A stretch of DNA of 64,000 nt from Streptomyces canus. Its GTDB lineage: Bacteria > Actinomycetota > Actinomycetes > Streptomycetales > Streptomycetaceae. The position numbers and the translations under genes are program-made. The stretch covers positions 7,130,001 to 7,194,000 of the forward strand of contig NZ_CP107989.1 of NCBI RefSeq assembly GCF_041435015.1, in the 5' to 3' direction. The notes beneath the pieces are model-generated. The model saw nothing but the letters and a program-made list of their open reading frames with translations, was not told the DNA's origin and did no database searches. Of this stretch, positions 1-64,000 are shown one piece after another. Positions within the stretch are counted from its first letter, which is position 1, and the number at the start of each line of letters is the position of its first letter.

Positions 1-231
1 GTTGCAGGTGCCGCTGATGGTGATCCACGTCGGGAACAGGTCGCGGGCGTAGCCGGTGCGGTTCTCGGTGGCCACCGTGAGCGAGGCGAGGTAGGTGCGG
101 GCGGTGGCCGCGCTGACCGGTGTGGGGAGGGCGGCGGAGGCGGTCGGGCCGTTGAGGACCGCGACGGAGGCTATGAGGGCGGTGAGCGCCCCGAGTATGC
201 TGAGCCGTCGACGCGCGTAGAACTTCGACAT
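1..231 (-). CDS. Secreted HNH/DUF1524-type nuclease, N-terminal part only
   Basis: This is the first 77 codons of a reverse-strand gene that runs off the left edge; the ATG is at 231. The protein begins MSKFYARRRLSILGAL, a positively charged stretch, a hydrophobic core and an alanine-rich cleavage region ending near TASAA, which is a Sec-type signal peptide. The mature start PTPVSAATARTYLASLTV followed by NRTGYARDLFPTWITISGTCN resembles the N-terminus of the small exported HNH (DUF1524) nucleases common in Streptomyces, where the Cys of GTCN starts a conserved block. The catalytic HNH part is outside the window, so the family call rests on recalled similarity of the N-terminus only. A GGGGG stretch just upstream could serve as ribosome site. 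Confidence 0.6.
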   Translation of the reverse strand, partial: MSKFYARRRLSILGALTALIASVAVLNGPTASAALPTPVSAATARTYLASLTVATENRTGYARDLFPTWITISGTCN

Positions 232-381
232 GCGAACTCCCTTGGGGGGCGGGGATGTTGGAGCGCGAGCGAGGGAATGCTCGCGGCTCCGTGTTGCGGG
301 GAGATGTGCGTACGGTGAGAAGTTAGTGACGCGTACATGACACGACAAGGTTTATGGCGAAACGATCACGTACGATGGTGG
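232..381. other. Intergenic region, no gene seen
   Basis: No supportable coding sequence lies between the secreted nuclease (reverse) and the riboswitch of the GDT1-family gene (forward). Reading frames here have no codon bias or ribosome site. The stretch must carry the promoters of two divergent genes; TACGAT at 371-376 is a possible -10 box for the forward transcript, without a clear -35. Confidence 0.5.
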
Positions 382-492
382 GCGTTGAAGGGGAGTAGCT
401 CTTCGCCGGACCGTCGACATACTGCTCAGCTCGTCTGAGCCGGCGCCCGGAGGCAGGCCGCGTGCGGCCCGTCGGCGAGACCTTCGGCCAGT
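382..492 (+). ncRNA. yybP-ykoY manganese riboswitch
   Basis: The hallmark loop GGGGAGTAGC is at 390-399, and the second conserved half GCGAGACCTTCGGCC is at 475-489. Between them lie G/C-rich segments able to form the intervening helices. These two loops dock and bind Mn2+ in the yybP-ykoY family. The element lies 86 bases before the TTG start of a GDT1/TMEM165-family membrane protein, a gene class this riboswitch commonly controls, so the two calls support each other. The region 493-577 would hold the expression platform; I could not assign an unambiguous terminator or antiterminator in it. Confidence 0.78.
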
Positions 493-577
493 AGTGCACT
501 GACTGTGTGCTGCCGTGCCGAGGCGTCGTTTCGCAGGAACACTCTCGGTGGGGCAGCCCCCGACCGATTGAGGACCC

Positions 578-1159
578 TTGATCAGCTTCACCGTGACGGC
601 CGTCGTCTTCGGCGTCGTCTTCCTTGCCGAGCTTCCGGACAAGACCGCGCTCGCCGGCCTCGTTCTCGGCACCCGTTACCGCGCCTCCTACGTCTTCGCG
701 GGCGTCGCCGCCGCCTTCGCGCTGCATGTCGCGCTCGCCGTGGCGGCCGGCAGCGTGCTGACCCTGCTGCCGCAGCAGATCGTGCAGGCGCTGACCGGCG
801 TGCTCTTCCTCGGCGGCGCGGCCGTCCTGCTGCTCAAGAAGGACGACGGCGACGAGGAGATCCGCAACCCCGAGGACCAGTCGTTCTGGAAGGTCGCCGG
901 GGCCGGGTTCATGCTCATCCTGGTCGCCGAGTTCGGGGACCTGACCCAGATCATGACGGCGAACCTCGCGGCCCGCTACGACGACCCGCTCTCCGTCGGC
1001 CTCGGTGCGGTGCTCGCGCTGTGGGCGGTGGCCGGCCTCGGCATCGTCGGCGGAAAGGCCCTGATGAAGCGGGTCCCGCTCAAGCTCATCACCAAGGTCG
1101 CGGCGCTGCTGATGCTGGCGCTCGGGCTGTGGAGCCTGTGGGAGGCCGTGGCCGGATGA
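578..1159 (+). CDS. GDT1/TMEM165-family (UPF0016) cation exporter, probable Mn2+ exporter
   Basis: A 193-residue integral membrane protein with the twin family motifs E-x-x-D-K-T (AELPDKTALAG, residues about 18-28) and E-F-G-D-L-T (residues about 118-123), each opening a repeat of about three membrane segments separated by a charged loop (LKKDDGDEEI). Proteins of this family export Mn2+ or Ca2+ using the acidic motif residues. The TTG start at 578 gives the usual family length and N-terminus; the ribosome site is weak (GAGG at 570-573). The preceding manganese riboswitch indicates induction by excess Mn2+, which favours a Mn2+ efflux role. Usually the first motif reads ExGDKT; here the Gly is replaced by Pro. 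Confidence 0.88.
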   Translation: MISFTVTAVVFGVVFLAELPDKTALAGLVLGTRYRASYVFAGVAAAFALHVALAVAAGSVLTLLPQQIVQALTGVLFLGGAAVLLLKKDDGDEEIRNPEDQSFWKVAGAGFMLILVAEFGDLTQIMTANLAARYDDPLSVGLGAVLALWAVAGLGIVGGKALMKRVPLKLITKVAALLMLALGLWSLWEAVAG

Positions 1160-1350
1160 GCTGAACGGTGGGTGAACTGTTCCGGGCGGTTTCCGGGGAT
1201 GGTGGCGGGAACCGGCCCGATTTTGTACCGTGGAGAAACAAAGTGGCTCCCGCTCGTTTTCCCTGACCGGCGGGCGGGGCCGCCTTGTCCCTCCGGGGGG
1301 TGCGGGGGAGACACCTCCGAAGCCCCACGTCCCGCGTCTTGGAGCTGCCG

Positions 1351-2019
1351 ATGACGGCCACCGCCGCCCCCACCGTGCTCACCGCCCGCGCCCTCCTGCT
1401 CGACATGGACGGCACCCTCGTCAACTCCGACGCCGTCGTGGAGCGCGTCTGGCGCCGCTGGGCCGATCGCCACGGACTGGACGCCGACGAGGTCATGAAG
1501 GTCGTCCACGGCCGCCAGGGGCACGCGTCGATGGCGGTCCTGCTGCCCGACCGGCCCATGGAGCAGAACCTCGCGGACAACGCGCGCATGCTCGCGGAGG
1601 AGACCGCCGACATGGACGGTGTCGTGGCGATACCGGGGGCGCCCGAGTTCCTGGCCGCCCTGCGGGGGCTGCCGCACGCGCTGGTGACCTCGGCCGACGT
1701 CCCGCTGTCCACGGCCCGGATGGCGGCCGCGGGGCTCGGGCTGCCCGATGTCCGTGTCACCGCCGAGTCCGTGGGGGCGAGCAAGCCGGACCCCGAGGGC
1801 TTTCTGAAGGGTGCGGCGGAGCTGGGTGTGGCGCCCGCCGACTGCATCGTCTTCGAGGACTCCGGGGCGGGAATCGCCGCCGGGAAGGCGGCCGGGATGA
1901 GGGTCGTGGGAGTCGGGGAGCGAGCCGCGGTGCACGGGCCGGATGTGGTGGTGGCGGATCTGACACAGGTGCGGATCGAGCCGGGGGAGGACGGCACGCT
2001 TCGGCTCTCCGTCGGGTAG
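1351..2019 (+). CDS. HAD-superfamily phosphatase (sugar-phosphatase/beta-phosphoglucomutase-like)
   Basis: A 222-residue HAD hydrolase. Motif I is LLDMDGTLVNSD (residues about 14-25) with the nucleophile and acid Asp pair. Motif II is VTSAD (Thr-Ser), motif III is the Lys of SKPDPEGF, and motif IV is FEDSGAGIAAG. The cap domain between motifs I and II is alpha-helical (subclass I), as in sugar phosphatases of the YfbT/YniC type. The ATG at 1351 is preceded by GGAG at 1341-1344 with good spacing; an in-frame upstream start at 1285 is less likely. It is probably a single-gene unit that dephosphorylates small phosphosugars; the substrate cannot be told from sequence. Confidence 0.88.
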   Translation: MTATAAPTVLTARALLLDMDGTLVNSDAVVERVWRRWADRHGLDADEVMKVVHGRQGHASMAVLLPDRPMEQNLADNARMLAEETADMDGVVAIPGAPEFLAALRGLPHALVTSADVPLSTARMAAAGLGLPDVRVTAESVGASKPDPEGFLKGAAELGVAPADCIVFEDSGAGIAAGKAAGMRVVGVGERAAVHGPDVVVADLTQVRIEPGEDGTLRLSVG

Positions 2020-2062
2020 ATCCCCCAGTCGGCCCCCATCGGGCCGGCATCCGAGGAACGGC

Positions 2063-3007
2063 CTACGGCTCCGTCGTCTCCGACTCCAGCCGCTCCCGGG
2101 TCGCCAGGTCGTACACCCCGTGCTCCGCCACCTGGATCCCCCGCTGCCACTGATACGTGGAGACCGCGTCCTCGACCCCCTCGTTGTAGTGCCCGCTCGC
2201 CTTGCGCGCGTACAGCCCGATCTGGGTGAGCCGCAGCTCGAGCTCGACGACCTCCGGCCCCTCGGACCCGCGCCGCAGAACCTGCGGAGCCGCCTCGCGT
2301 GCCGCGTCGGACCCGGCCGCCGCATCCGTCGCGGCGGAGGCCGTCGGGGTCGCCGGGGGCGTGGTGGACAGCGACGGGCTGGGCGAGGCGCTGGACCTCG
2401 ACGGGGACGGGGAGGCCGACGGGCTCGCGCTCGCCGTGGCGGACGGGGGTGCGGAGGACGGCCGTACGGACGCCGCGGCCGTGGACGGGGACGCCGACGC
2501 CGCGGTCGTCGTCGCATCGGGGACCGCCGGTCGTACGTCGCCCCGTGCCGCCTCGTCCCGCACCGGTGACTCGTACGTGAACAGCCCGCCGGCGAAGGCG
2601 GTCGCGGCGGCCACCGTCACGACCGCCGCGGCGGTGGCGAGGAGGACGGTACGGCGTCGGGTGCGGCGCGGCGGCTCGTCGCTGGTGCGGCCGGGTGCGG
2701 TGGCCTCGGCCTCCACCTCGAACAGGTTCAGGTCGATGCGGCTCGGGACGGTCGGCGGCGGTGCCGGCACGCGCAGCGGCATCGTGACGTCCGGCGCGGG
2801 CGCCTTCGGCACCGGTGCGGTCTCGTCGTCCAACTCCACGTACGGCCGTATGCGCAGCGGATCGAAGTCCTCCGCCGCGGCCGCCTCCGCCGTACGTGCG
2901 TCCCGCAGTGCGTCCGACGCGCGCTGGGTGCACCCGCAGGACGGGGTGTTGTCGGCCCCTCTCGGTGCCCCGCACTCCGGGCACAGATGGCCGTTCGACT
3001 CCGCCAT
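2063..3007 (-). CDS. Single-pass membrane protein with extracellular peptidoglycan-binding domain
   Basis: A 314-residue protein. The N-terminus has a small Cys-rich knuckle (CPECGAPRG then CGC) that probably binds zinc in the cytoplasm. An acidic/proline linker and a membrane segment (TVLLATAAAVVTVAAATAFAG, residues about 145-165) follow, then a long low-complexity Ser/Ala/Pro stretch suited to crossing the cell wall. The C-terminus is a PG_binding_1 domain (VLRRGSEGPEVVELELRL to YDLATRERLES). The ATG at 3007 has GGAGGG upstream; earlier in-frame starts lack one. Its job is likely wall anchoring or sensing; no catalytic domain is visible. It is divergent from the efflux pump at 3168. Confidence 0.85.
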   Translation of the reverse strand: MAESNGHLCPECGAPRGADNTPSCGCTQRASDALRDARTAEAAAAEDFDPLRIRPYVELDDETAPVPKAPAPDVTMPLRVPAPPPTVPSRIDLNLFEVEAEATAPGRTSDEPPRRTRRRTVLLATAAAVVTVAAATAFAGGLFTYESPVRDEAARGDVRPAVPDATTTAASASPSTAAASVRPSSAPPSATASASPSASPSPSRSSASPSPSLSTTPPATPTASAATDAAAGSDAAREAAPQVLRRGSEGPEVVELELRLTQIGLYARKASGHYNEGVEDAVSTYQWQRGIQVAEHGVYDLATRERLESETTEP

Positions 3008-3146
3008 GTGTTCGTCCCTCCCCTCACGATCTCCAGCGATTATGCAGACCCCCTCCACAGCCGACGTTCGGAAGCCCCCGGAATACTGGCTTCCAACAGG
3101 ACTCAACAGGCCATAACCGGTCACACCGATCACGATGGAGGGATAA

Positions 3147-5213
<2,067 letters not shown>

Positions 5214-5266
5214 GGCGCCTCCCAGGTCATGGCTCGATTGCCGCCTCCACACATGCGGAGACGGTT

Positions 5267-5281
5267 TGAACGAACCGTTCA
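5267..5281. promoter_or_regulatory. Operator-like palindrome TGAACG-N3-CGTTCA
   Basis: A perfect 6+6 inverted repeat with a 3-base spacer, 17 bases before the ATG at 5298 and 54 bases after the stop of the MFS/winged-helix gene. The size fits a TetR- or MarR-family dimer site. No regulator gene is adjacent other than the winged-helix extension of the preceding pump. The bound protein is unknown. Confidence 0.4.
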
Positions 5282-5297
5282 GGGCAACCCGGCAGAC

Positions 5298-5993
5298 ATG
5301 TCAACAGGCCTGATCATCGCTCTGATCGTGATCGTGGCGGCCGTCCTCGTCGTGGCGGCCGTCCTGACCCTGCGTGGCCGGGGTCCCCAGCACGGCCGGG
5401 GCCTGAAGCGACGCTTCGGGCCCGAGTACGACCGCGCCGTGGCCCGGCACGACGGGGACGAGAAGGCCGCCGAGCGCGAACTCGCCGAACGCGTCGAGCG
5501 GCATGGATCCCTGCGCGAGCAGCCACTGGAACCGGCGGAGCGCCAGCGGTACGAGGACCGCTGGACGGCCGCCCAGGAACGCTTCGTCGACTCTCCTCGG
5601 GAGGCCGTCGCCGAGGCGGACCGGCTGCTCGCCGAGCTCGCCAAGGCCCGGGGTTTCCCGGACGGCGGGCAGTACGAGGAACAGTTCAACGCGCTGTCCG
5701 TGCACCACGCGGACCATGTGCACGGCTACCGGCGGGTGCACGCGGTGGCCGGTGCCCGCACGGACGCCCGGCAGGACGGCGACGGCCGGACGGACACGGA
5801 GGAGATGCGCGCTGCCATGGTGGAGGCGCGGGCCCTCTTCGAGGACCTCGTCGGCCCGGCACGCAGCCGCGAGGAGTCCCGTACACCCACCGACGAGTCC
5901 CACGTGCGCGCGGGTCAGCCCCGCGACGGTCGCAGTGACGGCCGGGGGCACCTGCCGTGGGCATTCAACAGGCGTCACGCGAAGGGGAGTTGA
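5298..5993 (+). CDS. Membrane-anchored helical protein of unknown function
   Basis: A 231-residue protein with an N-terminal membrane anchor (MSTGLIIALIVIVAAVLVVAAVLTL), then a charged, largely helical soluble part rich in Arg and Glu. The core motif FVDSPREAVAEADRLLAELAK (residues about 97-117) recurs in the next gene, so the two are paralogous. A second helical block (EMRAAMVEARALFEDLVG) also has a counterpart there. The ATG at 5298 is chosen because it begins exactly at the membrane segment. It ends 5 bases before the next start, so the pair is one operon. Similar conserved proteins are common in Streptomyces, but I know no function. Confidence 0.75.
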   Translation: MSTGLIIALIVIVAAVLVVAAVLTLRGRGPQHGRGLKRRFGPEYDRAVARHDGDEKAAERELAERVERHGSLREQPLEPAERQRYEDRWTAAQERFVDSPREAVAEADRLLAELAKARGFPDGGQYEEQFNALSVHHADHVHGYRRVHAVAGARTDARQDGDGRTDTEEMRAAMVEARALFEDLVGPARSREESRTPTDESHVRAGQPRDGRSDGRGHLPWAFNRRHAKGS

Positions 5994-5998
5994 GCGAC

Positions 5999-6676
5999 AT
6001 GACGGATGCCGTGAGCGGGGCGGGCGAGGAACGGAAGGGCCGCACCACAGGTGACCCCTCGGGTGCTCGCAGCCCCATAGTGGCTCCCTCCGAGGCCCGG
6101 ACACCGGACGCGCAGGGCCCCGTGACGGGACGCCCGGCGGGTGTGCCTCGTGGTGCCGAAGAGGACCGTGGGGGCCGTGGGGAGCGTCGTGAGTCCGTAC
6201 CGGGCGCGATGACGCCTCCCGGGCGGGGTGACGAGGGCGGCTTCGGTGCCGACTCGGTTCCCGGCCGTGACAAGACCTCCGGTCTCGGTCGTGAGACCGA
6301 GCGGGGGCGGGACGCCGGTTCCGACGCCGTCGGCGGCACCGGAACCGGCGTGCGCGGGTCCTCGGGCCCCGAGAGCCACGAGGCCCGGCTGCTGCCGCAC
6401 GAGGAGTGCGACAAGCTCAGCACGCGGCTCCAGCACGCCGTCGCCGGGTTCGTGGACGAGCCCCGGTCCGCCGTCGAGGAGGCCGACCACGTGCTGGAGG
6501 AGGTCGCCGCCCGGTTCACCGATGCGGTGAAGCAGCGTCGGCGCACGCTCCGCAGCTCCTGGCAGACCGGTGACGGCGGCCGGGACGAGAAGGCGGTCGG
6601 CGCCGGCGACACCGAGCAACTCCGGCTGGCGCTGCGGGACTACCGCGAGCTGACGGAGCGGCTGCTGCACAGCTGA
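5999..6676 (+). CDS. Soluble paralogue of the preceding helical protein, unknown function
   Basis: A 225-residue protein. Its first 120 residues are low-complexity, Gly/Arg/Glu-rich and probably disordered. The C-terminal 90 residues contain VAGFVDEPRSAVEEADHVLEEVAARF, the same helical motif as in the upstream gene, then LRLALRDYRELTERLLHS, matching its second helix. There is no signal or membrane segment. The ATG at 5999 has GGGGAG at 5984-5989. It is cotranscribed with the upstream gene (5-base gap) and followed by a strong hairpin. The shared fold and operon suggest that the membrane and soluble partners interact, perhaps through the conserved helices; this is inference. Confidence 0.75.
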   Translation: MTDAVSGAGEERKGRTTGDPSGARSPIVAPSEARTPDAQGPVTGRPAGVPRGAEEDRGGRGERRESVPGAMTPPGRGDEGGFGADSVPGRDKTSGLGRETERGRDAGSDAVGGTGTGVRGSSGPESHEARLLPHEECDKLSTRLQHAVAGFVDEPRSAVEEADHVLEEVAARFTDAVKQRRRTLRSSWQTGDGGRDEKAVGAGDTEQLRLALRDYRELTERLLHS

Positions 6677-6694
6677 GAGATCGTCCATGCGTAC

Positions 6695-6732
6695 GACCGG
6701 CCTGTCGCCCGAAGTCGGGTGGCAGGCCGGTC
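6695..6732 (+). terminator. Hairpin terminator after the helical-protein operon
   Basis: A perfect 10-base inverted repeat, GACCGGCCTG (6695-6704) and CAGGCCGGTC (6723-6732), with inner CCCGA/TCGGG pairing. It begins 18 bases after the stop at 6676. There is no U-tract, as is usual for Streptomyces terminators. Confidence 0.75.
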
Positions 6733-6833
6733 TTGGGTGCCTTGTGCCGGACACGGCCGTGCCGGGCGATTTATCATGCGGCGGCGGTGGGCCAACGGGG
6801 CTGCCGCGCAAGGACCCTTCAGGAGGAGCGCAC

Positions 6834-7226
6834 GTGCTCGAACTCACCATGGCCGTCGTCACCGCGGCGGAGGAGGGTGCCACGGCCGGGATGCAGATGG
6901 CCGACGCGCCCAGTGACCCGGGCACCGTGCTGCGGGTGGGCCGGGACAAGTCCGTGTGCCGGCTCGCGACGCCCGACGACTGGCTGTTCGTCTCCCGGGT
7001 GCACCTGGAGTTCCTGTGCGGGCCCGAGGGCGTCTGGCAGGTGACCTGGCTCCAGGGCTCGCAGCCCGATCCCTCGTCCGAGGTACAGCTGGTGGCGGGG
7101 GCCTACGCGCAGCCGCTGGTCTACGGTGGCTCCGTGACACTGCCCCGGGGCGGCAACGGCGAGATCGTCATCCGTGACCGCACCGCCCCGCGCAGCGTCA
7201 ACGTCGGCTTCTACCACGAGGTGTGA
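6834..7226 (+). CDS. Small FHA-like domain protein
   Basis: A 130-residue protein. The central LRVGRDKSVCRLATPDDWLFVSRVHLEF resembles the FHA core (G-R-x(n)-S-R-x-H), in which the Ser-Arg-His loop binds phosphothreonine; the remaining strands (VWQVTWLQGSQ, VTLPRGGNGEIVIRD) fit a beta-sandwich. There is no signal peptide. The GTG at 6834 is preceded by AGGAGG at 6821-6826. It is a single gene convergent with the O-methyltransferase at 7237. A phosphopeptide-binding role in Ser/Thr-kinase signalling is plausible, but the match is partial. Confidence 0.65.
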   Translation: MLELTMAVVTAAEEGATAGMQMADAPSDPGTVLRVGRDKSVCRLATPDDWLFVSRVHLEFLCGPEGVWQVTWLQGSQPDPSSEVQLVAGAYAQPLVYGGSVTLPRGGNGEIVIRDRTAPRSVNVGFYHEV

Positions 7227-7236
7227 GCGTGCCGGG

Positions 7237-7908
7237 TCACGGCAGCACGCGCGCCAGCGCGAAGCCGTCGTAGCCCTTGCTGCCCACCGTCTGGATCGCC
7301 GTGGCGCTCAGCCTCGGGTGCTGTCCGATCAGTTCGAGCGCGGTGCGGGTGCCCTGGACGTCGGAGGCCGGGTTGCCGGGATCGGCCACCCGGCCGCCCC
7401 GTACGACGTTGTCCACCACGATCAGGCTGCCCGCGCTGGTGAGCTTGAGCGCCCACTCCACGTAGTGCGGGTTGTTGCCCTTGTCGGCGTCGATGAAGAC
7501 CAGGTCGAAGGGGGGCGGGTTCTCGTCGGCCAGTTGGGGCAGCGACTCCAGGGCCGGGCCGACCCGCACCTCGACGATCTTGTCGAGGCCCGCGCGGGCG
7601 ATGTTGCGGTTCGCGACCTCGGCGTTGACCGGGCTGTACTCCAGCGAGATCAGACGACCGTCGGCGGGCAGGGCGCGGGCCAGCCAGATCGTGCTGTAGC
7701 CGCCGAGCGTGCCGAGCTCCAGGATCGTTCGGGCGCCCTGGATCTGGGCCAGGAGCTGCAGGAGCTTGCCCTGGGGTGCCGTCACGGCGATGTGCGGCAG
7801 GCCGGCGGCCTCGCTGTCGCGCAAGGCCGCCCGGAGTGCATCGTCCTCCGGCGCCAGATGGGTGGTGAAGTAGTCGTCGACGTCGTCCCAGAGCTGCGAC
7901 TGGCTCAT
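7237..7908 (-). CDS. Class I SAM-dependent O-methyltransferase (catechol OMT-like)
   Basis: A 223-residue enzyme of methyltransferase family 3. The SAM-binding motif is ILELGTLGGYSTIWLAR (residues about 62-78), the acidic residue after strand 2 lies in LISLEYSPVNAEVANRN, and the metal-ligand motif is FDLVFIDADKGNN (residues about 137-149), followed by IVVDNVVRGGRV. These divalent-cation-dependent enzymes methylate catechol-like hydroxyls of small molecules. The ATG at 7908 is followed by MSQSQLWDDVDDYF, typical for the family. Upstream, an AT-rich stretch holds an 8+8 inverted repeat, suggesting dedicated repression. The substrate is unknown. Confidence 0.9.
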   Translation of the reverse strand: MSQSQLWDDVDDYFTTHLAPEDDALRAALRDSEAAGLPHIAVTAPQGKLLQLLAQIQGARTILELGTLGGYSTIWLARALPADGRLISLEYSPVNAEVANRNIARAGLDKIVEVRVGPALESLPQLADENPPPFDLVFIDADKGNNPHYVEWALKLTSAGSLIVVDNVVRGGRVADPGNPASDVQGTRTALELIGQHPRLSATAIQTVGSKGYDGFALARVLP

Positions 7909-7929
7909 GCACCTGTGCCTTTCATATGT

Positions 7930-7950
7930 CTAGTTAGAGCAGCTAACTAG
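7930..7950. promoter_or_regulatory. Operator-like inverted repeat CTAGTTAG-N5-CTAACTAG
   Basis: A perfect 8+8 inverted repeat with a 5-base spacer in an unusually AT-rich stretch 22-42 bases upstream of the O-methyltransferase ATG. A further half site GCTAAC follows at 7955-7960. Read toward the methyltransferase, TAACTA could be a -10 box, so a bound MarR/TetR-type protein would block transcription. No regulator gene is adjacent, and the partner is unknown. Confidence 0.5.
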
Positions 7951-7994
7951 TTGCGCTAACGAATATAGTCCGGCACCCGGTGTCTGTCAGCGGA

Positions 7995-9358
7995 TTACCG
8001 CTGCGGCGGCGAGCCCGGCAGCGGCCGGCCCGCCGACTCCGTCATGAACCACACCGCCACACCGCCGATCACGGCCGCGGCCATCATGTAGTAGGCGGGC
8101 ATCATCATGTTCCCGGTCGCGCCGATCAGGGCCGTCACCACCAGCGGGGTCGTGCCGCCGAAGAGGGACACCGAGATGTTGAAGCCGACCGAGAGGGAGC
8201 CGTAGCGCACCCGGGTCGGGAAGAGGGCCGGGAGGGCCGACGGCATCGCCGCGGTGAAGCAGACCAGGAGCAGGCCCAGCGCGCCCATGCCGAGCGCGAT
8301 CGCGAACAGGCTGCCCTGACGGATCAGCAGCAGGGCCGGTACCGAGAGCAGCAGGAAGCCCGCGCAGCCCGCGGCGATCACCGGGCGCGGCCGACGCGGT
8401 CGCTCAGGGCGCCCGCGAAGGGCTGGACGACCATCATCAGCGCCATCACGGCGAGGACGACGAGCAGACCGTGCGTCTCGTCGTACTTGAGCTCGCTGGT
8501 CAGGTAGCTCGGCATGTACGACAGCAGCATGTAGTCGGTGACGTTGAAGACCAGGACCAGACCCACGCAGAGCAGCAGGGCCCGCCACTGACCGGTGATC
8601 ATCTCGCGCAGGGGGACCTTCGGGCGGCTCGACTCGGCCTTCTCGGTCTCGGCCGCGAACGCGGGAGTCTCCTCCAGGCGCAGCCGCAGGTAGAGGCCGA
8701 TGACGCCCATCGGACCCGCGATCAGGAACGGGATCCGCCAGCCCCAGGACACCAGGTCCTCGGTGGACAGCAGGGCCGTCATCAACGTGACCAGACCGGC
8801 TCCGGCGATGTAACCGGCCAGCGTGCCGAACTCCAGCCAGCTGCCGAGGAAGCCGCGCTTCTTGTCGGGCGCGTACTCGGCGATGAAGGTGGACGCGCCC
8901 GCGTACTCGCCACCGGTGGAGAAGCCCTGGACCAGACGGGCGGCCAGGAGCAGCAGCGGGGCGCCGACGCCGATCGTGGCGTACGACGGGATCAGGCCGA
9001 TGGCGAAGGTGCCGGCCGCCATCATGATCATGGTCACGGCGAGGACCTTCTGGCGGCCCACGCGGTCACCCAGCGGGCCGAAGACCAGGCCGCCGAGCGG
9101 GCGGACCAGGAAGGCCGCGGCGAAGGCGCCGAACGTCGACAGGAGCTGGGCGGTCGGATTGCCGGACGGGAAGAAGACCTTGCCCAGCGTGACGGCGATG
9201 TAGCTGTAGACGCCGAAGTCGAACCACTCCATGGCGTTGCCCAGCGCGGCGGCCTTGACGGCACGCTTCACGAGGGCCGGGTCGACGACTACGGCATCGG
9301 GGGTGTCGGGGTCGCGAGGGGCGTGGACGGGATGGGTGAGGGCTGGGGCGCTCGGCAA
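7995..9358 (-). pseudogene. MHS-family MFS transporter broken by a one-base frameshift
   Basis: Frame 1 (9358 to 8378) encodes residues 1-326 of a metabolite:H+ symporter: MEWFDFGVYSYIAVTLGKVFFPS, motif A GPLGDRVGRQKVL and the segment STGGEYAGASTFIAEY, ending at GALSDRVGRAR and a stop. The rest continues in another frame from PVIAAGCAGFLLL to GRPLPGSPPQR at 7995. One missing C near 8385-8391 (GGCCGCGCCCGG where GGCCGCCGCCCGG would be expected) restores GRRPVIAAG and a full 454-residue protein. Family members import proline/betaine, citrate or shikimate-like compounds. The start is a TTG with a weak AGGCAGG. A sequencing error and a true mutation cannot be told apart here. Confidence 0.85.
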
Positions 9359-9455
9359 AACTTCGCTCGCCTGCCTTTCGACGGGGACAAGGGCAAAAAG
9401 CGACCATAGGTGGACTTGCCGGGTTCACGTAATGCTCAAGTCCGGTCGCGGAGCG

Positions 9456-9476
9456 TGCATAAATGTGCTGTATGCA
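9456..9476. promoter_or_regulatory. Inverted repeat TGCATA-N9-TATGCA in the divergent region
   Basis: A perfect 6+6 inverted repeat with a 9-base spacer, about 98 bases upstream of the MHS transporter start and 162 bases upstream of the GT87/PAP2 gene. The surrounding sequence is AT-rich compared with the flanks. Its form resembles GntR-type operators, which often control such transporters; the regulator is not in this window. Confidence 0.35.
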
Positions 9477-9637
9477 GGTACCCCGTGCCTGGTCAGGGAC
9501 GCGTCTTCCCGCCACGCATGTGATCCATCTCGCGCCCGGACCGAGCGGCGACACTCGCCGCGGACTATCGTCATTCGGACAAATGGAGGCGGACGTCAGG
9601 TGAAGCGGGGGTTGCCCGCGTCCTTCCTCTCGGACGC

Positions 9638-11702
9638 ATGGCACGACCGGGATTGAGAGGCCGACGAGGCGTGGCGAATGCGGAGCACAGTGGGACTACG
9701 GAGGTCCAGGCGCGGCTGCGCGCGGCCAGACTGGCCCTGTGGCTGGTGGCCGCCGTCCTCGCCGTCAGACAGGTGGCCGTCGCCCTCAGTACCCCCAGAG
9801 GCGAGCGGCTGACGGACCTGGAGACCTGGGTCGGCCCGGACGGCGTCCTGCATGTGAAGGGCTCGCTGTACGACTCGACGCAGTTCACGGGTACCCCGTT
9901 CGGGGGACTTGTCCTGAAGCCGCTCACCCGGGCCGCCGAACAGGCTCTCGGCTGGGGCTGGACCTTCGGCACCCTGCTCCTGGTCGTCGCCCTCGGCCTC
10001 GTCGCCGCCCGCGCCCTGCCCCAGCCGGTCGACCGCCGTACCTCCCTGCTCGCCGCGCCGGTCGCGATCAGCCTGCTCATGCTGTCGCTGCCCGTGCGCA
10101 ACACGCTCTACCTCGGGCAGACCAGCATCATGCCGGTCCTGCTGGTCCTGGTCGCCTGCTTCGCCGTGCGGGGTGAGCGGCTCAGCGGCCTGCTCATCGG
10201 TCTCGCCGCCGCCCTCCAGCCCGCGGTCCTGCTCTTCGCGCCCCTGCTCTGGTTCACCGGCCGTCGCCGGGGCGCCCTGACCACGGCCGCGACCTTCGCC
10301 GCCGGCACCGCGCTGGCCTGGGCCGCGATGCCGCACGACTCCTACACCTACTGGGTGCACCACATCGCGGGCACCGGCCTCGGCGGTCCCGCCGACGACC
10401 TCTCCAACCAGTCCCTGCACGGCCTGCTGCTGCGTCTGGGTGTGGCCGGACCGCTGGAGATCTCCCTCTTCCTGGCCCTCGGCGCGGCCGTCGCCGCGCT
10501 GGGCGTGCGGCGGGCCGTGCGCTATGCCCGCGACGGCCAGCTGCTGCTCGCCGTCGCGATCACCGGGTGCGCGGCGATCGCCGTCTCGCCGACCACCTGG
10601 CAGCACCAGCTGCTGTGGGTGCTGCTCGCGGTCGTCGGGCGGGTCGGCAAGCGCGCCTCCGACCGGTACGTGTGGCCCGTGGCCGTCGTCGTGGTGATGA
10701 CCCTCCCGGCGTCGATGATGCTGCCGCACATCTCGGCGCTGTACACCCTGCGGGACAACGTGGTGCTGCTGGCCGCGCTCGCCGCCGCCACGGTGATTCC
10801 CTTCCTGTCGCGGACCTCGCCGCACTACCGGACCCCGATCCCCACGGCGTACGCCGCGCCGGTGCCCGCGCGGCTGCGGGGCGTGCCGCTGCTGCCGTTC
10901 CTGCGGCGGGTGCTGACCCGGCCGAATCTGCTCCTCGAACTGCTGCTGATGCGTGTCACCTACGCCGCCTACCAGCAGGTCAGACTCGCGGCCACCGGCG
11001 GAACCAACTCCGCGGGGCGGGCCACCGCCGAGGAGCACGGCCGGCAGATCCTCGACCTCGAGCGCCTGCTGCACATCGACATCGAGCACTGGGCCAACCA
11101 CGCGGTGGTCAAGGTCGACTGGCTGCGGAACTTCTTCGACTTCTACTACGAGTCCTTCCACTTCGTGGTGCCGCTGAGCGTGCTGGCCCTGCTGTACTGG
11201 CGGCGGCCGGGGGACTACCGGTGGGCCCGGGCCTCGCTCGGTTTCACGACCCTGCTGGCCCTCGTCGGGTTCTGGCTCTATCCGCTGGCACCGCCTCGGC
11301 TCATGCCGGGGCTGGGGGTCATCGACACCGTGCACGGCGTACAGGACTTCTCCAAGCCGGACTACGGCACGCTCACCGCCCTGACCAACCAGTACGCGGC
11401 CATGCCCTCGCTGCACTTCGGGTGGTCGCTGTGGTGCGGGGTCGTCATCGCGATCATCGCGCCCTGGTGGTGGATGAAGGGCCTCGGGCTGCTGCACCCG
11501 CTGTTCACCGTCTCGGCGATCGTGGCCACCGGTAACCACTGGGTGCTGGACGCGGCGGGGGGTGCGGCGGTGGTCGCCGGTGGGTTCGGGTTGTCGTACC
11601 TGTTCCAGGGGCCGCGGGCTCGGGTGGTGGCCGTTGCGGCGGAGGCCGATGCCCGGGCCGACGGCCTGGAGGGACCGTCGGCCCGGGCATCGGGGGCAAG
11701 GG

Positions 11703-11710
<8 letters not shown>
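9638..11710 (+). CDS. Bifunctional GT87-like glycosyltransferase / PAP2-type inositolphosphotransferase membrane protein
   Basis: A 690-residue multi-spanning protein. Residues 1 to about 400 resemble polyprenol-phosphate-mannose-dependent GT87 transferases (many membrane segments, extracytoplasmic loops such as LYDSTQFTGTPFGGLVLKPL, and NTLYLGQTSIMPVLL). Residues about 440-660 form a PAP2/Aur1-like module with DFYYESFHFVVPLS, AAMPSLHFGWSLW (catalytic Ser-x-His) and ATGNHWVLDAAGG (second His and Asp). Such fusions are annotated in actinomycetes and are thought to modify lipid-linked glycans or phosphatidylinositol. An in-frame GTG at 9671 is an alternative start. Its end overlaps the convergent CYP125 gene by 8 bases. 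Confidence 0.82.
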
Positions 11711-14455
<2,745 letters not shown>

Positions 14456-14573
14456 AGCCGGGAGCCGACCCCCTCCTCCGGCCCCGGGATTCCCGCCTAC
14501 GACGACGGTGCGGACCCGACCACCGATGACTTCGGCCCTCCTGTGCGGTCATCACCGCGAGGAGGTGTTCGCG

Positions 14574-15029
14574 ATGGGCGCGACGGTACGGCAGGAAGCT
14601 CTGGAGCGGCTGCGGGTTCTGGTCGGGGAGTGGGTGGTGGAGGCGGATTTTCCCGGGCAGGCGGTGGGCGCCGGGCGGTGTGTGTTCGAGTGGGCGCTGG
14701 ACGGGCAGTTCCTGGTGCAGCGGACCGAGGCGCCCAACCCCGCGCCGGACAGTACGGCGATCGTGTCGGTCGAGCCGGAGACGGGGGCGTACACGCAGCA
14801 CTACTTCGATTCGCGGGGGGTCGTGCGGCTGTACGCGATGACCTTCGACGGTGAGGTGTGGCAGCTGCTGCGTGAGGAGGAGGACTTCTCCCCGCTGTCC
14901 TTCCGGCAGCGTTTCACCGGGCGGCTGAGCGCGGACGGTGACAGCATCTACGGCGTCTGGGAACAGTCGAAGGACGGGTCGGCGCAGTGGGAGACGGACT
15001 TCGGACTGACGTACCGAAGGACCCGCTGA
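14574..15029 (+). CDS. Small lipocalin-like/DUF1579-type protein
   Basis: A 151-residue soluble protein. MGATVRQEALERLRVLVGEWVVEADFPG, ALDGQFLVQRTEAPNP, YTQHYFDSRGVVRLYAM and SFRQRFTGRLSADGDSIYGVW fit the beta-barrel DUF1579-like fold, in which a GxW near the start and an H-Y-F-D-S-x-G core are conserved. The ATG at 14574 has GAGGAGG upstream. The stop is one base before the next ATG, so the two genes are translationally linked. Relatives may bind small ligands; no catalytic residues are evident. Confidence 0.7.
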   Translation: MGATVRQEALERLRVLVGEWVVEADFPGQAVGAGRCVFEWALDGQFLVQRTEAPNPAPDSTAIVSVEPETGAYTQHYFDSRGVVRLYAMTFDGEVWQLLREEEDFSPLSFRQRFTGRLSADGDSIYGVWEQSKDGSAQWETDFGLTYRRTR

Positions 15030-15030
15030 C

Positions 15031-15495
15031 ATGAGGCCTACGGCGGAGAACGCACGCGGGATCGTCGACGCGAGCCGGTACCTGGTGCTGGCCACGGCGG
15101 ACGCGGAGGGGCGGCCCTGGAGTACGCCGGTCTACTTCGCGTATGCGGGATGCCGGGAGTTCTTCTGGGTGTCCTCGCCCGAGGCGGTGCATTCGCGGAA
15201 CATCGCGGTGCGGCCCGAGGTGGGAATCGCGGTCTTCGACTCGTCGGTGGAGATCGGCACCGGGCAGGGTGTGTACATGCCCGCCGTCGCGGCCGAGCTC
15301 GTGGACGGGGCGGCGGCGATCAGCGCGCTGGAGGTCTTCTCCCGGCGGTCGCTGGGCCACGGCGGGCGGGTCTGGACCCTCGACGACGTGCGGGACGACT
15401 CCGGGATGCGGCTCTACCGGGCGGTGGCCGAGGCGCACTCGATGCTGGCGAAGGACGGGCGCCCGGATCACCGGGTGGCGGTCGATCCGGGCTGA
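15031..15495 (+). CDS. Pyridoxamine 5'-phosphate oxidase-like flavin protein
   Basis: A 154-residue split-beta-barrel protein. YLVLATADAEGRPWSTPVYFAY is the conserved first strand pair, followed by FFWVSSPEAVHSRNIAVRPEVGIAVFDSS. This family binds FMN, F420 or heme and includes small reductases. It starts one base after the upstream stop and is cotranscribed with the DUF1579-like gene. The catalytic role and cofactor cannot be assigned; the short length and lack of a PNPOx C-terminal domain argue against true PLP synthesis. Confidence 0.8.
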   Translation: MRPTAENARGIVDASRYLVLATADAEGRPWSTPVYFAYAGCREFFWVSSPEAVHSRNIAVRPEVGIAVFDSSVEIGTGQGVYMPAVAAELVDGAAAISALEVFSRRSLGHGGRVWTLDDVRDDSGMRLYRAVAEAHSMLAKDGRPDHRVAVDPG

Positions 15496-15729
15496 GCGTG
15501 CAGCGGGCCGCACCCGGCATTCGGGACTGCGGTCCACGGTGACGGCGGCCCGGCCGACGTAGCGAACGGCGTTCGGCCATGGCGAGGACGGTCGCCGGCG
15601 ACTCGCGGATCGGCGGAGGCGGGCGCGTGGGCGGGCATCTCTCCGAGGTGCTCGTTCGTCTCGGGGTGGTGGGTGGAGACGGCGGCTGTACCGCGTGGAC
15701 GGCGTCGGCCATGGCGCGGGCGCACGCAT
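15496..15729. other. Intergenic region, no convincing gene
   Basis: This 234-base gap lies between the convergent PNPOx-like gene and the NB-ARC regulator. A reverse open frame of 85 codons (15468-15725) covers it but lacks a ribosome site and recognisable composition, so I leave it out. No strong terminator hairpin was spotted. Confidence 0.4.
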
Positions 15730-17991
15730 CTAACCGAGACGCTCGATCGTCTCCGCCGCGGACGCCGTGTCGCCGGCCGCTGTGAACAGTTCGTGCGCCC
15801 GGGTGAGGTGTTCGCGGGCCTCGGGGAGTTCGCCGCAGTGGCGTAGGGCCGTGGCGAGGCCGGTGAGGGCCTGGGCCCGGAAGCGGTCGAGGTCGCCGCG
15901 GGCGAGGGGGGTGGTGACGGTGCGGTAGGCCGCCACCGCCTCCGGCCATCGTTCGAGGGCCAGCAGATCGTTCGCGATCTCGTGGCGGAGCAGGGCCTGG
16001 ACGAACTCGTTCAGGCCGGGAACATCCCCGGCGGAGGTGTCGAGCAGGGCCCGGTGAAGGGCCAGCGCCTCCTCGGCACGGCCGGATGTGCGCAGCGCCT
16101 TGCCGAGGACCCGCTGGGAGACCGCCTTCCCGGCGGTGTCGCCGACGGCCTCGAAGAGCCGGGTGGCCTTCGCGGCGGCCTCCGCGGCCTCGGCGGGCCG
16201 CTCCAGACTCAGACAGGCCCCGCTGATGTACGACCACGCCCAGGCCTGCTGGCCCTCGTCGCCCGTCTCAATCGCCAACTCCAGTGCCCTGCGGGCGAGT
16301 TGTTCGGCCTGTTCGTACTGGTACGCGCCGACCCCGTGGGCCCAGGCGAGGCAGTTGAGCTGCTGGGCCTCGGCCGCCCGGTCCCCGGCGGCGGCCGCGG
16401 ACCGGGCGCCGTACGAGAAGAGGGTCCGCCACTCGGGCCACTGGGTCCAGCGGTCGGAGAACCAGTACAGGGTGCGGGAGGTGTGCAGGATCTGCGCGTG
16501 CCGGCCCGCCGCGTACATCAGGGGCAGGGCGCCCGCCCAGTTGGAGCGTTCGGCGATGAGCCACTCCTCGGCATCTGCGGCGGACTCCGGGGTGAAGGCG
16601 GAGGGTTCGCCCGCCCACGGCTCCGGCGCGCCCGGCGCCTCGAACAGACGGCCTGCCGCCGAGGCCGACCGCAACAACCAGTCCGCCGTGTGCAGCTGGA
16701 CCTCCCGGGCCACCGACTCGGGCTCCTCGTCGTCGAGTCGCTCGCGCGCGAAGAGTCGCACGAGATCGTGCAGGGCGTACCGGCCGGGCGCGGTCTCCTC
16801 CAGGAGGCCCCGGTCGACCAGCAGGTCGAGGAAGTCCTCGGTGGTGAACGGGTCCTCGCCGGTCAGGACGGCGGCGAGGTCGGGGCCGGCGTCATGGCCG
16901 GGGATGAGCGAGAGCCGACGCAGCAGCAGCCGGTGCGGTTCGGTGAGTTGGCCGTAGGAGAGGGCGAGAGCACCGCGTACGGCGAGGTCGCCCGCGACCA
17001 GGCCGCTCAACCGGCGTTCCTCGTCGGCGAGTTGGCCGGCCAGGCGGGTCGGGGTCCAACTCGGGCGGCTGGAGAGGCGGTTGCCGACGATGCGCAGGGC
17101 CAGCGGGAGGTGTCCGCACAGCTCGGTCAGCCGGGTGATCGCCTCGGACTGTCCGTCGGTGCGCGGGGCTCCGAGGATCCGCTCCAGGAGGGTCGCCGAC
17201 TCCCCGCCGCTGAGCCCGCCGAGCCTGATCCGCCGTACGCCTTCAAGACCGGCCAGCGGCCGTCTGCTGGTGACCAGGACGAAGCTGCCCTCGGCGTCCG
17301 GCAGCAGCCGTCTGGTCTGGTTCTCGTCGGCCGCGTCGTCGAGGACGACCAGCGCCCGCCGGGTCGCGAGCGTGGCCCGATAGACGGCTTCCCGGGCCAC
17401 CGGGTCGACGGGGATTCGGTCGGACGGGTGGCCGAGCGCCACGAGCAGGAGGACCAGCGCCTCGGCGGCCGGCAGCGGGGCCTCGCTCATGCCGTGCAAC
17501 TGGACGCAGACGCTGCCGTCGGGGAAGGAGCCGGTCAGCCGGCGTACGGCTTCCGCGGCCAGGGTGGTCTTGCCCTGCCCGCCCGGCCCGAAGAGCACCG
17601 CGGCACGCGTGCGCGTGCCGGTGGCGAGGGCCTGCAGTTCCGCCAGCTCGTGTTCCCGTCCGGTGAAGTCCGGGACGGTGCGCAGGAGATACGGCGGGGC
17701 CGGCGGGCCCCCGCGTTCCCGGCCGGCGTCGGCGAGCCGCTGGAGGCGCTCGCGCTGCTCGGCGTCGAGCCGGAGGGCGGCGGCGAGTGCGTCGACCGTA
17801 CGGCGCTGGGGTCCCCGGCTGCGGCCGCGCTCCAGGTCACCGAGCGCGCGAACGCTGACCCCCGACGCCCCGGAGAGGTCCTCCAGGGTGAGCCGGGCGG
17901 TCCGGCGCAGGGAGCGCAGCATCACACCGAAGGCGGTGCCGCCGCCGGGCACCTCGGTCTGCGGAACGTCAGGAGAGTGACTGGTCATCAT
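15730..17991 (-). CDS. XRE-HTH / NB-ARC ATPase / TPR transcriptional regulator
   Basis: A 753-residue STAND-type regulator. An XRE helix-turn-helix is at residues about 20-80 (LRSLRRTARLTLEDLSGASGVSVRALGDLERGRS, shown in part). The NB-ARC core starts near 125 with the P-loop FGPGGQGKTTLAAEAVR, Walker B ALVVLDDAAD, a sensor VTSRRPL and the GLPL-type LCGHLPLALRIVG. A helical TPR array runs from about 450 to the end (TGDEGQQAWAWSYISGACLS, AGRAEEAL-type repeats). Such proteins couple ligand or protein sensing to ATP-driven activation. ATGs at 17991 or 17988 (or a GTG at 18015) are possible starts. It is divergent from the alpha/beta hydrolase at 18098, its likely target. Confidence 0.88.
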   Translation of the reverse strand: MMTSHSPDVPQTEVPGGGTAFGVMLRSLRRTARLTLEDLSGASGVSVRALGDLERGRSRGPQRRTVDALAAALRLDAEQRERLQRLADAGRERGGPPAPPYLLRTVPDFTGREHELAELQALATGTRTRAAVLFGPGGQGKTTLAAEAVRRLTGSFPDGSVCVQLHGMSEAPLPAAEALVLLLVALGHPSDRIPVDPVAREAVYRATLATRRALVVLDDAADENQTRRLLPDAEGSFVLVTSRRPLAGLEGVRRIRLGGLSGGESATLLERILGAPRTDGQSEAITRLTELCGHLPLALRIVGNRLSSRPSWTPTRLAGQLADEERRLSGLVAGDLAVRGALALSYGQLTEPHRLLLRRLSLIPGHDAGPDLAAVLTGEDPFTTEDFLDLLVDRGLLEETAPGRYALHDLVRLFARERLDDEEPESVAREVQLHTADWLLRSASAAGRLFEAPGAPEPWAGEPSAFTPESAADAEEWLIAERSNWAGALPLMYAAGRHAQILHTSRTLYWFSDRWTQWPEWRTLFSYGARSAAAAGDRAAEAQQLNCLAWAHGVGAYQYEQAEQLARRALELAIETGDEGQQAWAWSYISGACLSLERPAEAAEAAAKATRLFEAVGDTAGKAVSQRVLGKALRTSGRAEEALALHRALLDTSAGDVPGLNEFVQALLRHEIANDLLALERWPEAVAAYRTVTTPLARGDLDRFRAQALTGLATALRHCGELPEAREHLTRAHELFTAAGDTASAAETIERLG

Positions 17992-18064
17992 GACAATTAG
18001 AACAAGCGCCCCCACTTACTTCCGCCTGTTCTTCTGCCTGGCGCCGAGCGGTCACTCCTGGTGA

Positions 18065-18931
<867 letters not shown>

Positions 18932-18960
18932 CGCTTCAGACAGCTCTTGAAAGAGGGGGC

Positions 18961-19659
18961 TCACTCGCGCCCCGAGACGGTCACCGCCAGCACCGCCACC
19001 AGCCCGGCCGAGATCGCCAGCGGAATCCCGAGGCCGTGATGGAGTACGAGCCAAGCGCCCAGCGTGGCCCCGGCGACCATCGCGATCACGGACGCCGTAC
19101 GGCGGGGGGAGCGGGTGCCGTGGCCGCCGCCGGCCCGGGAGTCGGCGGCGAGGCCGGTCAGCGTCATGGTCAGCACGGTCGTCGTCAGGTCAGGGACGCC
19201 GAGCTTGCGGACCGTGGCGTTGCGCAGGCCCATGGCGAAGGCCGTGACGGCGATGAGGGTGTAGGCGGTGGCCGTGGCGCCGGGCGCGGCGAAGGCGACC
19301 ACCGCCGCGATCCCCAGCAGCACCGCCTCGGCGGCGAGCGTGAGCCGGGTCCAGGTGCGCCGGGAACCACCGCCGAGCCGTACGGCGACCCGGCCACCCA
19401 CCGCCGCGCCCACCACGAAGGACCCCAGCGAGGTCAGTGTGTGCGGCACCGAGAAGCCGGGCGCCCCGGCCGCGGCGAATCCCAGCACGACCACGTTGCC
19501 GGTCATGTTCGCGGTGAAGACGTGCTCCAGTCCCAGATAGCTGACCGCGTCGATCAGTCCGCTGACCACTGTCAGCCCCAACAGCACAACCACCAGGCGC
19601 AGTCCGCGCGCCTCGGGATCGCCGGCCGTCTTCGGGTCGGTGCTGCTCTGTGCGCTCAT
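18961..19659 (-). CDS. DUF1275 (YoaK-like) membrane protein
   Basis: A 232-residue protein with about six membrane segments. The family signature is GLIDAVSYLGLEHVFTANMTGNVV (residues about 38-61, here in part), followed by FVVGAAVGGR, MGLRNATVRKLGVPDLTTTVLTMTLTGLAAD and C-terminal GATLGAWLV. DUF1275 proteins are widespread and uncharacterised, possibly transporters. The ATG at 19659 has CGGAG; the long upstream open frame to 20139 is antisense to the secreted hydrolase. It is divergent from the gene at 19763. Confidence 0.85.
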   Translation of the reverse strand: MSAQSSTDPKTAGDPEARGLRLVVVLLGLTVVSGLIDAVSYLGLEHVFTANMTGNVVVLGFAAAGAPGFSVPHTLTSLGSFVVGAAVGGRVAVRLGGGSRRTWTRLTLAAEAVLLGIAAVVAFAAPGATATAYTLIAVTAFAMGLRNATVRKLGVPDLTTTVLTMTLTGLAADSRAGGGHGTRSPRRTASVIAMVAGATLGAWLVLHHGLGIPLAISAGLVAVLAVTVSGRE

Positions 19660-19762
19660 CGAGTCTCCGGGCGGCCGGACGGGCAGGGTGCACTCAAGTC
19701 CACCACGGATGCGGGGGACTCTCGGATGTCGGCATGACCTGCGCGTCCCTAGCGTCGAGCAC

Positions 19763-21010
19763 ATGAGTGATGAGACGCGCACAACCCATGGAACACAGGC
19801 GAGTTGGCGCACGCGACGGGGGCTCGCCGGAGCGGCGGCCCTGCTGCTGGCCGCGCTCGCCGCGGCCCCGGTGGCAGCTGCCACCAGTGAGCCGCACCGG
19901 ACGGGGCGCGGGGAGCTGGTCTCCGTCACCCCGGTCGCCGACCGGGACGCGGGGGCCGTCCGGGCGTTCCTGGACGGGCGGGACGTGGCCACCGACTCCG
20001 TGCGGTACGGCGTACGGGCGTACCGGCTGACGTACCGGACCGTCGACCCGCAGGGTGCACCCACCCTCGCGACCGGACTGCTGACGCTCCCCAAGGGCGG
20101 CGGCCACCGCCTCGACCTGGTCTCCGACACCCACGGCACGATGGTCCACCGCGACTACGCGCCCTCGGCGAGCGAGGACTTCGGGCGGGTGCCGTCGTAT
20201 CTGAACGCGAGCGCGGGCCGTGCCGTGGCCGCGCCCGACTACCTCGGCCTCGGCCGGGGCCCGGGCCGGCATCCGTACATGGACACCGCCTCGTCGGTGA
20301 CCGCCTCCCTCGACATGCTGCGCGCCGCCCGGACGGCCGCGGACCGGCTCGCGCGCCCGCTCACCGGGGACGTCTACGTGACGGGTTTTTCGCAGGGCGG
20401 CCAGGTCGCGATGGCGCTCGGCAAGGCGCTGGACGGGGGCGCCGACCGGCACTTCCGGGTGAAGGCGCTGGCGCCGGTCAGCGGCCCGTACGACGGCGAG
20501 GGGCAGGAGATGCCCGCGCTGTTCGACGGCCGGGTCAACGACATCAGCGGGGTCCTCTACCTCTCCTACTGGCTGGTCGCGCAGAACCGCCTGCACCCGA
20601 TCTACAAGGACCCGTCCGAGGTCTTTCGTGCGCCGTACGCGAGCCGGGTCGAGGGCCTCTTCGACGGACGCCACGAGGAGGAGGACGTCGTCAGGGGACT
20701 CGCGCCCTCGGTGAAGCGGCTGCTCACGCCCGCTTTCTACGAGCGTCTGCGGCATCCGTCCGGCGCCGTGCTGGACGCGATCCGCGCCGCCGACCACACC
20801 TGCGACTGGAAGCCGGAGGTGCCGGTGCGGCTGTACGCCGGTGCCGGCGACACCGACGTGCCCATCGGCAACACCCGGACATGCGCCCGCACCCTCGCAG
20901 GTCAGGGAGCGAGGGTGCGGGTGGTCGATCAGGGAGCCGTGGATCACTTCGGCTCCCTCGCCGTGTCGGCACCGCAGGTGGTGCGGTTCTTCGACGGCGT
21001 CCGGGGGTGA
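19763..21010 (+). CDS. Secreted alpha/beta hydrolase (lipase/esterase-like)
   Basis: A 415-residue exported hydrolase. The signal peptide has twin Arg (RTRRGLAGAAALLLAALAA) and a cleavage region near APVAAATS. The mature part includes DTHGTMVHRDYAPS, APDYLGLGRG, the nucleophile elbow GFSQGGQVAMALG, Asp in YAGAGDTDVP and His in QGAVDHFGSL, arranged as in secreted Streptomyces lipases/esterases. The ATG at 19763 is in-frame within a longer frame but is the first with a proper signal peptide. It probably cleaves esters outside the cell; the substrate is unknown. Confidence 0.82.
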   Translation: MSDETRTTHGTQASWRTRRGLAGAAALLLAALAAAPVAAATSEPHRTGRGELVSVTPVADRDAGAVRAFLDGRDVATDSVRYGVRAYRLTYRTVDPQGAPTLATGLLTLPKGGGHRLDLVSDTHGTMVHRDYAPSASEDFGRVPSYLNASAGRAVAAPDYLGLGRGPGRHPYMDTASSVTASLDMLRAARTAADRLARPLTGDVYVTGFSQGGQVAMALGKALDGGADRHFRVKALAPVSGPYDGEGQEMPALFDGRVNDISGVLYLSYWLVAQNRLHPIYKDPSEVFRAPYASRVEGLFDGRHEEEDVVRGLAPSVKRLLTPAFYERLRHPSGAVLDAIRAADHTCDWKPEVPVRLYAGAGDTDVPIGNTRTCARTLAGQGARVRVVDQGAVDHFGSLAVSAPQVVRFFDGVRG

Positions 21011-21023
21011 TGCGCGCGGCGGC

Positions 21024-21443
21024 TCAGTACCAGCCGTTGGCCTGCCAGAAGGACCAGGCGGCGGTCGGGCTGCCGTAGCGGGAGTTCATGTAGTCCAGGC
21101 CCCACTTGATCTGGGTCTTGGCGTTGGTCTTCCAGTCCGAGCCGGCGGCGGCCATCTTCGAACCGGGCAGGGCCTGGACCAGGCCGTAGGCGCCGGAGGA
21201 GGAGTTCATGGCGTCGACGTCCCAGCCGCTCTCGTGCTCGACGATCTTGCTGAACGCGGCGTACTGCGCGGCGTTCGGGATCATCTTGTGCGCGATGGCC
21301 TTGGCCTGGGCGGGCGAGTTCGTGGTGGCCGCATGCGCCGGCGCCGCGGTCAGGACCAGGCCGGCGGTGGCGGCGGCCATCGCGACGGTGGTGATGGCCT
21401 TCTTCGGAGAAGAGATGCGGCGGGCGATGCGGGAGACGGACAC
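21024..21443 (-). CDS. Secreted lytic-transglycosylase-like cell wall hydrolase
   Basis: A 139-residue exported protein. Signal peptide ISSPKKAITTVAMAAATAGL to APAHAA; the mature part FSKIVEHESGWDVDAMNSSSGAYGLVQALPG carries the catalytic Glu of the goose-lysozyme/SLT fold (E of HESGW), then IKWGLDYMNSRYGSP and AWSFWQANGWY. Such small enzymes cleave the glycan strand of peptidoglycan during growth. The start is GTG with AAAGG upstream. The long leader (to about 21600) holds a strong hairpin, so post-transcriptional control is possible. Convergent with the secreted lipase. Confidence 0.87.
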   Translation of the reverse strand: MSVSRIARRISSPKKAITTVAMAAATAGLVLTAAPAHAATTNSPAQAKAIAHKMIPNAAQYAAFSKIVEHESGWDVDAMNSSSGAYGLVQALPGSKMAAAGSDWKTNAKTQIKWGLDYMNSRYGSPTAAWSFWQANGWY

Positions 21444-21500
21444 GGAGAACCTTTTCTTCGGGGACGTGGGTGCCGCTCGCAGACCCGGGGGACATGCGGC

Positions 21501-21530
21501 GGCGCCGAGGCCCGTGGGCTTGTCGGCGCC
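21501..21530 (-). promoter_or_regulatory. Leader hairpin of the transglycosylase gene
   Basis: A perfect 8+8 inverted repeat (GGCGCCGA 21501-21508 and TCGGCGCC 21523-21530) with an inner GCCC/GGGC pair, 58 bases before the GTG at 21443. Streptomyces cell-wall hydrolases often have c-di-AMP (ydaO) riboswitches, but its conserved blocks are not visible here. The hairpin is real; its function is unknown. Confidence 0.4.
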
Positions 21531-21684
21531 GTGCGACGTGGTCCAGAGAAACAGGCTCGGAAGGCGTCCGCAATGACCCCTTTTACTAGTTGTGGTCGAA
21601 TCGCCGGGAAAGGGTGCCCGTGTGATCCGGCTCTCAAGGCGCAGGTCGGAGGGGGTGCCGGGTAGGCGTTATGTCCGGAATGCT

Positions 21685-21705
21685 CCTACTGTTCCCGTTA
21701 GTAGG
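21685..21705 (-). terminator. Possible terminator of the cobalamin/ECF operon
   Basis: Inverted repeat CCTACT (21685-21690) and AGTAGG (21700-21705) with a 9-base loop, located 24 bases past the stop of the last gene (21729). The stem is short, so it is a weak call. Confidence 0.35.
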
Positions 21706-21728
21706 TGAGCTGGGTCATGTGGGGTGCT

Positions 21729-22538
21729 TCACCGCTCGGACGCCTCGAATGTGACCTGGGCCTCGAAAGCGGCGCGGCGGGTGGCCCGGCGGAGCGCCCT
21801 GAGGAGGGCCGGACCGAGGGTGAGTGTCAGGACGACGGTCACCAGGGCCCGGCCGAGGTCCCAGCCGAGGGATGTGGCCAGGCAGTACGTGACGAAACGG
21901 GCCAGGTTGGCGGGGACGCCGGCGTGCGGGTCGAAGGCGATGTTCGAGGCGAGGGCGCCCATGAAGGGCCAGCCGGCCATGTTCATGGCGGTGCCATAGG
22001 CGAACGCGGCGAGGAAGCCGTACGCCGCGAGGAGGCGGACCTCGGCGCGGCCCCTGGTCCGCTCGGGGCCCGGCAGCAGGCCCGCGCCCATCGTGAACCA
22101 GCCCATCGCCAGCATCTGGAACGGCATCCACGGGCCCACTCCGCCGGTGAGCAGGGCGGACGTGAACATCGTGACGTTGCCGAGCGCGAAGCCGAAGCCG
22201 GGACCGAGAACCCGGCCGCTGAGCACCATCAGGAAGAACATCGGCTCGATGCCGGCGGTACCCGCGCCGATCGGCCGGAGTGCGGCGCCGGTCGCTGCCA
22301 GTACCCCGAGCATGGCCACGGCCTTGGGGCCAAGGCCCGACTCCGCGATCGCCGCCGCGACCACCGCGACGAGGAGGACGAGGAGCCCGGCGAAGAGCCA
22401 GGGGGCGTCCTGGGTGTGGGTGCCGACCCGGGAGGTGGGCGGGGCGAGGAAGGGCCAGCCGAAGGCGACGACGCCCACGGCGCTGACCAGAGCGAGGGTG
22501 AGCAGGGAGCGGGGACCGAGGCGTACGGCTCGGGTCAT
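21729..22538 (-). CDS. ECF transporter S component (substrate-binding), probably for a corrinoid
   Basis: A 269-residue protein with about six to eight membrane segments: SLLTLALVSAVGVVAFGWPFLAP, APWLFAGLLVLLVAVVAAAI, then FFLMVLSGRVLGPGFGFALGN, GVGPWMPFQMLAMGWFTMGAG and FLAAFAYGTAMNMAGWPFMG, the alternating pattern of ECF S components. It starts with ATG at 22538, overlapping the stop of the ATPase gene by 4 bases. Being last in a cobalamin-riboswitch operon with T and A components, it most likely binds cobalamin or a precursor; the substrate is inferred from regulation. Confidence 0.8.
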   Translation of the reverse strand: MTRAVRLGPRSLLTLALVSAVGVVAFGWPFLAPPTSRVGTHTQDAPWLFAGLLVLLVAVVAAAIAESGLGPKAVAMLGVLAATGAALRPIGAGTAGIEPMFFLMVLSGRVLGPGFGFALGNVTMFTSALLTGGVGPWMPFQMLAMGWFTMGAGLLPGPERTRGRAEVRLLAAYGFLAAFAYGTAMNMAGWPFMGALASNIAFDPHAGVPANLARFVTYCLATSLGWDLGRALVTVVLTLTLGPALLRALRRATRRAAFEAQVTFEASER

Positions 22539-24280
22539 GGCAGGGCCTTCCTCACCTGGGTCACCGTGAGCCACCGCTGGGGGGCGAGGATCTTGCTGAC
22601 CTGCGGGGCGAAGGAGGGGGAGGACGTGATGACGTCCGCCGCCGGGCCGTCGGCGATCACCTCGCCCTCGGCCAGCAGGATCACCCGGTGGGCGAGCTCG
22701 GCGGCGAGTTCCACGTCGTGGGTGGCCAGCATGATCGCGTGGCCGGCGCCGGCGAGTTCCCTCAGCAGCTCGACGAGGCGGGCCTTCGCGGCGTAGTCCA
22801 GGCCGCGGGTCGGTTCGTCGAGGAGCAGGAGGGGCGGGCGGGCGGCCAGGACCACGGCGAGGGCGAGGGCGAGCCGCTGTCCTTCGGAGAGATCGCGGGG
22901 GTGGGTGTCGTCGGTCACGCCGGGGAGGAGGTCGTCGACCAGTGCGCGGCAGGTGCCTGGTGTTGTTTGGGCGTCGGTGTCCGCGGCTCGGCATTCTGCG
23001 GCGACCGTGTCGGCGTACAGGAGGTCGCGGGGTTCCTGGGGTACGAGGCCCACGCGGCGTACGAGGTCCTGCGGGGCGGTGCGGTGGGGCTGGGCGCCGC
23101 CTACGTGGACGGTGCCGGTGGAGGGTTCGACGAGGCCGACCAGGGTGTTGAGGAGGGTGGACTTGCCGGCGCCGTTGCGGCCCATGAGGGCGATGGTCTC
23201 GCCGGGGTGGACGGTGAGGTCGATGTGGCGCAGTGCCTGGACGCGGGCTCTTCGGACGGAGAGGGCCTGGACTTCGGCGGTGAGGTGGGTCGTGCTGGGG
23301 GTGGGGCGACTGCGGCGGGGACGCCAACGGCGGAATGCCCGGCCTTCGGCCGGGATGCTGTTCCCACCCGCATCACCCGTACAACCTTCGTCGGCGGGTG
23401 CGGGCGGCCCCTGTGGGGCGGTCTCGCCGTCGGCGGCTGCGGGTGCGTTGTCCGTAGGTGTTCGCCCGGACAGCCGCTCCCTCAAATCTCCCGCCCTGCG
23501 CCGCGCGTCCCGCACCGTCAGCGGCAGGGGAGCCCAGCCCGCCAGCCGGCCCAGGTCCACCACCGGCGGATACACCGGGGATACGGCCATCATCTCGGCC
23601 GGGGTGCCGAGGACCGGGGCCTCCCCGGGGGCGGGCAGGAGGGCGACCTGGTCGGCGTACTGGATGACGCGTTCCAGGCGGTGTTCGGCCATGAGGACCG
23701 TGGTGCCGAGATCGTGGACCAGCCGTTGGAGCACGGCGAGGACCTCCTCCGCCGCCGCGGGGTCCAGGGCCGACGTCGGTTCGTCCAGGACCAGGACCCG
23801 GGGATGCGGGGTGAGGACCGAGCCGATCGCCACGCGTTGCTGCTGACCCCCGGAGAGGGTGGCCAGGGGGCGGTCGCGCAGGGGCGCCAGGCCCAGCAGG
23901 TCCAGGGTCTCCTCCACCCGGCGGCGCATCACCGTCGGCGGCAGGCCCAACGACTCCATGCCGTAGGCGAGTTCGTCCTCCACGGTGTCCGTCACGAAGT
24001 GGGACAGCGGATCCTGGCCCACCGTGCCGACCACGTCGGCCAGTTCGCGCGGCTTGTGGGTACGGGTGTCGCGGCCGGCCACCGTGACCCGGCCGCGCAG
24101 GGTGCCGCCGGTGAAGTGCGGGACGAGCCCGCTGACCGCGCCGAGGATCGTGGACTTGCCGACCCCCGACGGGCCCACGAGCAGCACGAGTTCACCCTCC
24201 GGCACCTCGAAGTCGACGCCCCGGACGGTGGGTTCGGCTGCCCCGTCGTACGTCACGGAGACATCCTCGAAGCGGATCAC
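22535..24280 (-). CDS. ECF transporter A component: fused tandem ATPases
   Basis: A 581-residue protein with two ABC ATPase domains. Domain 1 (1 to about 235): Walker A GPSGVGKSTILG, Q-loop VGQDP, signature LSGGQQQRVAIG, Walker B RVLVLDEPTSALD, H-loop AEHRLE. Domain 2 (about 345-560): GRNGAGKSTLLNTL, signature LSEGQRLALALAVV, LLLLDEPTRGLD, ATHDVE. They are joined by a Pro/Ala-rich linker. In ECF systems two ATPases (EcfA and EcfA') power the T component; here one fused chain does it. The GTG at 24280 has AAGGAG and overlaps the T gene by 4 bases (GTGA). Confidence 0.93.
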   Translation of the reverse strand: MIRFEDVSVTYDGAAEPTVRGVDFEVPEGELVLLVGPSGVGKSTILGAVSGLVPHFTGGTLRGRVTVAGRDTRTHKPRELADVVGTVGQDPLSHFVTDTVEDELAYGMESLGLPPTVMRRRVEETLDLLGLAPLRDRPLATLSGGQQQRVAIGSVLTPHPRVLVLDEPTSALDPAAAEEVLAVLQRLVHDLGTTVLMAEHRLERVIQYADQVALLPAPGEAPVLGTPAEMMAVSPVYPPVVDLGRLAGWAPLPLTVRDARRRAGDLRERLSGRTPTDNAPAAADGETAPQGPPAPADEGCTGDAGGNSIPAEGRAFRRWRPRRSRPTPSTTHLTAEVQALSVRRARVQALRHIDLTVHPGETIALMGRNGAGKSTLLNTLVGLVEPSTGTVHVGGAQPHRTAPQDLVRRVGLVPQEPRDLLYADTVAAECRAADTDAQTTPGTCRALVDDLLPGVTDDTHPRDLSEGQRLALALAVVLAARPPLLLLDEPTRGLDYAAKARLVELLRELAGAGHAIMLATHDVELAAELAHRVILLAEGEVIADGPAADVITSSPSFAPQVSKILAPQRWLTVTQVRKALP

Positions 24281-25452
24281 GACGACGGCTCCTTGGGCGT
24301 GGGGGCGAGAAAGGCCGGCAGCAGGCCGAGCAGGACGGCCGCGGCCGGCAGGAGAGGCAGGGTGGGCGCGACGAGCGGCACCACGCCCGGGTGCAGGGCC
24401 GCCGGATCGTCGGCTCCCGCGAGGAACATCGCCGCCGCCACGGCCACGCCGGAACCGGCGACCAGGAAGGACCGGACGTCCCAGCGGTCCGGGCGGTAAC
24501 GGGTACGCGGGGTGCGGCGGCCGCCCAGCCGCAGACCCGCGAGGGCGGCCGTGAGACCGGCGAGCAGCACGGGGATGCCGTATGTGCCGCCTTCGGCGGT
24601 GAGGAGTCCGTACGTTCCCGCGCAGACTCCGAGCAGGCCGCCGAGGGTGAGCGCGGTGGTCGTACGGCGGACTCCGGGCGGGGCCTCGGCCGTACGGCCG
24701 TAGCCGCGGGCGTCCATCGCCGCGGCGAGGGCGACCGAGCGCTCCAACGCGCCCTCCAGCACCGGGAGTCCGACCTGGAGCAGACCGCGGATGCCGGTGT
24801 CCGGGCGGCCCCGGAGGCGGCGGGCGGAGCGGAGGCGTTGGACGTCGGCGATGAGATGGGGGGCGAAGGTCAGGGCCACCACCACGGCGACGCCGAGTTC
24901 GTAGAGGGCGCCGGGCAGGGACTTGAGGAGGCGGTGCGGGTTGGCGAGGGCGTTCGCCGCGCCCACGCAGATGAGGAGCGTGGCCAGTTTCAGGCCGTCG
25001 TAGAGGGCGAAGACGAGGGACTCCGCGGTGACCCTGCCGCCCAGCCGGATGCCATGCGCCCAGTCGGGGAGGGGGAGTTCGGGGAGGGTGACGAGCACGT
25101 GCGTGCCGGGTATGGGGGAGCCCAGGGTGATCGCGAAGAGGAGGCGGACCAGGAGGACGGCGAGGGCGAGTTTGACGAAGGCGGCGTAGGAGCGCGACCA
25201 GGGACTGGTCCGGCGGCAGGTCGCCACCACGTACGCGGACGTGGTGATGAGGAGGGCGAGGAGGAGGGGGTTGGTGGTGCGGGTCGCTGCTGTCCCGAGG
25301 GAGAGGGACCACAGCCACCAGGCGCCGGGGTGCAGCGACGCGGGGCGGTTGACCTGGGCAGGGCCGGGTGCGCTCGCCGGCGTCGGTAGGGTGCCGCCCG
25401 TTTTCGGGGCGGCGGCACGACCGCCCGCAGGCCGCGCGGATGCGTTACGCAT
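24277..25452 (-). CDS. ECF transporter T component (EcfT/CbiQ family)
   Basis: A 391-residue membrane protein. The N-terminal 40 residues are a Pro/Ala extension; membrane segments follow (WWLWSLSLGTAATRTTNPLL to LLVRLLFAITLG). The cytoplasmic coupling region contains ERSVALAAAMDARGYGR, the A-R-G coupling motif that docks on the ATPases. The ATG at 25452 overlaps the end of the secreted protein gene by 8 bases. It scaffolds the fused ATPase and the S component encoded downstream. A C-terminal membrane domain of about 120 residues (after residue 265) makes it longer than minimal EcfT proteins. Confidence 0.9.
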   Translation of the reverse strand: MRNASARPAGGRAAAPKTGGTLPTPASAPGPAQVNRPASLHPGAWWLWSLSLGTAATRTTNPLLLALLITTSAYVVATCRRTSPWSRSYAAFVKLALAVLLVRLLFAITLGSPIPGTHVLVTLPELPLPDWAHGIRLGGRVTAESLVFALYDGLKLATLLICVGAANALANPHRLLKSLPGALYELGVAVVVALTFAPHLIADVQRLRSARRLRGRPDTGIRGLLQVGLPVLEGALERSVALAAAMDARGYGRTAEAPPGVRRTTTALTLGGLLGVCAGTYGLLTAEGGTYGIPVLLAGLTAALAGLRLGGRRTPRTRYRPDRWDVRSFLVAGSGVAVAAAMFLAGADDPAALHPGVVPLVAPTLPLLPAAAVLLGLLPAFLAPTPKEPSS

Positions 25453-26074
25453 GCCGGCGGCGCCTCGCCTGCCATACCGCCGCCGCGCCCAACGCCACCA
25501 CGCCCGCCGCTCCCACCCACAGGCCCACCGACGGGCCGCCGTCCTGCTCTCTCTCGGCGGGAGCCGGCTTCGTCGCCCCCGTCACCTGCTCCCCGCACCC
25601 CGTCTGCGGATACCCCGCGATCGCGCACAGCAGGGCGTTGGTGTTGTAGCGGAGCGGCTTGGCGGCCGTCGCCAGGGCCTCCGCCGTCGTCGCGTCGCGG
25701 GGTATCACCGCGCACGCGGTGCGCCGGGCCGGGGGCGCCTCGCCGGACGGGGCGTCCGAAGCCGTACCGAAGTCGAGGACCAACGCCACGCGCTTACGGC
25801 CGTCCCGTGCCGCCGTGTCCCCGCAGATCGCCGCGAACGACGCCGACCCGCGGGGCGTGTCCGCGTCCGCCGAGTCCTCGCTCACCGCGAAGCGGAAGCC
25901 CTGGACGTCGCCGTCGGAGGGGACCGCCGTCGAGGGGCCCTCGGTGGCGTAGGTCCAGGTCGAGCCGGTGCGTTCCCAGAAGGACCAGTAGCGGTACCCG
26001 GCGGCGTGGGCCGGACTCGCGGTGGCCAGGAGGAGGCCCGCCAGGAGGGAGAGGAGGAGTGCCCGCCGGGTCAC
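25445..26074 (-). CDS. Secreted, membrane-anchored protein of the ECF operon
   Basis: A 209-residue exported protein. Signal peptide MTRRALLLSLLAGLLLATASPAHAA; the mature part begins GYRYWSFWERTGSTWTYATEG and contains four Cys (CGD, TACAV, LLCAIAG, GCGEQ) that may form disulfides. A C-terminal membrane segment (VGLWVGAAGVVALGAAAVW) plus basic tail anchors it. The GTG at 26074 overlaps the upstream toroid gene (26071). I know no experimental function; W-S-x-W-E and YATEGP blocks are typical of this Streptomyces family. Its place between the toroid protein and the ECF transporter suggests an extracellular binding or docking role. Confidence 0.75.
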   Translation of the reverse strand: MTRRALLLSLLAGLLLATASPAHAAGYRYWSFWERTGSTWTYATEGPSTAVPSDGDVQGFRFAVSEDSADADTPRGSASFAAICGDTAARDGRKRVALVLDFGTASDAPSGEAPPARRTACAVIPRDATTAEALATAAKPLRYNTNALLCAIAGYPQTGCGEQVTGATKPAPAEREQDGGPSVGLWVGAAGVVALGAAAVWQARRRRHA

Positions 26075-27246
26075 GGCTGCTTCCTCTTGTTGCGGCTGCT
26101 GAGCAGGAAGCCGACGCCCGCGCCGGCGGCGAGACCGGCGCCGACCAGCCACCACACGGAGGTGCCGGAGTCGTCCTGGGACGCGGTGACCGGCGCCGGT
26201 CCCGTCGCGGTCAGCTGCTTGACCAGGTCCGTGCCGCCGAAGTCGCTTGGGTCGGCGCCACCCGCCTCGGCGGCGAGGATCAGCTGGGCGTATGCCGCCG
26301 GGCCGTTCTGCTCGGCCCACTTCGCGGAGTTCCGCTCCAGCCAGCGCAGCGGACCCGTGGCCGCCGCCGTCCCGCCTTGCGCGGCCAGCGCCACGACCGC
26401 GTCGGCCGTGTTGCCGTAGTCGGGCTGGTTCTCGGAGCCGGGCAGGGCCGAGGTCAGGTGGCCGTCCTTCGCGACGGCCTTCGCCAGGTAGGCCGAGCCA
26501 TTGGCCGCCGCGTCCTTGGGAGTGGGGCGGGCCGCGTCGGTGCAGGCGGCGTTCTTCTTGTCGCCGGCCTTCACCGAGACCATGCCCTGGCCCAGCGCAC
26601 CGACGACGGCCGCCGCGGTCGCGTCCGCGTTGGCCGTGAGCTTGCCCTTCTTGTCCGGCTCGTAGGCGAACGCGCCTCCGTCGGCGCACGGCAGGGACAG
26701 CTTCAGCAGGGCGTCGTAGGGCGACTTCGCGCCGTTGCGGATCGTCGAGACCGGGGTGTGCTGGGTCACGAGTGCGCCGATGACAACGGACGTCGAGTTG
26801 GCGTCGCTGGCCCCGCCGGGGGTGTAGCCCCAGCCGCCGTCCTTGTTCTGGACGGACTTCAGCCAGGTCACCGCCTTCGTGACCGCGGTGCCGTGCCCGC
26901 CGACCGCGGACAGGGCCTGCGCGGCGGCGGCCGTGCTGTTGGTGTCGACCATCACTTTGGCGTCGCAGGCCTTGGCCGGGTTCGCGCGGAACGCCGGGAA
27001 CGCCCCGCTCTCGCACTGCTGCCCGGCCAACCAGTCGACGGTCGCGGCGGCCGGCTCCGCGTGCACCCGGTACAGGGCGATGAGCGCGAGCGACTGCCGC
27101 CAGACCCCGTCGTACGTGGGGTCGCCGCTGCCGTACAGCCCCGAGGGCAGGGACGGCGACGGAGACGGCGAGGCGGCCACGGCGGGTGTGGCCGTGCCGA
27201 TGGCGACGGTGGCGGCCAGGACCGCGGCGCTGCGGCGGACGTTCAT
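26071..27246 (-). CDS. Secreted, membrane-anchored alpha/alpha-toroid (prenyltransferase-repeat) protein, transcobalamin-like candidate
   Basis: A 391-residue protein. Signal peptide MNVRRSAAVLAATVAIGTATPAVA; the mature part contains toroid repeats of the prenyltransferase/squalene-cyclase type: RQSLALIALYRV, NSTAAAAQALSAVGG, KDGGWGYTPGGASDANSTSVVIGALV, ADATAAAVVGALGQG, GNTADAVVALAAQG. A C-terminal segment (VWWLVGAGLAAGAGVGFLL) and NKRKQP anchor it outside the cell. No cyclase DxDD motif is visible, so it is probably not a terpene enzyme. Vertebrate transcobalamin and intrinsic factor use the same alpha6/alpha6 barrel to hold B12. It is first in the cobalamin-riboswitch operon; B12 binding is inference. 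Confidence 0.8.
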   Translation of the reverse strand: MNVRRSAAVLAATVAIGTATPAVAASPSPSPSLPSGLYGSGDPTYDGVWRQSLALIALYRVHAEPAAATVDWLAGQQCESGAFPAFRANPAKACDAKVMVDTNSTAAAAQALSAVGGHGTAVTKAVTWLKSVQNKDGGWGYTPGGASDANSTSVVIGALVTQHTPVSTIRNGAKSPYDALLKLSLPCADGGAFAYEPDKKGKLTANADATAAAVVGALGQGMVSVKAGDKKNAACTDAARPTPKDAAANGSAYLAKAVAKDGHLTSALPGSENQPDYGNTADAVVALAAQGGTAAATGPLRWLERNSAKWAEQNGPAAYAQLILAAEAGGADPSDFGGTDLVKQLTATGPAPVTASQDDSGTSVWWLVGAGLAAGAGVGFLLSSRNKRKQP

Positions 27247-27299
27247 GATCGACGGATGCCCTTCTCCCTGCGGAGAGCCGGGCAGCGCGGGAGGCCCCC

Positions 27300-27440
27300 G
27301 GGCGGCTCGGCTCCGTATACCTCGACGGTGCCGCGCACCGGCCGGTCTCCCAGGCCCTGGAGGCACTGGGGAAGGGGCAGCGCCGGAATTGCGCCGGCTT
27401 CCCCCCGTACGGCATGTGATGACGACCTGGCTACTGTACT
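27300..27440 (-). ncRNA. Cobalamin riboswitch
   Basis: Read on the reverse strand, the core GGGGAAGCCGG-CGC-A-A-TTCCGGCGCTGCCCC lies at 27375-27405, CCCCAGTGCC follows, and the 3' conserved block GGGAGACCGGCCGGTG is at 27336-27351. These match the GGGAA-x-x-GGTG-AATCC and the GxCAGGARACCxGCC elements of cobalamin riboswitches. The spacing between them is short, so the peripheral domain is reduced, as in small variants of the family. It precedes the toroid/secreted/ECF operon by about 55 bases; B12 binding would shut the operon off. Confidence 0.75.
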
Positions 27441-27513
27441 CGCCCGTAGGAAAGCGCTGAGAGCCGCCTGTGGAGCCTCGGCGAGGGCCAGGGCCTGTCC
27501 GGCTGATCAGGCG

Positions 27514-28539
27514 CTAGACAGCCACGTACGTCACCGGATCGCTCCCCGTCACCGCCTCCGCGCGGCCCAGCTTCACCAGCCGCCGCAGATGCGCCTCGGC
27601 TTCCGAGACCGCGATGTTCCGTGATCCGTAGGGGATCTGGTCCCAGGGCCGGTTCCACTCCATGCGCTCGGCGAGCTGCCAGGGGGTGAGGGGCTCGGCG
27701 AGGAGGGAGTGCAGGTCGGTGAGGCGTTCCTCGTGGTGGGCGAGCAACTGCCCCACGCGGGCGCTCGCGTCGGTGAAGACGTGCTGGTGGGCGGGGAGGA
27801 CCTCGGCGGGGGCGAGCCGCCCGACGCGTTCCAGGGAGTCGAGGTAGTCGCCGAGGGGGTCGGTGACGGTGGCGTCGTCGGGGTCCTCGTACAGGCCGAT
27901 GTGCGGGGTGATCTCGGGGAGCAGATGATCGCCGGAGAACAGCCGCCCGTGGCCCGGCAGCCCGGAGGGGTGTTCCTCCTCCAGGTGCAGGCAGACATGG
28001 CCGGGTGTGTGTCCCGGGGTCCAGATGGCGCGGAGCCTGCGGCCGGGGAGGTCGAGGAGGTCGCCGGGGACGATCTCGCGGTCGGGCAACGCGGGGGAGA
28101 AGCCGGGCAGTTCGCGGCGCCGCGCGGTGCGCAGCGGGGCCACGTGGTCCTCGGGGGCGCCCGCCGCCACCAACTTGGCCGTCATATAGGTGAACCAGCG
28201 CTCGGCACGGGTCTCACGGGTGCGCCGCACGATCGCGGAGTCCGCGGCGTGCATCGCGATCCACGCCCCGGATGCCTCCCGCACTTTGCCGGAGAGGCCG
28301 TGGTGGTCGGGGTGGTGGTGGGTGATGACCACGCCGTGGATCTCGTCCATGTCGGTCCCGCACGCCGTCAGCCCCTCGGCGAGGGTGTCCCAGGAGTCCG
28401 GGTCGTCCCAGCCGGTGTCGACCAGCACCGGCCCCCGGTCGGTGTCGACCACGTACACGAGGGTGTGGCCGAGCGGATTGTCGGGGATGGGCACCTGAAC
28501 GGACCGGACGCCGCCACCATGGTCGTACACCTGCGCCAT
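27514..28539 (-). CDS. MBL-fold metallo-hydrolase
   Basis: A 341-residue metallo-beta-lactamase-fold enzyme. Metal-binding motif VVITHHHPDHHGLSG (H-x-H-x-D-H), later His in WTPGHTPGHVCLHL, Asp in LFSGDHLLPEI and His in PAHQHVF; a C-terminal winged helix-like region (TPWQLAERMEWNRPWDQIPYG) is typical of the LACTB2/thioesterase-like group. The ATG at 28539 has GGGGAG. Its 5' region carries a KstR-like operator shared with the divergent aldehyde dehydrogenase, so a thioesterase role in sterol catabolism is possible though unproved. Confidence 0.85.
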   Translation of the reverse strand: MAQVYDHGGGVRSVQVPIPDNPLGHTLVYVVDTDRGPVLVDTGWDDPDSWDTLAEGLTACGTDMDEIHGVVITHHHPDHHGLSGKVREASGAWIAMHAADSAIVRRTRETRAERWFTYMTAKLVAAGAPEDHVAPLRTARRRELPGFSPALPDREIVPGDLLDLPGRRLRAIWTPGHTPGHVCLHLEEEHPSGLPGHGRLFSGDHLLPEITPHIGLYEDPDDATVTDPLGDYLDSLERVGRLAPAEVLPAHQHVFTDASARVGQLLAHHEERLTDLHSLLAEPLTPWQLAERMEWNRPWDQIPYGSRNIAVSEAEAHLRRLVKLGRAEAVTGSDPVTYVAV

Positions 28540-28574
28540 GAGCTCCCCAATCACCGCGTTCCCAGCATGATAAC

Positions 28575-28588
28575 TAGAACGAGTTTCG
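28575..28588. promoter_or_regulatory. KstR-like operator in the hydrolase/aldehyde dehydrogenase divergent region
   Basis: TAGAACGAGTTTCG matches 7 of the 8 fixed positions of TnnAACnnGTTnnA (last A is G). It is 36 bases from the MBL-hydrolase ATG and 120 bases from the aldehyde dehydrogenase ATG. Confidence 0.55.
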
Positions 28589-28644
28589 ACGGTAGCCCGA
28601 GGTCACCAACAGTCGCGGTGTGCGGCCCGTGGACTCCTCCCAGT

Positions 28645-28662
28645 GGAACTGGTATCAGTTCC
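28645..28662. promoter_or_regulatory. Palindrome GGAACTG-N4-CAGTTCC before the aldehyde dehydrogenase
   Basis: A perfect 7+7 inverted repeat with a 4-base spacer, 46 bases before the aldehyde dehydrogenase ATG. It differs from the KstR-like site and may bind a second TetR-family regulator of acyl-CoA or sterol metabolism. A GTATCT follows at 28663 and might be part of a promoter. Confidence 0.5.
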
Positions 28663-28707
28663 GTATCTGATGGATCGTCAGTAAGCCGCCCCGGGGAGGC
28701 AGTCGCC

Positions 28708-30165
28708 ATGACCGAGCTCGTGGAACACGGACAGCTGTTCATCGGCGGGGAGTTGACCGACCCCCTGGGCGAGGACGTCATCGAGGTGATCTCCCCGCAC
28801 ACCCAGGAGGTCATCGGACGGGTCCCGCACGCCTCACGCGCGGACGTGGACGCGGCGGTCGCCGCCGCACGCACCGCCTTCGACGAGGGGCCCTGGCCGC
28901 GGATGTCGCTCGACGAGCGCATCGAGGTCGTCACCAGGATCAAGGACGCCATCGCGGTCCGGCACGAGGAGATCGCCCGCGTGATCTCCTCCGAGAACGG
29001 CTCCCCGTACTCCTGGAGCGTCCTCGCACAGGCCCTCGGCGCGATGATGGTCTGGGACTCGGCGATCACGGTCGCACGGAACTTCACGTACGAGGAGACG
29101 CGCGACGGAGTCCTCGGCCGCATCCTCGTGCGCCGCGAGCCGGTCGGGGTCGTGGCGGCCGTGGTCCCCTGGAACGTCCCGCAGTTCGTCGCCGCCGCCA
29201 AGCTCGCGCCCGCGCTGCTCACCGGCTGCACGGTGGTGCTCAAGCCGTCGCCCGAGTCGCCGCTGGACGCGTACATCCTGGCCGAGATCACCAAGGAGGC
29301 CGGGCTGCCGGAGGGCGTCCTGTCCATCCTTCCGGCCGACCGTGAGGTGAGCGAGTACCTGGTCGGGCACCCGGGGATCGACAAGGTCTCCTTCACCGGC
29401 TCGGTGGGCGCGGGCAAGCGCGTGATGGAGGTCGCCGCCCGCAATCTCACGCGCGTGACCCTGGAGTTGGGCGGCAAGTCGGCGGCCGTGGTCCTCCCGG
29501 ACGCGGACGTCGAGACGGCCGTCGCCGGGATCGTCCCGTCCGCCTGGATGAACAACGGACAGGCCTGCGTGGCCCAGACCCGCATCCTGCTGCCCCGATC
29601 CCGCTACGACGAGTTCGCCGAGGCCCTCGCCGCGGCGGCGAGTTCCCTGGTCGTCGGCGACCCGCTCGACCCGGCCACCCAGGTCGGCCCGCTGGTCGCC
29701 GAACGCCAGCAGCGCCGCAACCTCGACTACATCCGCATCGGCCAGGAGGAAGGCGCCAAGATCCTCACCGGCGGCGGGCGTCCGGCGGGCCTGGACCGCG
29801 GCTGGTACGTCGAGCCGACGCTCTTCGGCGACGTCGACAACTCGATGCGGATCGCACGCGAGGAGATCTTCGGGCCGGTGATCTGTCTCCTTCCCTACGG
29901 CGACGAGTCCGAGGCCGTGAAGATCGCCAACGACTCCGACTACGGCCTGTCCGGCAGCGTGTGGACGGCCGACGTCGAGCGCGGCATCGAGGTCGCCCGC
30001 CAGGTCCGTACCGGTACCTACAACGTGAACACCTTCAGCCTCGACATGCTCGGCCCCTTCGGCGGCTACAAGAACTCCGGTCTGGGAAGGGAGTTCGGCC
30101 CGGAGGGCTACGGCGAGTTCCTGGAGCACAAGATGATCCATCTGCCGGCCGGCTGGGAGGGGTGA
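28708..30165 (+). CDS. NAD(P)+-dependent aldehyde dehydrogenase
   Basis: A 485-residue ALDH. Cofactor site VVPWNVPQ and KPSPESPLDAYIL, Rossmann FTGSVGAGKRV, catalytic Glu in TLELGGKSAAVVL, nucleophilic Cys in NNGQACVAQTRIL, and EEIFGPVICLLPY near the C-terminus. All catalytic residues are intact. The ATG at 28708 follows GGGGAGG. It is 6 bases upstream of a 3Fe-4S ferredoxin, so both form one operon. With the KstR-like site upstream it could oxidise the sterol-26-aldehyde formed after CYP125, although CYP125 can do this step itself; the assignment is inference. Confidence 0.9.
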   Translation: MTELVEHGQLFIGGELTDPLGEDVIEVISPHTQEVIGRVPHASRADVDAAVAAARTAFDEGPWPRMSLDERIEVVTRIKDAIAVRHEEIARVISSENGSPYSWSVLAQALGAMMVWDSAITVARNFTYEETRDGVLGRILVRREPVGVVAAVVPWNVPQFVAAAKLAPALLTGCTVVLKPSPESPLDAYILAEITKEAGLPEGVLSILPADREVSEYLVGHPGIDKVSFTGSVGAGKRVMEVAARNLTRVTLELGGKSAAVVLPDADVETAVAGIVPSAWMNNGQACVAQTRILLPRSRYDEFAEALAAAASSLVVGDPLDPATQVGPLVAERQQRRNLDYIRIGQEEGAKILTGGGRPAGLDRGWYVEPTLFGDVDNSMRIAREEIFGPVICLLPYGDESEAVKIANDSDYGLSGSVWTADVERGIEVARQVRTGTYNVNTFSLDMLGPFGGYKNSGLGREFGPEGYGEFLEHKMIHLPAGWEG

Positions 30166-30171
30166 GCGGCG

Positions 30172-30405
30172 ATGGGTGACCGCTGGCACGTCGAGGTCGA
30201 CCGCTCCCTGTGCATCGGCTCCGCGCAGTGCGTGCACACCTCCCCCGACGGCTTCCGCCTGGACACCGCCCGCCAGTCCCACCCCGCCGACCCGGAGACC
30301 GACGCCAACGAGAAGATCCTGGCGGCGGCGGAGAACTGCCCGGTGGAGGCCATCTTGATCACGCTGCTGGGGAGCGGGGAGCCGGTGTTCCCGCCGGAGG
30401 AGTAG
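30172..30405 (+). CDS. [3Fe-4S] ferredoxin, probable P450 redox partner
   Basis: A 77-residue ferredoxin. Ligands are in LCIGSAQCVHTSP (Cys-x5-Cys, where the second position of the usual CxxCxxC is a Ser or Ala) and ENCPVEAI (Cys-Pro). The missing fourth Cys indicates a 3Fe-4S cluster, typical of actinobacterial P450 ferredoxins such as FdxD. The ATG is 6 bases after the aldehyde dehydrogenase stop. In mycobacteria a similar ferredoxin gene is beside hsd4A in the KstR regulon. The closest candidate partner here is the CYP125 at 11703. Confidence 0.88.
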   Translation: MGDRWHVEVDRSLCIGSAQCVHTSPDGFRLDTARQSHPADPETDANEKILAAAENCPVEAILITLLGSGEPVFPPEE

Positions 30406-30519
30406 GGGCCGAGAAAATCACGGTGTGAGGGGGTTCATTCCCGGACGGGCGTTCTATTGTGGAGATAGGCCTACGAGGCGAGTGAGGGAGTCCGACCGAA
30501 GTAGCCGACTCGGGCGAGA

Positions 30520-30640
30520 GGCGCAGGCTTCCGCCGGGGCCGACGTCGACGGTAGGGCTGAGAGGCCGGAGAGTAGCGGGAAGGCTCGACGGCGACCCCA
30601 AGAACCTGATCCGGACCATGCCGGCGAAGGGAACCCGTCT
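30520..30640 (+). ncRNA. TPP (THI-box) riboswitch
   Basis: GCTGAGA at 30557-30563 and CCTGATCCGGACC plus ATGCCGGCGAAGGGAA at 30605-30634 are close to perfect matches to the two conserved THI-box segments; GGGG near 30536 and ACCCC at 30595-30599 can form helix P2. An insertion of about 30 bases lies between GCTGAGA and ACCCC. Downstream, a hairpin CAGGAG/CTCCTG around 30668-30690 may act as expression platform before the GTG at 30724. The next gene is not a thiamin gene, which is odd. Confidence 0.85.
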
Positions 30641-30723
30641 CGTAGGTCCCTCACGTGTTCCCCGCAGGCAGGAGGGCTTACGCTCCTGCGGTCGTCGTCA
30701 GTCCATTGCGGGAGTGGGGAAGC

Positions 30724-31587
30724 GTGGAGAAGTCCGAGGCCAGGGAGCTGATCGAGCAGGCGCGTGTCGCCTGGGACGTCGAGGACTGGCTGCGCGCCGC
30801 CGAGCTGTACGAGCGGGTGCTCGCGCACTTCCCGGACCTGGAGGCCAGCGCCGTGTGGTGGTACGACGCCGCGCTCGCCCACAAGTTCCTGCGGAACTGG
30901 GCCAAGGCGTACGACCTGGGCAGGGAGGCCGCGGCCCGGGCCCCGCGCGGCGAGGGCGACCCGGCGTACTGGAACCTCGGCATCGCGGCCACGATCCAGC
31001 GGGACTGGGCGACGGCACGGGACGCGTGGAGCGGCTTCGGCATCGAGCTCCCCGACGGGGAGGGGCGGATCGAGGCCCGCCTCGGGTACGCCTGTGTGCG
31101 CCTCGACAGCGGCGGCGAGCGCGAGGTCGTCTGGATCGAGCGGCTGTGCCCGACCCGCGGCCGGGTCGTCAGCGTGCCCGTCACGGGCGGGCGGCGCTTC
31201 GGCGAGATCGTCGTCCACGACGGCGAACCGAAGGGTGAGCGGGTCGTCGAGGGCTCGACGTACCCCGTCTTCGAGGAACTCCTGCTCTTGGAGGCGTCCG
31301 AACTGCCCACCCTGGAGGTCACGGTGGCCGCGGGCGAGGCGGCCGACCTGGAGGCCCTCCTGGAGCTGTTCACCGACCACGGCTTCGGCGCCGAGCCGGC
31401 GAGCGGCGTCCGCGTGCTGTGTGCCTGCTGCAGCGAGGGCACCCACGAGCAGGAGCGCGCCGTCGACGCCGGCGCCCAGCAGGTCTCCCTCGCGGCTCCT
31501 GAGGAGGAGGCCCGGCGCCTGCTGGAGCGGTGGGCGGGGGAGGCGGCGATCGGACGGAGCTGGAGCGGGCTGGTGGCCGTCGGCTAG
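30724..31587 (+). CDS. TPR-repeat protein, possible TPP-controlled gene
   Basis: A 287-residue soluble protein. Residues about 5-95 are tetratricopeptide-like (LIEQARVAWDVEDWLRAAELYERVL, ALAHKFLRNWAKAYDLGREAA, YWNLGIAATIQRDWATARDAW, each quoted in part). The rest is a beta-rich domain (VVWIERLCPTRGRVVSVPV, GRRFGEIVVHDGEPKGER) with CACCSEG, a possible metal or redox Cys cluster, and a final helical segment. GTG start with GGGGAAG upstream. It is the first gene after the TPP riboswitch. I do not recognise an enzymatic function. Alternatively the riboswitch once controlled thiC and the downstream genes were rearranged. Confidence 0.75.
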   Translation: MEKSEARELIEQARVAWDVEDWLRAAELYERVLAHFPDLEASAVWWYDAALAHKFLRNWAKAYDLGREAAARAPRGEGDPAYWNLGIAATIQRDWATARDAWSGFGIELPDGEGRIEARLGYACVRLDSGGEREVVWIERLCPTRGRVVSVPVTGGRRFGEIVVHDGEPKGERVVEGSTYPVFEELLLLEASELPTLEVTVAAGEAADLEALLELFTDHGFGAEPASGVRVLCACCSEGTHEQERAVDAGAQQVSLAAPEEEARRLLERWAGEAAIGRSWSGLVAVG

Positions 31588-31600
31588 CGCCCCGAGGGTA

Positions 31601-32281
31601 TTAGGCCCGCGGTTCCGTGAGGTCGATCAGTCGGCACACCGTCTCGATGTCGATCTTCACCTGGGCGATGGAGGCCCGGCCCGAGAGCCAGGTGATCAGG
31701 GCCGAGTGCCAGGTGTGCTCGATGACGCGGACCGCGGAGAGCTGCTCGGGCGTCGGGTCCTCGAGCCCCATGGCGTCCAGGATGATCAGCGTGGTCTGGT
31801 GGGAGACCTGGTCGACCTCCGGGCTCACACTGCGGTCCGCGAAGGTCAGCGCGCGGACCATCGCGTCCGCCAGGTGCGGCTCGCGCTGGAGCGCCCGGAA
31901 GGCCCGCATCAGGGTCTCCGCGACCCGCTCGGCCGCCGTCTCGCCCTGCGGCGGCTTCTTGCGCAGCGTGCCGTGCATGTGTTCCAGCTGGTCCTGCATG
32001 GTGGCGACCAGCAGATGGATCTTGGAGGGGAAGTACCGGTAGAGGGTGCCGAGCGCCACCTGCGAGGACTCCGCGACCTCCCGCATCTGCACCGCGTCGA
32101 ACCCGCCGCGGCTCGCCAGCTGCGCGCTCGCGTGCAGGATGCGGCGGCGCCGCGCCTCCTGCCGCTCGGTCAGCGGTGGTGTGTCGGGTCGTACGGTGCT
32201 GGCTTCCACTCCGGCCGGCTTGGCCACCTTGTCCACCTTGGCTTCCGTGACAGTCCGTGAGGATGTGTGATCACTCAGCAT
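31601..32281 (-). CDS. kstR: KstR-like TetR-family repressor
   Basis: A 226-residue TetR regulator. The N-terminal helix-turn-helix is RRRRILHASAQLASRGGFD with AESSQVALGTLYRYFPSK, and the ligand domain has LMRAFRALQREPHLADAMVRAL, FADRSVSPEVDQVSHQTT and WLSGRASIAQVKIDIE. The HTH (QMREVA-x5-VALGTLYRYFPSK-x-HLLV) and the LTxAMxRA-FAD-x-SVSxEVDQV pattern closely resemble mycobacterial KstR, the repressor of cholesterol catabolism. A perfect KstR-type operator lies 94 bases upstream of the ATG at 32281, suggesting autoregulation. The ligand should be a sterol-derived CoA ester or acid. The start is uncertain; the ribosome site is weak. Confidence 0.85.
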   Translation of the reverse strand: MLSDHTSSRTVTEAKVDKVAKPAGVEASTVRPDTPPLTERQEARRRRILHASAQLASRGGFDAVQMREVAESSQVALGTLYRYFPSKIHLLVATMQDQLEHMHGTLRKKPPQGETAAERVAETLMRAFRALQREPHLADAMVRALTFADRSVSPEVDQVSHQTTLIILDAMGLEDPTPEQLSAVRVIEHTWHSALITWLSGRASIAQVKIDIETVCRLIDLTEPRA

Positions 32282-32374
32282 GCCAGGGTGCCGGTCGTGG
32301 CGTGAATCACCTGATCCACCGCTCACAGGACCCCTACCTGCCGGTAGATTCAGAGCCTCCTGAACGATCAAGTC

Positions 32375-32388
32375 TGAAACTTGTTCTA
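32375..32388. promoter_or_regulatory. Perfect KstR-type operator
   Basis: TGAAACTTGTTCTA matches all eight fixed positions of TnnAACnnGTTnnA. It lies between the kstR-like gene (reverse) and the glycosyltransferase operon (forward, GTG at 32443, 54 bases away), so it may regulate both. Confidence 0.72.
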
Positions 32389-32442
32389 GATTACCTTCTC
32401 GTCGTAATCTCGCGGGACAGTGCAGGCAGAAGGGGGCCCAGA

Positions 32443-33876
32443 GTGACCGCTGAGGCCAGTCAGGCAGGGGCCTTTGACGGCCCGGCCGCCGACGGCGAGC
32501 GACCGCTCCGTATCGCACTCCTCACCTACAAAGGGAACCCGTTCTGCGGCGGCCAGGGTGTCTACGTACGCCACCTCTCCCGCGAACTGGCCCGCCTCGG
32601 CCACCACGTCGAGGTCATCGGCTCCCAGCCGTACCCCGTACTCGATCCGGGCTACGACGGTCTGAGCCTGACCGAGCTGCCCAGCCTGGACCTCTACCGC
32701 TCCCCGGACCCCTTCCGCACCCCGAAACGCGACGAGTACCGCGACTGGATCGACGCCCTGGAAGTCGCCACGATGTGGACCGGCGGCTTCCCCGAGCCGC
32801 TCACCTTCTCCCTGCGGGCCCGACGTCATCTCCGGGCCCGCAGCGGTGAGTTCGACGTGATCCACGACAACCAGACCCTCGGCTACGGCCTGTTGGGCGA
32901 TGTCGGCGCTCCGCTGGTGACCACCATCCACCACCCCATCACCGTGGACCGGCAGTTGGAGCTGGACGCGGCCGAGAGCCGGTGGCAGCGGCTGTCCAAG
33001 CGCCGCTGGTACGCCTTCACCCGTATGCAGAAGCGCGTGGCCCGCCGCCTGCCGTCCGTGCTCACCGTCTCCGGCACCTCCCGCCAGGAGATCATCGAGC
33101 ACCTGGGCGTGCGCGACGACCGTATCCACGTCGTCCACATCGGCGCCGACACGGACCAGTTCTCGCCGGATCCGTCGGTGCGCGTGGTGCCGGGCCGGAT
33201 CGTCACGACCTCCAGCGCGGACGTCCCCCTCAAGGGCCTCGTCTTCCTCGTCGAGGCGCTGGCCAAGGTCCGCGCGGAACACCCCGGGGCGCACCTGATA
33301 GTTGTGGGCAAACGGCCGGCCGAGGGCCCGGTCGCCCAGGCCATGGAGCGCTACGGCCTCGAAGGCGCCGTCGACTTCGTCAAGGGCATCTCGGACGCCG
33401 AACTGGTCGACCTCGTCCGCTCGGCGGAGGTCGCCTGCGTGCCCTCGCTCTACGAGGGCTTCTCACTCCCGGCCGCCGAGGCGATGGCGACGGGCACCCC
33501 GCTGGTCGCCACGACCGGCGGCGCGATCCCCGAAGTCGCGGGGCGCGACGGCGAAACATGCCTGGCGGTACCGCCGGGGGACCCGGGCGCACTGGCGACC
33601 GCCCTGAGCCGTCTCCTGGGCGACCCGGACCTGAGGGTGCGACTCGGCCGGGCCGGACGTGAGCGGGTACTGGCCAAGTTCACCTGGGCGAAGGCCGCGG
33701 AGGGCACGGTGTCCCGCTACCGCGAGGCGATCGCCGGCTCCGCCGCCGAGGCCCCGCCCCGCTCCGCGGCCCAGCCCCCCGGCCGTTCCGCGGCCGCAGT
33801 AACGGGCGGCGCACCGCTGACCGCCCCCCGACTGACCGACGCCGATCTCAACCCCGAAAGCAGGGCCACGTGCTGA
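32443..33876 (+). CDS. GT4-family glycosyltransferase
   Basis: A 477-residue GT-B enzyme. The N-terminal domain has LLTYKGNPFCGGQGVYVRHL (acceptor-side Gly loop), VIHDNQTLGYGLL and TTIHHPITVDRQ; the C-terminal nucleotide-sugar site is PSLYEGFSLPAAEAMATGTPLV with the ExxGLxxxEA-type Glu pair. Length and motifs are complete. GTG at 32443 follows AAGGGGG. Its stop overlaps the methyltransferase start by 7 bases, and that gene overlaps the toroid enzyme gene by 4, indicating a tightly coupled three-gene operon. The sugar and acceptor are unknown; an intracellular lipid- or secondary-metabolite-linked glycan is plausible. Confidence 0.88.
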   Translation: MTAEASQAGAFDGPAADGERPLRIALLTYKGNPFCGGQGVYVRHLSRELARLGHHVEVIGSQPYPVLDPGYDGLSLTELPSLDLYRSPDPFRTPKRDEYRDWIDALEVATMWTGGFPEPLTFSLRARRHLRARSGEFDVIHDNQTLGYGLLGDVGAPLVTTIHHPITVDRQLELDAAESRWQRLSKRRWYAFTRMQKRVARRLPSVLTVSGTSRQEIIEHLGVRDDRIHVVHIGADTDQFSPDPSVRVVPGRIVTTSSADVPLKGLVFLVEALAKVRAEHPGAHLIVVGKRPAEGPVAQAMERYGLEGAVDFVKGISDAELVDLVRSAEVACVPSLYEGFSLPAAEAMATGTPLVATTGGAIPEVAGRDGETCLAVPPGDPGALATALSRLLGDPDLRVRLGRAGRERVLAKFTWAKAAEGTVSRYREAIAGSAAEAPPRSAAQPPGRSAAAVTGGAPLTAPRLTDADLNPESRATC

Positions 33877-34604
33877 CCGTCGACTTCTCCCGGTTCCCGC
33901 TCGCGCCGGGCGACCGCGTCCTGGACCTCGGCTGCGGGGCCGGCCGGCACGCGTTCGAGTGCTACCGGCGCGGCGCGCAGGTCGTGGCGCTGGACCAGAA
34001 CGCCGACGAGATCCGCGAGGTCACGAAGTGGTTCACGGCGATGAAGGAGGCGGGCGAGGCACCGGAAGGGGCCACCGCCACCGCGATGGAGGGCGACGCC
34101 CTGGCCCTTCCCTTCCCCGACGAGTCCTTCGACGTCGTGATCATCTCCGAGGTGATGGAACACATCCCGGACGACAAGGGCGTACTCGCCGAGATGGTCC
34201 GGGTACTCAAGCCGGGCGGGCGGATCGCCATCACCGTCCCGCGCTACGGCCCCGAAAAGGTCTGCTGGGCGCTGTCCGACGCCTACCACGAGGTCGAGGG
34301 CGGCCACATCCGCATCTACAAGGCGGACGAGCTCCTCGCGAAGATCCGCGAGGCCGGCCTCAAGCCGTACGGCACCCACCACGCGCACGCCCTGCACTCC
34401 CCGTACTGGTGGCTCAAGTGCGCGTTCGGCGTCGACAACGACAAGGCGCTGCCGGTGCAGGCGTACCACAAGCTGCTGGTCTGGGACATCATGAAGAAGC
34501 CGCTGGCCACCCGGGTCGCCGAGCAGGCACTGAACCCGCTGATCGGCAAGAGCTTCGTGGCCTACGCGACCAAGCCGCACCTTCCGCGGGTGGCCACCTC
34601 GTGA
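33870..34604 (+). CDS. Class I SAM-dependent methyltransferase of the glycosyltransferase operon
   Basis: A 244-residue methyltransferase. Motif I VLDLGCGAGRHAFECYRRG, acidic loop VALDQNADE, motif II DALALPFPDESFDVVIISEVMEHIPD, post-II KPGGRIAITVPRYGPE. The C-terminal region (GTHHAHALHSPYWWLKCAFG) suggests membrane or lipid-substrate contacts. GTG start overlapping the glycosyltransferase gene by 7 bases; its stop overlaps the next start (GTGA). It probably methylates the glycosylated product of the same operon; the target atom is unknown. Confidence 0.87.
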   Translation: MLTVDFSRFPLAPGDRVLDLGCGAGRHAFECYRRGAQVVALDQNADEIREVTKWFTAMKEAGEAPEGATATAMEGDALALPFPDESFDVVIISEVMEHIPDDKGVLAEMVRVLKPGGRIAITVPRYGPEKVCWALSDAYHEVEGGHIRIYKADELLAKIREAGLKPYGTHHAHALHSPYWWLKCAFGVDNDKALPVQAYHKLLVWDIMKKPLATRVAEQALNPLIGKSFVAYATKPHLPRVATS

Positions 34605-35671
34605 CCACTCCCCGGACAGAACACCTCGTCCTGCCCGGGGTCCTCACCGCCGAGCAGGCCGCCGCGACCGTCGCCGGGATCCTGGCCGCGCAGCGGGAGG
34701 ACGGGGCGATCCCGTGGTTCCGCGGGCACCACCTCGACCCGTGGGACCACACCGAGGCCGCGATGGCGCTGGACGCGGCGGGCGAGCACGAGGCGGCCGA
34801 GCGGGCCTACGCATGGCTCGCACGGCACCAGAACGAGGACGGTTCCTGGTACGCGGCGTACCAGGACGGGGACTTCGCGCAGGTCACCGACCGGGGCCGC
34901 GAGACGAACTTCGTCGCCTACATAGCCGTAGGAGTCTGGCACCACTATCTGTCCACCGGCGACGACATGTTCCTCGACCGAATGTGGCCGACGGTGTACG
35001 CGGCGATGGAGTTCGTGCTCGAACTCCAGCAGCCGGGTGGGCAGATCGGGTGGAAGCGGGAGGACGACGGCACGGCCCTCACCGACGGGCTGCTCACCGG
35101 ATCCTCCTCGATCCACCACGCGCTGCGGTGCGCCCTCGCCATCGCCGAACAGCGCGAAGAGGCCCAGCCGGACTGGGAGTTGGCGATCGGAGCGCTGCGG
35201 CACGCGATCCGGCGGCACCCCGAACGCTTCCTCGACAAGGACCGCTACTCGATGGACTGGTACTACCCGGTCCTGGGTGGGGCGTTGACCGGCGTGGAGG
35301 CCAAGTCCCGTATCGAGGAGGGCTGGGACCGGTTCGTCGTGCCCGCTCTCGGGGTGCGCTGTGTCGTCCCCAACCCGTGGGTCACGGGCGGGGAGTCGGC
35401 CGAACTCGCGCTGGCCCTGTGGGCGACGGGCGAGTCCGACCGAGCCCTGGAGATCCTCCAGTCGATCCAGCATCTGCGGGACCCGGAGAGCGGGCTGTAC
35501 TGGACCGGGTACGTGTTCGAGGACGGGGCGGTGTGGCCGCTGGAGCTGACCACGTGGACGGCGGGATCGCTGCTGCTCGCCGTCGCCGCGCTGGGCGGCC
35601 ATGAGGCCACCTGCGCGGTGTTCGGCGGCGAGCGCCTGCCGCTGGGGCTCGACCCGGACTGCTGCGCCTGA
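34601..35671 (+). CDS. Alpha/alpha-toroid (prenyltransferase/squalene-cyclase repeat-like) enzyme
   Basis: A 356-residue protein built of helical toroid repeats: QREDGAIPWFRGHHLDPWDHTEAAM, LARHQNEDGSWYAAYQDGD, ETNFVAYIAVGVWHHY, RMWPTVYAAMEFVLELQQP and ESAELALALWATG (each under 26 residues, quoted in part). A Gly-Ser-Ser-Ser-Ile-His block (LTGSSSIHHALRCAL) and YSMDWYYPVLGG may line the cavity. No DDxxD or DxDD prenyl motif is visible, so it may instead be a glycoside hydrolase-like or lipid-binding toroid. GTG start in a GTGA overlap. Last gene of the glycosyltransferase operon. Confidence 0.72.
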   Translation: MTTPRTEHLVLPGVLTAEQAAATVAGILAAQREDGAIPWFRGHHLDPWDHTEAAMALDAAGEHEAAERAYAWLARHQNEDGSWYAAYQDGDFAQVTDRGRETNFVAYIAVGVWHHYLSTGDDMFLDRMWPTVYAAMEFVLELQQPGGQIGWKREDDGTALTDGLLTGSSSIHHALRCALAIAEQREEAQPDWELAIGALRHAIRRHPERFLDKDRYSMDWYYPVLGGALTGVEAKSRIEEGWDRFVVPALGVRCVVPNPWVTGGESAELALALWATGESDRALEILQSIQHLRDPESGLYWTGYVFEDGAVWPLELTTWTAGSLLLAVAALGGHEATCAVFGGERLPLGLDPDCCA

Positions 35672-35686
35672 GCGCTCGGTCGGGTC

Positions 35687-35980
35687 TCAGTGACGGTGGG
35701 CGCGGTTGGCGATGGCGTGGCCCACGAACAGGTAGACGACCGCTGCCAGGCCGTAGCCCGCGACCACCCGGGCCCAGGCCTCGTCGAAGGTGAACAGGTC
35801 GTAGGACCAGCCGGCGAGCCAGCGGGCGGCGTCGTGGATGAACTGCACGAAGTCGTTCGCCCGGTTGGCGTCCAGCAGGTACATCAGGATCCACAGGCCC
35901 AGAATGAGGGCCATGATGTCGGCGACGATCGCTATGACCGTCCCGGCTGAGTTGGCACCACGGCGAGATTCAGTGGACAT
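35687..35980 (-). CDS. Small conserved membrane protein
   Basis: A 97-residue protein with two membrane segments, VIAIVADIMALILGLWILMYLL and VVAGYGLAAVVYLFVGHAIA, linked by an amphipathic loop (FVQFIHDAARWLAGWSYDLF). There is no catalytic motif. It converges on the toroid gene with only 15 bases between stops. The function is unknown; similar YggT-like or small membrane proteins occur in many Streptomyces. Confidence 0.75.
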   Translation of the reverse strand: MSTESRRGANSAGTVIAIVADIMALILGLWILMYLLDANRANDFVQFIHDAARWLAGWSYDLFTFDEAWARVVAGYGLAAVVYLFVGHAIANRAHRH

Positions 35981-36020
35981 GGTGTTCGAATGGCCCCGAA
36001 TTCCCGGACGAAACCTGGCG

Positions 36021-37031
36021 TCACGTGTTGAGCTCCGCCAGCACCCGCAGCGACTCCTGGTCCGGGGCCAGCGCCAGCAGGTCCGTCACCGGGCCCTTGC
36101 GCCACGACTCCAGCCGCTCGGCGATGCGTTCGCGCGGTCCGACCAGGGAGATCTCGTCGGCGAAGGCGTCCGGCACGGCGAGCACGGCCTCCTCGCGGCG
36201 GCCTTCGAGGAACAGCCGCTGGATCCTGCGCGCCTGCTCCTCGTATCCCATCCGGGCCATCAGGTCGGCATGGAAGTTGCGGGCCGCGTGGCCCATTCCG
36301 CCGATGTAGAAGCCCAGCATCGTCTTGACCGGAAGCAGGCCCTCGGCCACGTCGTCGCAGACCCGCACCTGCGCCATGGGGGCCACGAGGAAGCCCTCCG
36401 GAGCCTCGGCGAGCGAGGTCTCGTAGACCTCGGGCCGGTTCGGCGACCAGTACAACGGCAGCCAGCCGTCCGCGATCCGGGTCGTCTGGGCGATGTTCTT
36501 CGGGCCCTCGGCGCCCAGCAGGATCGGCAGTTCGGCGCGCAGGGGATGAGTGATCGGCTTGAGCGCCTTGCCGAGGCCGGTGCCGTCCGGGCCCCGGTAG
36601 GGGTGGGAATGGAAGCGGCCGTCCAGCTCGACCGGCGCCTGCCTCCTGAGGACCTGCCGTACGACGTCGACGTACTCCCGGGTCGCGGTCAGCGGCGACT
36701 TGGGGAACGGACGGCCGTACCAGCCCTCGACGACCTGCGGACCGGACAGCCCGAGGCCCAGCAGGACCCGCCCGCCGGAGAGATGGTCCAGGGTGAGGGC
36801 GTGCATGGCGGTCGTGGTGGGGGAGCGGGCCGCCATCTGGGCAACGGCCGTACCCAGCCTGATCGTCGACGTCCGCGACGCGATCCAGGTGAGCGGTGTG
36901 AACACGTCCGACCCCCACGACTCGGCCGTCCACACCGAGTGATAGCCGAGCCGCTCGGCCTCCTGGGCCAGCGGCACATGGCGGGGGTCGGGGCCGCGGC
37001 CCCAGTAGCCGAGCGCAAGACCGAGTCGCAC
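36021..37031 (-). CDS. LLM-class F420-dependent oxidoreductase
   Basis: A 336-residue TIM-barrel flavin/F420 enzyme: RLGLALGYWGRGPDPRHVPLA at the start, then TAVAQMAARSPTTTAMHALTLDHLSGGRVLLGLGLSGPQ (in part) and HPYRGPDGTGLGKALKPI. The ATxA-M-A-LTLDxLSxGR block is diagnostic for bacterial luciferase-like monooxygenases using F420. The GTG at 37031 has AGGAGG. A similar enzyme belongs to the mycobacterial KstR regulon, but I see no KstR-like site here. The substrate is unknown. Confidence 0.86.
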   Translation of the reverse strand: MRLGLALGYWGRGPDPRHVPLAQEAERLGYHSVWTAESWGSDVFTPLTWIASRTSTIRLGTAVAQMAARSPTTTAMHALTLDHLSGGRVLLGLGLSGPQVVEGWYGRPFPKSPLTATREYVDVVRQVLRRQAPVELDGRFHSHPYRGPDGTGLGKALKPITHPLRAELPILLGAEGPKNIAQTTRIADGWLPLYWSPNRPEVYETSLAEAPEGFLVAPMAQVRVCDDVAEGLLPVKTMLGFYIGGMGHAARNFHADLMARMGYEEQARRIQRLFLEGRREEAVLAVPDAFADEISLVGPRERIAERLESWRKGPVTDLLALAPDQESLRVLAELNT

Positions 37032-37135
37032 GACGCCTCCTGACGGTATGTCAGATCTCCGGGAGCGCTCGCGAATGTACGGCAACGGCCCCCCGCCCGG
37101 AAGGGGCGAGGGGCCGTCCTACGACCTCGAAGGGC

Positions 37136-37975
37136 TCAGCCGCGCTGGATGCCGCTCGTGTCCTGCAGCACGCCACGACGGCCGTCCTGCGTCTGGGCGA
37201 CCAGACCCGGACCGCGCTGCTCGACGGCCAGGTACCAGGTGCCCGGGGCGAGTTCGGCGATCGGCGTCGGCGAACCGTCCTCCGCGAACAGCGGGCGCGG
37301 CACCGGCACGGCGAACCAGAACGGCGAGAACTCCGCGGCCGGCGGCTGCGGGGCCTGCGCCTGCGGCTGAGGCTGCGCGCCGAACGGCTGCCCCGGCTGC
37401 GGCTGACCGCCGTAGGGCTGCCCCTGCGGCCCGGCCTGCTGCCCCGGCTGCTGGGCACCCGGGTAGCCGTAACCACCGGGCGGCTGGGCGCCGTAGGGCT
37501 GCGGCTGGGGCGGCTTGGGGGCCGGGACGAGACCGGCCTGGAGGGCGGGGACGAGAGGGGTGGCGACGGCGGCCGCGGCCATGACCAGGGTGGCGACGAG
37601 AGCGAGGATCAGTCCGATACCGGCGCTGACCGTGTTCGAACTGGAGCCGTAGTCCGCGGCGCTCAGCGGGTCGAACACGTTCCCGAGCGCGCTCCAGGCC
37701 GCGAACACCGTGAACGCGGCGCCGACTTGGCCGAGGTCGAGCCCCGCCACCTTGGGCAGCTGCGGCAGGCCGCGCGACAGAACGACGAGGGCGGCGCCGA
37801 TGATGCCCGCGAGGACAACCCCCATCACGACCGGGCCGCTCGCCCAGGCGCTGGGGAGGTCGGCGTCGTCGGGGGCTCCGTCGACCGAGTAGAGATCAAG
37901 GAACGACGCGATGAACAGCAACACCGCTGCACCGATCACCACGCCGTCGCCTCGAGTGAGGGAGCGGATATTCAC
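37136..37975 (-). CDS. DUF5336-like membrane protein with Pro/Gln-rich linker and C-terminal beta domain
   Basis: A 279-residue protein. Four membrane segments in residues 10-140 (VVIGAAVLLFIASFLDLYSV, VVMGVVLAGIIGAALVVL, VGAAFTVFAAWSALGNVF, AGIGLILALVATLVMAAAAV) are followed by a Pro/Gln/Gly repeat (PYGAQPPGGYGYPGAQQPGQ) and a soluble tail (FWFAVPVPRPLFAEDGSPTP, ELAPGTWYLAVEQRGPGL). Similar architectures occur throughout actinobacteria with unknown function. The upstream region to 38060 is its leader; no regulatory signature stands out. Confidence 0.78.
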   Translation of the reverse strand: MNIRSLTRGDGVVIGAAVLLFIASFLDLYSVDGAPDDADLPSAWASGPVVMGVVLAGIIGAALVVLSRGLPQLPKVAGLDLGQVGAAFTVFAAWSALGNVFDPLSAADYGSSSNTVSAGIGLILALVATLVMAAAAVATPLVPALQAGLVPAPKPPQPQPYGAQPPGGYGYPGAQQPGQQAGPQGQPYGGQPQPGQPFGAQPQPQAQAPQPPAAEFSPFWFAVPVPRPLFAEDGSPTPIAELAPGTWYLAVEQRGPGLVAQTQDGRRGVLQDTSGIQRG

Positions 37976-38060
37976 TTCAAGTCCTTCGTAGGTCGTCTCG
38001 TCGTCGGTAGACCCTATCGTCCGCCCGGCGGAGCGTACGACGGGATCAGCGCGCTGATCC

Positions 38061-38963
38061 TCACCCGCGCAGGAAACTCACCATTCCCTCAGAGATTCCC
38101 TGCGCGGCCTTCTGTCGCCAGGCCCCGCTCGTGAGCAGGGCCGCGTCCTTGCTGTCCCGCATGTTGCCGCATTCGATGAACACCTTGGGCACCTTCGAGA
38201 GGTTGAGGCCGCCCAGGTCGGTGCGGGTGTCCAGTCCGGTGCCGTGGCCGATGTAGTTGGAGGGGGCGGTGCGCGTCGCGCGTCCGAAGTCGTGCGCGAT
38301 GCGCTCGCCGAGTTCGGCGGAGGGGGCGACGATCCGGCGGGTGTCGGCGATGCCCTGGTGGACGCGGCCGGGAAGGATCACGTGGTAGCCGCGCTGCCCG
38401 GCGCTCGCGCCGTCCGCGTGGATGGATACGACGGCGTCCGCGTGTGCCGTGTTGCCGATCCTGGCCCGCTCGTCCACACAGGGGCCGTAGGGCCGGTTAC
38501 CGTCCTGGGTCAGTTTCACCGTCGCGCCCTGCCTCTCCAGGAGCGTGCGCAGCCGGTGGGCGACGTCGAGGGTGAACTTCGCCTCCGCGTAACCGGCGTT
38601 GGTCGACGTCCCTGTCGTATCGCACTCCTTGCGGTTCGTCCCGATGTCCACCTTGCGGTTGATCTCGGCCGTGTGCCGGAAGTTGGTGAGGTTGTGTCCG
38701 GGGTCGATGACGACGACCTTGCCCCGGAGCGAGCCGAGCGGCTTCTTGTCCTCGATGGTGGTGGAGGAGACGGTCGGCGGAGCGCTTGCCCGCGGACTCG
38801 CCGCGGCCGTCGTCGCGCCGCCGTCGGCCGCCCCGCTCACCCCCGCGTACACCAGCCACCCGAGCAGCGCGCCCGGCACGAGCACGGCGAGGGCGAGGGC
38901 CAGCGGGCGGCGCCGGGGGCGGCGGGGCTGGGGCGAATCGAATTCAGGGCCTGCGTACGACAC
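38061..38963 (-). CDS. Membrane-anchored N-acetylmuramoyl-L-alanine amidase (Amidase_3)
   Basis: A 300-residue cell wall amidase. N-terminal signal-anchor (PLALALAVLVPGALLGWLVYAG), Ser/Thr linker, then VVVIDPGHNLTNFRHTAEIN with the zinc His, LLERQGATVKLTQDGNRPYGPCVDERARIGN, AVVSIHADGASAGQRGYHV (second zinc His), and FIECGNMRDSKDAALL with the catalytic Glu. It cleaves stem peptides from glycan strands during cell wall turnover. The ATG at 38963 is 22 bases after the stop of the methyltransferase gene, so both are cotranscribed. Confidence 0.9.
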   Translation of the reverse strand: MSYAGPEFDSPQPRRPRRRPLALALAVLVPGALLGWLVYAGVSGAADGGATTAAASPRASAPPTVSSTTIEDKKPLGSLRGKVVVIDPGHNLTNFRHTAEINRKVDIGTNRKECDTTGTSTNAGYAEAKFTLDVAHRLRTLLERQGATVKLTQDGNRPYGPCVDERARIGNTAHADAVVSIHADGASAGQRGYHVILPGRVHQGIADTRRIVAPSAELGERIAHDFGRATRTAPSNYIGHGTGLDTRTDLGGLNLSKVPKVFIECGNMRDSKDAALLTSGAWRQKAAQGISEGMVSFLRG

Positions 38964-38985
38964 GTCTGCGACTCTAACCGCGCTC

Positions 38986-39639
38986 TCAGATCCCCGCCCG
39001 CACCCGCCGCAACACCCGCAGCGAGTCGTTCGCCGAGACCTCGGTGAAGGCGCCGGAGGCGAGGGCCCGGAGGTAGACCCGGTAGGGCGCCTGACCGGTG
39101 AACTCGTCCTCCGGCTCGGGGAACACGTCGTGGATGACGAGCAGCCCGCCCTCGGCCACGTGCGGGGCCCAGCCCTCGTAGTCGGCGTTGGCGTGCTCGT
39201 CGGTGTGACCGCCGTCGATGAAGACCAGACCGAGAGGGGAGCCCCAGACTTTCGCGATCTGGGGAGAACGGCCGACCAGGGCGACCACGTGCTCCTCCAG
39301 TCCGGCCCGGTGGAGGGTCCTGCGGAAGGTGGGCAGCGTGTCCATCAGCCCGAGCTCGGCGTCCACGGTCTCCGGATCGTGGTAGTCCCACCCCGGCTGC
39401 TGCTCCTCGCTGCCGCGATGGTGATCGACGGTCAGCGCGGTGACCCCGGCCTCCCGGGCGGCGTCGGCCAGCAGGATCGCGGACCGGCCACAGTACGTAC
39501 CGACCTCCAGGAGCGGCAGCCCGAGCCGCCCGGCGTCCAGAGCGGCTTCATGGAGGGCCAGCCCCTCACCCAGGGGCATGAACCCCTTGGCAGCCTCGAA
39601 GGCGGCGAGGATCTCGGGCTTGGGTGCGGCCGCGGCCAT
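38986..39639 (-). CDS. Class I SAM methyltransferase (cephalosporin-hydroxylase-like)
   Basis: A 217-residue methyltransferase. GLPLLEVGTYCGRSAILLADAAREA is a motif-I block (VGTYCGRS), VTALTVDHHRG carries the acidic residue, LGLVFIDGGHTDEHANADYEGWAPHV contains the D-G-x-H motif typical of methyltransferase family 24 / cephalosporin hydroxylases, and LVIHDVFPEP follows. The ATG at 39639 has GAGAGGAAA. It is upstream of the amidase in the same operon; the metabolic link is unclear. The substrate is unknown. Confidence 0.82.
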   Translation of the reverse strand: MAAAAPKPEILAAFEAAKGFMPLGEGLALHEAALDAGRLGLPLLEVGTYCGRSAILLADAAREAGVTALTVDHHRGSEEQQPGWDYHDPETVDAELGLMDTLPTFRRTLHRAGLEEHVVALVGRSPQIAKVWGSPLGLVFIDGGHTDEHANADYEGWAPHVAEGGLLVIHDVFPEPEDEFTGQAPYRVYLRALASGAFTEVSANDSLRVLRRVRAGI

Positions 39640-39907
39640 GGGTTTCCTCTCGGTCGTACGTGCGGGCAGACGTCGTACGACCGCGATGCCGCCGTACGCC
39701 CCTCCGGACGCCCCATGCTGCCGCACCCCTCCGCCCGACGGGGGACAGGGGGTGGGGAACGTACCGGGGGCGCATGATGCACGCGGGAGCCACAGACCGT
39801 CGAGCTGCCGGAGTCGGCCAGGGTGGGGCCCGGTGTGTCGGGACGGGCGGAGGTTCGATCGGAGTGGGCGCCGTCGGTCGTACGGCCTTCCGGGCGCCCC
39901 CGACGCG
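39640..39907. other. Intergenic region, no gene seen
   Basis: Between the methyltransferase start (39639) and the terminator of the upstream MFS gene. Open frames here have no ribosome site or codon bias. The stretch must contain the promoter of the methyltransferase-amidase operon, which I could not localise. Confidence 0.45.
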
Positions 39908-39942
39908 ACACATCCCCGCCCTGGGATGGGGCGGGGATGTGT
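39908..39942 (-). terminator. Strong hairpin terminator of the MFS gene
   Basis: A perfect 14-base inverted repeat, ACACATCCCCGCCC (39908-39921) and GGGCGGGGATGTGT (39929-39942), with a 7-base loop, 17 bases beyond the stop of the MFS gene at 39959 and in the correct orientation. It isolates this gene from the amidase operon. Confidence 0.85.
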
Positions 39943-39958
39943 ACCGGCTTCGTGTCGG

Positions 39959-41692
39959 TCAGGCCGTGACCGTCTCGCCCGGCAGGGCCAGGTCGAGGTC
40001 GATCGCGCGGTCGTCGCCCGCGTGGGTGGCCGAGGAGGCGAGGGGGCCGTGGCCGGTGGCGCGCGCGGCGAGGACGTAGGCGCCCTGGGCGGGGACGGTG
40101 AGGACGTACGTGCCGTCGTCACCGGAGAGCGTCGCCCCGGCCTGCCGTCCCCGCCGGTCGATCAACGTGACCTTGGCCCGGGGGACCGGCGTGCCCGCGG
40201 AGTCGAGGACGCGGCCACGGAAGCCACGCAGCACCTCGTCGGCCCGCTCGATTCCCGCCTCCTCCTCGCTGCTCGCACGCAGCTGCGGCGCCCGGTTGGG
40301 CTTCGGCAGGAACAGGGCCATCAGCAGCCCGACCGCCACCGCGCCGGTCGCGATCAGGAAGGAGAGCCGGAACCCGTGCATGGTCGGTATCGCGACGCCC
40401 CCGACGTTGTTCGCCGTGTTCGCCAGCACCATGCCGATCACGGCGCTCGACACGGACGTACCGATGGAGCGCATCAGCGTGTTGAGCCCGTTCGCCGCCC
40501 CCGTCTCCGAGGCCGGGACCGCGCCCACGATCAGCGCGGGCAGGGAGGAGTAGGCGAGCCCGATGCCCGCGCCCAGGACCACCGCGATGACGAGGCTCTG
40601 CCAGGCCGCGCTCATGAGGCCCAGCCCGGCGCCGTAGCCGATCGCGATGATCAGCATGCCGAGGATGAGGGTGAACTTGGGGCCGTACTTCGCCGACAGC
40701 CGGGCGTAGACGGGCGCCGTGAACATCATCGTCAGGCCCAGCGGAGCGACCAGCAGGCCCGCGACGACCATCGACTGGCCGAGGCCGTAGCCGGTCGCCT
40801 TCGGGAGCTGGAGCAGCTGGGGAAGGACGAGCGAGACGACGTAGAACGAGACACCCACCATGATCGACGCCAGGTTGGTGAAGAGGACCGCCGGGCGGGC
40901 CGTGGTGCGCAGGTCGACCAGGGGGGCCTTCACGCGCAGTTCCATGACGCCCCACAGGAGGAGGACGACGGCCGACGCGGCGAACAGGCCGAGCGTGGTG
41001 CCGGAGGACCAGCCCCAGTCGCTGCCCTTGGTGATCGGCAGGAGGAAGAGGACAAGGCCGACGGAGAGGCCGATCGCGCCCAGGACGTCGAAGGTGCCCT
41101 CGGCGCGCGCCGGGGACTCGGGGACGACGAGGAGGGTGAGGGCGATGGCGAGCGCGCCGATGCCCGCGGCGCCGTAGAAGAGGGCGTGCCAGTCGGCGTG
41201 CTGGGCGATCAGTGCCGCGAGGGGCAGCGCCAGGCCGCCGCCGACGCCGATCGAGGAGCTCATCAGGGCCATGGCCGAGCCGAGCTTCTCGCGGGGCAGC
41301 ATGTCCCGCATGAGGCCGATGCCGAGGGGGATCGCGCCCATCGCGAAGCCCTGGAGGGTGCGGCCGGCGATCATCGTGAGCAGGTCGCTGGTGAGGGCGC
41401 TGACCAGGGCGCCCACGACCATCACGGCGAGGCTGAGGATCAGCAGGCGGCGCTTGCCGTACAGGTCGCCGAGGCGGCCCATGATCGGGGTGGCGACGGC
41501 GCCCGAGAGCAGGGTGGATGTCAGGACCCAGGTGGCGTTGCTGGGCGCGGTGTCCAGCAGTTGCGGCAGGTCCTTGATGACCGGGACGAGCAGGGTCTGC
41601 ATCACCGCGACCACGATGCCCGCGAAGGCGAGCACCGGGACGACAGCGCCGGACGCTCTCCGGGTGGGCTGGTCGGTCGGCGTGTGCGTCAT
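39959..41692 (-). CDS. MFS exporter with a C-terminal carboxypeptidase-regulatory-like domain
   Basis: A 577-residue protein. Residues 1 to about 480 form a DHA2-like MFS exporter: LAFAGIVVAVMQTLLVPVIKDLP, WVLTSTLLSGAVATPIMGRLGDLYGKRRLL (motif A, in part), RTLQGFAMGAIPLGIGLMRDML, and 14 hydrophobic segments. Residues about 490-577 (GFRGRVLDSAGTPVPRAKVTLIDRRGRQAG, ending DLDLALPGETVTA) match the CarboxypepD_reg/transthyretin-like beta-sandwich (G-x-V-x-D-x-x-G-x-P-V-x-x-A-x-V). This soluble domain is unusual on MFS pumps. It is divergent from a second DHA2-type pump at 41829. Antibiotic or metabolite export is likely; substrate unknown. Confidence 0.88.
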   Translation of the reverse strand: MTHTPTDQPTRRASGAVVPVLAFAGIVVAVMQTLLVPVIKDLPQLLDTAPSNATWVLTSTLLSGAVATPIMGRLGDLYGKRRLLILSLAVMVVGALVSALTSDLLTMIAGRTLQGFAMGAIPLGIGLMRDMLPREKLGSAMALMSSSIGVGGGLALPLAALIAQHADWHALFYGAAGIGALAIALTLLVVPESPARAEGTFDVLGAIGLSVGLVLFLLPITKGSDWGWSSGTTLGLFAASAVVLLLWGVMELRVKAPLVDLRTTARPAVLFTNLASIMVGVSFYVVSLVLPQLLQLPKATGYGLGQSMVVAGLLVAPLGLTMMFTAPVYARLSAKYGPKFTLILGMLIIAIGYGAGLGLMSAAWQSLVIAVVLGAGIGLAYSSLPALIVGAVPASETGAANGLNTLMRSIGTSVSSAVIGMVLANTANNVGGVAIPTMHGFRLSFLIATGAVAVGLLMALFLPKPNRAPQLRASSEEEAGIERADEVLRGFRGRVLDSAGTPVPRAKVTLIDRRGRQAGATLSGDDGTYVLTVPAQGAYVLAARATGHGPLASSATHAGDDRAIDLDLALPGETVTA

Positions 41693-41828
41693 GTGAGGGA
41701 GGCCTCCGGGCCTGGAAGATCGGGTTACGTGTGGCTTGAACTACGTATGCATGGGCAACTATTCCGATGCTTCGGCGTACTAACGATTTCTTTATATTCT
41801 CTTGGGGAAGCGGAACCGGGTTGAGAGC

Positions 41829-43262
41829 ATGACGGCCATGCTCGAAGCCGCTGAAGTCGCCCGCAGGCCCCGCCGTCCCCGGTCCGCGCCGCCCGCCTGG
41901 CTGGTGGTGGCGCTGGCGTGCGCGGGCCAGTTCCTGGTCGTGCTCGACGTGTCCGTCGTCAATGTGGCGCTGCCGTCCATGCGCGCCGACCTGGGCATGA
42001 GCGAGTCCGGACTTCAGTGGGTCGTGAACGCCTACTCCATCGCCTTCGCCGGGTTCATGCTCCTCGGCGGCCGGGCCGGTGACCTCTACGGCCGCAAGCG
42101 GATGTTCCTGGTCGGCCTCGGCCTGTTCACGGCGGCCTCGCTGGCCGGCGGGCTGGCCCAGGGGGACGCCCAACTGCTGATCGCGCGGGCCGTGCAGGGG
42201 CTGGGTGCGGCGGTGCTGGCGCCCGCGACGCTGACCATTGTCACGTCGGCCGTCCCGGAGGGGGCCGCGCGGGCCCGGGCCATCGCCACCTGGACGGCCG
42301 TGGGTGCAGGGGGCGGCGCCGCGGGCGGATTCGTCGGCGGACTCCTGGTGGACACCCTGTCCTGGCGCTGGGTGCTGCTGATCAACGTGCCCGTCGGCGC
42401 GCTGGTCCTGCTGGGCTCACTGCTGTGGCTGACCGAGAGCCGCAGCGGGGACGGGCGGCGCCTCGACCTGCCGGGAGCGCTGCTGGTCACCGGGGGACTG
42501 GCGGTATTGGCGTACGGCATCTCGCAGACCGAGGCCGAGGGGTGGGCGGCGGCCGCCACCCTGCTCCCGCTGGCCGCCGGGCTCGCGCTGGTGGGGGGCT
42601 TCCTCCTCGTCGAGTCCCGTACGACGGCTCCGCTGATGCCCCTCGGGCTGCTGAGGGTGCGGGCGGTGGCGTCGGCGAACGCGGCGATGTTCCTGAGCGG
42701 CTCCGCGATGTTCTCCATGTGGTATTTCATGACGCTTTACGCCCAGAACGTCCTCGGCTACTCCCCCCTGGCCGCCGGGGCCGCACTGATCCCGACCTCG
42801 CTGGCGATCGTGGTCGGCTCGAAGCTCGCCCCGCGCTTCATGCGCCGGTTCGGGGCGCGGTGGGTGGCGGTGCTCGGCACGACGGTCGCGGTCGCCGGGT
42901 TCGCCTGGCAGTCGACGATGACCGCGGACGGCGGCTATGTGACCGCGATCATGTGCCCCGGGATCCTGATGATGCTGGGCGCCGGTCTCGCCACGACCCC
43001 GCTCGCCTCGCTGGCCACGTCCGGGGCGGCGCCGGGGGAGGCCGGGCTGGTGTCGGGGCTGGTCAACACCTCGCGCACGATGGGCGGCTCACTGGGGCTC
43101 GCCGGCCTGTCGACGCTGGCGGCGGCGCGGACGGGGGACGTGGCTTCGGCGGAGGCGCTGACGGAGGGGTACGCGTTGGCGTTCCGGGTGGGGACGGGGG
43201 TGCTGCTCGGCGGGGTGGTGCTGATGCTGGCGTGGCTGCCGCGAAAGATCTCCGCGAACTGA
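41829..43262 (+). CDS. DHA2-family MFS drug exporter
   Basis: A 477-residue exporter with 14 predicted segments. FLVVLDVSVVNVALPSMRADLG is the segment-1 signature, GGRAGDLYGRKRMFLVGL is motif A, GAGGGAAGGFVGGLL is the motif-C region, and VLGYSPLAAGAALIPTSLAIVV follows. ATG at 41829 (an in-frame TTG at 41802 is possible); the ribosome site is weak. An AT-rich stretch (TATATT near 41790) upstream looks like a -10 region. It is divergent from the regulatory-domain MFS gene, so the pair may be co-regulated. Substrate unknown. Confidence 0.87.
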   Translation: MTAMLEAAEVARRPRRPRSAPPAWLVVALACAGQFLVVLDVSVVNVALPSMRADLGMSESGLQWVVNAYSIAFAGFMLLGGRAGDLYGRKRMFLVGLGLFTAASLAGGLAQGDAQLLIARAVQGLGAAVLAPATLTIVTSAVPEGAARARAIATWTAVGAGGGAAGGFVGGLLVDTLSWRWVLLINVPVGALVLLGSLLWLTESRSGDGRRLDLPGALLVTGGLAVLAYGISQTEAEGWAAAATLLPLAAGLALVGGFLLVESRTTAPLMPLGLLRVRAVASANAAMFLSGSAMFSMWYFMTLYAQNVLGYSPLAAGAALIPTSLAIVVGSKLAPRFMRRFGARWVAVLGTTVAVAGFAWQSTMTADGGYVTAIMCPGILMMLGAGLATTPLASLATSGAAPGEAGLVSGLVNTSRTMGGSLGLAGLSTLAAARTGDVASAEALTEGYALAFRVGTGVLLGGVVLMLAWLPRKISAN

Positions 43263-43313
43263 GGCAACGGTCCGGGCGGCTCATGGACTCCTTCAATCAT
43301 CTAGGAGGTGCCC

Positions 43314-43853
43314 ATGGGGGATCGGAAACAGGCTCGGGACGAGGAGTTCCAGAGCTTTGTCATCGGCCGCTGGCCGCGGCTGATGCGGACGGCATTTCTC
43401 CTCACGGGGGAGCAGCACGCCGCGGAGGACCTGGTCCAGTCGACGCTCGAACAGGCCTATGTGGCCTGGCGCAGGGTCGGCTCGGCGGACGATCCGGAGG
43501 CGTATGTACGGCGCGTGATGATCAACGCGCACGCACGCAAGCACCGCAGGAAGCTCAGGGAGTTCCTGGCGCGGGGGGACGACTCGGGCCTGGTGCGCGA
43601 GATCGCCGACACCGGTGACCGCATCGCCCAGGCCGACGACCGCAGCGCCCTGCTGACGGCGCTGGCCCAACTGCCGCCCCGGCAGCGGGAAGCCGTGGTC
43701 CTGCGGTACTGGGAGGACCTGACCGAGACACAGACGGCCGAGGCGATGGGCTGCTCGGTCGGCTCGGTGAAGAGCAACGCGGCCAAGGGGATCGCGAAAC
43801 TTCGCGCCATACCCGGACTGGCCGACATGGTGACGCAGGGAGGGCGGAAGTGA
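43314..43853 (+). CDS. SigE-family ECF RNA polymerase sigma factor
   Basis: A 179-residue sigma-70 family protein. Region 2: SFVIGRWPRLMRTAFLLTGEQHAAEDLVQSTLEQAYVAW (in part) with the -10 recognition helix; region 4: LPPRQREAVVLRYWEDLTETQTAEAMGCSVGSVKSNAAKGIAKLR, a typical HTH. This matches the SigE group (SigE-1/SigK like) of actinomycete ECF sigma factors. ATG at 43314 follows TAGGAGG. The next gene overlaps its stop (ATGA) and encodes a membrane protein, which is probably its anti-sigma factor or ligand-binding partner. Confidence 0.9.
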   Translation: MGDRKQARDEEFQSFVIGRWPRLMRTAFLLTGEQHAAEDLVQSTLEQAYVAWRRVGSADDPEAYVRRVMINAHARKHRRKLREFLARGDDSGLVREIADTGDRIAQADDRSALLTALAQLPPRQREAVVLRYWEDLTETQTAEAMGCSVGSVKSNAAKGIAKLRAIPGLADMVTQGGRK

Positions 43854-44653
43854 TGAGCACGGACCGGGAGATGGGCCACGACATGAGTGACAGCGACATC
43901 GCCGTCCTGCTGGCCGACGCCGCCGACGAGGTGGAGATCGGCATAGCCCCCTACCAGGCGGTGCTCCGCGGAGGCCGCAGGCGCAGGGCCCGCCGCTGGG
44001 CGGTGGCCGCGGCCACGGCACTGGTGCTCGCGGGGTCCTCGGCGACCCTCGCGGTGGCAGGTCTGCCGGGCGGGGACGGGGGCCAGGTGGCGACCCAGCC
44101 GCTCGTCCCGACCGACGCCGACCCGTCCAGGGCCCTGCAGACCACCCTGGCCACCGGCACCGACCAGGGCAGCAAGTGGCGGGTCCTCATCGACGTGTGG
44201 TCGGCCCCGCGCGACGAGAAGCAGGCCGAGGCCCAGCGCGCCGCGATGGCCTTGCGCGGCGAGACCCCGCCGGACGCCCACGATGCCTCCGACCTCATCG
44301 GCAAGATCACGTACTTCGTATTTCGCGACTACGGCGACAAGACGACGAAGATCATGGAGAACACGGTCCCCAAGACGGACAGGCTCAGCGGCACGGACCT
44401 CATGTCCGGCTCCCTTCCCCTCCAACCCGGCGGTACGAAGGACGTCCGTCTCGTCATCGGCTACATCGCCAAGACTGCCCAGCGGGTCAACTGCACCTGG
44501 ACGAACGGGACGGCGACGGTGGTGGAGAAGGCCGGCTCCGCGACCGGCACCGACGTCCCGGCGATCCGGTCGGCGGAGGGCTCCCCCTACGACTGGTTCG
44601 TGTGCGTGGCACCGAAGGGCACCGAGTACGAGACGGCGGAGGTGATCGAGTAG
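43853..44653 (+). CDS. Membrane protein downstream of the sigma factor, probable anti-sigma partner
   Basis: A 266-residue protein. A short cytoplasmic N-terminus (SDSDIAVLLADAADEVEIGIAP, resembling anti-sigma-type acidic N-termini) precedes a membrane segment (RWAVAAATALVLAGSSATLAVAG) and an extracytoplasmic domain (YFVFRDYGDKTTKIMENTVP, LPLQPGGTKDVRLVIGYIAK). ATG overlaps the sigma-factor stop; translational coupling supports partnership. No ZAS zinc motif (HxxxCxxC) is visible, so if it inhibits the sigma factor it does so by another means. Confidence 0.75.
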   Translation: MSTDREMGHDMSDSDIAVLLADAADEVEIGIAPYQAVLRGGRRRRARRWAVAAATALVLAGSSATLAVAGLPGGDGGQVATQPLVPTDADPSRALQTTLATGTDQGSKWRVLIDVWSAPRDEKQAEAQRAAMALRGETPPDAHDASDLIGKITYFVFRDYGDKTTKIMENTVPKTDRLSGTDLMSGSLPLQPGGTKDVRLVIGYIAKTAQRVNCTWTNGTATVVEKAGSATGTDVPAIRSAEGSPYDWFVCVAPKGTEYETAEVIE

Positions 44654-44688
44654 GGAACCGCCGGGCTCACCTGATTCTTGCGAGGATG

Positions 44689-44708
44689 CCCCGGCGTTCA
44701 CGCCGGGG
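44689..44708. repeat. Left-end hairpin of the TnpB element
   Basis: CCCCGGCG (44689-44696), loop TTCA, CGCCGGGG (44701-44708), then AGGAATC. The same design (8-base stem, TTxA loop, AGGA(A/T)TC after it) recurs at the right end, so both are recognition hairpins of the element. Confidence 0.8.
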
Positions 44709-44931
44709 AGGAATCGCATCCCGTGGATGGCGACGCGGAGCGTCGCCGTGTCCGGTCTCTTGGGGGGGCGCGGAGCGCCCGCGAAGCCGCTGACGGAGAC
44801 GGAGAGCGAACGGGTGTGCCCGTGTTCGCTGGTGGGGGTGGCTTCACCGTAGTGGGGTACGGGTGTGCGCGTGTCGCACGTACGGTCTCTTCAGGGAAGC
44901 TGGGGCGATCGGGCGGGGTGTGGGGGGTGTC

Positions 44932-46161
44932 GTGTCGGGGGTGAAGGAGGGCGGGGCCGTCGGGCATGCCCGGTGGACGTTCCGGCTGCGTGTGTCGTCG
45001 ACCGCTGAGCGTGCGCTGCTGGCGGAGTGGGACCGGTGCCGGTGGGTCTGGAACGAGTGCGTCGCCAAGTCCCAGCAGACCGACCTGTGGAACAAGAACC
45101 GCCCCGAAGACGCCGACCAGGCGACGTGCGGTCCGGCCCGGCTCGACACGATGCTGACCGAAGCCCGCGCGAAGACGCCGTGGCTGCGTGAGGGGTCATC
45201 GGTTCCCCAGCAGCAGATCATCCGGGACTTCGGCAACTCCCGCGCGAAGGCGCACAAGGACATCCGCGAACGTCTGCCGCAGTATCGCCGGGCCGGGATG
45301 CCGAAGTACAAGAGAAAGCGTGAGGCCGACCCGAGCCTGAACTACACCAAGCGCGGCTTCCGGCTGAAGGACGGCCGTCTGCACCTCGCAGGCAACATCG
45401 CCCTGACGGTCGTGTGGTCGCGGGATCTTCCCGCCGAACCTTCCTCGGTGCGTGTATACCGTGACACCCTCGGGCAGTGGTACGCCTCGTTCGTCGTGCC
45501 CGCCGAAGTCCAGCCGCTGCCCCGGACCGGCCAGGTGATCGGGATCGACTGGGGTGTCAGGGAGACCGCGACCACCACCAGCGACACCCACGACCTCCCG
45601 CATGCCCAGTACGGGAAGAAAGCTCAGGCGAAGCTGTCGCGGTACGACCGCATGATGGCCCGCCGCAAACCCGCCACAGGACAGGCAGCCTCCAAGGGCT
45701 ACCGCGAGGCGAAGAAGCTGCGGGCCAAGGCGTACAAGCAGGTGTCCCGGCAGCGGCAGGACACCGGCCGCAAGTGGGCCAAGCGCGTGGTGGGCGACCA
45801 CGACGCCATCGCCGTGGAGGACTTCCGGCCGAAGTTCCTCGCGAAGTCGACCATGGCGAGGAAGGCCGCCGATGCCGCCATCGGTGCCACCAAGAAGGCC
45901 CTGTTGGAGATGGCCCGCAAGCACGGCAGGATTGTGCACCTGGTCCATCCCGCGCACACCACGATGGACTGCGCCCAGTGCGGAGCGAGAACCAAGCACG
46001 CACTACCCCTGTCCGAACGAACCTATGCCTGCGCCGCGTGCGGAACCGTCTCGCCCAGAGACAAGAACTCCGCCCGCGTGATGCTGGTCCGGGCTGGTCT
46101 CAACCCGGCTGGTGCTGATGGCGCAAGACCCGGCGGGACGCTGTTCCGCCAGGCAGCCTGA
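44932..46161 (+). CDS. tnpB: TnpB RNA-guided nuclease of IS605/IS1341 type
   Basis: A roughly 409-residue TnpB. N-terminal domain WTFRLRVSSTAERALLAEWDRCRWVWNECV, then the RuvC core: Asp in GIDWGVRETA, Glu in IAVEDFRPKF, and Asp in SPRDKNSARVMLVRAG, with the zinc ribbon CAQCG / CAACG between the last two. All catalytic positions are present. The start is uncertain (GTG at 44932, others at 44917 or 44941, all with weak ribosome sites). In this family the 3' end of the gene plus the right end forms the guide (omega) RNA, so this locus probably encodes a guide read at 46190-46215. Confidence 0.87.
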   Translation: MSGVKEGGAVGHARWTFRLRVSSTAERALLAEWDRCRWVWNECVAKSQQTDLWNKNRPEDADQATCGPARLDTMLTEARAKTPWLREGSSVPQQQIIRDFGNSRAKAHKDIRERLPQYRRAGMPKYKRKREADPSLNYTKRGFRLKDGRLHLAGNIALTVVWSRDLPAEPSSVRVYRDTLGQWYASFVVPAEVQPLPRTGQVIGIDWGVRETATTTSDTHDLPHAQYGKKAQAKLSRYDRMMARRKPATGQAASKGYREAKKLRAKAYKQVSRQRQDTGRKWAKRVVGDHDAIAVEDFRPKFLAKSTMARKAADAAIGATKKALLEMARKHGRIVHLVHPAHTTMDCAQCGARTKHALPLSERTYACAACGTVSPRDKNSARVMLVRAGLNPAGADGARPGGTLFRQAA

Positions 46162-46170
46162 GCCAGGAAT

Positions 46171-46190
46171 CCCCCTCGTTTACGAGGGGG
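46171..46190. repeat. Right-end hairpin of the TnpB element (omega-RNA scaffold end)
   Basis: CCCCCTCG (46171-46178), loop TTTA, CGAGGGGG (46183-46190), then AGGATTCAA. The guide sequence of the omega RNA would begin after the element end near 46200, reading into the response-regulator gene. Confidence 0.78.
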
Positions 46191-46195
46191 AGGAT

Positions 46196-46828
46196 TCAAA
46201 GCCACCCCTGCTGCCGGGCCGCCCGTACGGCCTCCATCCGGTTGCGGGTGCCCGTCTTGCCGATGGCGGAGGAGAGGTAGTTGCGGACGGTGGACTCGGA
46301 GAGGTGGAGCTTGCCCGCGATGTCGGCGACCGTCGCGCCGTCCGTGGACGCCTTGAGGACATCGCACTCGCGGGCGGTGAGGGGGTTCGGGCCGGCGCTC
46401 AGGGCGGCCGCGGCGAGGGCGGGGTCGATCACGGTCTCGCCGGTCAGCACCCGGCGGATCGAGACCGCCAGCTCCTCCACGGGACCGTCCTTGACGAGGA
46501 AACCGGCGGCACCCGCCTCCATGGCCCGGCGGAGGTAGCCGGGTCGTCCGAAGGTGGTCAGGATCAGCACCCGGCAGTCCGGCGCCTGGTCGCGCAGTTC
46601 GGCGGCCGCGTCCAGACCGCTCATCCCTGGCAGCTCGATGTCGAGCAGCGCCACGTCGGGGCGGTGGACGAGCGCCGCGTCCACGATGGCGTCCCCGGCC
46701 GCGACCTGGGCCACGACCTCGATGTCCGGCTCCATCCCGAGCAGCAGCGCGAGCGCCCCACGCATCATGCCCTGGTCCTCGGCGAGCAGTACGCGGATGG
46801 ACTTGGCGGCCCGGTGCTCCCGGGGCAT
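46196..46828 (-). CDS. NarL/LuxR-family response regulator
   Basis: A 210-residue regulator. Receiver domain VLLAEDQGMMRGALALLL with the phosphoacceptor in VALLDIELPGMSGLDAA, switch Thr in LILTTFGRPGYLRRAMEAGAAGFLVKDG (in part), and Lys of VKD. C-terminal LuxR HTH: LTARECDVLKASTDGATVADIAGKLHLSESTVRNYLSSAIGK (in part). Ends AARQQGWL and stop. It is 112 bases downstream of its histidine kinase. The stop codon coincides with the right boundary of the TnpB element (see findings). ATG at 46828 or GTG at 46837. The output genes are unknown. Confidence 0.9.
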   Translation of the reverse strand: MPREHRAAKSIRVLLAEDQGMMRGALALLLGMEPDIEVVAQVAAGDAIVDAALVHRPDVALLDIELPGMSGLDAAAELRDQAPDCRVLILTTFGRPGYLRRAMEAGAAGFLVKDGPVEELAVSIRRVLTGETVIDPALAAAALSAGPNPLTARECDVLKASTDGATVADIAGKLHLSESTVRNYLSSAIGKTGTRNRMEAVRAARQQGWL

Positions 46829-46940
46829 CTCGTTCACGGCCCAAGAGTAGGGCGCGCGGGCGGGAGCGGAGGGGGTGCGAGTTTGTTGCGCCGACGCGCT
46901 GGATCCTTGAGAACAGAACAGTGGACCGACCCGTACGGCG

Positions 46941-48320
46941 TCACCCGGCCACCTCGCCGATGGAGGCTCCGCGCACCGCCCCCGCCGGCTCCCCCGGCCG
47001 CTCCGGCGCCACCGACTCGACCGGCAGCTCGGCCCGCACCACGAATCCGCCCCGTGACCCCGGGCCCGCCTCCAACGACCCACCGGCCGCGGCCAGCCGC
47101 TCGGCGAGCCCCTTGAGACCGGTGCCGCCGACGACCGGGATGGACACCGTGCCGGCGTTCTCAACCCCGCACTCACCCCCGCACTCACCTCCGCGTTCAC
47201 GCACGGTCGGCGCCGTGCCCGCCGCCGCCCCCCGGCCGTCGTCCCAGACCCGCAGCCGTACCCGTTCCGCCGAGCCCCGCACGGAGATCTCGCAGCGCTC
47301 CGCCCCGCTGTGCCGTACCGCGTTGGTGACCGCCTCGCGGACCACCCAGCCCAGCAGGGCCTCGGTCTGGGCCGCGAGCGGGTGGCCGGAGCGGTGGACG
47401 ACCGGCTCGATGCCCGCGGCGCGCAGGGCCGAGGCGGCCAGGTCGAGGTCCGCGCTGAGGCTGCCCTCGCGGTAGCCGGTCACCGCCTCGCGGATCTCGG
47501 TGAGCGCCTGGCGGCCGACCGACTCGATGTCGGAGACCTGGACGAGCGCCGCGTCCAGATCGCGGGGGGCGAGGCGCCGGACCGCCTCCGACTTCACCAC
47601 GATCACCGACAGGGTGTGCCCGAGCAGGTCGTGCAGATCGCGGGAGAACCGCATCCGCTCCTCCTCGACCGCACGCCGGGCCAGTTCCTCGCGGGCCTCC
47701 CGCAACTGCCGTACCGCCTCGGAGAGGGACATGATCGCGGCCGTCACCATCGTGGAGATCCACGTGGCGTACGCGGTGTCGAGTCCGCCCCAGCCGTCGC
47801 GGTAGACGGAGACCGCGCCGGCGACCACGGCCACCACCGCACCCACCCACCGCAGGTGCGGCAACCGCACGACCGCGCCCGTCGCGAGGCCGAACAGGGG
47901 GAAGAACAGCAGCCAGTTGCCGCCGTACGCCATCGCCAGACCGCAGGTGACCAGGCCCATCAACACCAGCGCCACCCGGGTGGAGACCGCGTCCCGGGTC
48001 TGCTTGTGGAACGAGCGGAAGGCGACGTAGATGTAGAGCGAGTTGAACGTGAGCAGCCCCAGGCCGCCGATCCACGGGTTGGAGGCCTCGCCCTGGAAGA
48101 GGTTGGAGAAGGCGCCCATCCCCAACAGCAGCCACGGCAGCAGACCGAAGCCGCTGCCCAGGCCCGCGTTCGTGGGGACCTCCCCGGCCCGCTGCGCGGC
48201 CTTGTACTCGGCGTTGAGGCGCTGCTTGTTCGCCTCGTAGTACCGCTGGTGCTTCCGCGCCTCGCGGACCTTCTCGCGGATCTCGTCCACGCGGCACGAG
48301 AGCTTGTCCCCTGTTGTCAT
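46941..48320 (-). CDS. DesK-type sensor histidine kinase
   Basis: A 459-residue kinase. About four to six membrane segments (FGLLPWLLLGMGAFSNLF to GAVVAVVAGAVSVYR), then the HisKA_3 phosphoacceptor helix EERMRFSRDLHDLLGHTLSVIVVKSEAVRR, N-box VVREAVTNAVRHSGA, and G-box GTGLKGLAERLAAAGGSLEAG. A linker ECGGECG repeat is present before the G-box. It pairs with the NarL regulator 112 bases downstream. Stimulus unknown; relatives sense membrane state. ATG at 48320. Confidence 0.9.
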   Translation of the reverse strand: MTTGDKLSCRVDEIREKVREARKHQRYYEANKQRLNAEYKAAQRAGEVPTNAGLGSGFGLLPWLLLGMGAFSNLFQGEASNPWIGGLGLLTFNSLYIYVAFRSFHKQTRDAVSTRVALVLMGLVTCGLAMAYGGNWLLFFPLFGLATGAVVRLPHLRWVGAVVAVVAGAVSVYRDGWGGLDTAYATWISTMVTAAIMSLSEAVRQLREAREELARRAVEEERMRFSRDLHDLLGHTLSVIVVKSEAVRRLAPRDLDAALVQVSDIESVGRQALTEIREAVTGYREGSLSADLDLAASALRAAGIEPVVHRSGHPLAAQTEALLGWVVREAVTNAVRHSGAERCEISVRGSAERVRLRVWDDGRGAAAGTAPTVRERGGECGGECGVENAGTVSIPVVGGTGLKGLAERLAAAGGSLEAGPGSRGGFVVRAELPVESVAPERPGEPAGAVRGASIGEVAG

Positions 48321-48463
48321 ACCGACGACGCTACGTCTCGCGGACTCCGCCCGGCAGATGTGCGTGTACGGACTCGGGCAGTACAAATGTCACGGTGCCG
48401 GAACCCGGGGCGAGACCCGCCTGACGACCCATCCGACACTCACCTGACACTCCGTCAGGAGTC

Positions 48464-48519
48464 TTCACAACTGCGGTGGGCTCGGCTATACAGAGGGCGC
48501 CGGACTGGAACGCGTTCTA
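48464..48519 (+). promoter_or_regulatory. Promoter with perfect KstR-type operator
   Basis: TTCACA at 48464-48469 and TATACA at 48487-48492 are spaced by exactly 17 bases, a convincing -35/-10 pair. TGGAACGCGTTCTA at 48506-48519 matches all eight fixed positions of TnnAACnnGTTnnA and lies just past the expected start point, an ideal place for a repressor. It serves the MaoC hydratase/ADH/SDR operon. Confidence 0.7.
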
Positions 48520-48534
48520 GATCGGCCCGCGACG

Positions 48535-48574
48535 ACCTCGGTGCGGCCGACGGTGCGGACGGCCGTACCGAGGT
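48535..48574 (+). promoter_or_regulatory. Leader hairpin between the KstR-type site and the hydratase gene
   Basis: Arms ACCTCGGTGCGGCCG (48535-48549) and CGGCCGTACCGAGGT (48560-48574) pair over 15 bases with one mismatch and a 10-base loop. It lies about 40 bases after the predicted transcription start and 43 bases before the hydratase ATG. It could attenuate or protect the transcript. No riboswitch signature was recognised. Confidence 0.5.
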
Positions 48575-48616
48575 CTTGACTCCGCCACGGTCGGATCCGC
48601 CACTGTCAGGAGCCGT

Positions 48617-49492
48617 ATGCCCATCGACGCAGCCAAGGCCCTCGCCGCCGAGCCCCGGACCGGCGAGATCTCCTGGAACACCAAGGACGTCCAGCTCTAC
48701 CACCTCGGCATCGGGGCGGGCTCGCATCCTGACAAACCCAGCCCCGCCACCGATCCCGACGAACTGCGCTACACCCTCGAATCCCGGCTGCACGTCCTGC
48801 CGAGCTTCGCCACGGTGGCGGGCTCGGGGGCGCCGGGAGTGATCAGCGGTCTGTCCTTGCCCGGCATCGACGTCGATCTCGCCAAGGTCCTGCACGGCGG
48901 CCAGGCACTGACCATCCATCGTCCCCTCCCCGCCGAGGGCACGGCGACCGCCACCCACCGCATCGCCGCCGTGTACGACAAGGGCAAGGCGGCCGTCCTG
49001 GTCATGCGGACCGATGTCGCGGACGCCGAGGGCCCGTTGTGGACCAACGACGCCCAGATCTTCGTACGGGGGGAAGGCGGCTGGGGTGGCGACCGAGGGC
49101 CCTCCGCCCGCCTCGACCCCCCGGCCGGCGAGCCCGACCGGACCGTGCAGCGCCCCATCCGCGAGGACCAGGCCCTGCTCTACCGCCTCTCCGGCGACTG
49201 GAACCCGCTGCACGCCGACCCGGAGTTCGCCAAGGTCGCCGGGTTCGAACGGCCCATCCTGCACGGGCTGTGCACCTACGGCATGACGCTCAAGGCGGTC
49301 GTCGACACGCTGCTCGGCGGGGACGTGACCCGGGTGCGGTCGTATGTCACCCGGTTCGCCGGGGTCGTGTACCCCGGGGAGACCCTGCGGATCCGTATGT
49401 GGCACACGCCGGAGTCCACCCGGGTCGCCGTCGGCGCGGTCGAGCGGGACGACGCGCCCGTCCTCGCCGACACCATCGTCGAACACTCCTGA
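48617..49492 (+). CDS. MaoC-type (R)-specific enoyl-CoA hydratase, Hsd4B-like
   Basis: A 291-residue double-hotdog hydratase. The N-terminal hotdog is non-catalytic; the C-terminal half has the hydratase-2 motif SGDWNPLHADPEFAKVAGFERPILHGLCTYG with the catalytic Asp and His. Such two-domain enzymes hydrate 2-enoyl-CoA intermediates. The length and motif match mycobacterial Hsd4B of cholesterol side-chain beta-oxidation. ATG at 48617 follows CAGGAG. It is first in an operon with a Zn-ADH and an SDR behind a perfect KstR-type site, supporting a sterol side-chain role. Confidence 0.87.
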   Translation: MPIDAAKALAAEPRTGEISWNTKDVQLYHLGIGAGSHPDKPSPATDPDELRYTLESRLHVLPSFATVAGSGAPGVISGLSLPGIDVDLAKVLHGGQALTIHRPLPAEGTATATHRIAAVYDKGKAAVLVMRTDVADAEGPLWTNDAQIFVRGEGGWGGDRGPSARLDPPAGEPDRTVQRPIREDQALLYRLSGDWNPLHADPEFAKVAGFERPILHGLCTYGMTLKAVVDTLLGGDVTRVRSYVTRFAGVVYPGETLRIRMWHTPESTRVAVGAVERDDAPVLADTIVEHS

Positions 49493-49523
49493 ACCCAGAA
49501 CGCCGTACGAGGGGAGCCGCACC

Positions 49524-50600
49524 ATGCGCGCAGCCGTACTGCACGAGATCGGCCAGGAAAAGCTCGAGGTCCTCGATGACGTCGAGGCGGTGGGCTTCGG
49601 ACCCGGCAGGGTACGGATCAGGGTCCGGGCCACCGGACTGTGCCACTCGGACCTGTCCGCCATGGCCGGGGTCCTCCCGCAGCCCGCGCCCTTCGTCCCC
49701 GGACACGAAGGCGCGGGCGAGATCCTCGAAGTCGGGCAAGGCGTCAGCCACTTGAAGGCCGGCGACCGGGTCGTCGTCTGCTGGCTGCCCGCCTGCGGTG
49801 CCTGTCCCGCCTGCAAGCGCGGCCAGACCGAACTGTGCCTGGCCGGCTTCATGAACGCGGGCACCCCCAACTTCCGGCGCTCCGGCGGCGATGTGTTCGG
49901 CTTCGCGGGCACCGGCACCTTCACCGAGGAGGTCGTCGTCGACGCGGGCTGCGCGGTGCCGATACCCGACGACGTGCCCTTCGACATCGCGGCACTGATC
50001 GGCTGCGGGGTCACCACCGGACTCGGCGCCGCGCTCAACACCGCGGACGTGGAGGCCGGTTCGTCGGTCGCCGTCATCGGCTGCGGCGGCGTCGGCATCT
50101 CCGCCATCCAGGGGGCCCGTCTCAAGGGAGCCGCCGAGATCGTCGCCGTCGACCCGGTCGCCTCGCGCCGCGAGGCCGCCCTCGAGTTCGGCGCCACCCG
50201 AGCCGTCTCCCCGGACGAACTGGCCGACGCCAAACAGCAGGTGACCGCGGGCGAGGGCTTCGACTACGTGTTCGAGGTCGTCGGCAAGTCGGCGACCGCC
50301 AGGACGGCGTACGAGACCACCCGGCGCGGCGGCACCCTCGTCGTCGTCGGCGCGGGCGCCATGGACGACTTCCTCCAGCTCAACATGTTCGAGCTGTTCT
50401 TCGACGAGAAGCGCATCCTGCCGTCCATGTACGGCGGTGGGGACGTCCTGCGCTCCTACGAACGGACCATCGCCCTGTGGCGGGCCGGCCGCGTCGACCT
50501 GGACCGTCTGATCACCCACCGGGTGCCGCTGAGCGAGATCAACGAGGCGCTCGACCAGATGCGCACGGGAGCCTCGCTCCGTACGTGCATCGAGATCTGA
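49524..50600 (+). CDS. Zinc-dependent alcohol dehydrogenase (MDR family)
   Basis: A 358-residue medium-chain dehydrogenase. Catalytic zinc ligands in TGLCHSDLSAM and GHEGAGEIL, structural zinc Cys cluster in PACGACPACKRGQTELC, Rossmann AVIGCGGVGISAIQGARLKGA and AVDP for NAD+. Length and motifs are complete. It lies 31 bases after the hydratase stop (ATG with GGGGAG) and 8 bases before the SDR. In sterol catabolism it could oxidise the side-chain alcohol; other alcohols are possible. Confidence 0.9.
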   Translation: MRAAVLHEIGQEKLEVLDDVEAVGFGPGRVRIRVRATGLCHSDLSAMAGVLPQPAPFVPGHEGAGEILEVGQGVSHLKAGDRVVVCWLPACGACPACKRGQTELCLAGFMNAGTPNFRRSGGDVFGFAGTGTFTEEVVVDAGCAVPIPDDVPFDIAALIGCGVTTGLGAALNTADVEAGSSVAVIGCGGVGISAIQGARLKGAAEIVAVDPVASRREAALEFGATRAVSPDELADAKQQVTAGEGFDYVFEVVGKSATARTAYETTRRGGTLVVVGAGAMDDFLQLNMFELFFDEKRILPSMYGGGDVLRSYERTIALWRAGRVDLDRLITHRVPLSEINEALDQMRTGASLRTCIEI

Positions 50601-50608
50601 GGGCCGCG

Positions 50609-51553
50609 ATGACCGAGCCACTGCCCCTCGAAGGGCTCACGGCGATCGTCACCGGCGCGGGCCGGGGGCTGGGCCGGGCCGAGGCGATGGAGCTGGCCCG
50701 GCTCGGCGCTGCCGTGGTCGTCAACGACTACGGACAGCCGGGCCGGGACGGTTCCGGCGAGGCCTCCGCGGGCCCCGCCGAGCAGGTCGCCGACGAGATC
50801 CGGGCCGCGGGCGGCCAGGCCGTCGCCCACACCGGCGATGTCGCCGACCACCAACAGGCCGGTCGGCTCGTCGGGTTGGCGATCGCCGAGTTCGGCAAGC
50901 TCGACATCCTCGTCAACAACGCGGGCATCCTGCGCGACCGCATGGTCTTCTCCATGACCGAGGGCGAGTGGGACGCGGTGATCCGGGTCCACCTCAAGGG
51001 CCACTTCAACACGACCCGGTTCGCGGCCGCCCACTGGCGGGAGCGGTCCAAGGCGGCGGCAGGGCCGGTGTACGGCCGTATCGTGAACACCTCCTCGGAG
51101 GCGTTCCTCGCCGGGTCCGCGGGACAGCCCAACTACGCGGCCGCCAAAGGCGGAATCGTCGGGCTCACCACCTCGACGGCCCTCGCACTCGCCAAGTACG
51201 GCGTGACGGCCAACGCCATCTGCCCGCGTGCCCGCACCCGGATGACCGAGGACGTCTTCGCCGGCCTCGAGCAGCCCGAGTCGGGACTCGACCCCCTCGC
51301 CCCCGAGCATGTCGCCCCGCTCGTCGGCTACTTGGCCTCACCGGCGGCCGAGCGCGTCAACGGCCAGCTGATGGTCGTCCACGGAGGGATGGTCGTGGTC
51401 GTCGAACGACCGCGGGTGCAGGCCAAGTTCGACAGCAAGCAGGACACCTTCACCTACGACGAACTGGACGCCCTCCTCACCCCGCACTACGCGCGGCGGC
51501 CGGCGGAGGAGACGTTCGCGGCGGCCGAAGTGCTGGGACTCAAAAGGGAGTGA
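50609..51553 (+). CDS. SDR dehydrogenase, Hsd4A-like 3-hydroxyacyl-CoA dehydrogenase
   Basis: A 314-residue SDR. NAD+ site TGAGRGLGRAEAME, substrate region DILVNNAGILRDRMVFSMTEGEW, catalytic Ser in NTSSEAF, Tyr-Lys in PNYAAAKGG. A C-terminal extension (VVVVERPRVQAKFDSKQDTF) and the length match mycobacterial Hsd4A (17-beta-HSD-like), which oxidises 3-hydroxy-CoA intermediates of the sterol side chain. It is last in the KstR-site operon, followed by a strong terminator. Confidence 0.88.
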   Translation: MTEPLPLEGLTAIVTGAGRGLGRAEAMELARLGAAVVVNDYGQPGRDGSGEASAGPAEQVADEIRAAGGQAVAHTGDVADHQQAGRLVGLAIAEFGKLDILVNNAGILRDRMVFSMTEGEWDAVIRVHLKGHFNTTRFAAAHWRERSKAAAGPVYGRIVNTSSEAFLAGSAGQPNYAAAKGGIVGLTTSTALALAKYGVTANAICPRARTRMTEDVFAGLEQPESGLDPLAPEHVAPLVGYLASPAAERVNGQLMVVHGGMVVVVERPRVQAKFDSKQDTFTYDELDALLTPHYARRPAEETFAAAEVLGLKRE

Positions 51554-51570
51554 AGGGGAGTGGACGCGCA

Positions 51571-51602
51571 ACGGCCCGCTCCTAGGACAAGGAGCGGGCC
51601 GT
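51571..51602. terminator. Strong bidirectional terminator
   Basis: A perfect 13-base inverted repeat, ACGGCCCGCTCCT (51571-51583) and AGGAGCGGGCCGT (51590-51602), with a 6-base loop. It lies 18 bases after the SDR stop and 17 bases after the stop of the convergent small gene, so it serves both. Confidence 0.9.
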
Positions 51603-51618
51603 GTGTCGTCGTCTGCCC

Positions 51619-51771
51619 TCAGGCCGCGGCCTCGGTCTGCTCGACCGACTTGCGGTGACGGCCACGCGGGGCCGTCTCGCTGTCCTGGACCGAGACCGGA
51701 CCCCGGTGCTTACCGTGGCCCGTGGACTCCTGGACGTCTGCAGTCGACTGGTTCGTGCTGGCGTCGCTCAT
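51619..51771 (-). CDS. Small basic protein of 50 residues, unknown function
   Basis: ATG at 51771 and stop at 51619 give MSDASTNQSTADVQESTGHG, then KHRGPVSVQDSETAPRGRHR and KSVEQTEAAA. Short, Ser/Thr-, His- and Arg-rich, with related GHGKHRG and PRGRHRK stretches; no signal or membrane segment. Codon third positions are GC-rich and it ends exactly before the shared terminator, both arguing it is real. The ribosome site is weak (GGGG). Conserved small proteins of this kind are known in Streptomyces without function. Confidence 0.68.
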   Translation of the reverse strand: MSDASTNQSTADVQESTGHGKHRGPVSVQDSETAPRGRHRKSVEQTEAAA

Positions 51772-51868
51772 GGAAGAAATTCACCCCGTCAACATGATCT
51801 TTCTTTACAGCGGGGCGAGTTTAACCGGCGCACCACGGGCCGAATCCAGGCGGCCGGGCCAACCGGCA

Positions 51869-53149
51869 CTACTTCGTTACAAGATTGCCCAACGGGGCTT
51901 GCTGCAAAGGCACAGGACGTGCCACGACAGGCTCCGGAGGACCCGGTTCGGGCGACCGCGCGGCCGTACCGCCGCCGCCCTCCGGATCCTCCGGGCCCGC
52001 GTCCCCCGCCCCCGTACCCCCCGTTCCCCCCGGGCCCTCCGCCTCCCCGGTGAGGGCCCCGCTCCTCGGTGCCGCCGCCCACCGCGCCACCCCGCACGGC
52101 GCGTCCGCCGTCGCGTACGGCAGGAGCAGTTCACCGGCCTCGGTCCACAGCCCGGAACCCGCCAACCACCCCTCGGGCCCCGCCAGATGCTGGACCTGCC
52201 GTGCGGCGGGCCGCCACACACCCACCCAGCTGCCCATCGGGCCGTCGATCCGCAGTGCCACCCCGCAGCACTCCGGCGTCAGCACCTGCCCCGGCTGGAT
52301 CGCGAACGGCGTCACCGCGCAGTCCGGCACGCGCAGGCACTCCGGGAACCGCACCGGGAACGTGCTGCCCAGCACCCCCCAGCCCAGCCGCGCGCGCCCA
52401 GGAGAGGGCGCGTCCGAGGAGATCAGCAGCAGCCCGCTGTCCGGGTCGGCCAGCAGCAGCCGGTCATCGCTGCCGTCGGCGATCTGCAGCAGCGGCGACA
52501 CCTCCCCGCCGCGCCCCAGATCGACCACGACCGCCTTGGTCCGCCCGCCGAGCTCACGGTCCAGGGCCAGCATCCGCCCGGTCCGGTCCAGCCACACCCC
52601 GCCCGAGCACCGCCCCGGCATCTCCGCGAGGTGTTCCGGCCCGAAGGCACCGCCCGCCACCAGCCACACGGCACTGGAGCGTGGGCCCACGGCGAGGGCG
52701 TACGCCTTCTCACCACCCGGCGCCGGCGGCAGCAGCCGTAGGATCGTTTCCTCCCCCGGGCACTCGACCGCGCCCAGCGGCAGCTCACCGGTCGTCGGGC
52801 CGGTCGGGTAGAGCAGCGAGAAGGCGTGCCGTCCGTCCGCGAACCGCCTGATCAGCACCCGTCCGTCGCCCATCGGCTGCACCTCGGTGCCGGGCTCCTC
52901 GGGCTGGTTGCCCGGCAGCGGCACCGCGTAGGGCTCCGGACCGTCCAGCGTCCAGCGCTCCGGGAACCAGGAGCCGCCTTCCTGGGCGAGACGGGCCGCG
53001 TAGGAGCCGTCGACGGTGATCACACACTCGGTCCGCGGCGTCTTCCCGTTCTCGTTCCCGTTCTCGGCGATCGCGTACTCCGTCCGCGGGGTCTCCCCGT
53101 CCTCGTTCTCGTCGTTCGCCGCCGCGGGTTCGATGGCACAGGCCGTCAT
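51869..53149 (-). CDS. Large conserved hypothetical protein, possible beta-propeller
   Basis: A 426-residue protein without a signal peptide. Blocks such as GDGRVLIRRFADGRHAFSLLYPTG, AYALAVGPRSSAVWLVAGG, GVWLDRTGRMLALDREL and VGVWRPAARQVQHLAGP look like repeated beta strands of a propeller. The N-terminus contains a 17-residue tandem duplication (GETPRTEYAI and GKTPRTECVI), and the C-terminus is a Pro/Gly-rich disordered tail. ATG at 53149 has GGAGGTGA. Function unknown; it is next to the Nif3-like gene but divergent. Confidence 0.72.
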   Translation of the reverse strand: MTACAIEPAAANDENEDGETPRTEYAIAENGNENGKTPRTECVITVDGSYAARLAQEGGSWFPERWTLDGPEPYAVPLPGNQPEEPGTEVQPMGDGRVLIRRFADGRHAFSLLYPTGPTTGELPLGAVECPGEETILRLLPPAPGGEKAYALAVGPRSSAVWLVAGGAFGPEHLAEMPGRCSGGVWLDRTGRMLALDRELGGRTKAVVVDLGRGGEVSPLLQIADGSDDRLLLADPDSGLLLISSDAPSPGRARLGWGVLGSTFPVRFPECLRVPDCAVTPFAIQPGQVLTPECCGVALRIDGPMGSWVGVWRPAARQVQHLAGPEGWLAGSGLWTEAGELLLPYATADAPCGVARWAAAPRSGALTGEAEGPGGTGGTGAGDAGPEDPEGGGGTAARSPEPGPPEPVVARPVPLQQAPLGNLVTK

Positions 53150-53346
53150 CGTCCGGTCACCTCCGGCCACGAAGGTAGTTTTCGCACGCACAGGCGTGGG
53201 ACGGCCGCGCTTCCCCTTCACACAAAGGGGTGGCCCAGGAACGATTCGCCTGAGGAAACCGAGACGACTGTGCTCGCCGGGGCACGGGATCTCGTCGACC
53301 GGCGGCACAGGTTCAGCAGGACAGACCAGGCAGGTAGCCTTTCCCC

Positions 53347-54195
53347 GTGCCCCGTCTGTCTGAAGTCATCGCCGCGCTGGAGAACCTGTGGCCCGCCGCG
53401 CGGGCCGAGTCCTGGGACGCGGTCGGCACCGTCGTGGGCGAACCCGACCAGGAGGTCACGCGGGTCCTCTTCGCCGTCGACCCGGTCCAGGAGATCGTCG
53501 ACGAGGCGGTGAAGCTGGGCGCGGACCTGCTGGTCACCCACCATCCGCTGTACCTCCGGGGCACGACGACCGTGGCGGCCTCGCACTTCAAGGGCCGGGT
53601 CGTCCACACCCTCATCAAGAACGACATCGCGCTGCACGTCGCCCACACCAACGCGGACACCGCCGACCCGGGCGTCTCGGACGCGCTCGCCGGCGCGCTC
53701 GACCTCCGGGTCGTAGGACCGCTGGTGCCGGACCCGACGGACACCTCGGGGCGCCGGGGGCTGGGGCGGGTGTGCGAGGTCGACCCCCCGATGACCGTCC
53801 GCGAGCTCGCCGCCCGGGCCGCCGAGCGCCTGCCCGCCACCGCGCAGGGCATCCGCGTGGCCGGCGACCCCGAGGCCACGGTCCGCACGATCGCCGTCAG
53901 CGGCGGCTCCGGCGACAGCCTCTTCGACCAGGTCCGCGCGTCCGGCGTCGACGCCTTCCTCACCGCGGACCTGCGTCACCACCCGGTGTCCGAGTTCATC
54001 GCGGACCGCGCCCACAGTCCTCTCGCGCTGCTCGACGCGGCGCACTGGGCCACCGAGTGGCCCTGGTGCGAGCTGGCCGCCGCCCAGCTCGACGAGATCT
54101 CCGACCGCCACGGCTGGGACCTGCGCGTGCATGTCTCCAGGACGGTCACCGACCCCTGGACCAGCCACTCCCCTTCACCTGGAGCCCCCAACTGA
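53347..54195 (+). CDS. Nif3-like dinuclear metal-centre protein (GTP cyclohydrolase I type 2 family)
   Basis: A 282-residue Nif3/YbgI-family protein. Metal-site motifs DLLVTHHPLYLRG (His-His), VAHTNADTADPGVSDAL (His/Asp) and FLTADLRHHPVSEF plus LLDAAHWATEW near the C-terminus supply the dinuclear centre ligands. The biochemical role is uncertain in the whole family. GTG start at 53347. Its stop overlaps the CTG start of the zinc-ribbon gene by 3 bases, and the next RNase H gene follows, a conserved housekeeping operon in Streptomyces. Confidence 0.9.
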   Translation: MPRLSEVIAALENLWPAARAESWDAVGTVVGEPDQEVTRVLFAVDPVQEIVDEAVKLGADLLVTHHPLYLRGTTTVAASHFKGRVVHTLIKNDIALHVAHTNADTADPGVSDALAGALDLRVVGPLVPDPTDTSGRRGLGRVCEVDPPMTVRELAARAAERLPATAQGIRVAGDPEATVRTIAVSGGSGDSLFDQVRASGVDAFLTADLRHHPVSEFIADRAHSPLALLDAAHWATEWPWCELAAAQLDEISDRHGWDLRVHVSRTVTDPWTSHSPSPGAPN

Positions 54196-54935
54196 ACGCC
54201 GCGCCCGCCGACCAGATCCGACTTCTCGACGTCCAGGACCTCGACGTCCGCCTCCAGCAGCTCGCCCACAAGCGCAGGTCGCTGCCCGAGCACGCCGAGA
54301 TCGAGTCGCTCACCAAGGACGCCACCCAGCTGCGCGACCTCCTCGTCGCCGCCCAGACCGAGGAGAGCGACACCGCCCGCGAGCAGACCAAGGCCGAGCA
54401 GGACGTGGACCAGGTGCGCCAGCGCGCTACCCGCGACCAGCAGCGCCTGGACTCCGGAGCCGTGACCTCGCCCAAGGACCTGGAGAACCTCCAGCGCGAG
54501 ATCACCTCCCTCGCCAAGCGCCAGGGCGACCTCGAGGACATCGTCCTGGAGGTCATGGAGCGCCTGGAGTCCGCGCAGGAGCGGGTGGCCGAGCTGACCG
54601 GGCGGGTCGCCTCCGTCCAGTCGAAGATCGAGGACGCCACCGCCCGCCGGGACGCGGCCCTCGAAACGCTGGACGGCGACATCGCCTCGGTGACCAAGGA
54701 GCGCGAGGTCATCTCCGCCACCGTCCCCGCCGACCTGCTCAAGCTCTACGACAAGCTCCGCGAGCAGCAGGGCGGCATCGGCGCGGCCAAGCTGTACCAG
54801 CGCACCTGCCAGGGCTGCCGCCAGGAGCTGGCCATCACCGACATCAACGAGATCCGCGCGGCCGCGCCCGACACCGTGGTCCGCTGCGAGAACTGCCGCC
54901 GCATCCTGGTGCGCACGTCCGAGTCCGGCCTGTAA
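54192..54935 (+). CDS. Coiled-coil zinc-ribbon protein (CT398-like), probable CTG start
   Basis: A 247-residue protein. Long coiled coils fill residues 20-180 (QQLAHKRRSLPEHAEIESLT, LENLQREITSLAKRQGDLED, QSKIEDATARRDAALETLDG), followed by the zinc-ribbon CQGCRQEL and CENCRRIL (two CxxC pairs). No ATG, GTG or TTG exists between the previous stop and residue 60 of the domain; CTG at 54192 (TTGGAGCC upstream, CTGA overlap with the Nif3 stop) yields the start expected from homologues (NAAPADQIRLLDVQ). The function is unknown; it is in an operon with Nif3 and an RNase H fusion. Confidence 0.85.
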   Translation: MNAAPADQIRLLDVQDLDVRLQQLAHKRRSLPEHAEIESLTKDATQLRDLLVAAQTEESDTAREQTKAEQDVDQVRQRATRDQQRLDSGAVTSPKDLENLQREITSLAKRQGDLEDIVLEVMERLESAQERVAELTGRVASVQSKIEDATARRDAALETLDGDIASVTKEREVISATVPADLLKLYDKLREQQGGIGAAKLYQRTCQGCRQELAITDINEIRAAAPDTVVRCENCRRILVRTSESGL

Positions 54936-54947
54936 GGAGCGTTGGGC

Positions 54948-56078
54948 GTGCGGGAGTTCATCGTCGAGGCCGACGGAGGCTCGCGGGGCAACCCCGGCCC
55001 CGCCGGCTACGGCTGCGTGGTGCTGGACGCGGCGACGGGGGAGACGCTGGTCGAGACGTACGAGTACCTCGGCGTCGTCACGAACAACGTCGCCGAGTAC
55101 CGGGGCCTGCTGGCCGGCCTGCGCGCCGCGCACGACCTGGACCCGTCCGCCTCCGTGCACGTCCGCATGGACTCCAAGCTCGTCGTCGAGCAGATGTCGG
55201 GGCGCTGGAAGATCAAGCATCCGGACCTGAAGCCGCTTGCCCTGGAGGCGGGGCGGGTGTTTCCGCCGGGGCGGGTGACGTACGAGTGGATCCCCCGCGA
55301 GCAGAACAAGCGGGCGGATCGGCTGGCGAACGAGGCGATGGACTCGGGGGCCTCGGCGAGTTCGGTCCGGAAGCTGTCTTCCGCCAAGGCTGAGGCCGAT
55401 GTGCGTGCCGCCACGACTGTCGCCAGTTCCGGCTGGGCCCCGGCCGACATGGGTGCTCCGGCCACCTTCGTGCTCCTGCGCCACGGTGAGACGCCCCTGA
55501 CCCCCCAGAAGCGGTTCTCGGGAAGCGGCGGTACCGATCCCGCCCTCTCCGACATCGGCAGGGAACAGGCCGAGAGGGCCGCCGAAGCCCTGGCCCGCCG
55601 AGGCACGATCCAGCACATCCTCGCCTCGCCGCTCACCCGGACCAGGCAGACCGCCGCCGCCGTGGCGGAGCGTCTGGGCATCGAGGTCACCGTCGAGGAC
55701 GGCCTGATCGAGACCGACTTCGGCGCCTGGGAGGGCCTGACCTTCGGCGAGGTGCGCGAGCGCTACCCGGACGACCTGAGCACCTGGCTGTCCGACCCGG
55801 AGGCCGAACCCACCGGCGGCGGCGAGAGCTTCGCGGCCACGGCGACCAGGATCGCGGCGACCAGGGACAAGCTCGTCACGGCGTACGCGGGCCGCACGGT
55901 CCTGCTCGTCACCCACGTCACCCCGATCAAGACGTTCGTACGTCTCGCCCTCGGCGCCCCGCCCGAGTCCCTGTTCCGCATGGAACTCTCGGCGGCCTCC
56001 ATGTCGGCGGTCGCGTACTACGCCGACGGCAACGCGAGCGTACGGCTCCTCAACGACACCTCACACCTGCGTCCGTAG
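54948..56078 (+). CDS. Bifunctional RNase H / acid phosphatase (CobC-like)
   Basis: A 376-residue fusion. RNase H type 1-like part (1 to about 150): IVEADGGSRGNPGPAGYG, NNVAEYRGLLAGLRAA, MDSKLVVEQM and DRLANEAMD (acidic triad). Histidine-phosphatase part (about 170-376): FVLLRHGETPLT (RHG), ASPLTRTRQTA, ETDFGAWEGLTF and VTHVTPI. GTG at 54948 has AAGGAG. This architecture is the mycobacterial Rv2228c type, joining RNA-DNA hybrid cleavage with alpha-ribazole phosphatase-like activity. Its last 18 bases overlap the convergent aldolase gene. Confidence 0.92.
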   Translation: MREFIVEADGGSRGNPGPAGYGCVVLDAATGETLVETYEYLGVVTNNVAEYRGLLAGLRAAHDLDPSASVHVRMDSKLVVEQMSGRWKIKHPDLKPLALEAGRVFPPGRVTYEWIPREQNKRADRLANEAMDSGASASSVRKLSSAKAEADVRAATTVASSGWAPADMGAPATFVLLRHGETPLTPQKRFSGSGGTDPALSDIGREQAERAAEALARRGTIQHILASPLTRTRQTAAAVAERLGIEVTVEDGLIETDFGAWEGLTFGEVRERYPDDLSTWLSDPEAEPTGGGESFAATATRIAATRDKLVTAYAGRTVLLVTHVTPIKTFVRLALGAPPESLFRMELSAASMSAVAYYADGNASVRLLNDTSHLRP

Positions 56079-56696
56079 CGTTTTCAGCCCGGCGGCCTCG
56101 CGGGCCAGCGCCTCCACCCGCCCCCAGTCCCGCGCGGCGATCGCATCCGCCGGAAGCATCCAAGTCCCGCCCACACAGCCGACGTTGGGCAGGGACAGGT
56201 ACTCGGGGGCGTTCTCGGGCCCGATCCCTCCCGTCGGACAGAACCGCGCCTGCGGCAACGGCCCGGCGAGCGACTTGAGGTACGCCGTACCTCCGGCGGC
56301 CTCCGCGGGGAAGAACTTCATCTCCGTCACACCACGCTCCAGCAGCGCCACGACCTCCGACGTGGTCGACACCCCGGGCAGGAACGGCACCCCGGACGCC
56401 TGCATCGCCGCCAGGAGTACGTCCGTCCAGCCAGGGCTGACGAGAAAGCGCGCCCCGGCGGCCACCGTCTCCGTCACCTGATCCGGCGTGATGACCGTCC
56501 CCGCGCCCACCAAGGCCTCCGGCACCTCCCCGGCGATCGCCCGGATCGCGTCCAGCGCGACCGGAGTCCGCAGCGTCACCTCGATCGCGGGCAGCCCCCC
56601 GGCGACCAGGGCGCGTGCGAGCGGTACGGCTTCGGAGGCGTCCTCGATGACGACGACGGGCACGACGGGGGCAAGGTCCAGGAGCGAGGGGGCCAT
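56061..56696 (-). CDS. eda: 2-dehydro-3-deoxyphosphogluconate aldolase (KDPG/KHG aldolase)
   Basis: A 211-residue class I aldolase. Catalytic Glu in AIEVTLRTPVALDAI, phosphate-binding GAGTVITPDQV, and the Schiff-base Lys in TEMKFFPAEAAGG, followed by PTGGIGPENAPEYLSLPNVGCVGG. All catalytic residues are intact. It cleaves KDPG to pyruvate and glyceraldehyde 3-phosphate. ATG at 56696 is preceded by GGCAGGATGAC; a perfect 13-base palindrome lies just upstream. It overlaps the RNase H fusion gene by 18 bases (convergent). Confidence 0.9.
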   Translation of the reverse strand: MAPSLLDLAPVVPVVVIEDASEAVPLARALVAGGLPAIEVTLRTPVALDAIRAIAGEVPEALVGAGTVITPDQVTETVAAGARFLVSPGWTDVLLAAMQASGVPFLPGVSTTSEVVALLERGVTEMKFFPAEAAGGTAYLKSLAGPLPQARFCPTGGIGPENAPEYLSLPNVGCVGGTWMLPADAIAARDWGRVEALAREAAGLKTLRTQV

Positions 56697-56718
56697 GGCG
56701 TCATCCTGCCCTCGGTGT

Positions 56719-56750
56719 GCAGCATGCGCAAAGAGCGTTGCGCATGCTGC
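56719..56750. promoter_or_regulatory. Perfect 13-base palindrome between yaaA and eda
   Basis: GCAGCATGCGCAA (56719-56731) and TTGCGCATGCTGC (56738-56750) with a 6-base spacer, 23 bases upstream of the aldolase ATG and 23 bases past the YaaA stop. It could terminate yaaA transcription or be an operator for eda; the distance to the ATG would allow either. Confidence 0.6.
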
Positions 56751-56772
56751 AATTTGGTGTCCGGGGGGAGGC

Positions 56773-57555
56773 TCAGTGAACCTCGTCCACCAGCACATCC
56801 AGCGACCAGGCCGCCCCCGCCTTTGCGGGCGCCTCGGCCTCCACCTCGTACCCCAGCCCCCGCAGCGCCTCCACCAACTCGGCGGGGTCCTTGGGTGCGA
56901 TCCCCGCCGTCAGCAGACTCCGCACCATCCGCCCCTTGGTCGCCTTGTTGAAGTGGCTGACGACCTTCCGCGTCGGCGCGTGCAGCACCCGTACGGTCGC
57001 CGTCCGCCCCGCGACCTCACCCTTCGGCTTCCACGCGGCCGCGTACGCGGAGGACCGCAGATCGAGCACGAGCCCGTTCCCGGCGGCCTCGGTGAGCACG
57101 GAGGCCATCGGTGCGCGCCAGTGCGCGCCCAGCGCTCCGAGCCCCGGCAGCTTCACTCCCATCGAGCAGCGGTACGACGGAATCCGGTCCGTCACCCGGA
57201 CCGCTCCCCACAGCCCCGAGAACACGAGCAGCGAACGCCCGGCACGCCTCTTCGCGGCCGTGTCCAGGGAAGCCAGGTCGAGGGCGTCGTAGAGCACACC
57301 CGTGTAGATCTCCCCGGCGGGCCGCGCTCCCGCGGTCCTGAGCTCGGTGTTCTTCGCGATCTCGCCGCGCAGTCCCTCGCTCAGCCCGAGCACCTCGCGG
57401 GCCTTCTCCTCGTCCCCGGCGCACAGTTCGACGAGTTCCTCGAGGATCGCCGCGCGGGCCTCGGTGAGTCCCGGCAGCGACAGCGTCTCCAGCTTCAGCG
57501 GGGCGCCACGACCGGAGGACGCCTTGCCTTCGGAGGGAGGCAGCAGGACAAGCAC
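56773..57555 (-). CDS. YaaA-family peroxide stress protein (DUF328)
   Basis: A 260-residue YaaA protein: LLPPSEGKASSGRG at the start, GEIYTGVLYDALDLASL, LLVFSGLWGAVRVTDRIPSYRCSMG, and HFNKATKGRMVRSLL. These are diagnostic blocks of the family, which lowers free iron and DNA damage under peroxide stress in E. coli. ATG at 57555. Convergent or divergent partners give no further hint. The promoter lies in the 77 bases shared with the divergent RNB nuclease. Confidence 0.9.
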   Translation of the reverse strand: MLVLLPPSEGKASSGRGAPLKLETLSLPGLTEARAAILEELVELCAGDEEKAREVLGLSEGLRGEIAKNTELRTAGARPAGEIYTGVLYDALDLASLDTAAKRRAGRSLLVFSGLWGAVRVTDRIPSYRCSMGVKLPGLGALGAHWRAPMASVLTEAAGNGLVLDLRSSAYAAAWKPKGEVAGRTATVRVLHAPTRKVVSHFNKATKGRMVRSLLTAGIAPKDPAELVEALRGLGYEVEAEAPAKAGAAWSLDVLVDEVH

Positions 57556-57632
57556 GGGATCGATCTCCTTCGGTTGAGCTCCGAGACAGCGTACGGCGTG
57601 CTCCTCGGTGGTCCCGGTCCTACGCTCGCTGT

Positions 57633-59060
57633 ATGCCCCGTCGCCGCATACGCGTGACCGACGCCCTCTTCAGGAGCGCCTTCATGGCCCTGCGCACCGA
57701 ACTCGGCGTGCCGTCGGACTTCCCGCCCGAGGCGACGGCCGAGGCGGAACGGCCGCCTCTCCTGACGGCGTACGACGACGCCACCGACATCCCCCTCTTC
57801 ACCATCGACCCACCCGGCTCCACCGACCTCGACCAGGCGATGCACCTGACCCGACGGGGCACCGGCTACCGCGTCCGGTACGCCATCGCCGACGTCGCCG
57901 CTTTCGTCGTACCCGGATCGGCGCTGGACGCGGAGACCCACCGGCGCGTGCTGACCCTGTACTTCCCGGACGTCCGGATTCCGTTGCATCCGCCGGTGTT
58001 GAGTGAGGGCGCCGCGAGCCTGCTCCCGGACCAGGTCCGCCCGGCCGCCCTGTGGACGATCGACCTCGACGCGGACGGCCGTACGACCGCCGCCGACGTC
58101 CGCCGCGCCCTCGTCCGCAGCCGGGCCCGACTCGACTACGAGGGTGTGCAGAAGGCGATCGACTCGGGCGCCGCCGAGGAGCCACTTTTTTTGCTGAAGG
58201 AGGTCGGTGGGCTCCGGGAACGGCTGGAGGTGGAGCGCGGCGGCATCTCGCTCAACGTGCCCGAGCAGGAGATAGTCCAGCGGAACGGCACGTACGAACT
58301 GACCTACCGCGCCGGGGTTCCCGCCGACGGTTGGAACGCCCAGATCTCCCTGCTCACTGGCATGGCGGCGGCCGACCTGATGCTCGCGTACGGCACGGGC
58401 GTCCTCCGTACCCTGCCCGCCGCCCCGGACGGCGCGGTGGGGCGGTTGCGCCGTACCGCCCACGCCCTGCACATCGACTGGCCGCACCATGTGTCGTACG
58501 CGGCGCTGGTGCGCTCCCTGGACCCGCGGATCCCCCACCACGCGGCCTTCCTCCAGGAGTGCACGACCCTGCTGCGTGGCGCCGGCTACACGGTCTTCCG
58601 GGACGGGGTCCTGCCGGCCATCACCACCCATGCGGCCGTGGCCTCCCCCTACGCCCACTGCACAGCGCCCCTGCGCCGCCTCGCCGACCGGTACGCGTCG
58701 GAGATCTGCCTGGCGGCGGTCGCGGGGACGGTCGTACCGGACTGGGTGCTCGCGGCTTTCGAGGCGTTGCCCCGCGAGATGGCCGAGGGCGGTCGCCTCG
58801 CCGCGACGGCCGAACGGGAGTGTGTCGACATCGCCGAGGCGGCGTTGCTGAAGGACCGGGTGGGCGAGGTGTTCGACGGCTGCGTGGTGGACGTGGAGGA
58901 AAGCCGACCGACCGTCGGAACCGTGCAGTTGGAGACACCGGCGGTGATCGGGCGGGTGGAGGGGGCGGGGCTTGAGTTGGGGGAGCGGCTGAGGGTGCGG
59001 CTCACGCGGGCGGATCCGGTGAGTGGGGGAGGGGGGAAGGTGCGGTTCGCTCCTGCGTGA
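57633..59060 (+). CDS. RNB-domain (RNase II/R-family) exoribonuclease
   Basis: A 475-residue nuclease consisting mainly of the RNB catalytic domain: DDATDIPLFTIDPPGSTDLDQAMHL with the Asp cluster, VRYAIADVAAFV, YFPDVRIPLHPPVLSEGAASLLPDQVRPAAL (in part), and ASPYAHCTAPLRRLADRYAS near the end. There are no obvious cold-shock domains at the N-terminus and only a partial S1-like C-terminus, so it is shorter than RNase R. It degrades RNA 3' to 5'. Start ATG at 57633 has a weak site. It is divergent from yaaA. Confidence 0.9.
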   Translation: MPRRRIRVTDALFRSAFMALRTELGVPSDFPPEATAEAERPPLLTAYDDATDIPLFTIDPPGSTDLDQAMHLTRRGTGYRVRYAIADVAAFVVPGSALDAETHRRVLTLYFPDVRIPLHPPVLSEGAASLLPDQVRPAALWTIDLDADGRTTAADVRRALVRSRARLDYEGVQKAIDSGAAEEPLFLLKEVGGLRERLEVERGGISLNVPEQEIVQRNGTYELTYRAGVPADGWNAQISLLTGMAAADLMLAYGTGVLRTLPAAPDGAVGRLRRTAHALHIDWPHHVSYAALVRSLDPRIPHHAAFLQECTTLLRGAGYTVFRDGVLPAITTHAAVASPYAHCTAPLRRLADRYASEICLAAVAGTVVPDWVLAAFEALPREMAEGGRLAATAERECVDIAEAALLKDRVGEVFDGCVVDVEESRPTVGTVQLETPAVIGRVEGAGLELGERLRVRLTRADPVSGGGGKVRFAPA

Positions 59061-59062
59061 CG

Positions 59063-59094
59063 CGGGACCGCGGGACCGCGGGACCGCGGGACCG
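59063..59094. repeat. Tandem repeat, four copies of CGGGACCG
   Basis: Four perfect head-to-tail copies of an 8-base unit begin two bases after the RNB stop. Consecutive GGGACCGC units could form small hairpins. Such repeats are prone to expansion; no coding role. Confidence 0.85.
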
Positions 59095-59112
59095 CGTGCG
59101 CTGGAGCACCCC

Positions 59113-59161
59113 TTGTCGGCTAACGCCGTTAGCCATACTGTTCTGGCTAACGACGTTAGCC
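59113..59161 (+). promoter_or_regulatory. Promoter with two identical-type TetR operators
   Basis: TTGTCG (59113-59118) and TACTGT (59136-59141) are 17 bases apart. The 17-base palindrome GGCTAACG-C-CGTTAGCC (59118-59134) fills the spacer, and a second copy, GGCTAACG-A-CGTTAGCC (59145-59161), follows the expected start point. They are perfect apart from the central base. The TetR gene of the same operon (59635) is the obvious binder, giving autorepression. Confidence 0.8.
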
Positions 59162-59180
59162 GAGCTTGTCGGAGGGGATC

Positions 59181-59642
59181 ATGAGCACTGTCGCCACAGC
59201 CACAGCCACAGCCACAGCCACAGCCGTTGCCCACGCCCGGGGTCAGGTTCGGGGTGGTCGCGTCTTCACTGTCGTCCGCCGGACGGCCTGGCTCGCGGGG
59301 GCGCTGTTCTGGTCCGCGTTCTCGGTCCTGGAGGCCGTCAACCACGGCTGGCTCGCGGGCACCCTCGCCCTCACCTTCTTCGTCCTCCCGGACCTGACCT
59401 TCCTGATCGCCCTCGACGAGGCGCCCCGGATGGCGAAGGGCCAGCTGCCGCCGCGCGCGGTGCCGTACTACAACGCGATGCACCGGGCCCTGGTCCCGCT
59501 GGCACTGATGGCTCTGTACACGGTCGGCCCGGTCACCGCGCCCGCCCTCCTCGCGGCCCTGTGCGGCTGGCTCGCCCACATCTCGTACGATCGCGCCTTC
59601 GGCTACGGACTGCGGACGAAGGAGGGCTTCCAGCGTGGCTGA
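59181..59642 (+). CDS. DUF4260-type small membrane protein
   Basis: A 153-residue protein. The N-terminus is MSTVATATATATATAVAHARG, produced by a GCCACA hexanucleotide repeat. Membrane segments AWLAGALFWSAFSVLEAVN, LTFFVLPDLTFLIALDE, LVPLALMALYTVG and the C-terminal HISYDRAFGYGLRTKEGF fit the DUF4260 family. ATG at 59181 has GGAGGGG. Its last 8 bases overlap the TetR gene, so the two are coregulated through the operators upstream. Function unknown. Confidence 0.8.
   Translation: MSTVATATATATATAVAHARGQVRGGRVFTVVRRTAWLAGALFWSAFSVLEAVNHGWLAGTLALTFFVLPDLTFLIALDEAPRMAKGQLPPRAVPYYNAMHRALVPLALMALYTVGPVTAPALLAALCGWLAHISYDRAFGYGLRTKEGFQRG
59193..59222. repeat. GCCACA microsatellite, five copies
   Basis: Five perfect in-frame copies of GCCACA encode alternating Ala-Thr at residues about 5-14 of the DUF4260-like protein. 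Slippage would change length by two residues without loss of frame. Confidence 0.85.
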
Positions 59643-60255
59643 CAGTAAAGCGGGGAGGACGGCCGCTGTCGCCGAGGGTGAACCGGGGAAGACGGCCGCT
59701 GCCGCCGACCACGAATGGGCGAGGACGACCGCTGCCGCCGACCGTCTCACCCCCCGCGCCCGCGAGATCGTGACGGCCGCGCGTGAGTTGCTGGAGGAGT
59801 CCGGCCCCACCGCCCTCACCCTGCGGGCCCTCGCCGACCGCCTCGGCATCAAGGCGCCCTCCCTCTACAAGCACTTCCCGGACAAGCAGGCCGTGGAGGT
59901 CGAACTGATCGCGCAGATGCTGGAGGAGTCGGCGGAGGCACTGGAGTCGGCGGAACGACGATCCCCCGGCTCCCTGCCGGCCCTGGCCGAGGCCTACCGG
60001 ACGTACGCCCTGGCCCACCCCCACCTCTACTGCCTCAGCACCGAACGCCCCCTGCCGCGCCCCGCCCTCCCCACGGGCCTGGAGGACCGCGCCGCGATGC
60101 CGCTGATGCGGGCCTGCGACGGCGACCTGGACCTGGCCCGCTCGGTCTGGGCCTTCGCCCACGGCATGGTAATCCTGGAGATCCACGGCAGGTTTCCGGA
60201 CGACGCGGACCTGAACGCGGCATGGAAGAGGGGCCTGAAGTCGTTGCACCCTTAG
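59635..60255 (+). CDS. TetR-family regulator with repetitive N-terminal extension
   Basis: A 206-residue TetR regulator. After about 40 residues of degenerate 11-residue repeats (RTAAVAEGEPG, KTAAAADHEWA, RTTAAADR) comes the HTH: REIVTAARELLEESGPTALT, ADRLGIKAPSLYKHFPDKQAV. The ligand domain ends in WKRGLKSLHP (WHG-type). GTG at 59635 overlaps the upstream gene by 8 bases. It most likely binds the two 17-base palindromes upstream of the operon and is inactivated by an unknown ligand. Confidence 0.88.
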   Translation: MADSKAGRTAAVAEGEPGKTAAAADHEWARTTAAADRLTPRAREIVTAARELLEESGPTALTLRALADRLGIKAPSLYKHFPDKQAVEVELIAQMLEESAEALESAERRSPGSLPALAEAYRTYALAHPHLYCLSTERPLPRPALPTGLEDRAAMPLMRACDGDLDLARSVWAFAHGMVILEIHGRFPDDADLNAAWKRGLKSLHP

Positions 60256-60288
60256 CGGTGCACGGGGGCGGTGGACGGGGGTACGGGA

Positions 60289-61122
60289 ATGAGCGCACGG
60301 GAACAGGCTCTGTGGACCAGGGCACGGCTGGGCCGCTGCGGCCCCCCGCTGGACCTCCTGACCGCCCGCTTCGACCGCCACGTCTACGCCTCGCACACGC
60401 ACGAGCAGTTCAGCATCGGCATCTGCGTCGGCGGCTCCGAGGTCATCGACTACCGGGGCGACCACCTCCGCCCGGGCCCGGGCTCCATCGTCGTACTGGC
60501 TCCCGGTGAGATGCACACCGGCCGCCCCGCGGCGTCCGACGGCGGCTACGCCTACCGCGCCCTGTACCCCGACCCTTCCCTCCTCACCGAAGGCACCCTC
60601 GGCTGCGTTCTCCCGTACTTCCCCGAGCCCCTCCTCGACGACCCCGAACTCGCCACCGCCCTCCGCCGCGCCCACACCGAACTGAGCGCCTGCCCCGACC
60701 CGTTGGAGGCGGAGTCCCGGCTCCCGTGGCTGCTGACGGCCCTCGCCCGCCGCCACTCCACGGCCCGCGCGACGAGCGACACGGTGCCGGGCGCCGCCCA
60801 CATCGCCCACGCGGTGCGGGACCGCCTGGCCGACGATCTCCTGGAACCCCCCTCCCTCGCCGAACTCGCCACCGCTTTGGGCCTGTCCCGCTACCAACTC
60901 CTCCGAGCCTTCCGTACGACGATGGGGATACCCCCGTACGCCTGGCTGGCGCAGCACCGGGTACACCGGGCCCGCGGACTACTGGAATCCGGACTCAAGC
61001 CGGCCGAGGTCGCTGGCCTGGTGGGCTTCGCCGACCAGGCGCACCTGACGCGCTGGTTCCGGCGGGTTCTCGGGGTCACCCCGGCGGCGTACCGCAACAG
61101 CGTTCAAGACGGCCGCCGCTGA
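60289..61122 (+). CDS. AraC-family transcriptional regulator
   Basis: A 277-residue regulator. N-terminal cupin-like sensor (FDRHVYASHTHEQFSIGICVGG, PGSIVVLAPGEMHTGRP) and a C-terminal double HTH: AELATALGLSRYQLLRAFRT and AEVAGLVGFADQAHLTRWFRRVLGVTPAAYR (in part). All typical. ATG at 60289. It is 33 bases after TetR and 18 bases before the EamA exporter, probably in one transcript; it may control the exporter. Confidence 0.9.
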   Translation: MSAREQALWTRARLGRCGPPLDLLTARFDRHVYASHTHEQFSIGICVGGSEVIDYRGDHLRPGPGSIVVLAPGEMHTGRPAASDGGYAYRALYPDPSLLTEGTLGCVLPYFPEPLLDDPELATALRRAHTELSACPDPLEAESRLPWLLTALARRHSTARATSDTVPGAAHIAHAVRDRLADDLLEPPSLAELATALGLSRYQLLRAFRTTMGIPPYAWLAQHRVHRARGLLESGLKPAEVAGLVGFADQAHLTRWFRRVLGVTPAAYRNSVQDGRR

Positions 61123-61140
61123 CGTGGCGAACATGGCCGC

Positions 61141-62121
61141 ATGACTGCACGCGGCTGGTTCCTGTTCTCCCTGATGGGAGTGGTCTGGGGCATCCCCTAC
61201 CTGCTGATCAAAGTGGCGGTGGATGCCCCGCTGTCCCCGTCGATGGTGGTGTTCACGCGCTGCGCGCTGGGCGCGGCCCTGCTCCTGCCCTTCGCGATAC
61301 GGCAGGGCGACCTGCCCGCCACCGTTCGAACCCACTGGCGCCCGATGCTGGCCTTCGCGTGCATCGAGATCATCGGCCCCTGGTGGACCCTGACCGACGC
61401 GGAACGCCACCTGTCCAGCTCGACAGCGGGCCTGCTGATCGCGGGCGTCCCGATCGTAGGAGTGGCCCTGGCCCGCTTCTTCGGCGAAACGGAGAGGCTG
61501 GGAGTGCGGCGCGTCGTCGGGCTCGGCCTGGGCCTGGCCGGCGTAGGAGTCCTCACGGTCCCGCACCTGACAGGCGGGGACGCCCGCTCCCTGGCCGAGG
61601 TGCTGCTCACGGTGATCGGCTACGCAACGGCCCCGTTGATCGCCGCGCGTTACCTCAAGGCTGTCCCGACCCTCCAGCTCATCGCCCCCTGCCTGGCCCT
61701 CGCGGCCCTGGTCTACGCCCCGGCGGCGGCGGTGACCTGGCCGTCGGCGATGCCCTCCCCCTCGGTCCTGACCGCGCTGGCCACCCTGGGCGTGGTCTGC
61801 ACCGCGGTCGCCTTCGTGGCCTTCCTGGAGCTGATCAAGGAGGCGGGCCCGACCAGGGCAACCGTCTTCACGTACGTCAATCCGGCGGTAGCGGTGGCAG
61901 CGGGCGCGATCTTCCTGTCCGAGCCACTGACGGCGACCATCCTGGCGGCCTTCACCCTGATCCTGGCGGGCTCGGTACTGGCGACCGTCTCCGGTCAGGG
62001 GGCCGCCACCCGCCCGGTAACATGGTCGACACGGCAGACGAGCCGGGCGGACGGCCGCGTGAAGTCCCTCAGGGGTCTTCCCGAGGAACGTCCGGGCTCC
62101 ACAGGGCAGGGTGATGGCTAA
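61141..62121 (+). CDS. EamA-family (DMT) transporter, C-terminus overlapping rnpB
   Basis: A 326-residue exporter with about ten membrane segments: GWFLFSLMGVVWGIPYLLIKVAV, MLAFACIEIIGPWWTLTDA, GLLIAGVPIVGVALARFFGE and the second EamA repeat TVIGYATAPLIAARYLKA to PAVAVAAGAIFLSEPLTATIL. The final 28 codons (from 62038) lie inside the RNase P RNA gene and are charged and unlike the family, so the functional protein probably ends near residue 298. ATG at 61141. AraC regulator 18 bases upstream is the likely controller. Amino-acid or metabolite export. Confidence 0.87.
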   Translation: MTARGWFLFSLMGVVWGIPYLLIKVAVDAPLSPSMVVFTRCALGAALLLPFAIRQGDLPATVRTHWRPMLAFACIEIIGPWWTLTDAERHLSSSTAGLLIAGVPIVGVALARFFGETERLGVRRVVGLGLGLAGVGVLTVPHLTGGDARSLAEVLLTVIGYATAPLIAARYLKAVPTLQLIAPCLALAALVYAPAAAVTWPSAMPSPSVLTALATLGVVCTAVAFVAFLELIKEAGPTRATVFTYVNPAVAVAAGAIFLSEPLTATILAAFTLILAGSVLATVSGQGAATRPVTWSTRQTSRADGRVKSLRGLPEERPGSTGQGDG

Positions 62122-62447
62122 CGGCCACCCGGGGTGACCCGCGGGAAAGTGCCACAGAAAACAAACCGCCGGGGACTTCGGTCCTCGGTAAGGGTGAAAC
62201 GGCGGTGTAAGAGACCACCAGTGCCCAGGGCGACCTGAGCAGCTAGGTAAACCCCACCCGGAGCAAGGTCAAAAGGAGCGCGGTAACACGCACTCTGCGG
62301 GGACGTTCGAGGGCTGCCCGCCCGAGTCCCCGGGTAGACCGCACGAGACCGGCGGCAACGCCGGTCCTAGATGGATGGCCGTCTCCCCGGCCGCCGCGAG
62401 GCGGTTGGGTGACAGAACCCGGCGTACAGCCCGACTCGTCTGCCGCC
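62038..62447 (+). ncRNA. rnpB: RNase P RNA (rnpB), actinobacterial type A
   Basis: All universal blocks are present in order: GAGGAACGTCCGGGCTCC at 62083-62100, CACAGGGCAGGGTGATGGCT next, GTGCCACAGAAAACAAACCG, GGGTGAAACGGCGGTGTAAG, CCACCAGTGCCCAGGG, CCGGAGCAAGGTCAAAAGG, GGTAGACCGCACGAGACCGG, CTAGATGGATGGCCG and GACAGAACCCGGCGTACAGC with GACTCGTC at the 3' end. P1 can form between GGGCGGAC near 62045 and GTCTGCC near 62438. It processes tRNA 5' ends. The exact ends are estimated from the P1 pairing. Confidence 0.95.
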
Positions 62448-62465
62448 ACCTGCGGCTTTGCCTTT

Positions 62466-62501
62466 GGAAAGGGCCTCTGACCTGCGTCGGAAACCCTTTC
62501 C
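62466..62501 (+). terminator. Possible terminator of rnpB
   Basis: GGAAAGGG (62466-62473) and CCCTTTCC (62494-62501) form an 8-base stem with a 20-base loop, about 19 bases after the end of rnpB. The long loop weakens the call. Confidence 0.45.
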
Positions 62502-62535
62502 GGTCTTTCGGGGGCTTGCTGCGTTACGCGGCGGA

Positions 62536-62568
62536 AAGTCCCTCGGAAGTCCCTCGGAAGTCCCTCGG
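62536..62568. repeat. Three tandem copies of AAGTCCCTCGG
   Basis: Three perfect 11-base copies, followed by a partial fourth (GAAAGTCCCTGGGCGG near 62575-62590). The unit resembles GAAGTCCCTCAGGGG in the 5' part of rnpB (62061-62075), so it may have arisen from a duplicated rnpB fragment. The whole stretch 62448-62849 has no convincing gene; the open frames there lack ribosome sites. Confidence 0.8.
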
Positions 62569-62849
62569 ACAGGGCTGAAAGTCCCTGGGCGGAGGGGCAC
62601 CACGGGATGGTCTTGGACCAGCGGGATTACGCGGGATTACAGGGAATGGACAACCCTCGCCCGCCACTCATCCCTGGGCGCTCAAACCGCGGGTGGAGAG
62701 GAGGAGGTGCGGGGGGTTGCGGCGTCAACCCTGGGCTCGATGACGGCGTGTGCGGCCGGACCTAGGCTGCATCCGTCGTTCAGCCGATGATCAGGGGTGC
62801 ACGGGTGTCGGTGCCGGTCTGATGTCGGGTCCATAGAGGGGAACCTGTC

Positions 62850-64000
62850 TTGGAACCAGCCGCTGCACCTGTCGTCGACCTTCCCGCCATACCGTTGCCG
62901 CAGCCGGACATCCTGCAAGCTCCTCCGCTGGCCGGGGAGTTGCGCGAGAAGTGCCCGTTCGCCAAGGTACGCACGCCCGCCGGCGACGAGGCCTGGCTGG
63001 TCACCGGGTACGAGGCCATCAGACAGGTCTACTCCGACGACCGCTTCGGTGTCTCGCACCGCGATCCCGAGCACGCTCCCCGGCTCGGCGCCTCCACCCT
63101 CATCGGCGGACCGGGCGGAAACTTCGACACGGAGCCCGAGGACCGCATGCGGCTTCGTGCGCGGCTCTCGCCCTTCTTCTCGCCCAAGAGCATGGAGGCC
63201 TTCCGGCCCCGTATGGACGCTCTCGTGGAGGAGGTCCTGGACGACATCGTCGCGCAGGGCCCGCCCGCCGATCTGCACAGCGAGCTCGCCGTCCGGCTGC
63301 CCGTCAATGTCATCTGCGAGCTGCTGGGTGTGCCGCGCGAGGGCCGTCTCCCGTTCCGTGAATGGACGCAGGGCATCGCCGGTGTACGGGACGAGGCGCT
63401 GTCCCGCGACTGCATGGCCAAGCTGATGAGCTACACCGGGGACCTGGTCGCGGAGAAGCGCCGCAACCCCGGCGATGACGTCCTCTCCAGCCTCTGCGCC
63501 GCCGAAGGCGGTGGCCTGGACGACCGCCATGTCTCCTTCCTGGCCGCGATGCTGCTCTTCGCCGGCCACGAGACCACCGTCGCCCGCCTCGACCTCGGGG
63601 TCCTGCTGATGCTCGCCCACCCCGAGCAGCGGGAGATCCTCGAAAGGAACCCGGACCGGATCGGCAGTGCTGTCGAGGAGATCCTGCGGTTGGTGGTGCA
63701 CGGCGGCGCCAAGGAGACCTTCCGGTACGCCCGGGAGGACGCCGAGTTCGACGGCGTCAAGATCAAGGCCGGTGAACTCCTCGTGCTCTACAGCGCGGCC
63801 GGGAACCGCGACACGTACGCATTCGCCGATCCCGAATCCTTCGATGTACAGCGCTCGCCGAAGCCGAACCTCACCCTCGGCTTCGGGCGCCACTACTGCC
63901 TGGGCGCGCCCCTGGTCCGCATGGAGCTCGCCGCCGTCTTCTCCCGCATCTTCGACAAGCTCCCGGGGCTGCGACTGACCAAGCCCATCGGAGCGTTGGG
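62850..64000 (+). CDS. Cytochrome P450, 3' end cut by the window
   Basis: The first 383 codons of a P450. The N-terminus is LEPAAAPVVDLPAIPLPQPD; EDRMRLRARLSPFFSPKSMEAF is the C-helix region, LLFAGHETTVARLD the I-helix, VEEILRLV the ExxR, and TLGFGRHYCLGAPLVRMEL the heme loop with Cys. All key motifs are intact, but the last residues are beyond the window. The start is TTG at 62850 after AGAGGGGA. TAGGCT with ATGACG 17 bases upstream (around 62736-62769) is a plausible promoter. It belongs to the bacterial class I P450s (CYP107/154-like group by loop); substrate unknown. No redox partner is adjacent here. Confidence 0.88.
   Translation, partial: MEPAAAPVVDLPAIPLPQPDILQAPPLAGELREKCPFAKVRTPAGDEAWLVTGYEAIRQVYSDDRFGVSHRDPEHAPRLGASTLIGGPGGNFDTEPEDRMRLRARLSPFFSPKSMEAFRPRMDALVEEVLDDIVAQGPPADLHSELAVRLPVNVICELLGVPREGRLPFREWTQGIAGVRDEALSRDCMAKLMSYTGDLVAEKRRNPGDDVLSSLCAAEGGGLDDRHVSFLAAMLLFAGHETTVARLDLGVLLMLAHPEQREILERNPDRIGSAVEEILRLVVHGGAKETFRYAREDAEFDGVKIKAGELLVLYSAAGNRDTYAFADPESFDVQRSPKPNLTLGFGRHYCLGAPLVRMELAAVFSRIFDKLPGLRLTKPIGAL

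Follow-up and report, generated by a model that had tools for sequence, protein, structure and literature searches.

The closest described systems were predicted by Burroughs et al. in 2007. The available part of their paper (PMC1796856) describes secreted toroid plus SLBB proteins encoded in operons with CbiO and CbiQ, for which a role in B12 scavenging was proposed; toroid-SLBB fusion is a common architecture, a second extracellular SLBB protein sometimes occurs alongside, and the clade is regarded as a Gram-positive innovation. The words Streptomyces and circular are absent from that text. According to the same source, the toroid and the C-terminal β-grasp domain of transcobalamin sandwich one B12 molecule. 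The animal carriers transcobalamin, intrinsic factor and haptocorrin, in which these two domains close round one B12, are the working model that we propose here. Unlike the proteins studied here, they are single soluble chains with the canonical domain order, and the Cobalamin_bind family (PF01122) is over its cut-off in none of the 296 genomes searched. The ECF-CbrT importer of B12 (PMC5997447, available part) is also of the ECF type, and its substrate class is the one proposed here, but CbrT is one among several S components for which a shared module is predicted, whereas the present operon encodes a dedicated T-AA-S set together with extracellular partners. Surface capture of B12 is likewise reported for Bacteroides (PMC6143338), but by lipoproteins and in another phylum.

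The first-pass annotation of our locus knew of no described bacterial equivalent, a statement that the 2007 prediction of toroid plus β-grasp B12 scavengers beside CbiO/CbiQ corrects. The proteins resemble those of Burroughs et al. in pairing a toroid with putative transcobalamin-type β-grasp domains, in being secreted or anchored, and in their position beside CbiO-like ATPase and CbiQ-like subunits. They differ in that the domains reside on two chains, that SCO2322 and apparently SCO2321 are permuted, and that the small domain is missed by Pfam DUF4430. The kind of system was foreseen in 2007; the two-chain, rearranged form appears to be new. A literature search turned up no functional study of the operon that we recognised, and an earlier mention in Rodionov 2003 or 2009 is possible. 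The single SCO2321 paper located uses the signal peptide of this protein as a delivery tag.

The operon and its ECF module

The locus lies in a stretch of 64,000 nucleotides from Streptomyces canus (the window). Five minus-strand genes within 21729-27246 encode, in order, a toroid protein, a second secreted protein, and the T, double A and S components of an ECF transporter. As calculated from their coordinates, adjacent genes overlap by 4, 8, 4 and 4 nt. The features are as follows.

27323-27442, minus strand: cobalamin riboswitch remnant, with the 5' aptamer part and downstream leader kept and the P6/B12-box region lost (RF00174; alignment of relatives)
26071-27246, minus strand: SCO2321-family toroid protein, secreted and C-terminally anchored (391 aa; NF053823, 569.2 bits, cut-off 300; AlphaFold2 pLDDT 81.5; hydrophobic ends)
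26515-27114, minus strand: toroid block of residues 45-244, apparently the C-terminal part in many relatives (swapped-order profile)
26212-26514, minus strand: toroid block of residues 245-345 with the FGGTDL motif, apparently the N-terminal part in many relatives (motif order)
25445-26074, minus strand: second secreted, anchored protein, SCO2322 family (209 aa, GTG start; NF040672, 226.3 bits, cut-off 85)
within 25445-26074, minus strand: GPS-CTERM anchor of the SCO2322-family protein (NF040681, 34.8 bits)
25871-25999, minus strand: N-terminal half of the SCO2322 domain (YWSFW...GDVQGFRF), the C-terminal half in relatives (alignment; hhalign; profile match)
25583-25798, minus strand: C-terminal half of the SCO2322 domain (RVALVLDFG...LLCAIAGYP), the N-terminal half in relatives (alignment; hhalign)
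24277-25452, minus strand: EcfT, CbiQ-like transmembrane coupling subunit (PF02361, 33.4 bits, cut-off 25)
22535-24280, minus strand: EcfA-EcfA' double ATPase, single chain (two ABC_tran stretches)
21729-22538, minus strand: EcfS substrate-binding membrane subunit (PF12822, 31.4 bits, cut-off 30.7)

Group I ECF transporters have their own module, with T, A, A' and S encoded together, and this is the arrangement found here. The top NCBIfam matches of the double EcfA are ECF ATPases, each under its cut-off. EcfS matched no NCBIfam family, and its profile reached no solved S component in the PDB by sequence; its relatives are present across many Actinomycetota. Each of the two secreted proteins has one hydrophobic stretch at its N terminus and another at its C terminus. 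Invariant cysteines number four in SCO2322 (62 sequences) and four in the toroid (77 of 77 sequences). All five genes of the proposed operon were found, and the hydrophobic ends and GPS-CTERM match of the second protein agree with secretion and anchoring, but its description as Cys-rich was too strong for four invariant cysteines. Both families carry only locus-tag names at NCBI.

The gene set is conserved, with all five genes present in eight of eight Streptomyces loci. For a wider sample we kept 80 named loci of at least 573 relatives; 65 had T, S and enough flanking sequence, and 15 were dropped. Near the ECF genes of these 65 loci, SLBB occurs in 64, the toroid in 55 and both in 55, and no toroid was found there in the remaining 10. 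Toroid and SLBB share one ORF in 11 of the 55 loci with both, so separate chains are the commoner state among relatives. Three fused proteins combine toroid matches, SCO2322-profile matches and CW_binding_2 repeats. DUF4430, A, S and the toroid occur together in all five of loci L148-L152, with T found in four.

The cobalamin riboswitch in the leader

A cobalamin riboswitch had been claimed upstream of the operon. No such element reaches the Rfam gathering threshold within the window. A permissive search with RF00174 gave 21.7 bits for 27323-27442, against a gathering value of 31.5, with E 0.0033 in 1 kb; the site ranks fifth in the 10.7-Mb genome (E 0.008). Alignment of the leader with those of genomes G522, G488, G476 and G509 shows that about 80 nt, including P6 and the B12-box region, are missing, with the junction near 27347. 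We dropped UGGGAGACC as an intact B12 box in the window; the alignment of relatives suggests that it originated in an inserted element.

In relatives the riboswitch is better preserved. RF00174 gathering was reached in two of eight and, in a second scan, 10 of 20 orthologous loci. A gathering-level match was found no more than 500 nt 5' of a same-strand toroid or SLBB domain in 30 of 62 scanned loci (33 of 44 matches), and 32 of the 62 had none; the scan took in 15 of the 80 named loci and did not extend to L047-L054, L074, L095-L102 or L145-L158. Of 36 Streptomyces loci, 31 have the core aptamer pattern upstream when up to nine substitutions are allowed (no shuffled control); the window is among the 31, at the nine-substitution limit. 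The covariation term of RNAalifold on 12 leaders was not favourable (+0.15). The claimed riboswitch stands for those relatives that reach gathering, but the window copy is damaged by deletion. Failure of an Rfam cobalamin model had been named in advance as grounds for rejecting the proposal and, taken literally, the window copy does fail at gathering. The aptamer is damaged in the window strain and two relatives, and the operon there probably escapes control by B12.

Fold, domain order and the proposed link to transcobalamin

The AlphaFold2 model of the toroid protein is good (pLDDT 81.5), and toroid folds lead its PDB matches, which identifies the fold class only. Foldseek placed class II terpene cyclases first and transcobalamin at rank 21 (E 8e-4); transcobalamin was absent among the 50 VIA matches listed for the model. 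The nearest solved structures, by both fold and sequence, are terpene cyclases. PF01122 gave weak matches (E 0.07-0.32), three of five of which land in the toroids of relatives. We no longer regard the fold of the toroid as proving that B12 is bound: its matches include terpene cyclases, complement TED domains and sugar epimerases as well as transcobalamin, so it is not diagnostic by itself. The earlier likening of this protein to transcobalamin is right as to fold class, but terpene cyclases rank higher and PF01122 is not over cut-off. DxDD is the catalytic acid motif of class II terpene cyclases. It is missing from the toroid core in 77 of 77 sequences, where its 12 occurrences all fall in the C-terminal linker; in the toroid set of relatives, the string occurs somewhere in four of 20 sequences.

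The second protein is the stronger argument for a link to transcobalamin. Its domain is, as judged from profile and alignment comparisons, a circular permutant of the domain found in relatives. For 27 of the 28 outgroup ORFs the full score was higher with the swapped-order profile than with the native one, in two of them by <0.5 bit; ranked on the best domain, the swapped order led in 94 of 103. ORFs above E 0.01 were left out of both comparisons. Comparison with the relatives by hhalign gave 114 for the swapped order (probability 99.4, 108 columns) and 67 for the native order (probability 98.0, one column aligned). The SCO2321 toroid also appears to be permuted, a weaker but supported reading. 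Of 98 relatives, 45 scored higher with its swapped-order profile by >5 bits and three with the native one, while in 50 the two were within 5 bits; matches under 30 bits were left out. The FGGTDL motif precedes the NxT motifs in 40 of 116 relatives and follows them in one (75 not scorable), and it follows them in 73 of 77 SCO2321 proteins (four not scorable). Circular permutation of both domains, apparent in the case of the toroid, would be a feature particular to this lineage. A natural precedent is the β-grasp UFD domain of eukaryotic E1 enzymes (PMC1949818, available part); both it and SCO2322 are permuted, but UFD function is unrelated, and the fold of SCO2322 is itself not established (pLDDT 67.6).

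DUF4430 is the C-terminal domain of transcobalamin (PMC4350170, available part). The canonical-order SLBB profile matches three PF14478 (DUF4430) domains, from position 3 or 4 to position 109 of 113, with E values of 6.9e-6, 1.7e-4 and 4.8e-4 (per genome, with 296 searched); all three come from one family-level group (f40). In the window genome this profile matches only at positions 68-111, and PF14478 has no match in the SCO2322 protein or elsewhere in the genome. Direct hhalign with DUF4430 was weak (probability 23, P 1.8e-4), and Pfam scans of relatives found DUF4430 in none of 10 and, at E 0.13, in one of 15. Of the 296 genomes sampled from the phylum, 240 have no SLBB match. No transcobalamin was retrieved when the PDB was searched by sequence with the profiles of S, SLBB, the fused proteins, the toroid and DUF4430; the last of these profiles matched 3u7z, labelled putative metal binding protein (E 0.016). 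The AlphaFold model of SCO2322 is poor and gave no usable fold match. A relationship of SCO2322 to DUF4430, through intermediates in one lineage, is supported, but less firmly than the permutation.

Proposed function and alternatives

We favour, with some reservation, the view that the operon encodes a corrinoid salvage system, in which a two-chain, rearranged transcobalamin-like receptor would feed its own ECF importer. The substrate would be vitamin B12 or a close precursor. SCO2321 would supply the α/α toroid half and SCO2322 the small SLBB/DUF4430-like half of the receptor, each predicted to be secreted and held at the surface by its C-terminal hydrophobic anchor. The two may close round one corrinoid, much as transcobalamin holds B12 between two domains of a single chain, and then pass the corrinoid to the dedicated S component, after which T and A-A' would drive it inward. 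In relatives, the riboswitch would switch the operon off when B12 is plentiful. The fuller version of this reading is more tentative and, in our estimate, somewhat doubtful: a doubly permuted, two-chain transcobalamin whose anchored halves clamp one corrinoid for the dedicated S component, with the toroid gene retained in almost every species sampled from a genus whose members probably synthesise B12 themselves. The host itself probably makes B12, since CobN is present in its genome, a point against the salvage reading. The earlier idea of a surface pair scavenging corrinoids for an ECF pump agrees with the gene content, with the riboswitches seen in relatives and with the DUF4430 link of the second protein, but draws nothing diagnostic from the toroid alone.

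Among the alternatives, the least unlikely is that the importer carries a corrinoid but the two extracellular proteins serve docking, wall anchoring or corrinoid release, with no transcobalamin-like sandwich. ECF S components bind substrate by themselves (PMC5997447, available part), toroids also form enzyme folds, and 10 of the 65 sampled loci had no toroid near the ECF genes; against this stand the fusion of toroid and SLBB on one ORF in 11 loci, the near-constant SLBB (64 of 65) and the SLBB-DUF4430 link. We consider it distinctly improbable that the substrate is another B12-related compound, such as cobinamide, a lower-ligand base or nucleoside, or cobalt. Cobalamin riboswitches in S. lividans also precede genes for cobalt transport and B12 synthesis (PMC8079986, available part), EcfT is CbiQ-like and the host has CobN, but the S component has a match to PF12822 and none in NCBIfam, and DUF4430 and transcobalamin indicate whole corrinoids. 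That the toroid is a secreted terpene cyclase-like or carbohydrate-active enzyme, in the operon by chance, is very improbable: despite the terpene cyclase matches, the many homologues named prenyltransferase/squalene oxidase repeat proteins by NCBI and the scattered DxDD strings, both ends are hydrophobic, the core lacks DxDD, and the gene keeps company with ECF genes (55 of 65 loci) and riboswitches.

If the two-chain receptor for corrinoids is real, the operon would be a case of an ECF importer using extracellular binding partners, and would point to salvage of B12 by a bacterium that probably also produces it. It would also give a function to two families known by locus tag only, and would offer a natural example in which two partner domains were both permuted in the same lineage. 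Finally, the animal B12 carriers would stand beside an actinobacterial receptor-pump system. As this system has its domains both fused and separate, the idea put forward in 2007 that transcobalamin came to animals from Gram-positive bacteria (Burroughs et al., PMC1796856, available part) could be examined with real proteins.

The five-gene operon and its relatives

Five minus-strand genes, each overlapping its neighbour by 4-8 nt, make up the operon, and their family matches bear out the composition proposed in the first-pass annotation:

26071-27246, minus: secreted, anchored alpha/alpha-toroid protein (SCO2321_fam; NCBIfam 569 bits, cut-off 300)
25445-26074, minus: second secreted, anchored protein (SCO2322_fam; NCBIfam 226 bits, cut-off 85; GPS-CTERM domain)
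24277-25452, minus: EcfT (CbiQ match)
22535-24280, minus: double ATPase EcfA (two ABC_tran stretches)
21729-22538, minus: EcfS (PF12822 match, just above the cut-off)

Of the 121 Streptomyces genomes sampled, 120 have a member of the SCO2321 family (115 above the cut-off), and the complete five-gene set stands together at all eight Streptomyces loci examined. PF28005 is a precomputed Pfam label on SCO2322 homologues; a Pfam scan of the window protein at 25445-26074 did not return it. The operon is flanked by genes for a metallo-beta-lactamase-fold protein (27517-28554) and a small transglycosylase-like protein (21027-21443), for neither of which was a link to B12 seen. RNase P RNA lies at 62039-62442 of the window and near the operon in two distant relatives (L068, 3564-3931; L069, 41-463); its proximity may reflect chance or old synteny. 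The cell-penetrating peptide MTD 1067 derives from the signal sequence of SCO2321 in S. coelicolor (PMC9237094).

A search with the S component kept 80 named loci of at least 573 relatives, those listed including Acidimicrobiia, Amycolatopsis, Micromonospora, Kribbella, Nocardioides, Knoellia and Thermomonospora. Among the 65 listed loci with T, S and enough flank to be counted, SLBB, the small domain of the second protein and its relatives, lies near the ECF genes in 64, the toroid in 55 and both in 55. Toroid and SLBB share a single stop-to-stop ORF in 11 of these listed loci, so the two are more often encoded as separate chains than fused. Toroid, SCO2322-profile and CW_binding_2 matches occur in three of the fused proteins. 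At L148-L152, canonical DUF4430 (PF14478, the domain at the transcobalamin C-terminus; PMC4350170), A, S and toroid occur together in all five, with T in four. ECF A and S matches fall within one long stop-to-stop ORF (868-1151 aa) at L145, L146, L147, L153 and L154, which suggests natural ATPase-S component fusions adjoining DUF4430 or SLBB genes.

Domain order in the two secreted proteins

By eye, the halves of SCO2322 resemble the DUF4430 domain in swapped order, and G134 and G284 show this to be so: there the second half of the SCO2322 model matches upstream of its first. For 27 of 28 outgroup proteins a swapped-halves profile had a higher full score than the native-order one (two by <0.5 bit), and by best domain it was better in 94 of 103 (25/28, 4/5 and 65/70). 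The single full-score exception, from G062 (L055), belongs to the same class, its domain fitting the native, permuted order. In hhalign, SCO2322 scored 114 against its relatives when swapped (probability 99.4, 108 columns) versus 67 in native order (98.0). The canonical-order profile (A3) matched in 56 of 296 genomes, with no match in 240. It also matched three domains of PF14478, the matches starting at position 3 or 4 and ending at 109 of 113 (G249, E = 6.9e-6; G099, 1.7e-4; G228, 4.8e-4; E-values per genome, 296 genomes searched); they count as one lineage because the three genomes share one family-level group. Direct hhalign of the SLBB and DUF4430 sets was co-linear but weak (probability 23, P = 1.8e-4). 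The E1 UFD domain, a circularly permuted beta-grasp (PMC1949818), is a precedent for the permutation of SCO2322, whose own fold is not decided by its poor AlphaFold2 model. Some Streptomyces have canonical-order SLBB systems (L065 in G171, L163, L171 and others), and G171 carries both a SCO2322-family gene and a canonical-order one.

The pieces of the toroid model, too, occur in another order in relatives. Among 98 relatives, a block-swapped toroid profile led by >5 bits in 45 and the native one in 3, with 50 within 5 bits. The GGxDL motif lies ahead of the NxT motifs in 40 of 116 relatives and behind them in 1 (75 not scorable); in SCO2321 proteins it lies behind in 73 of 77 (4 not scorable). 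L067, the lone exception in motif order, has its toroid in the permuted order and its SLBB in the canonical one; a single event therefore need not account for both permutations. Because of internal repeats, the toroid permutation is less certain than that of SCO2322.

The cobalamin riboswitch

The first-pass annotation had placed a cobalamin riboswitch upstream of the operon. At the Rfam gathering cut-off none was found across the window, and a permissive search gave an RF00174 match at 27323-27442 of 21.7 bits versus the required 31.5. The window copy thus falls short, but the same leader place reaches gathering at 2 of 8 and 10 of 20 other Streptomyces loci. Genome-wide the window site ranks fifth (E = 0.008), behind sites of 84.5, 52.6, 39.4 and 30.7 bits, the 52.6-bit site being ~3 kb from cobN. 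In the S. lividans reannotation RF00174 is listed twice: at cbiM and at cobD-cobQ-cobN (PMC8079986).

A riboswitch core pattern occurred at 31 of 36 Streptomyces loci with 9 substitutions allowed, a count without shuffled control that takes in the window itself, at the 9-substitution limit. In the consensus fold of 12 leaders, 5 of the 26 pairs show changes on both sides, and the RNAalifold covariation term is +0.15, which is not favourable. In four further sets a riboswitch lay upstream of toroid or SLBB genes at 6/9, 3/10, 5/8 and 4/7 loci; with all sets pooled, this held for 30 of 62 loci and 33 of 44 RF00174 matches, 11 matches being placed otherwise and 32 loci having none there. In one 19-kb region (L056, G204) a single ECF set is preceded by two toroid-SLBB pairs and four cobalamin riboswitches that reach gathering, and extra toroid genes with their own cobalamin riboswitch, some divergent, lie near the ECF operon at L170 (15616), L173 (1598) and L206 (2662).

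Alignment of 11 leaders revealed a canonical form (G476, G509, G334, G390), an insertion of ~40 nt after CTGAC, palindromic by eye (G522, G488, G314 at L101, G311 at L082), and a form missing ~80 nt including P6 and the B12-box region (the window, G427, G428). The G488 and G522 leaders have 77-81 nt extra relative to the window, and the ~40-nt insertion sits at about the same riboswitch point in several Streptomyces. The three forms suggest a history of the riboswitch, in which the window aptamer, having lost the ~80 nt, is probably dead.

Precedent and proposed role

The first-pass annotation knew of no described bacterial equivalent, yet one had already been predicted: according to Burroughs et al. 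2007 (PMC1796856), some bacteria would carry toroid+SLBB scavengers next to CbiO/CbiQ. Those bacteria, by that paper's account, usually lack key B12-synthesis enzymes, whereas the Streptomyces host here encodes CobN (1191 bits). In the literature searched, which was not exhaustive, we found no mention of an actinobacterial two-chain form with permuted domains, or of the near-universal toroid gene of the sampled Streptomyces. The kind of system was thus already predicted; the actinobacterial two-chain permuted form is new relative to that literature.

In transcobalamin, two domains of one protein sandwich B12 (Burroughs et al. 2007, PMC1796856), whereas we propose this role for two separate anchored proteins. 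By analogy, the surface pair would probably close around a corrinoid, the presumed ligand, which would then probably be passed to the S component. As the host has CobN, such salvage would spare expensive synthesis.
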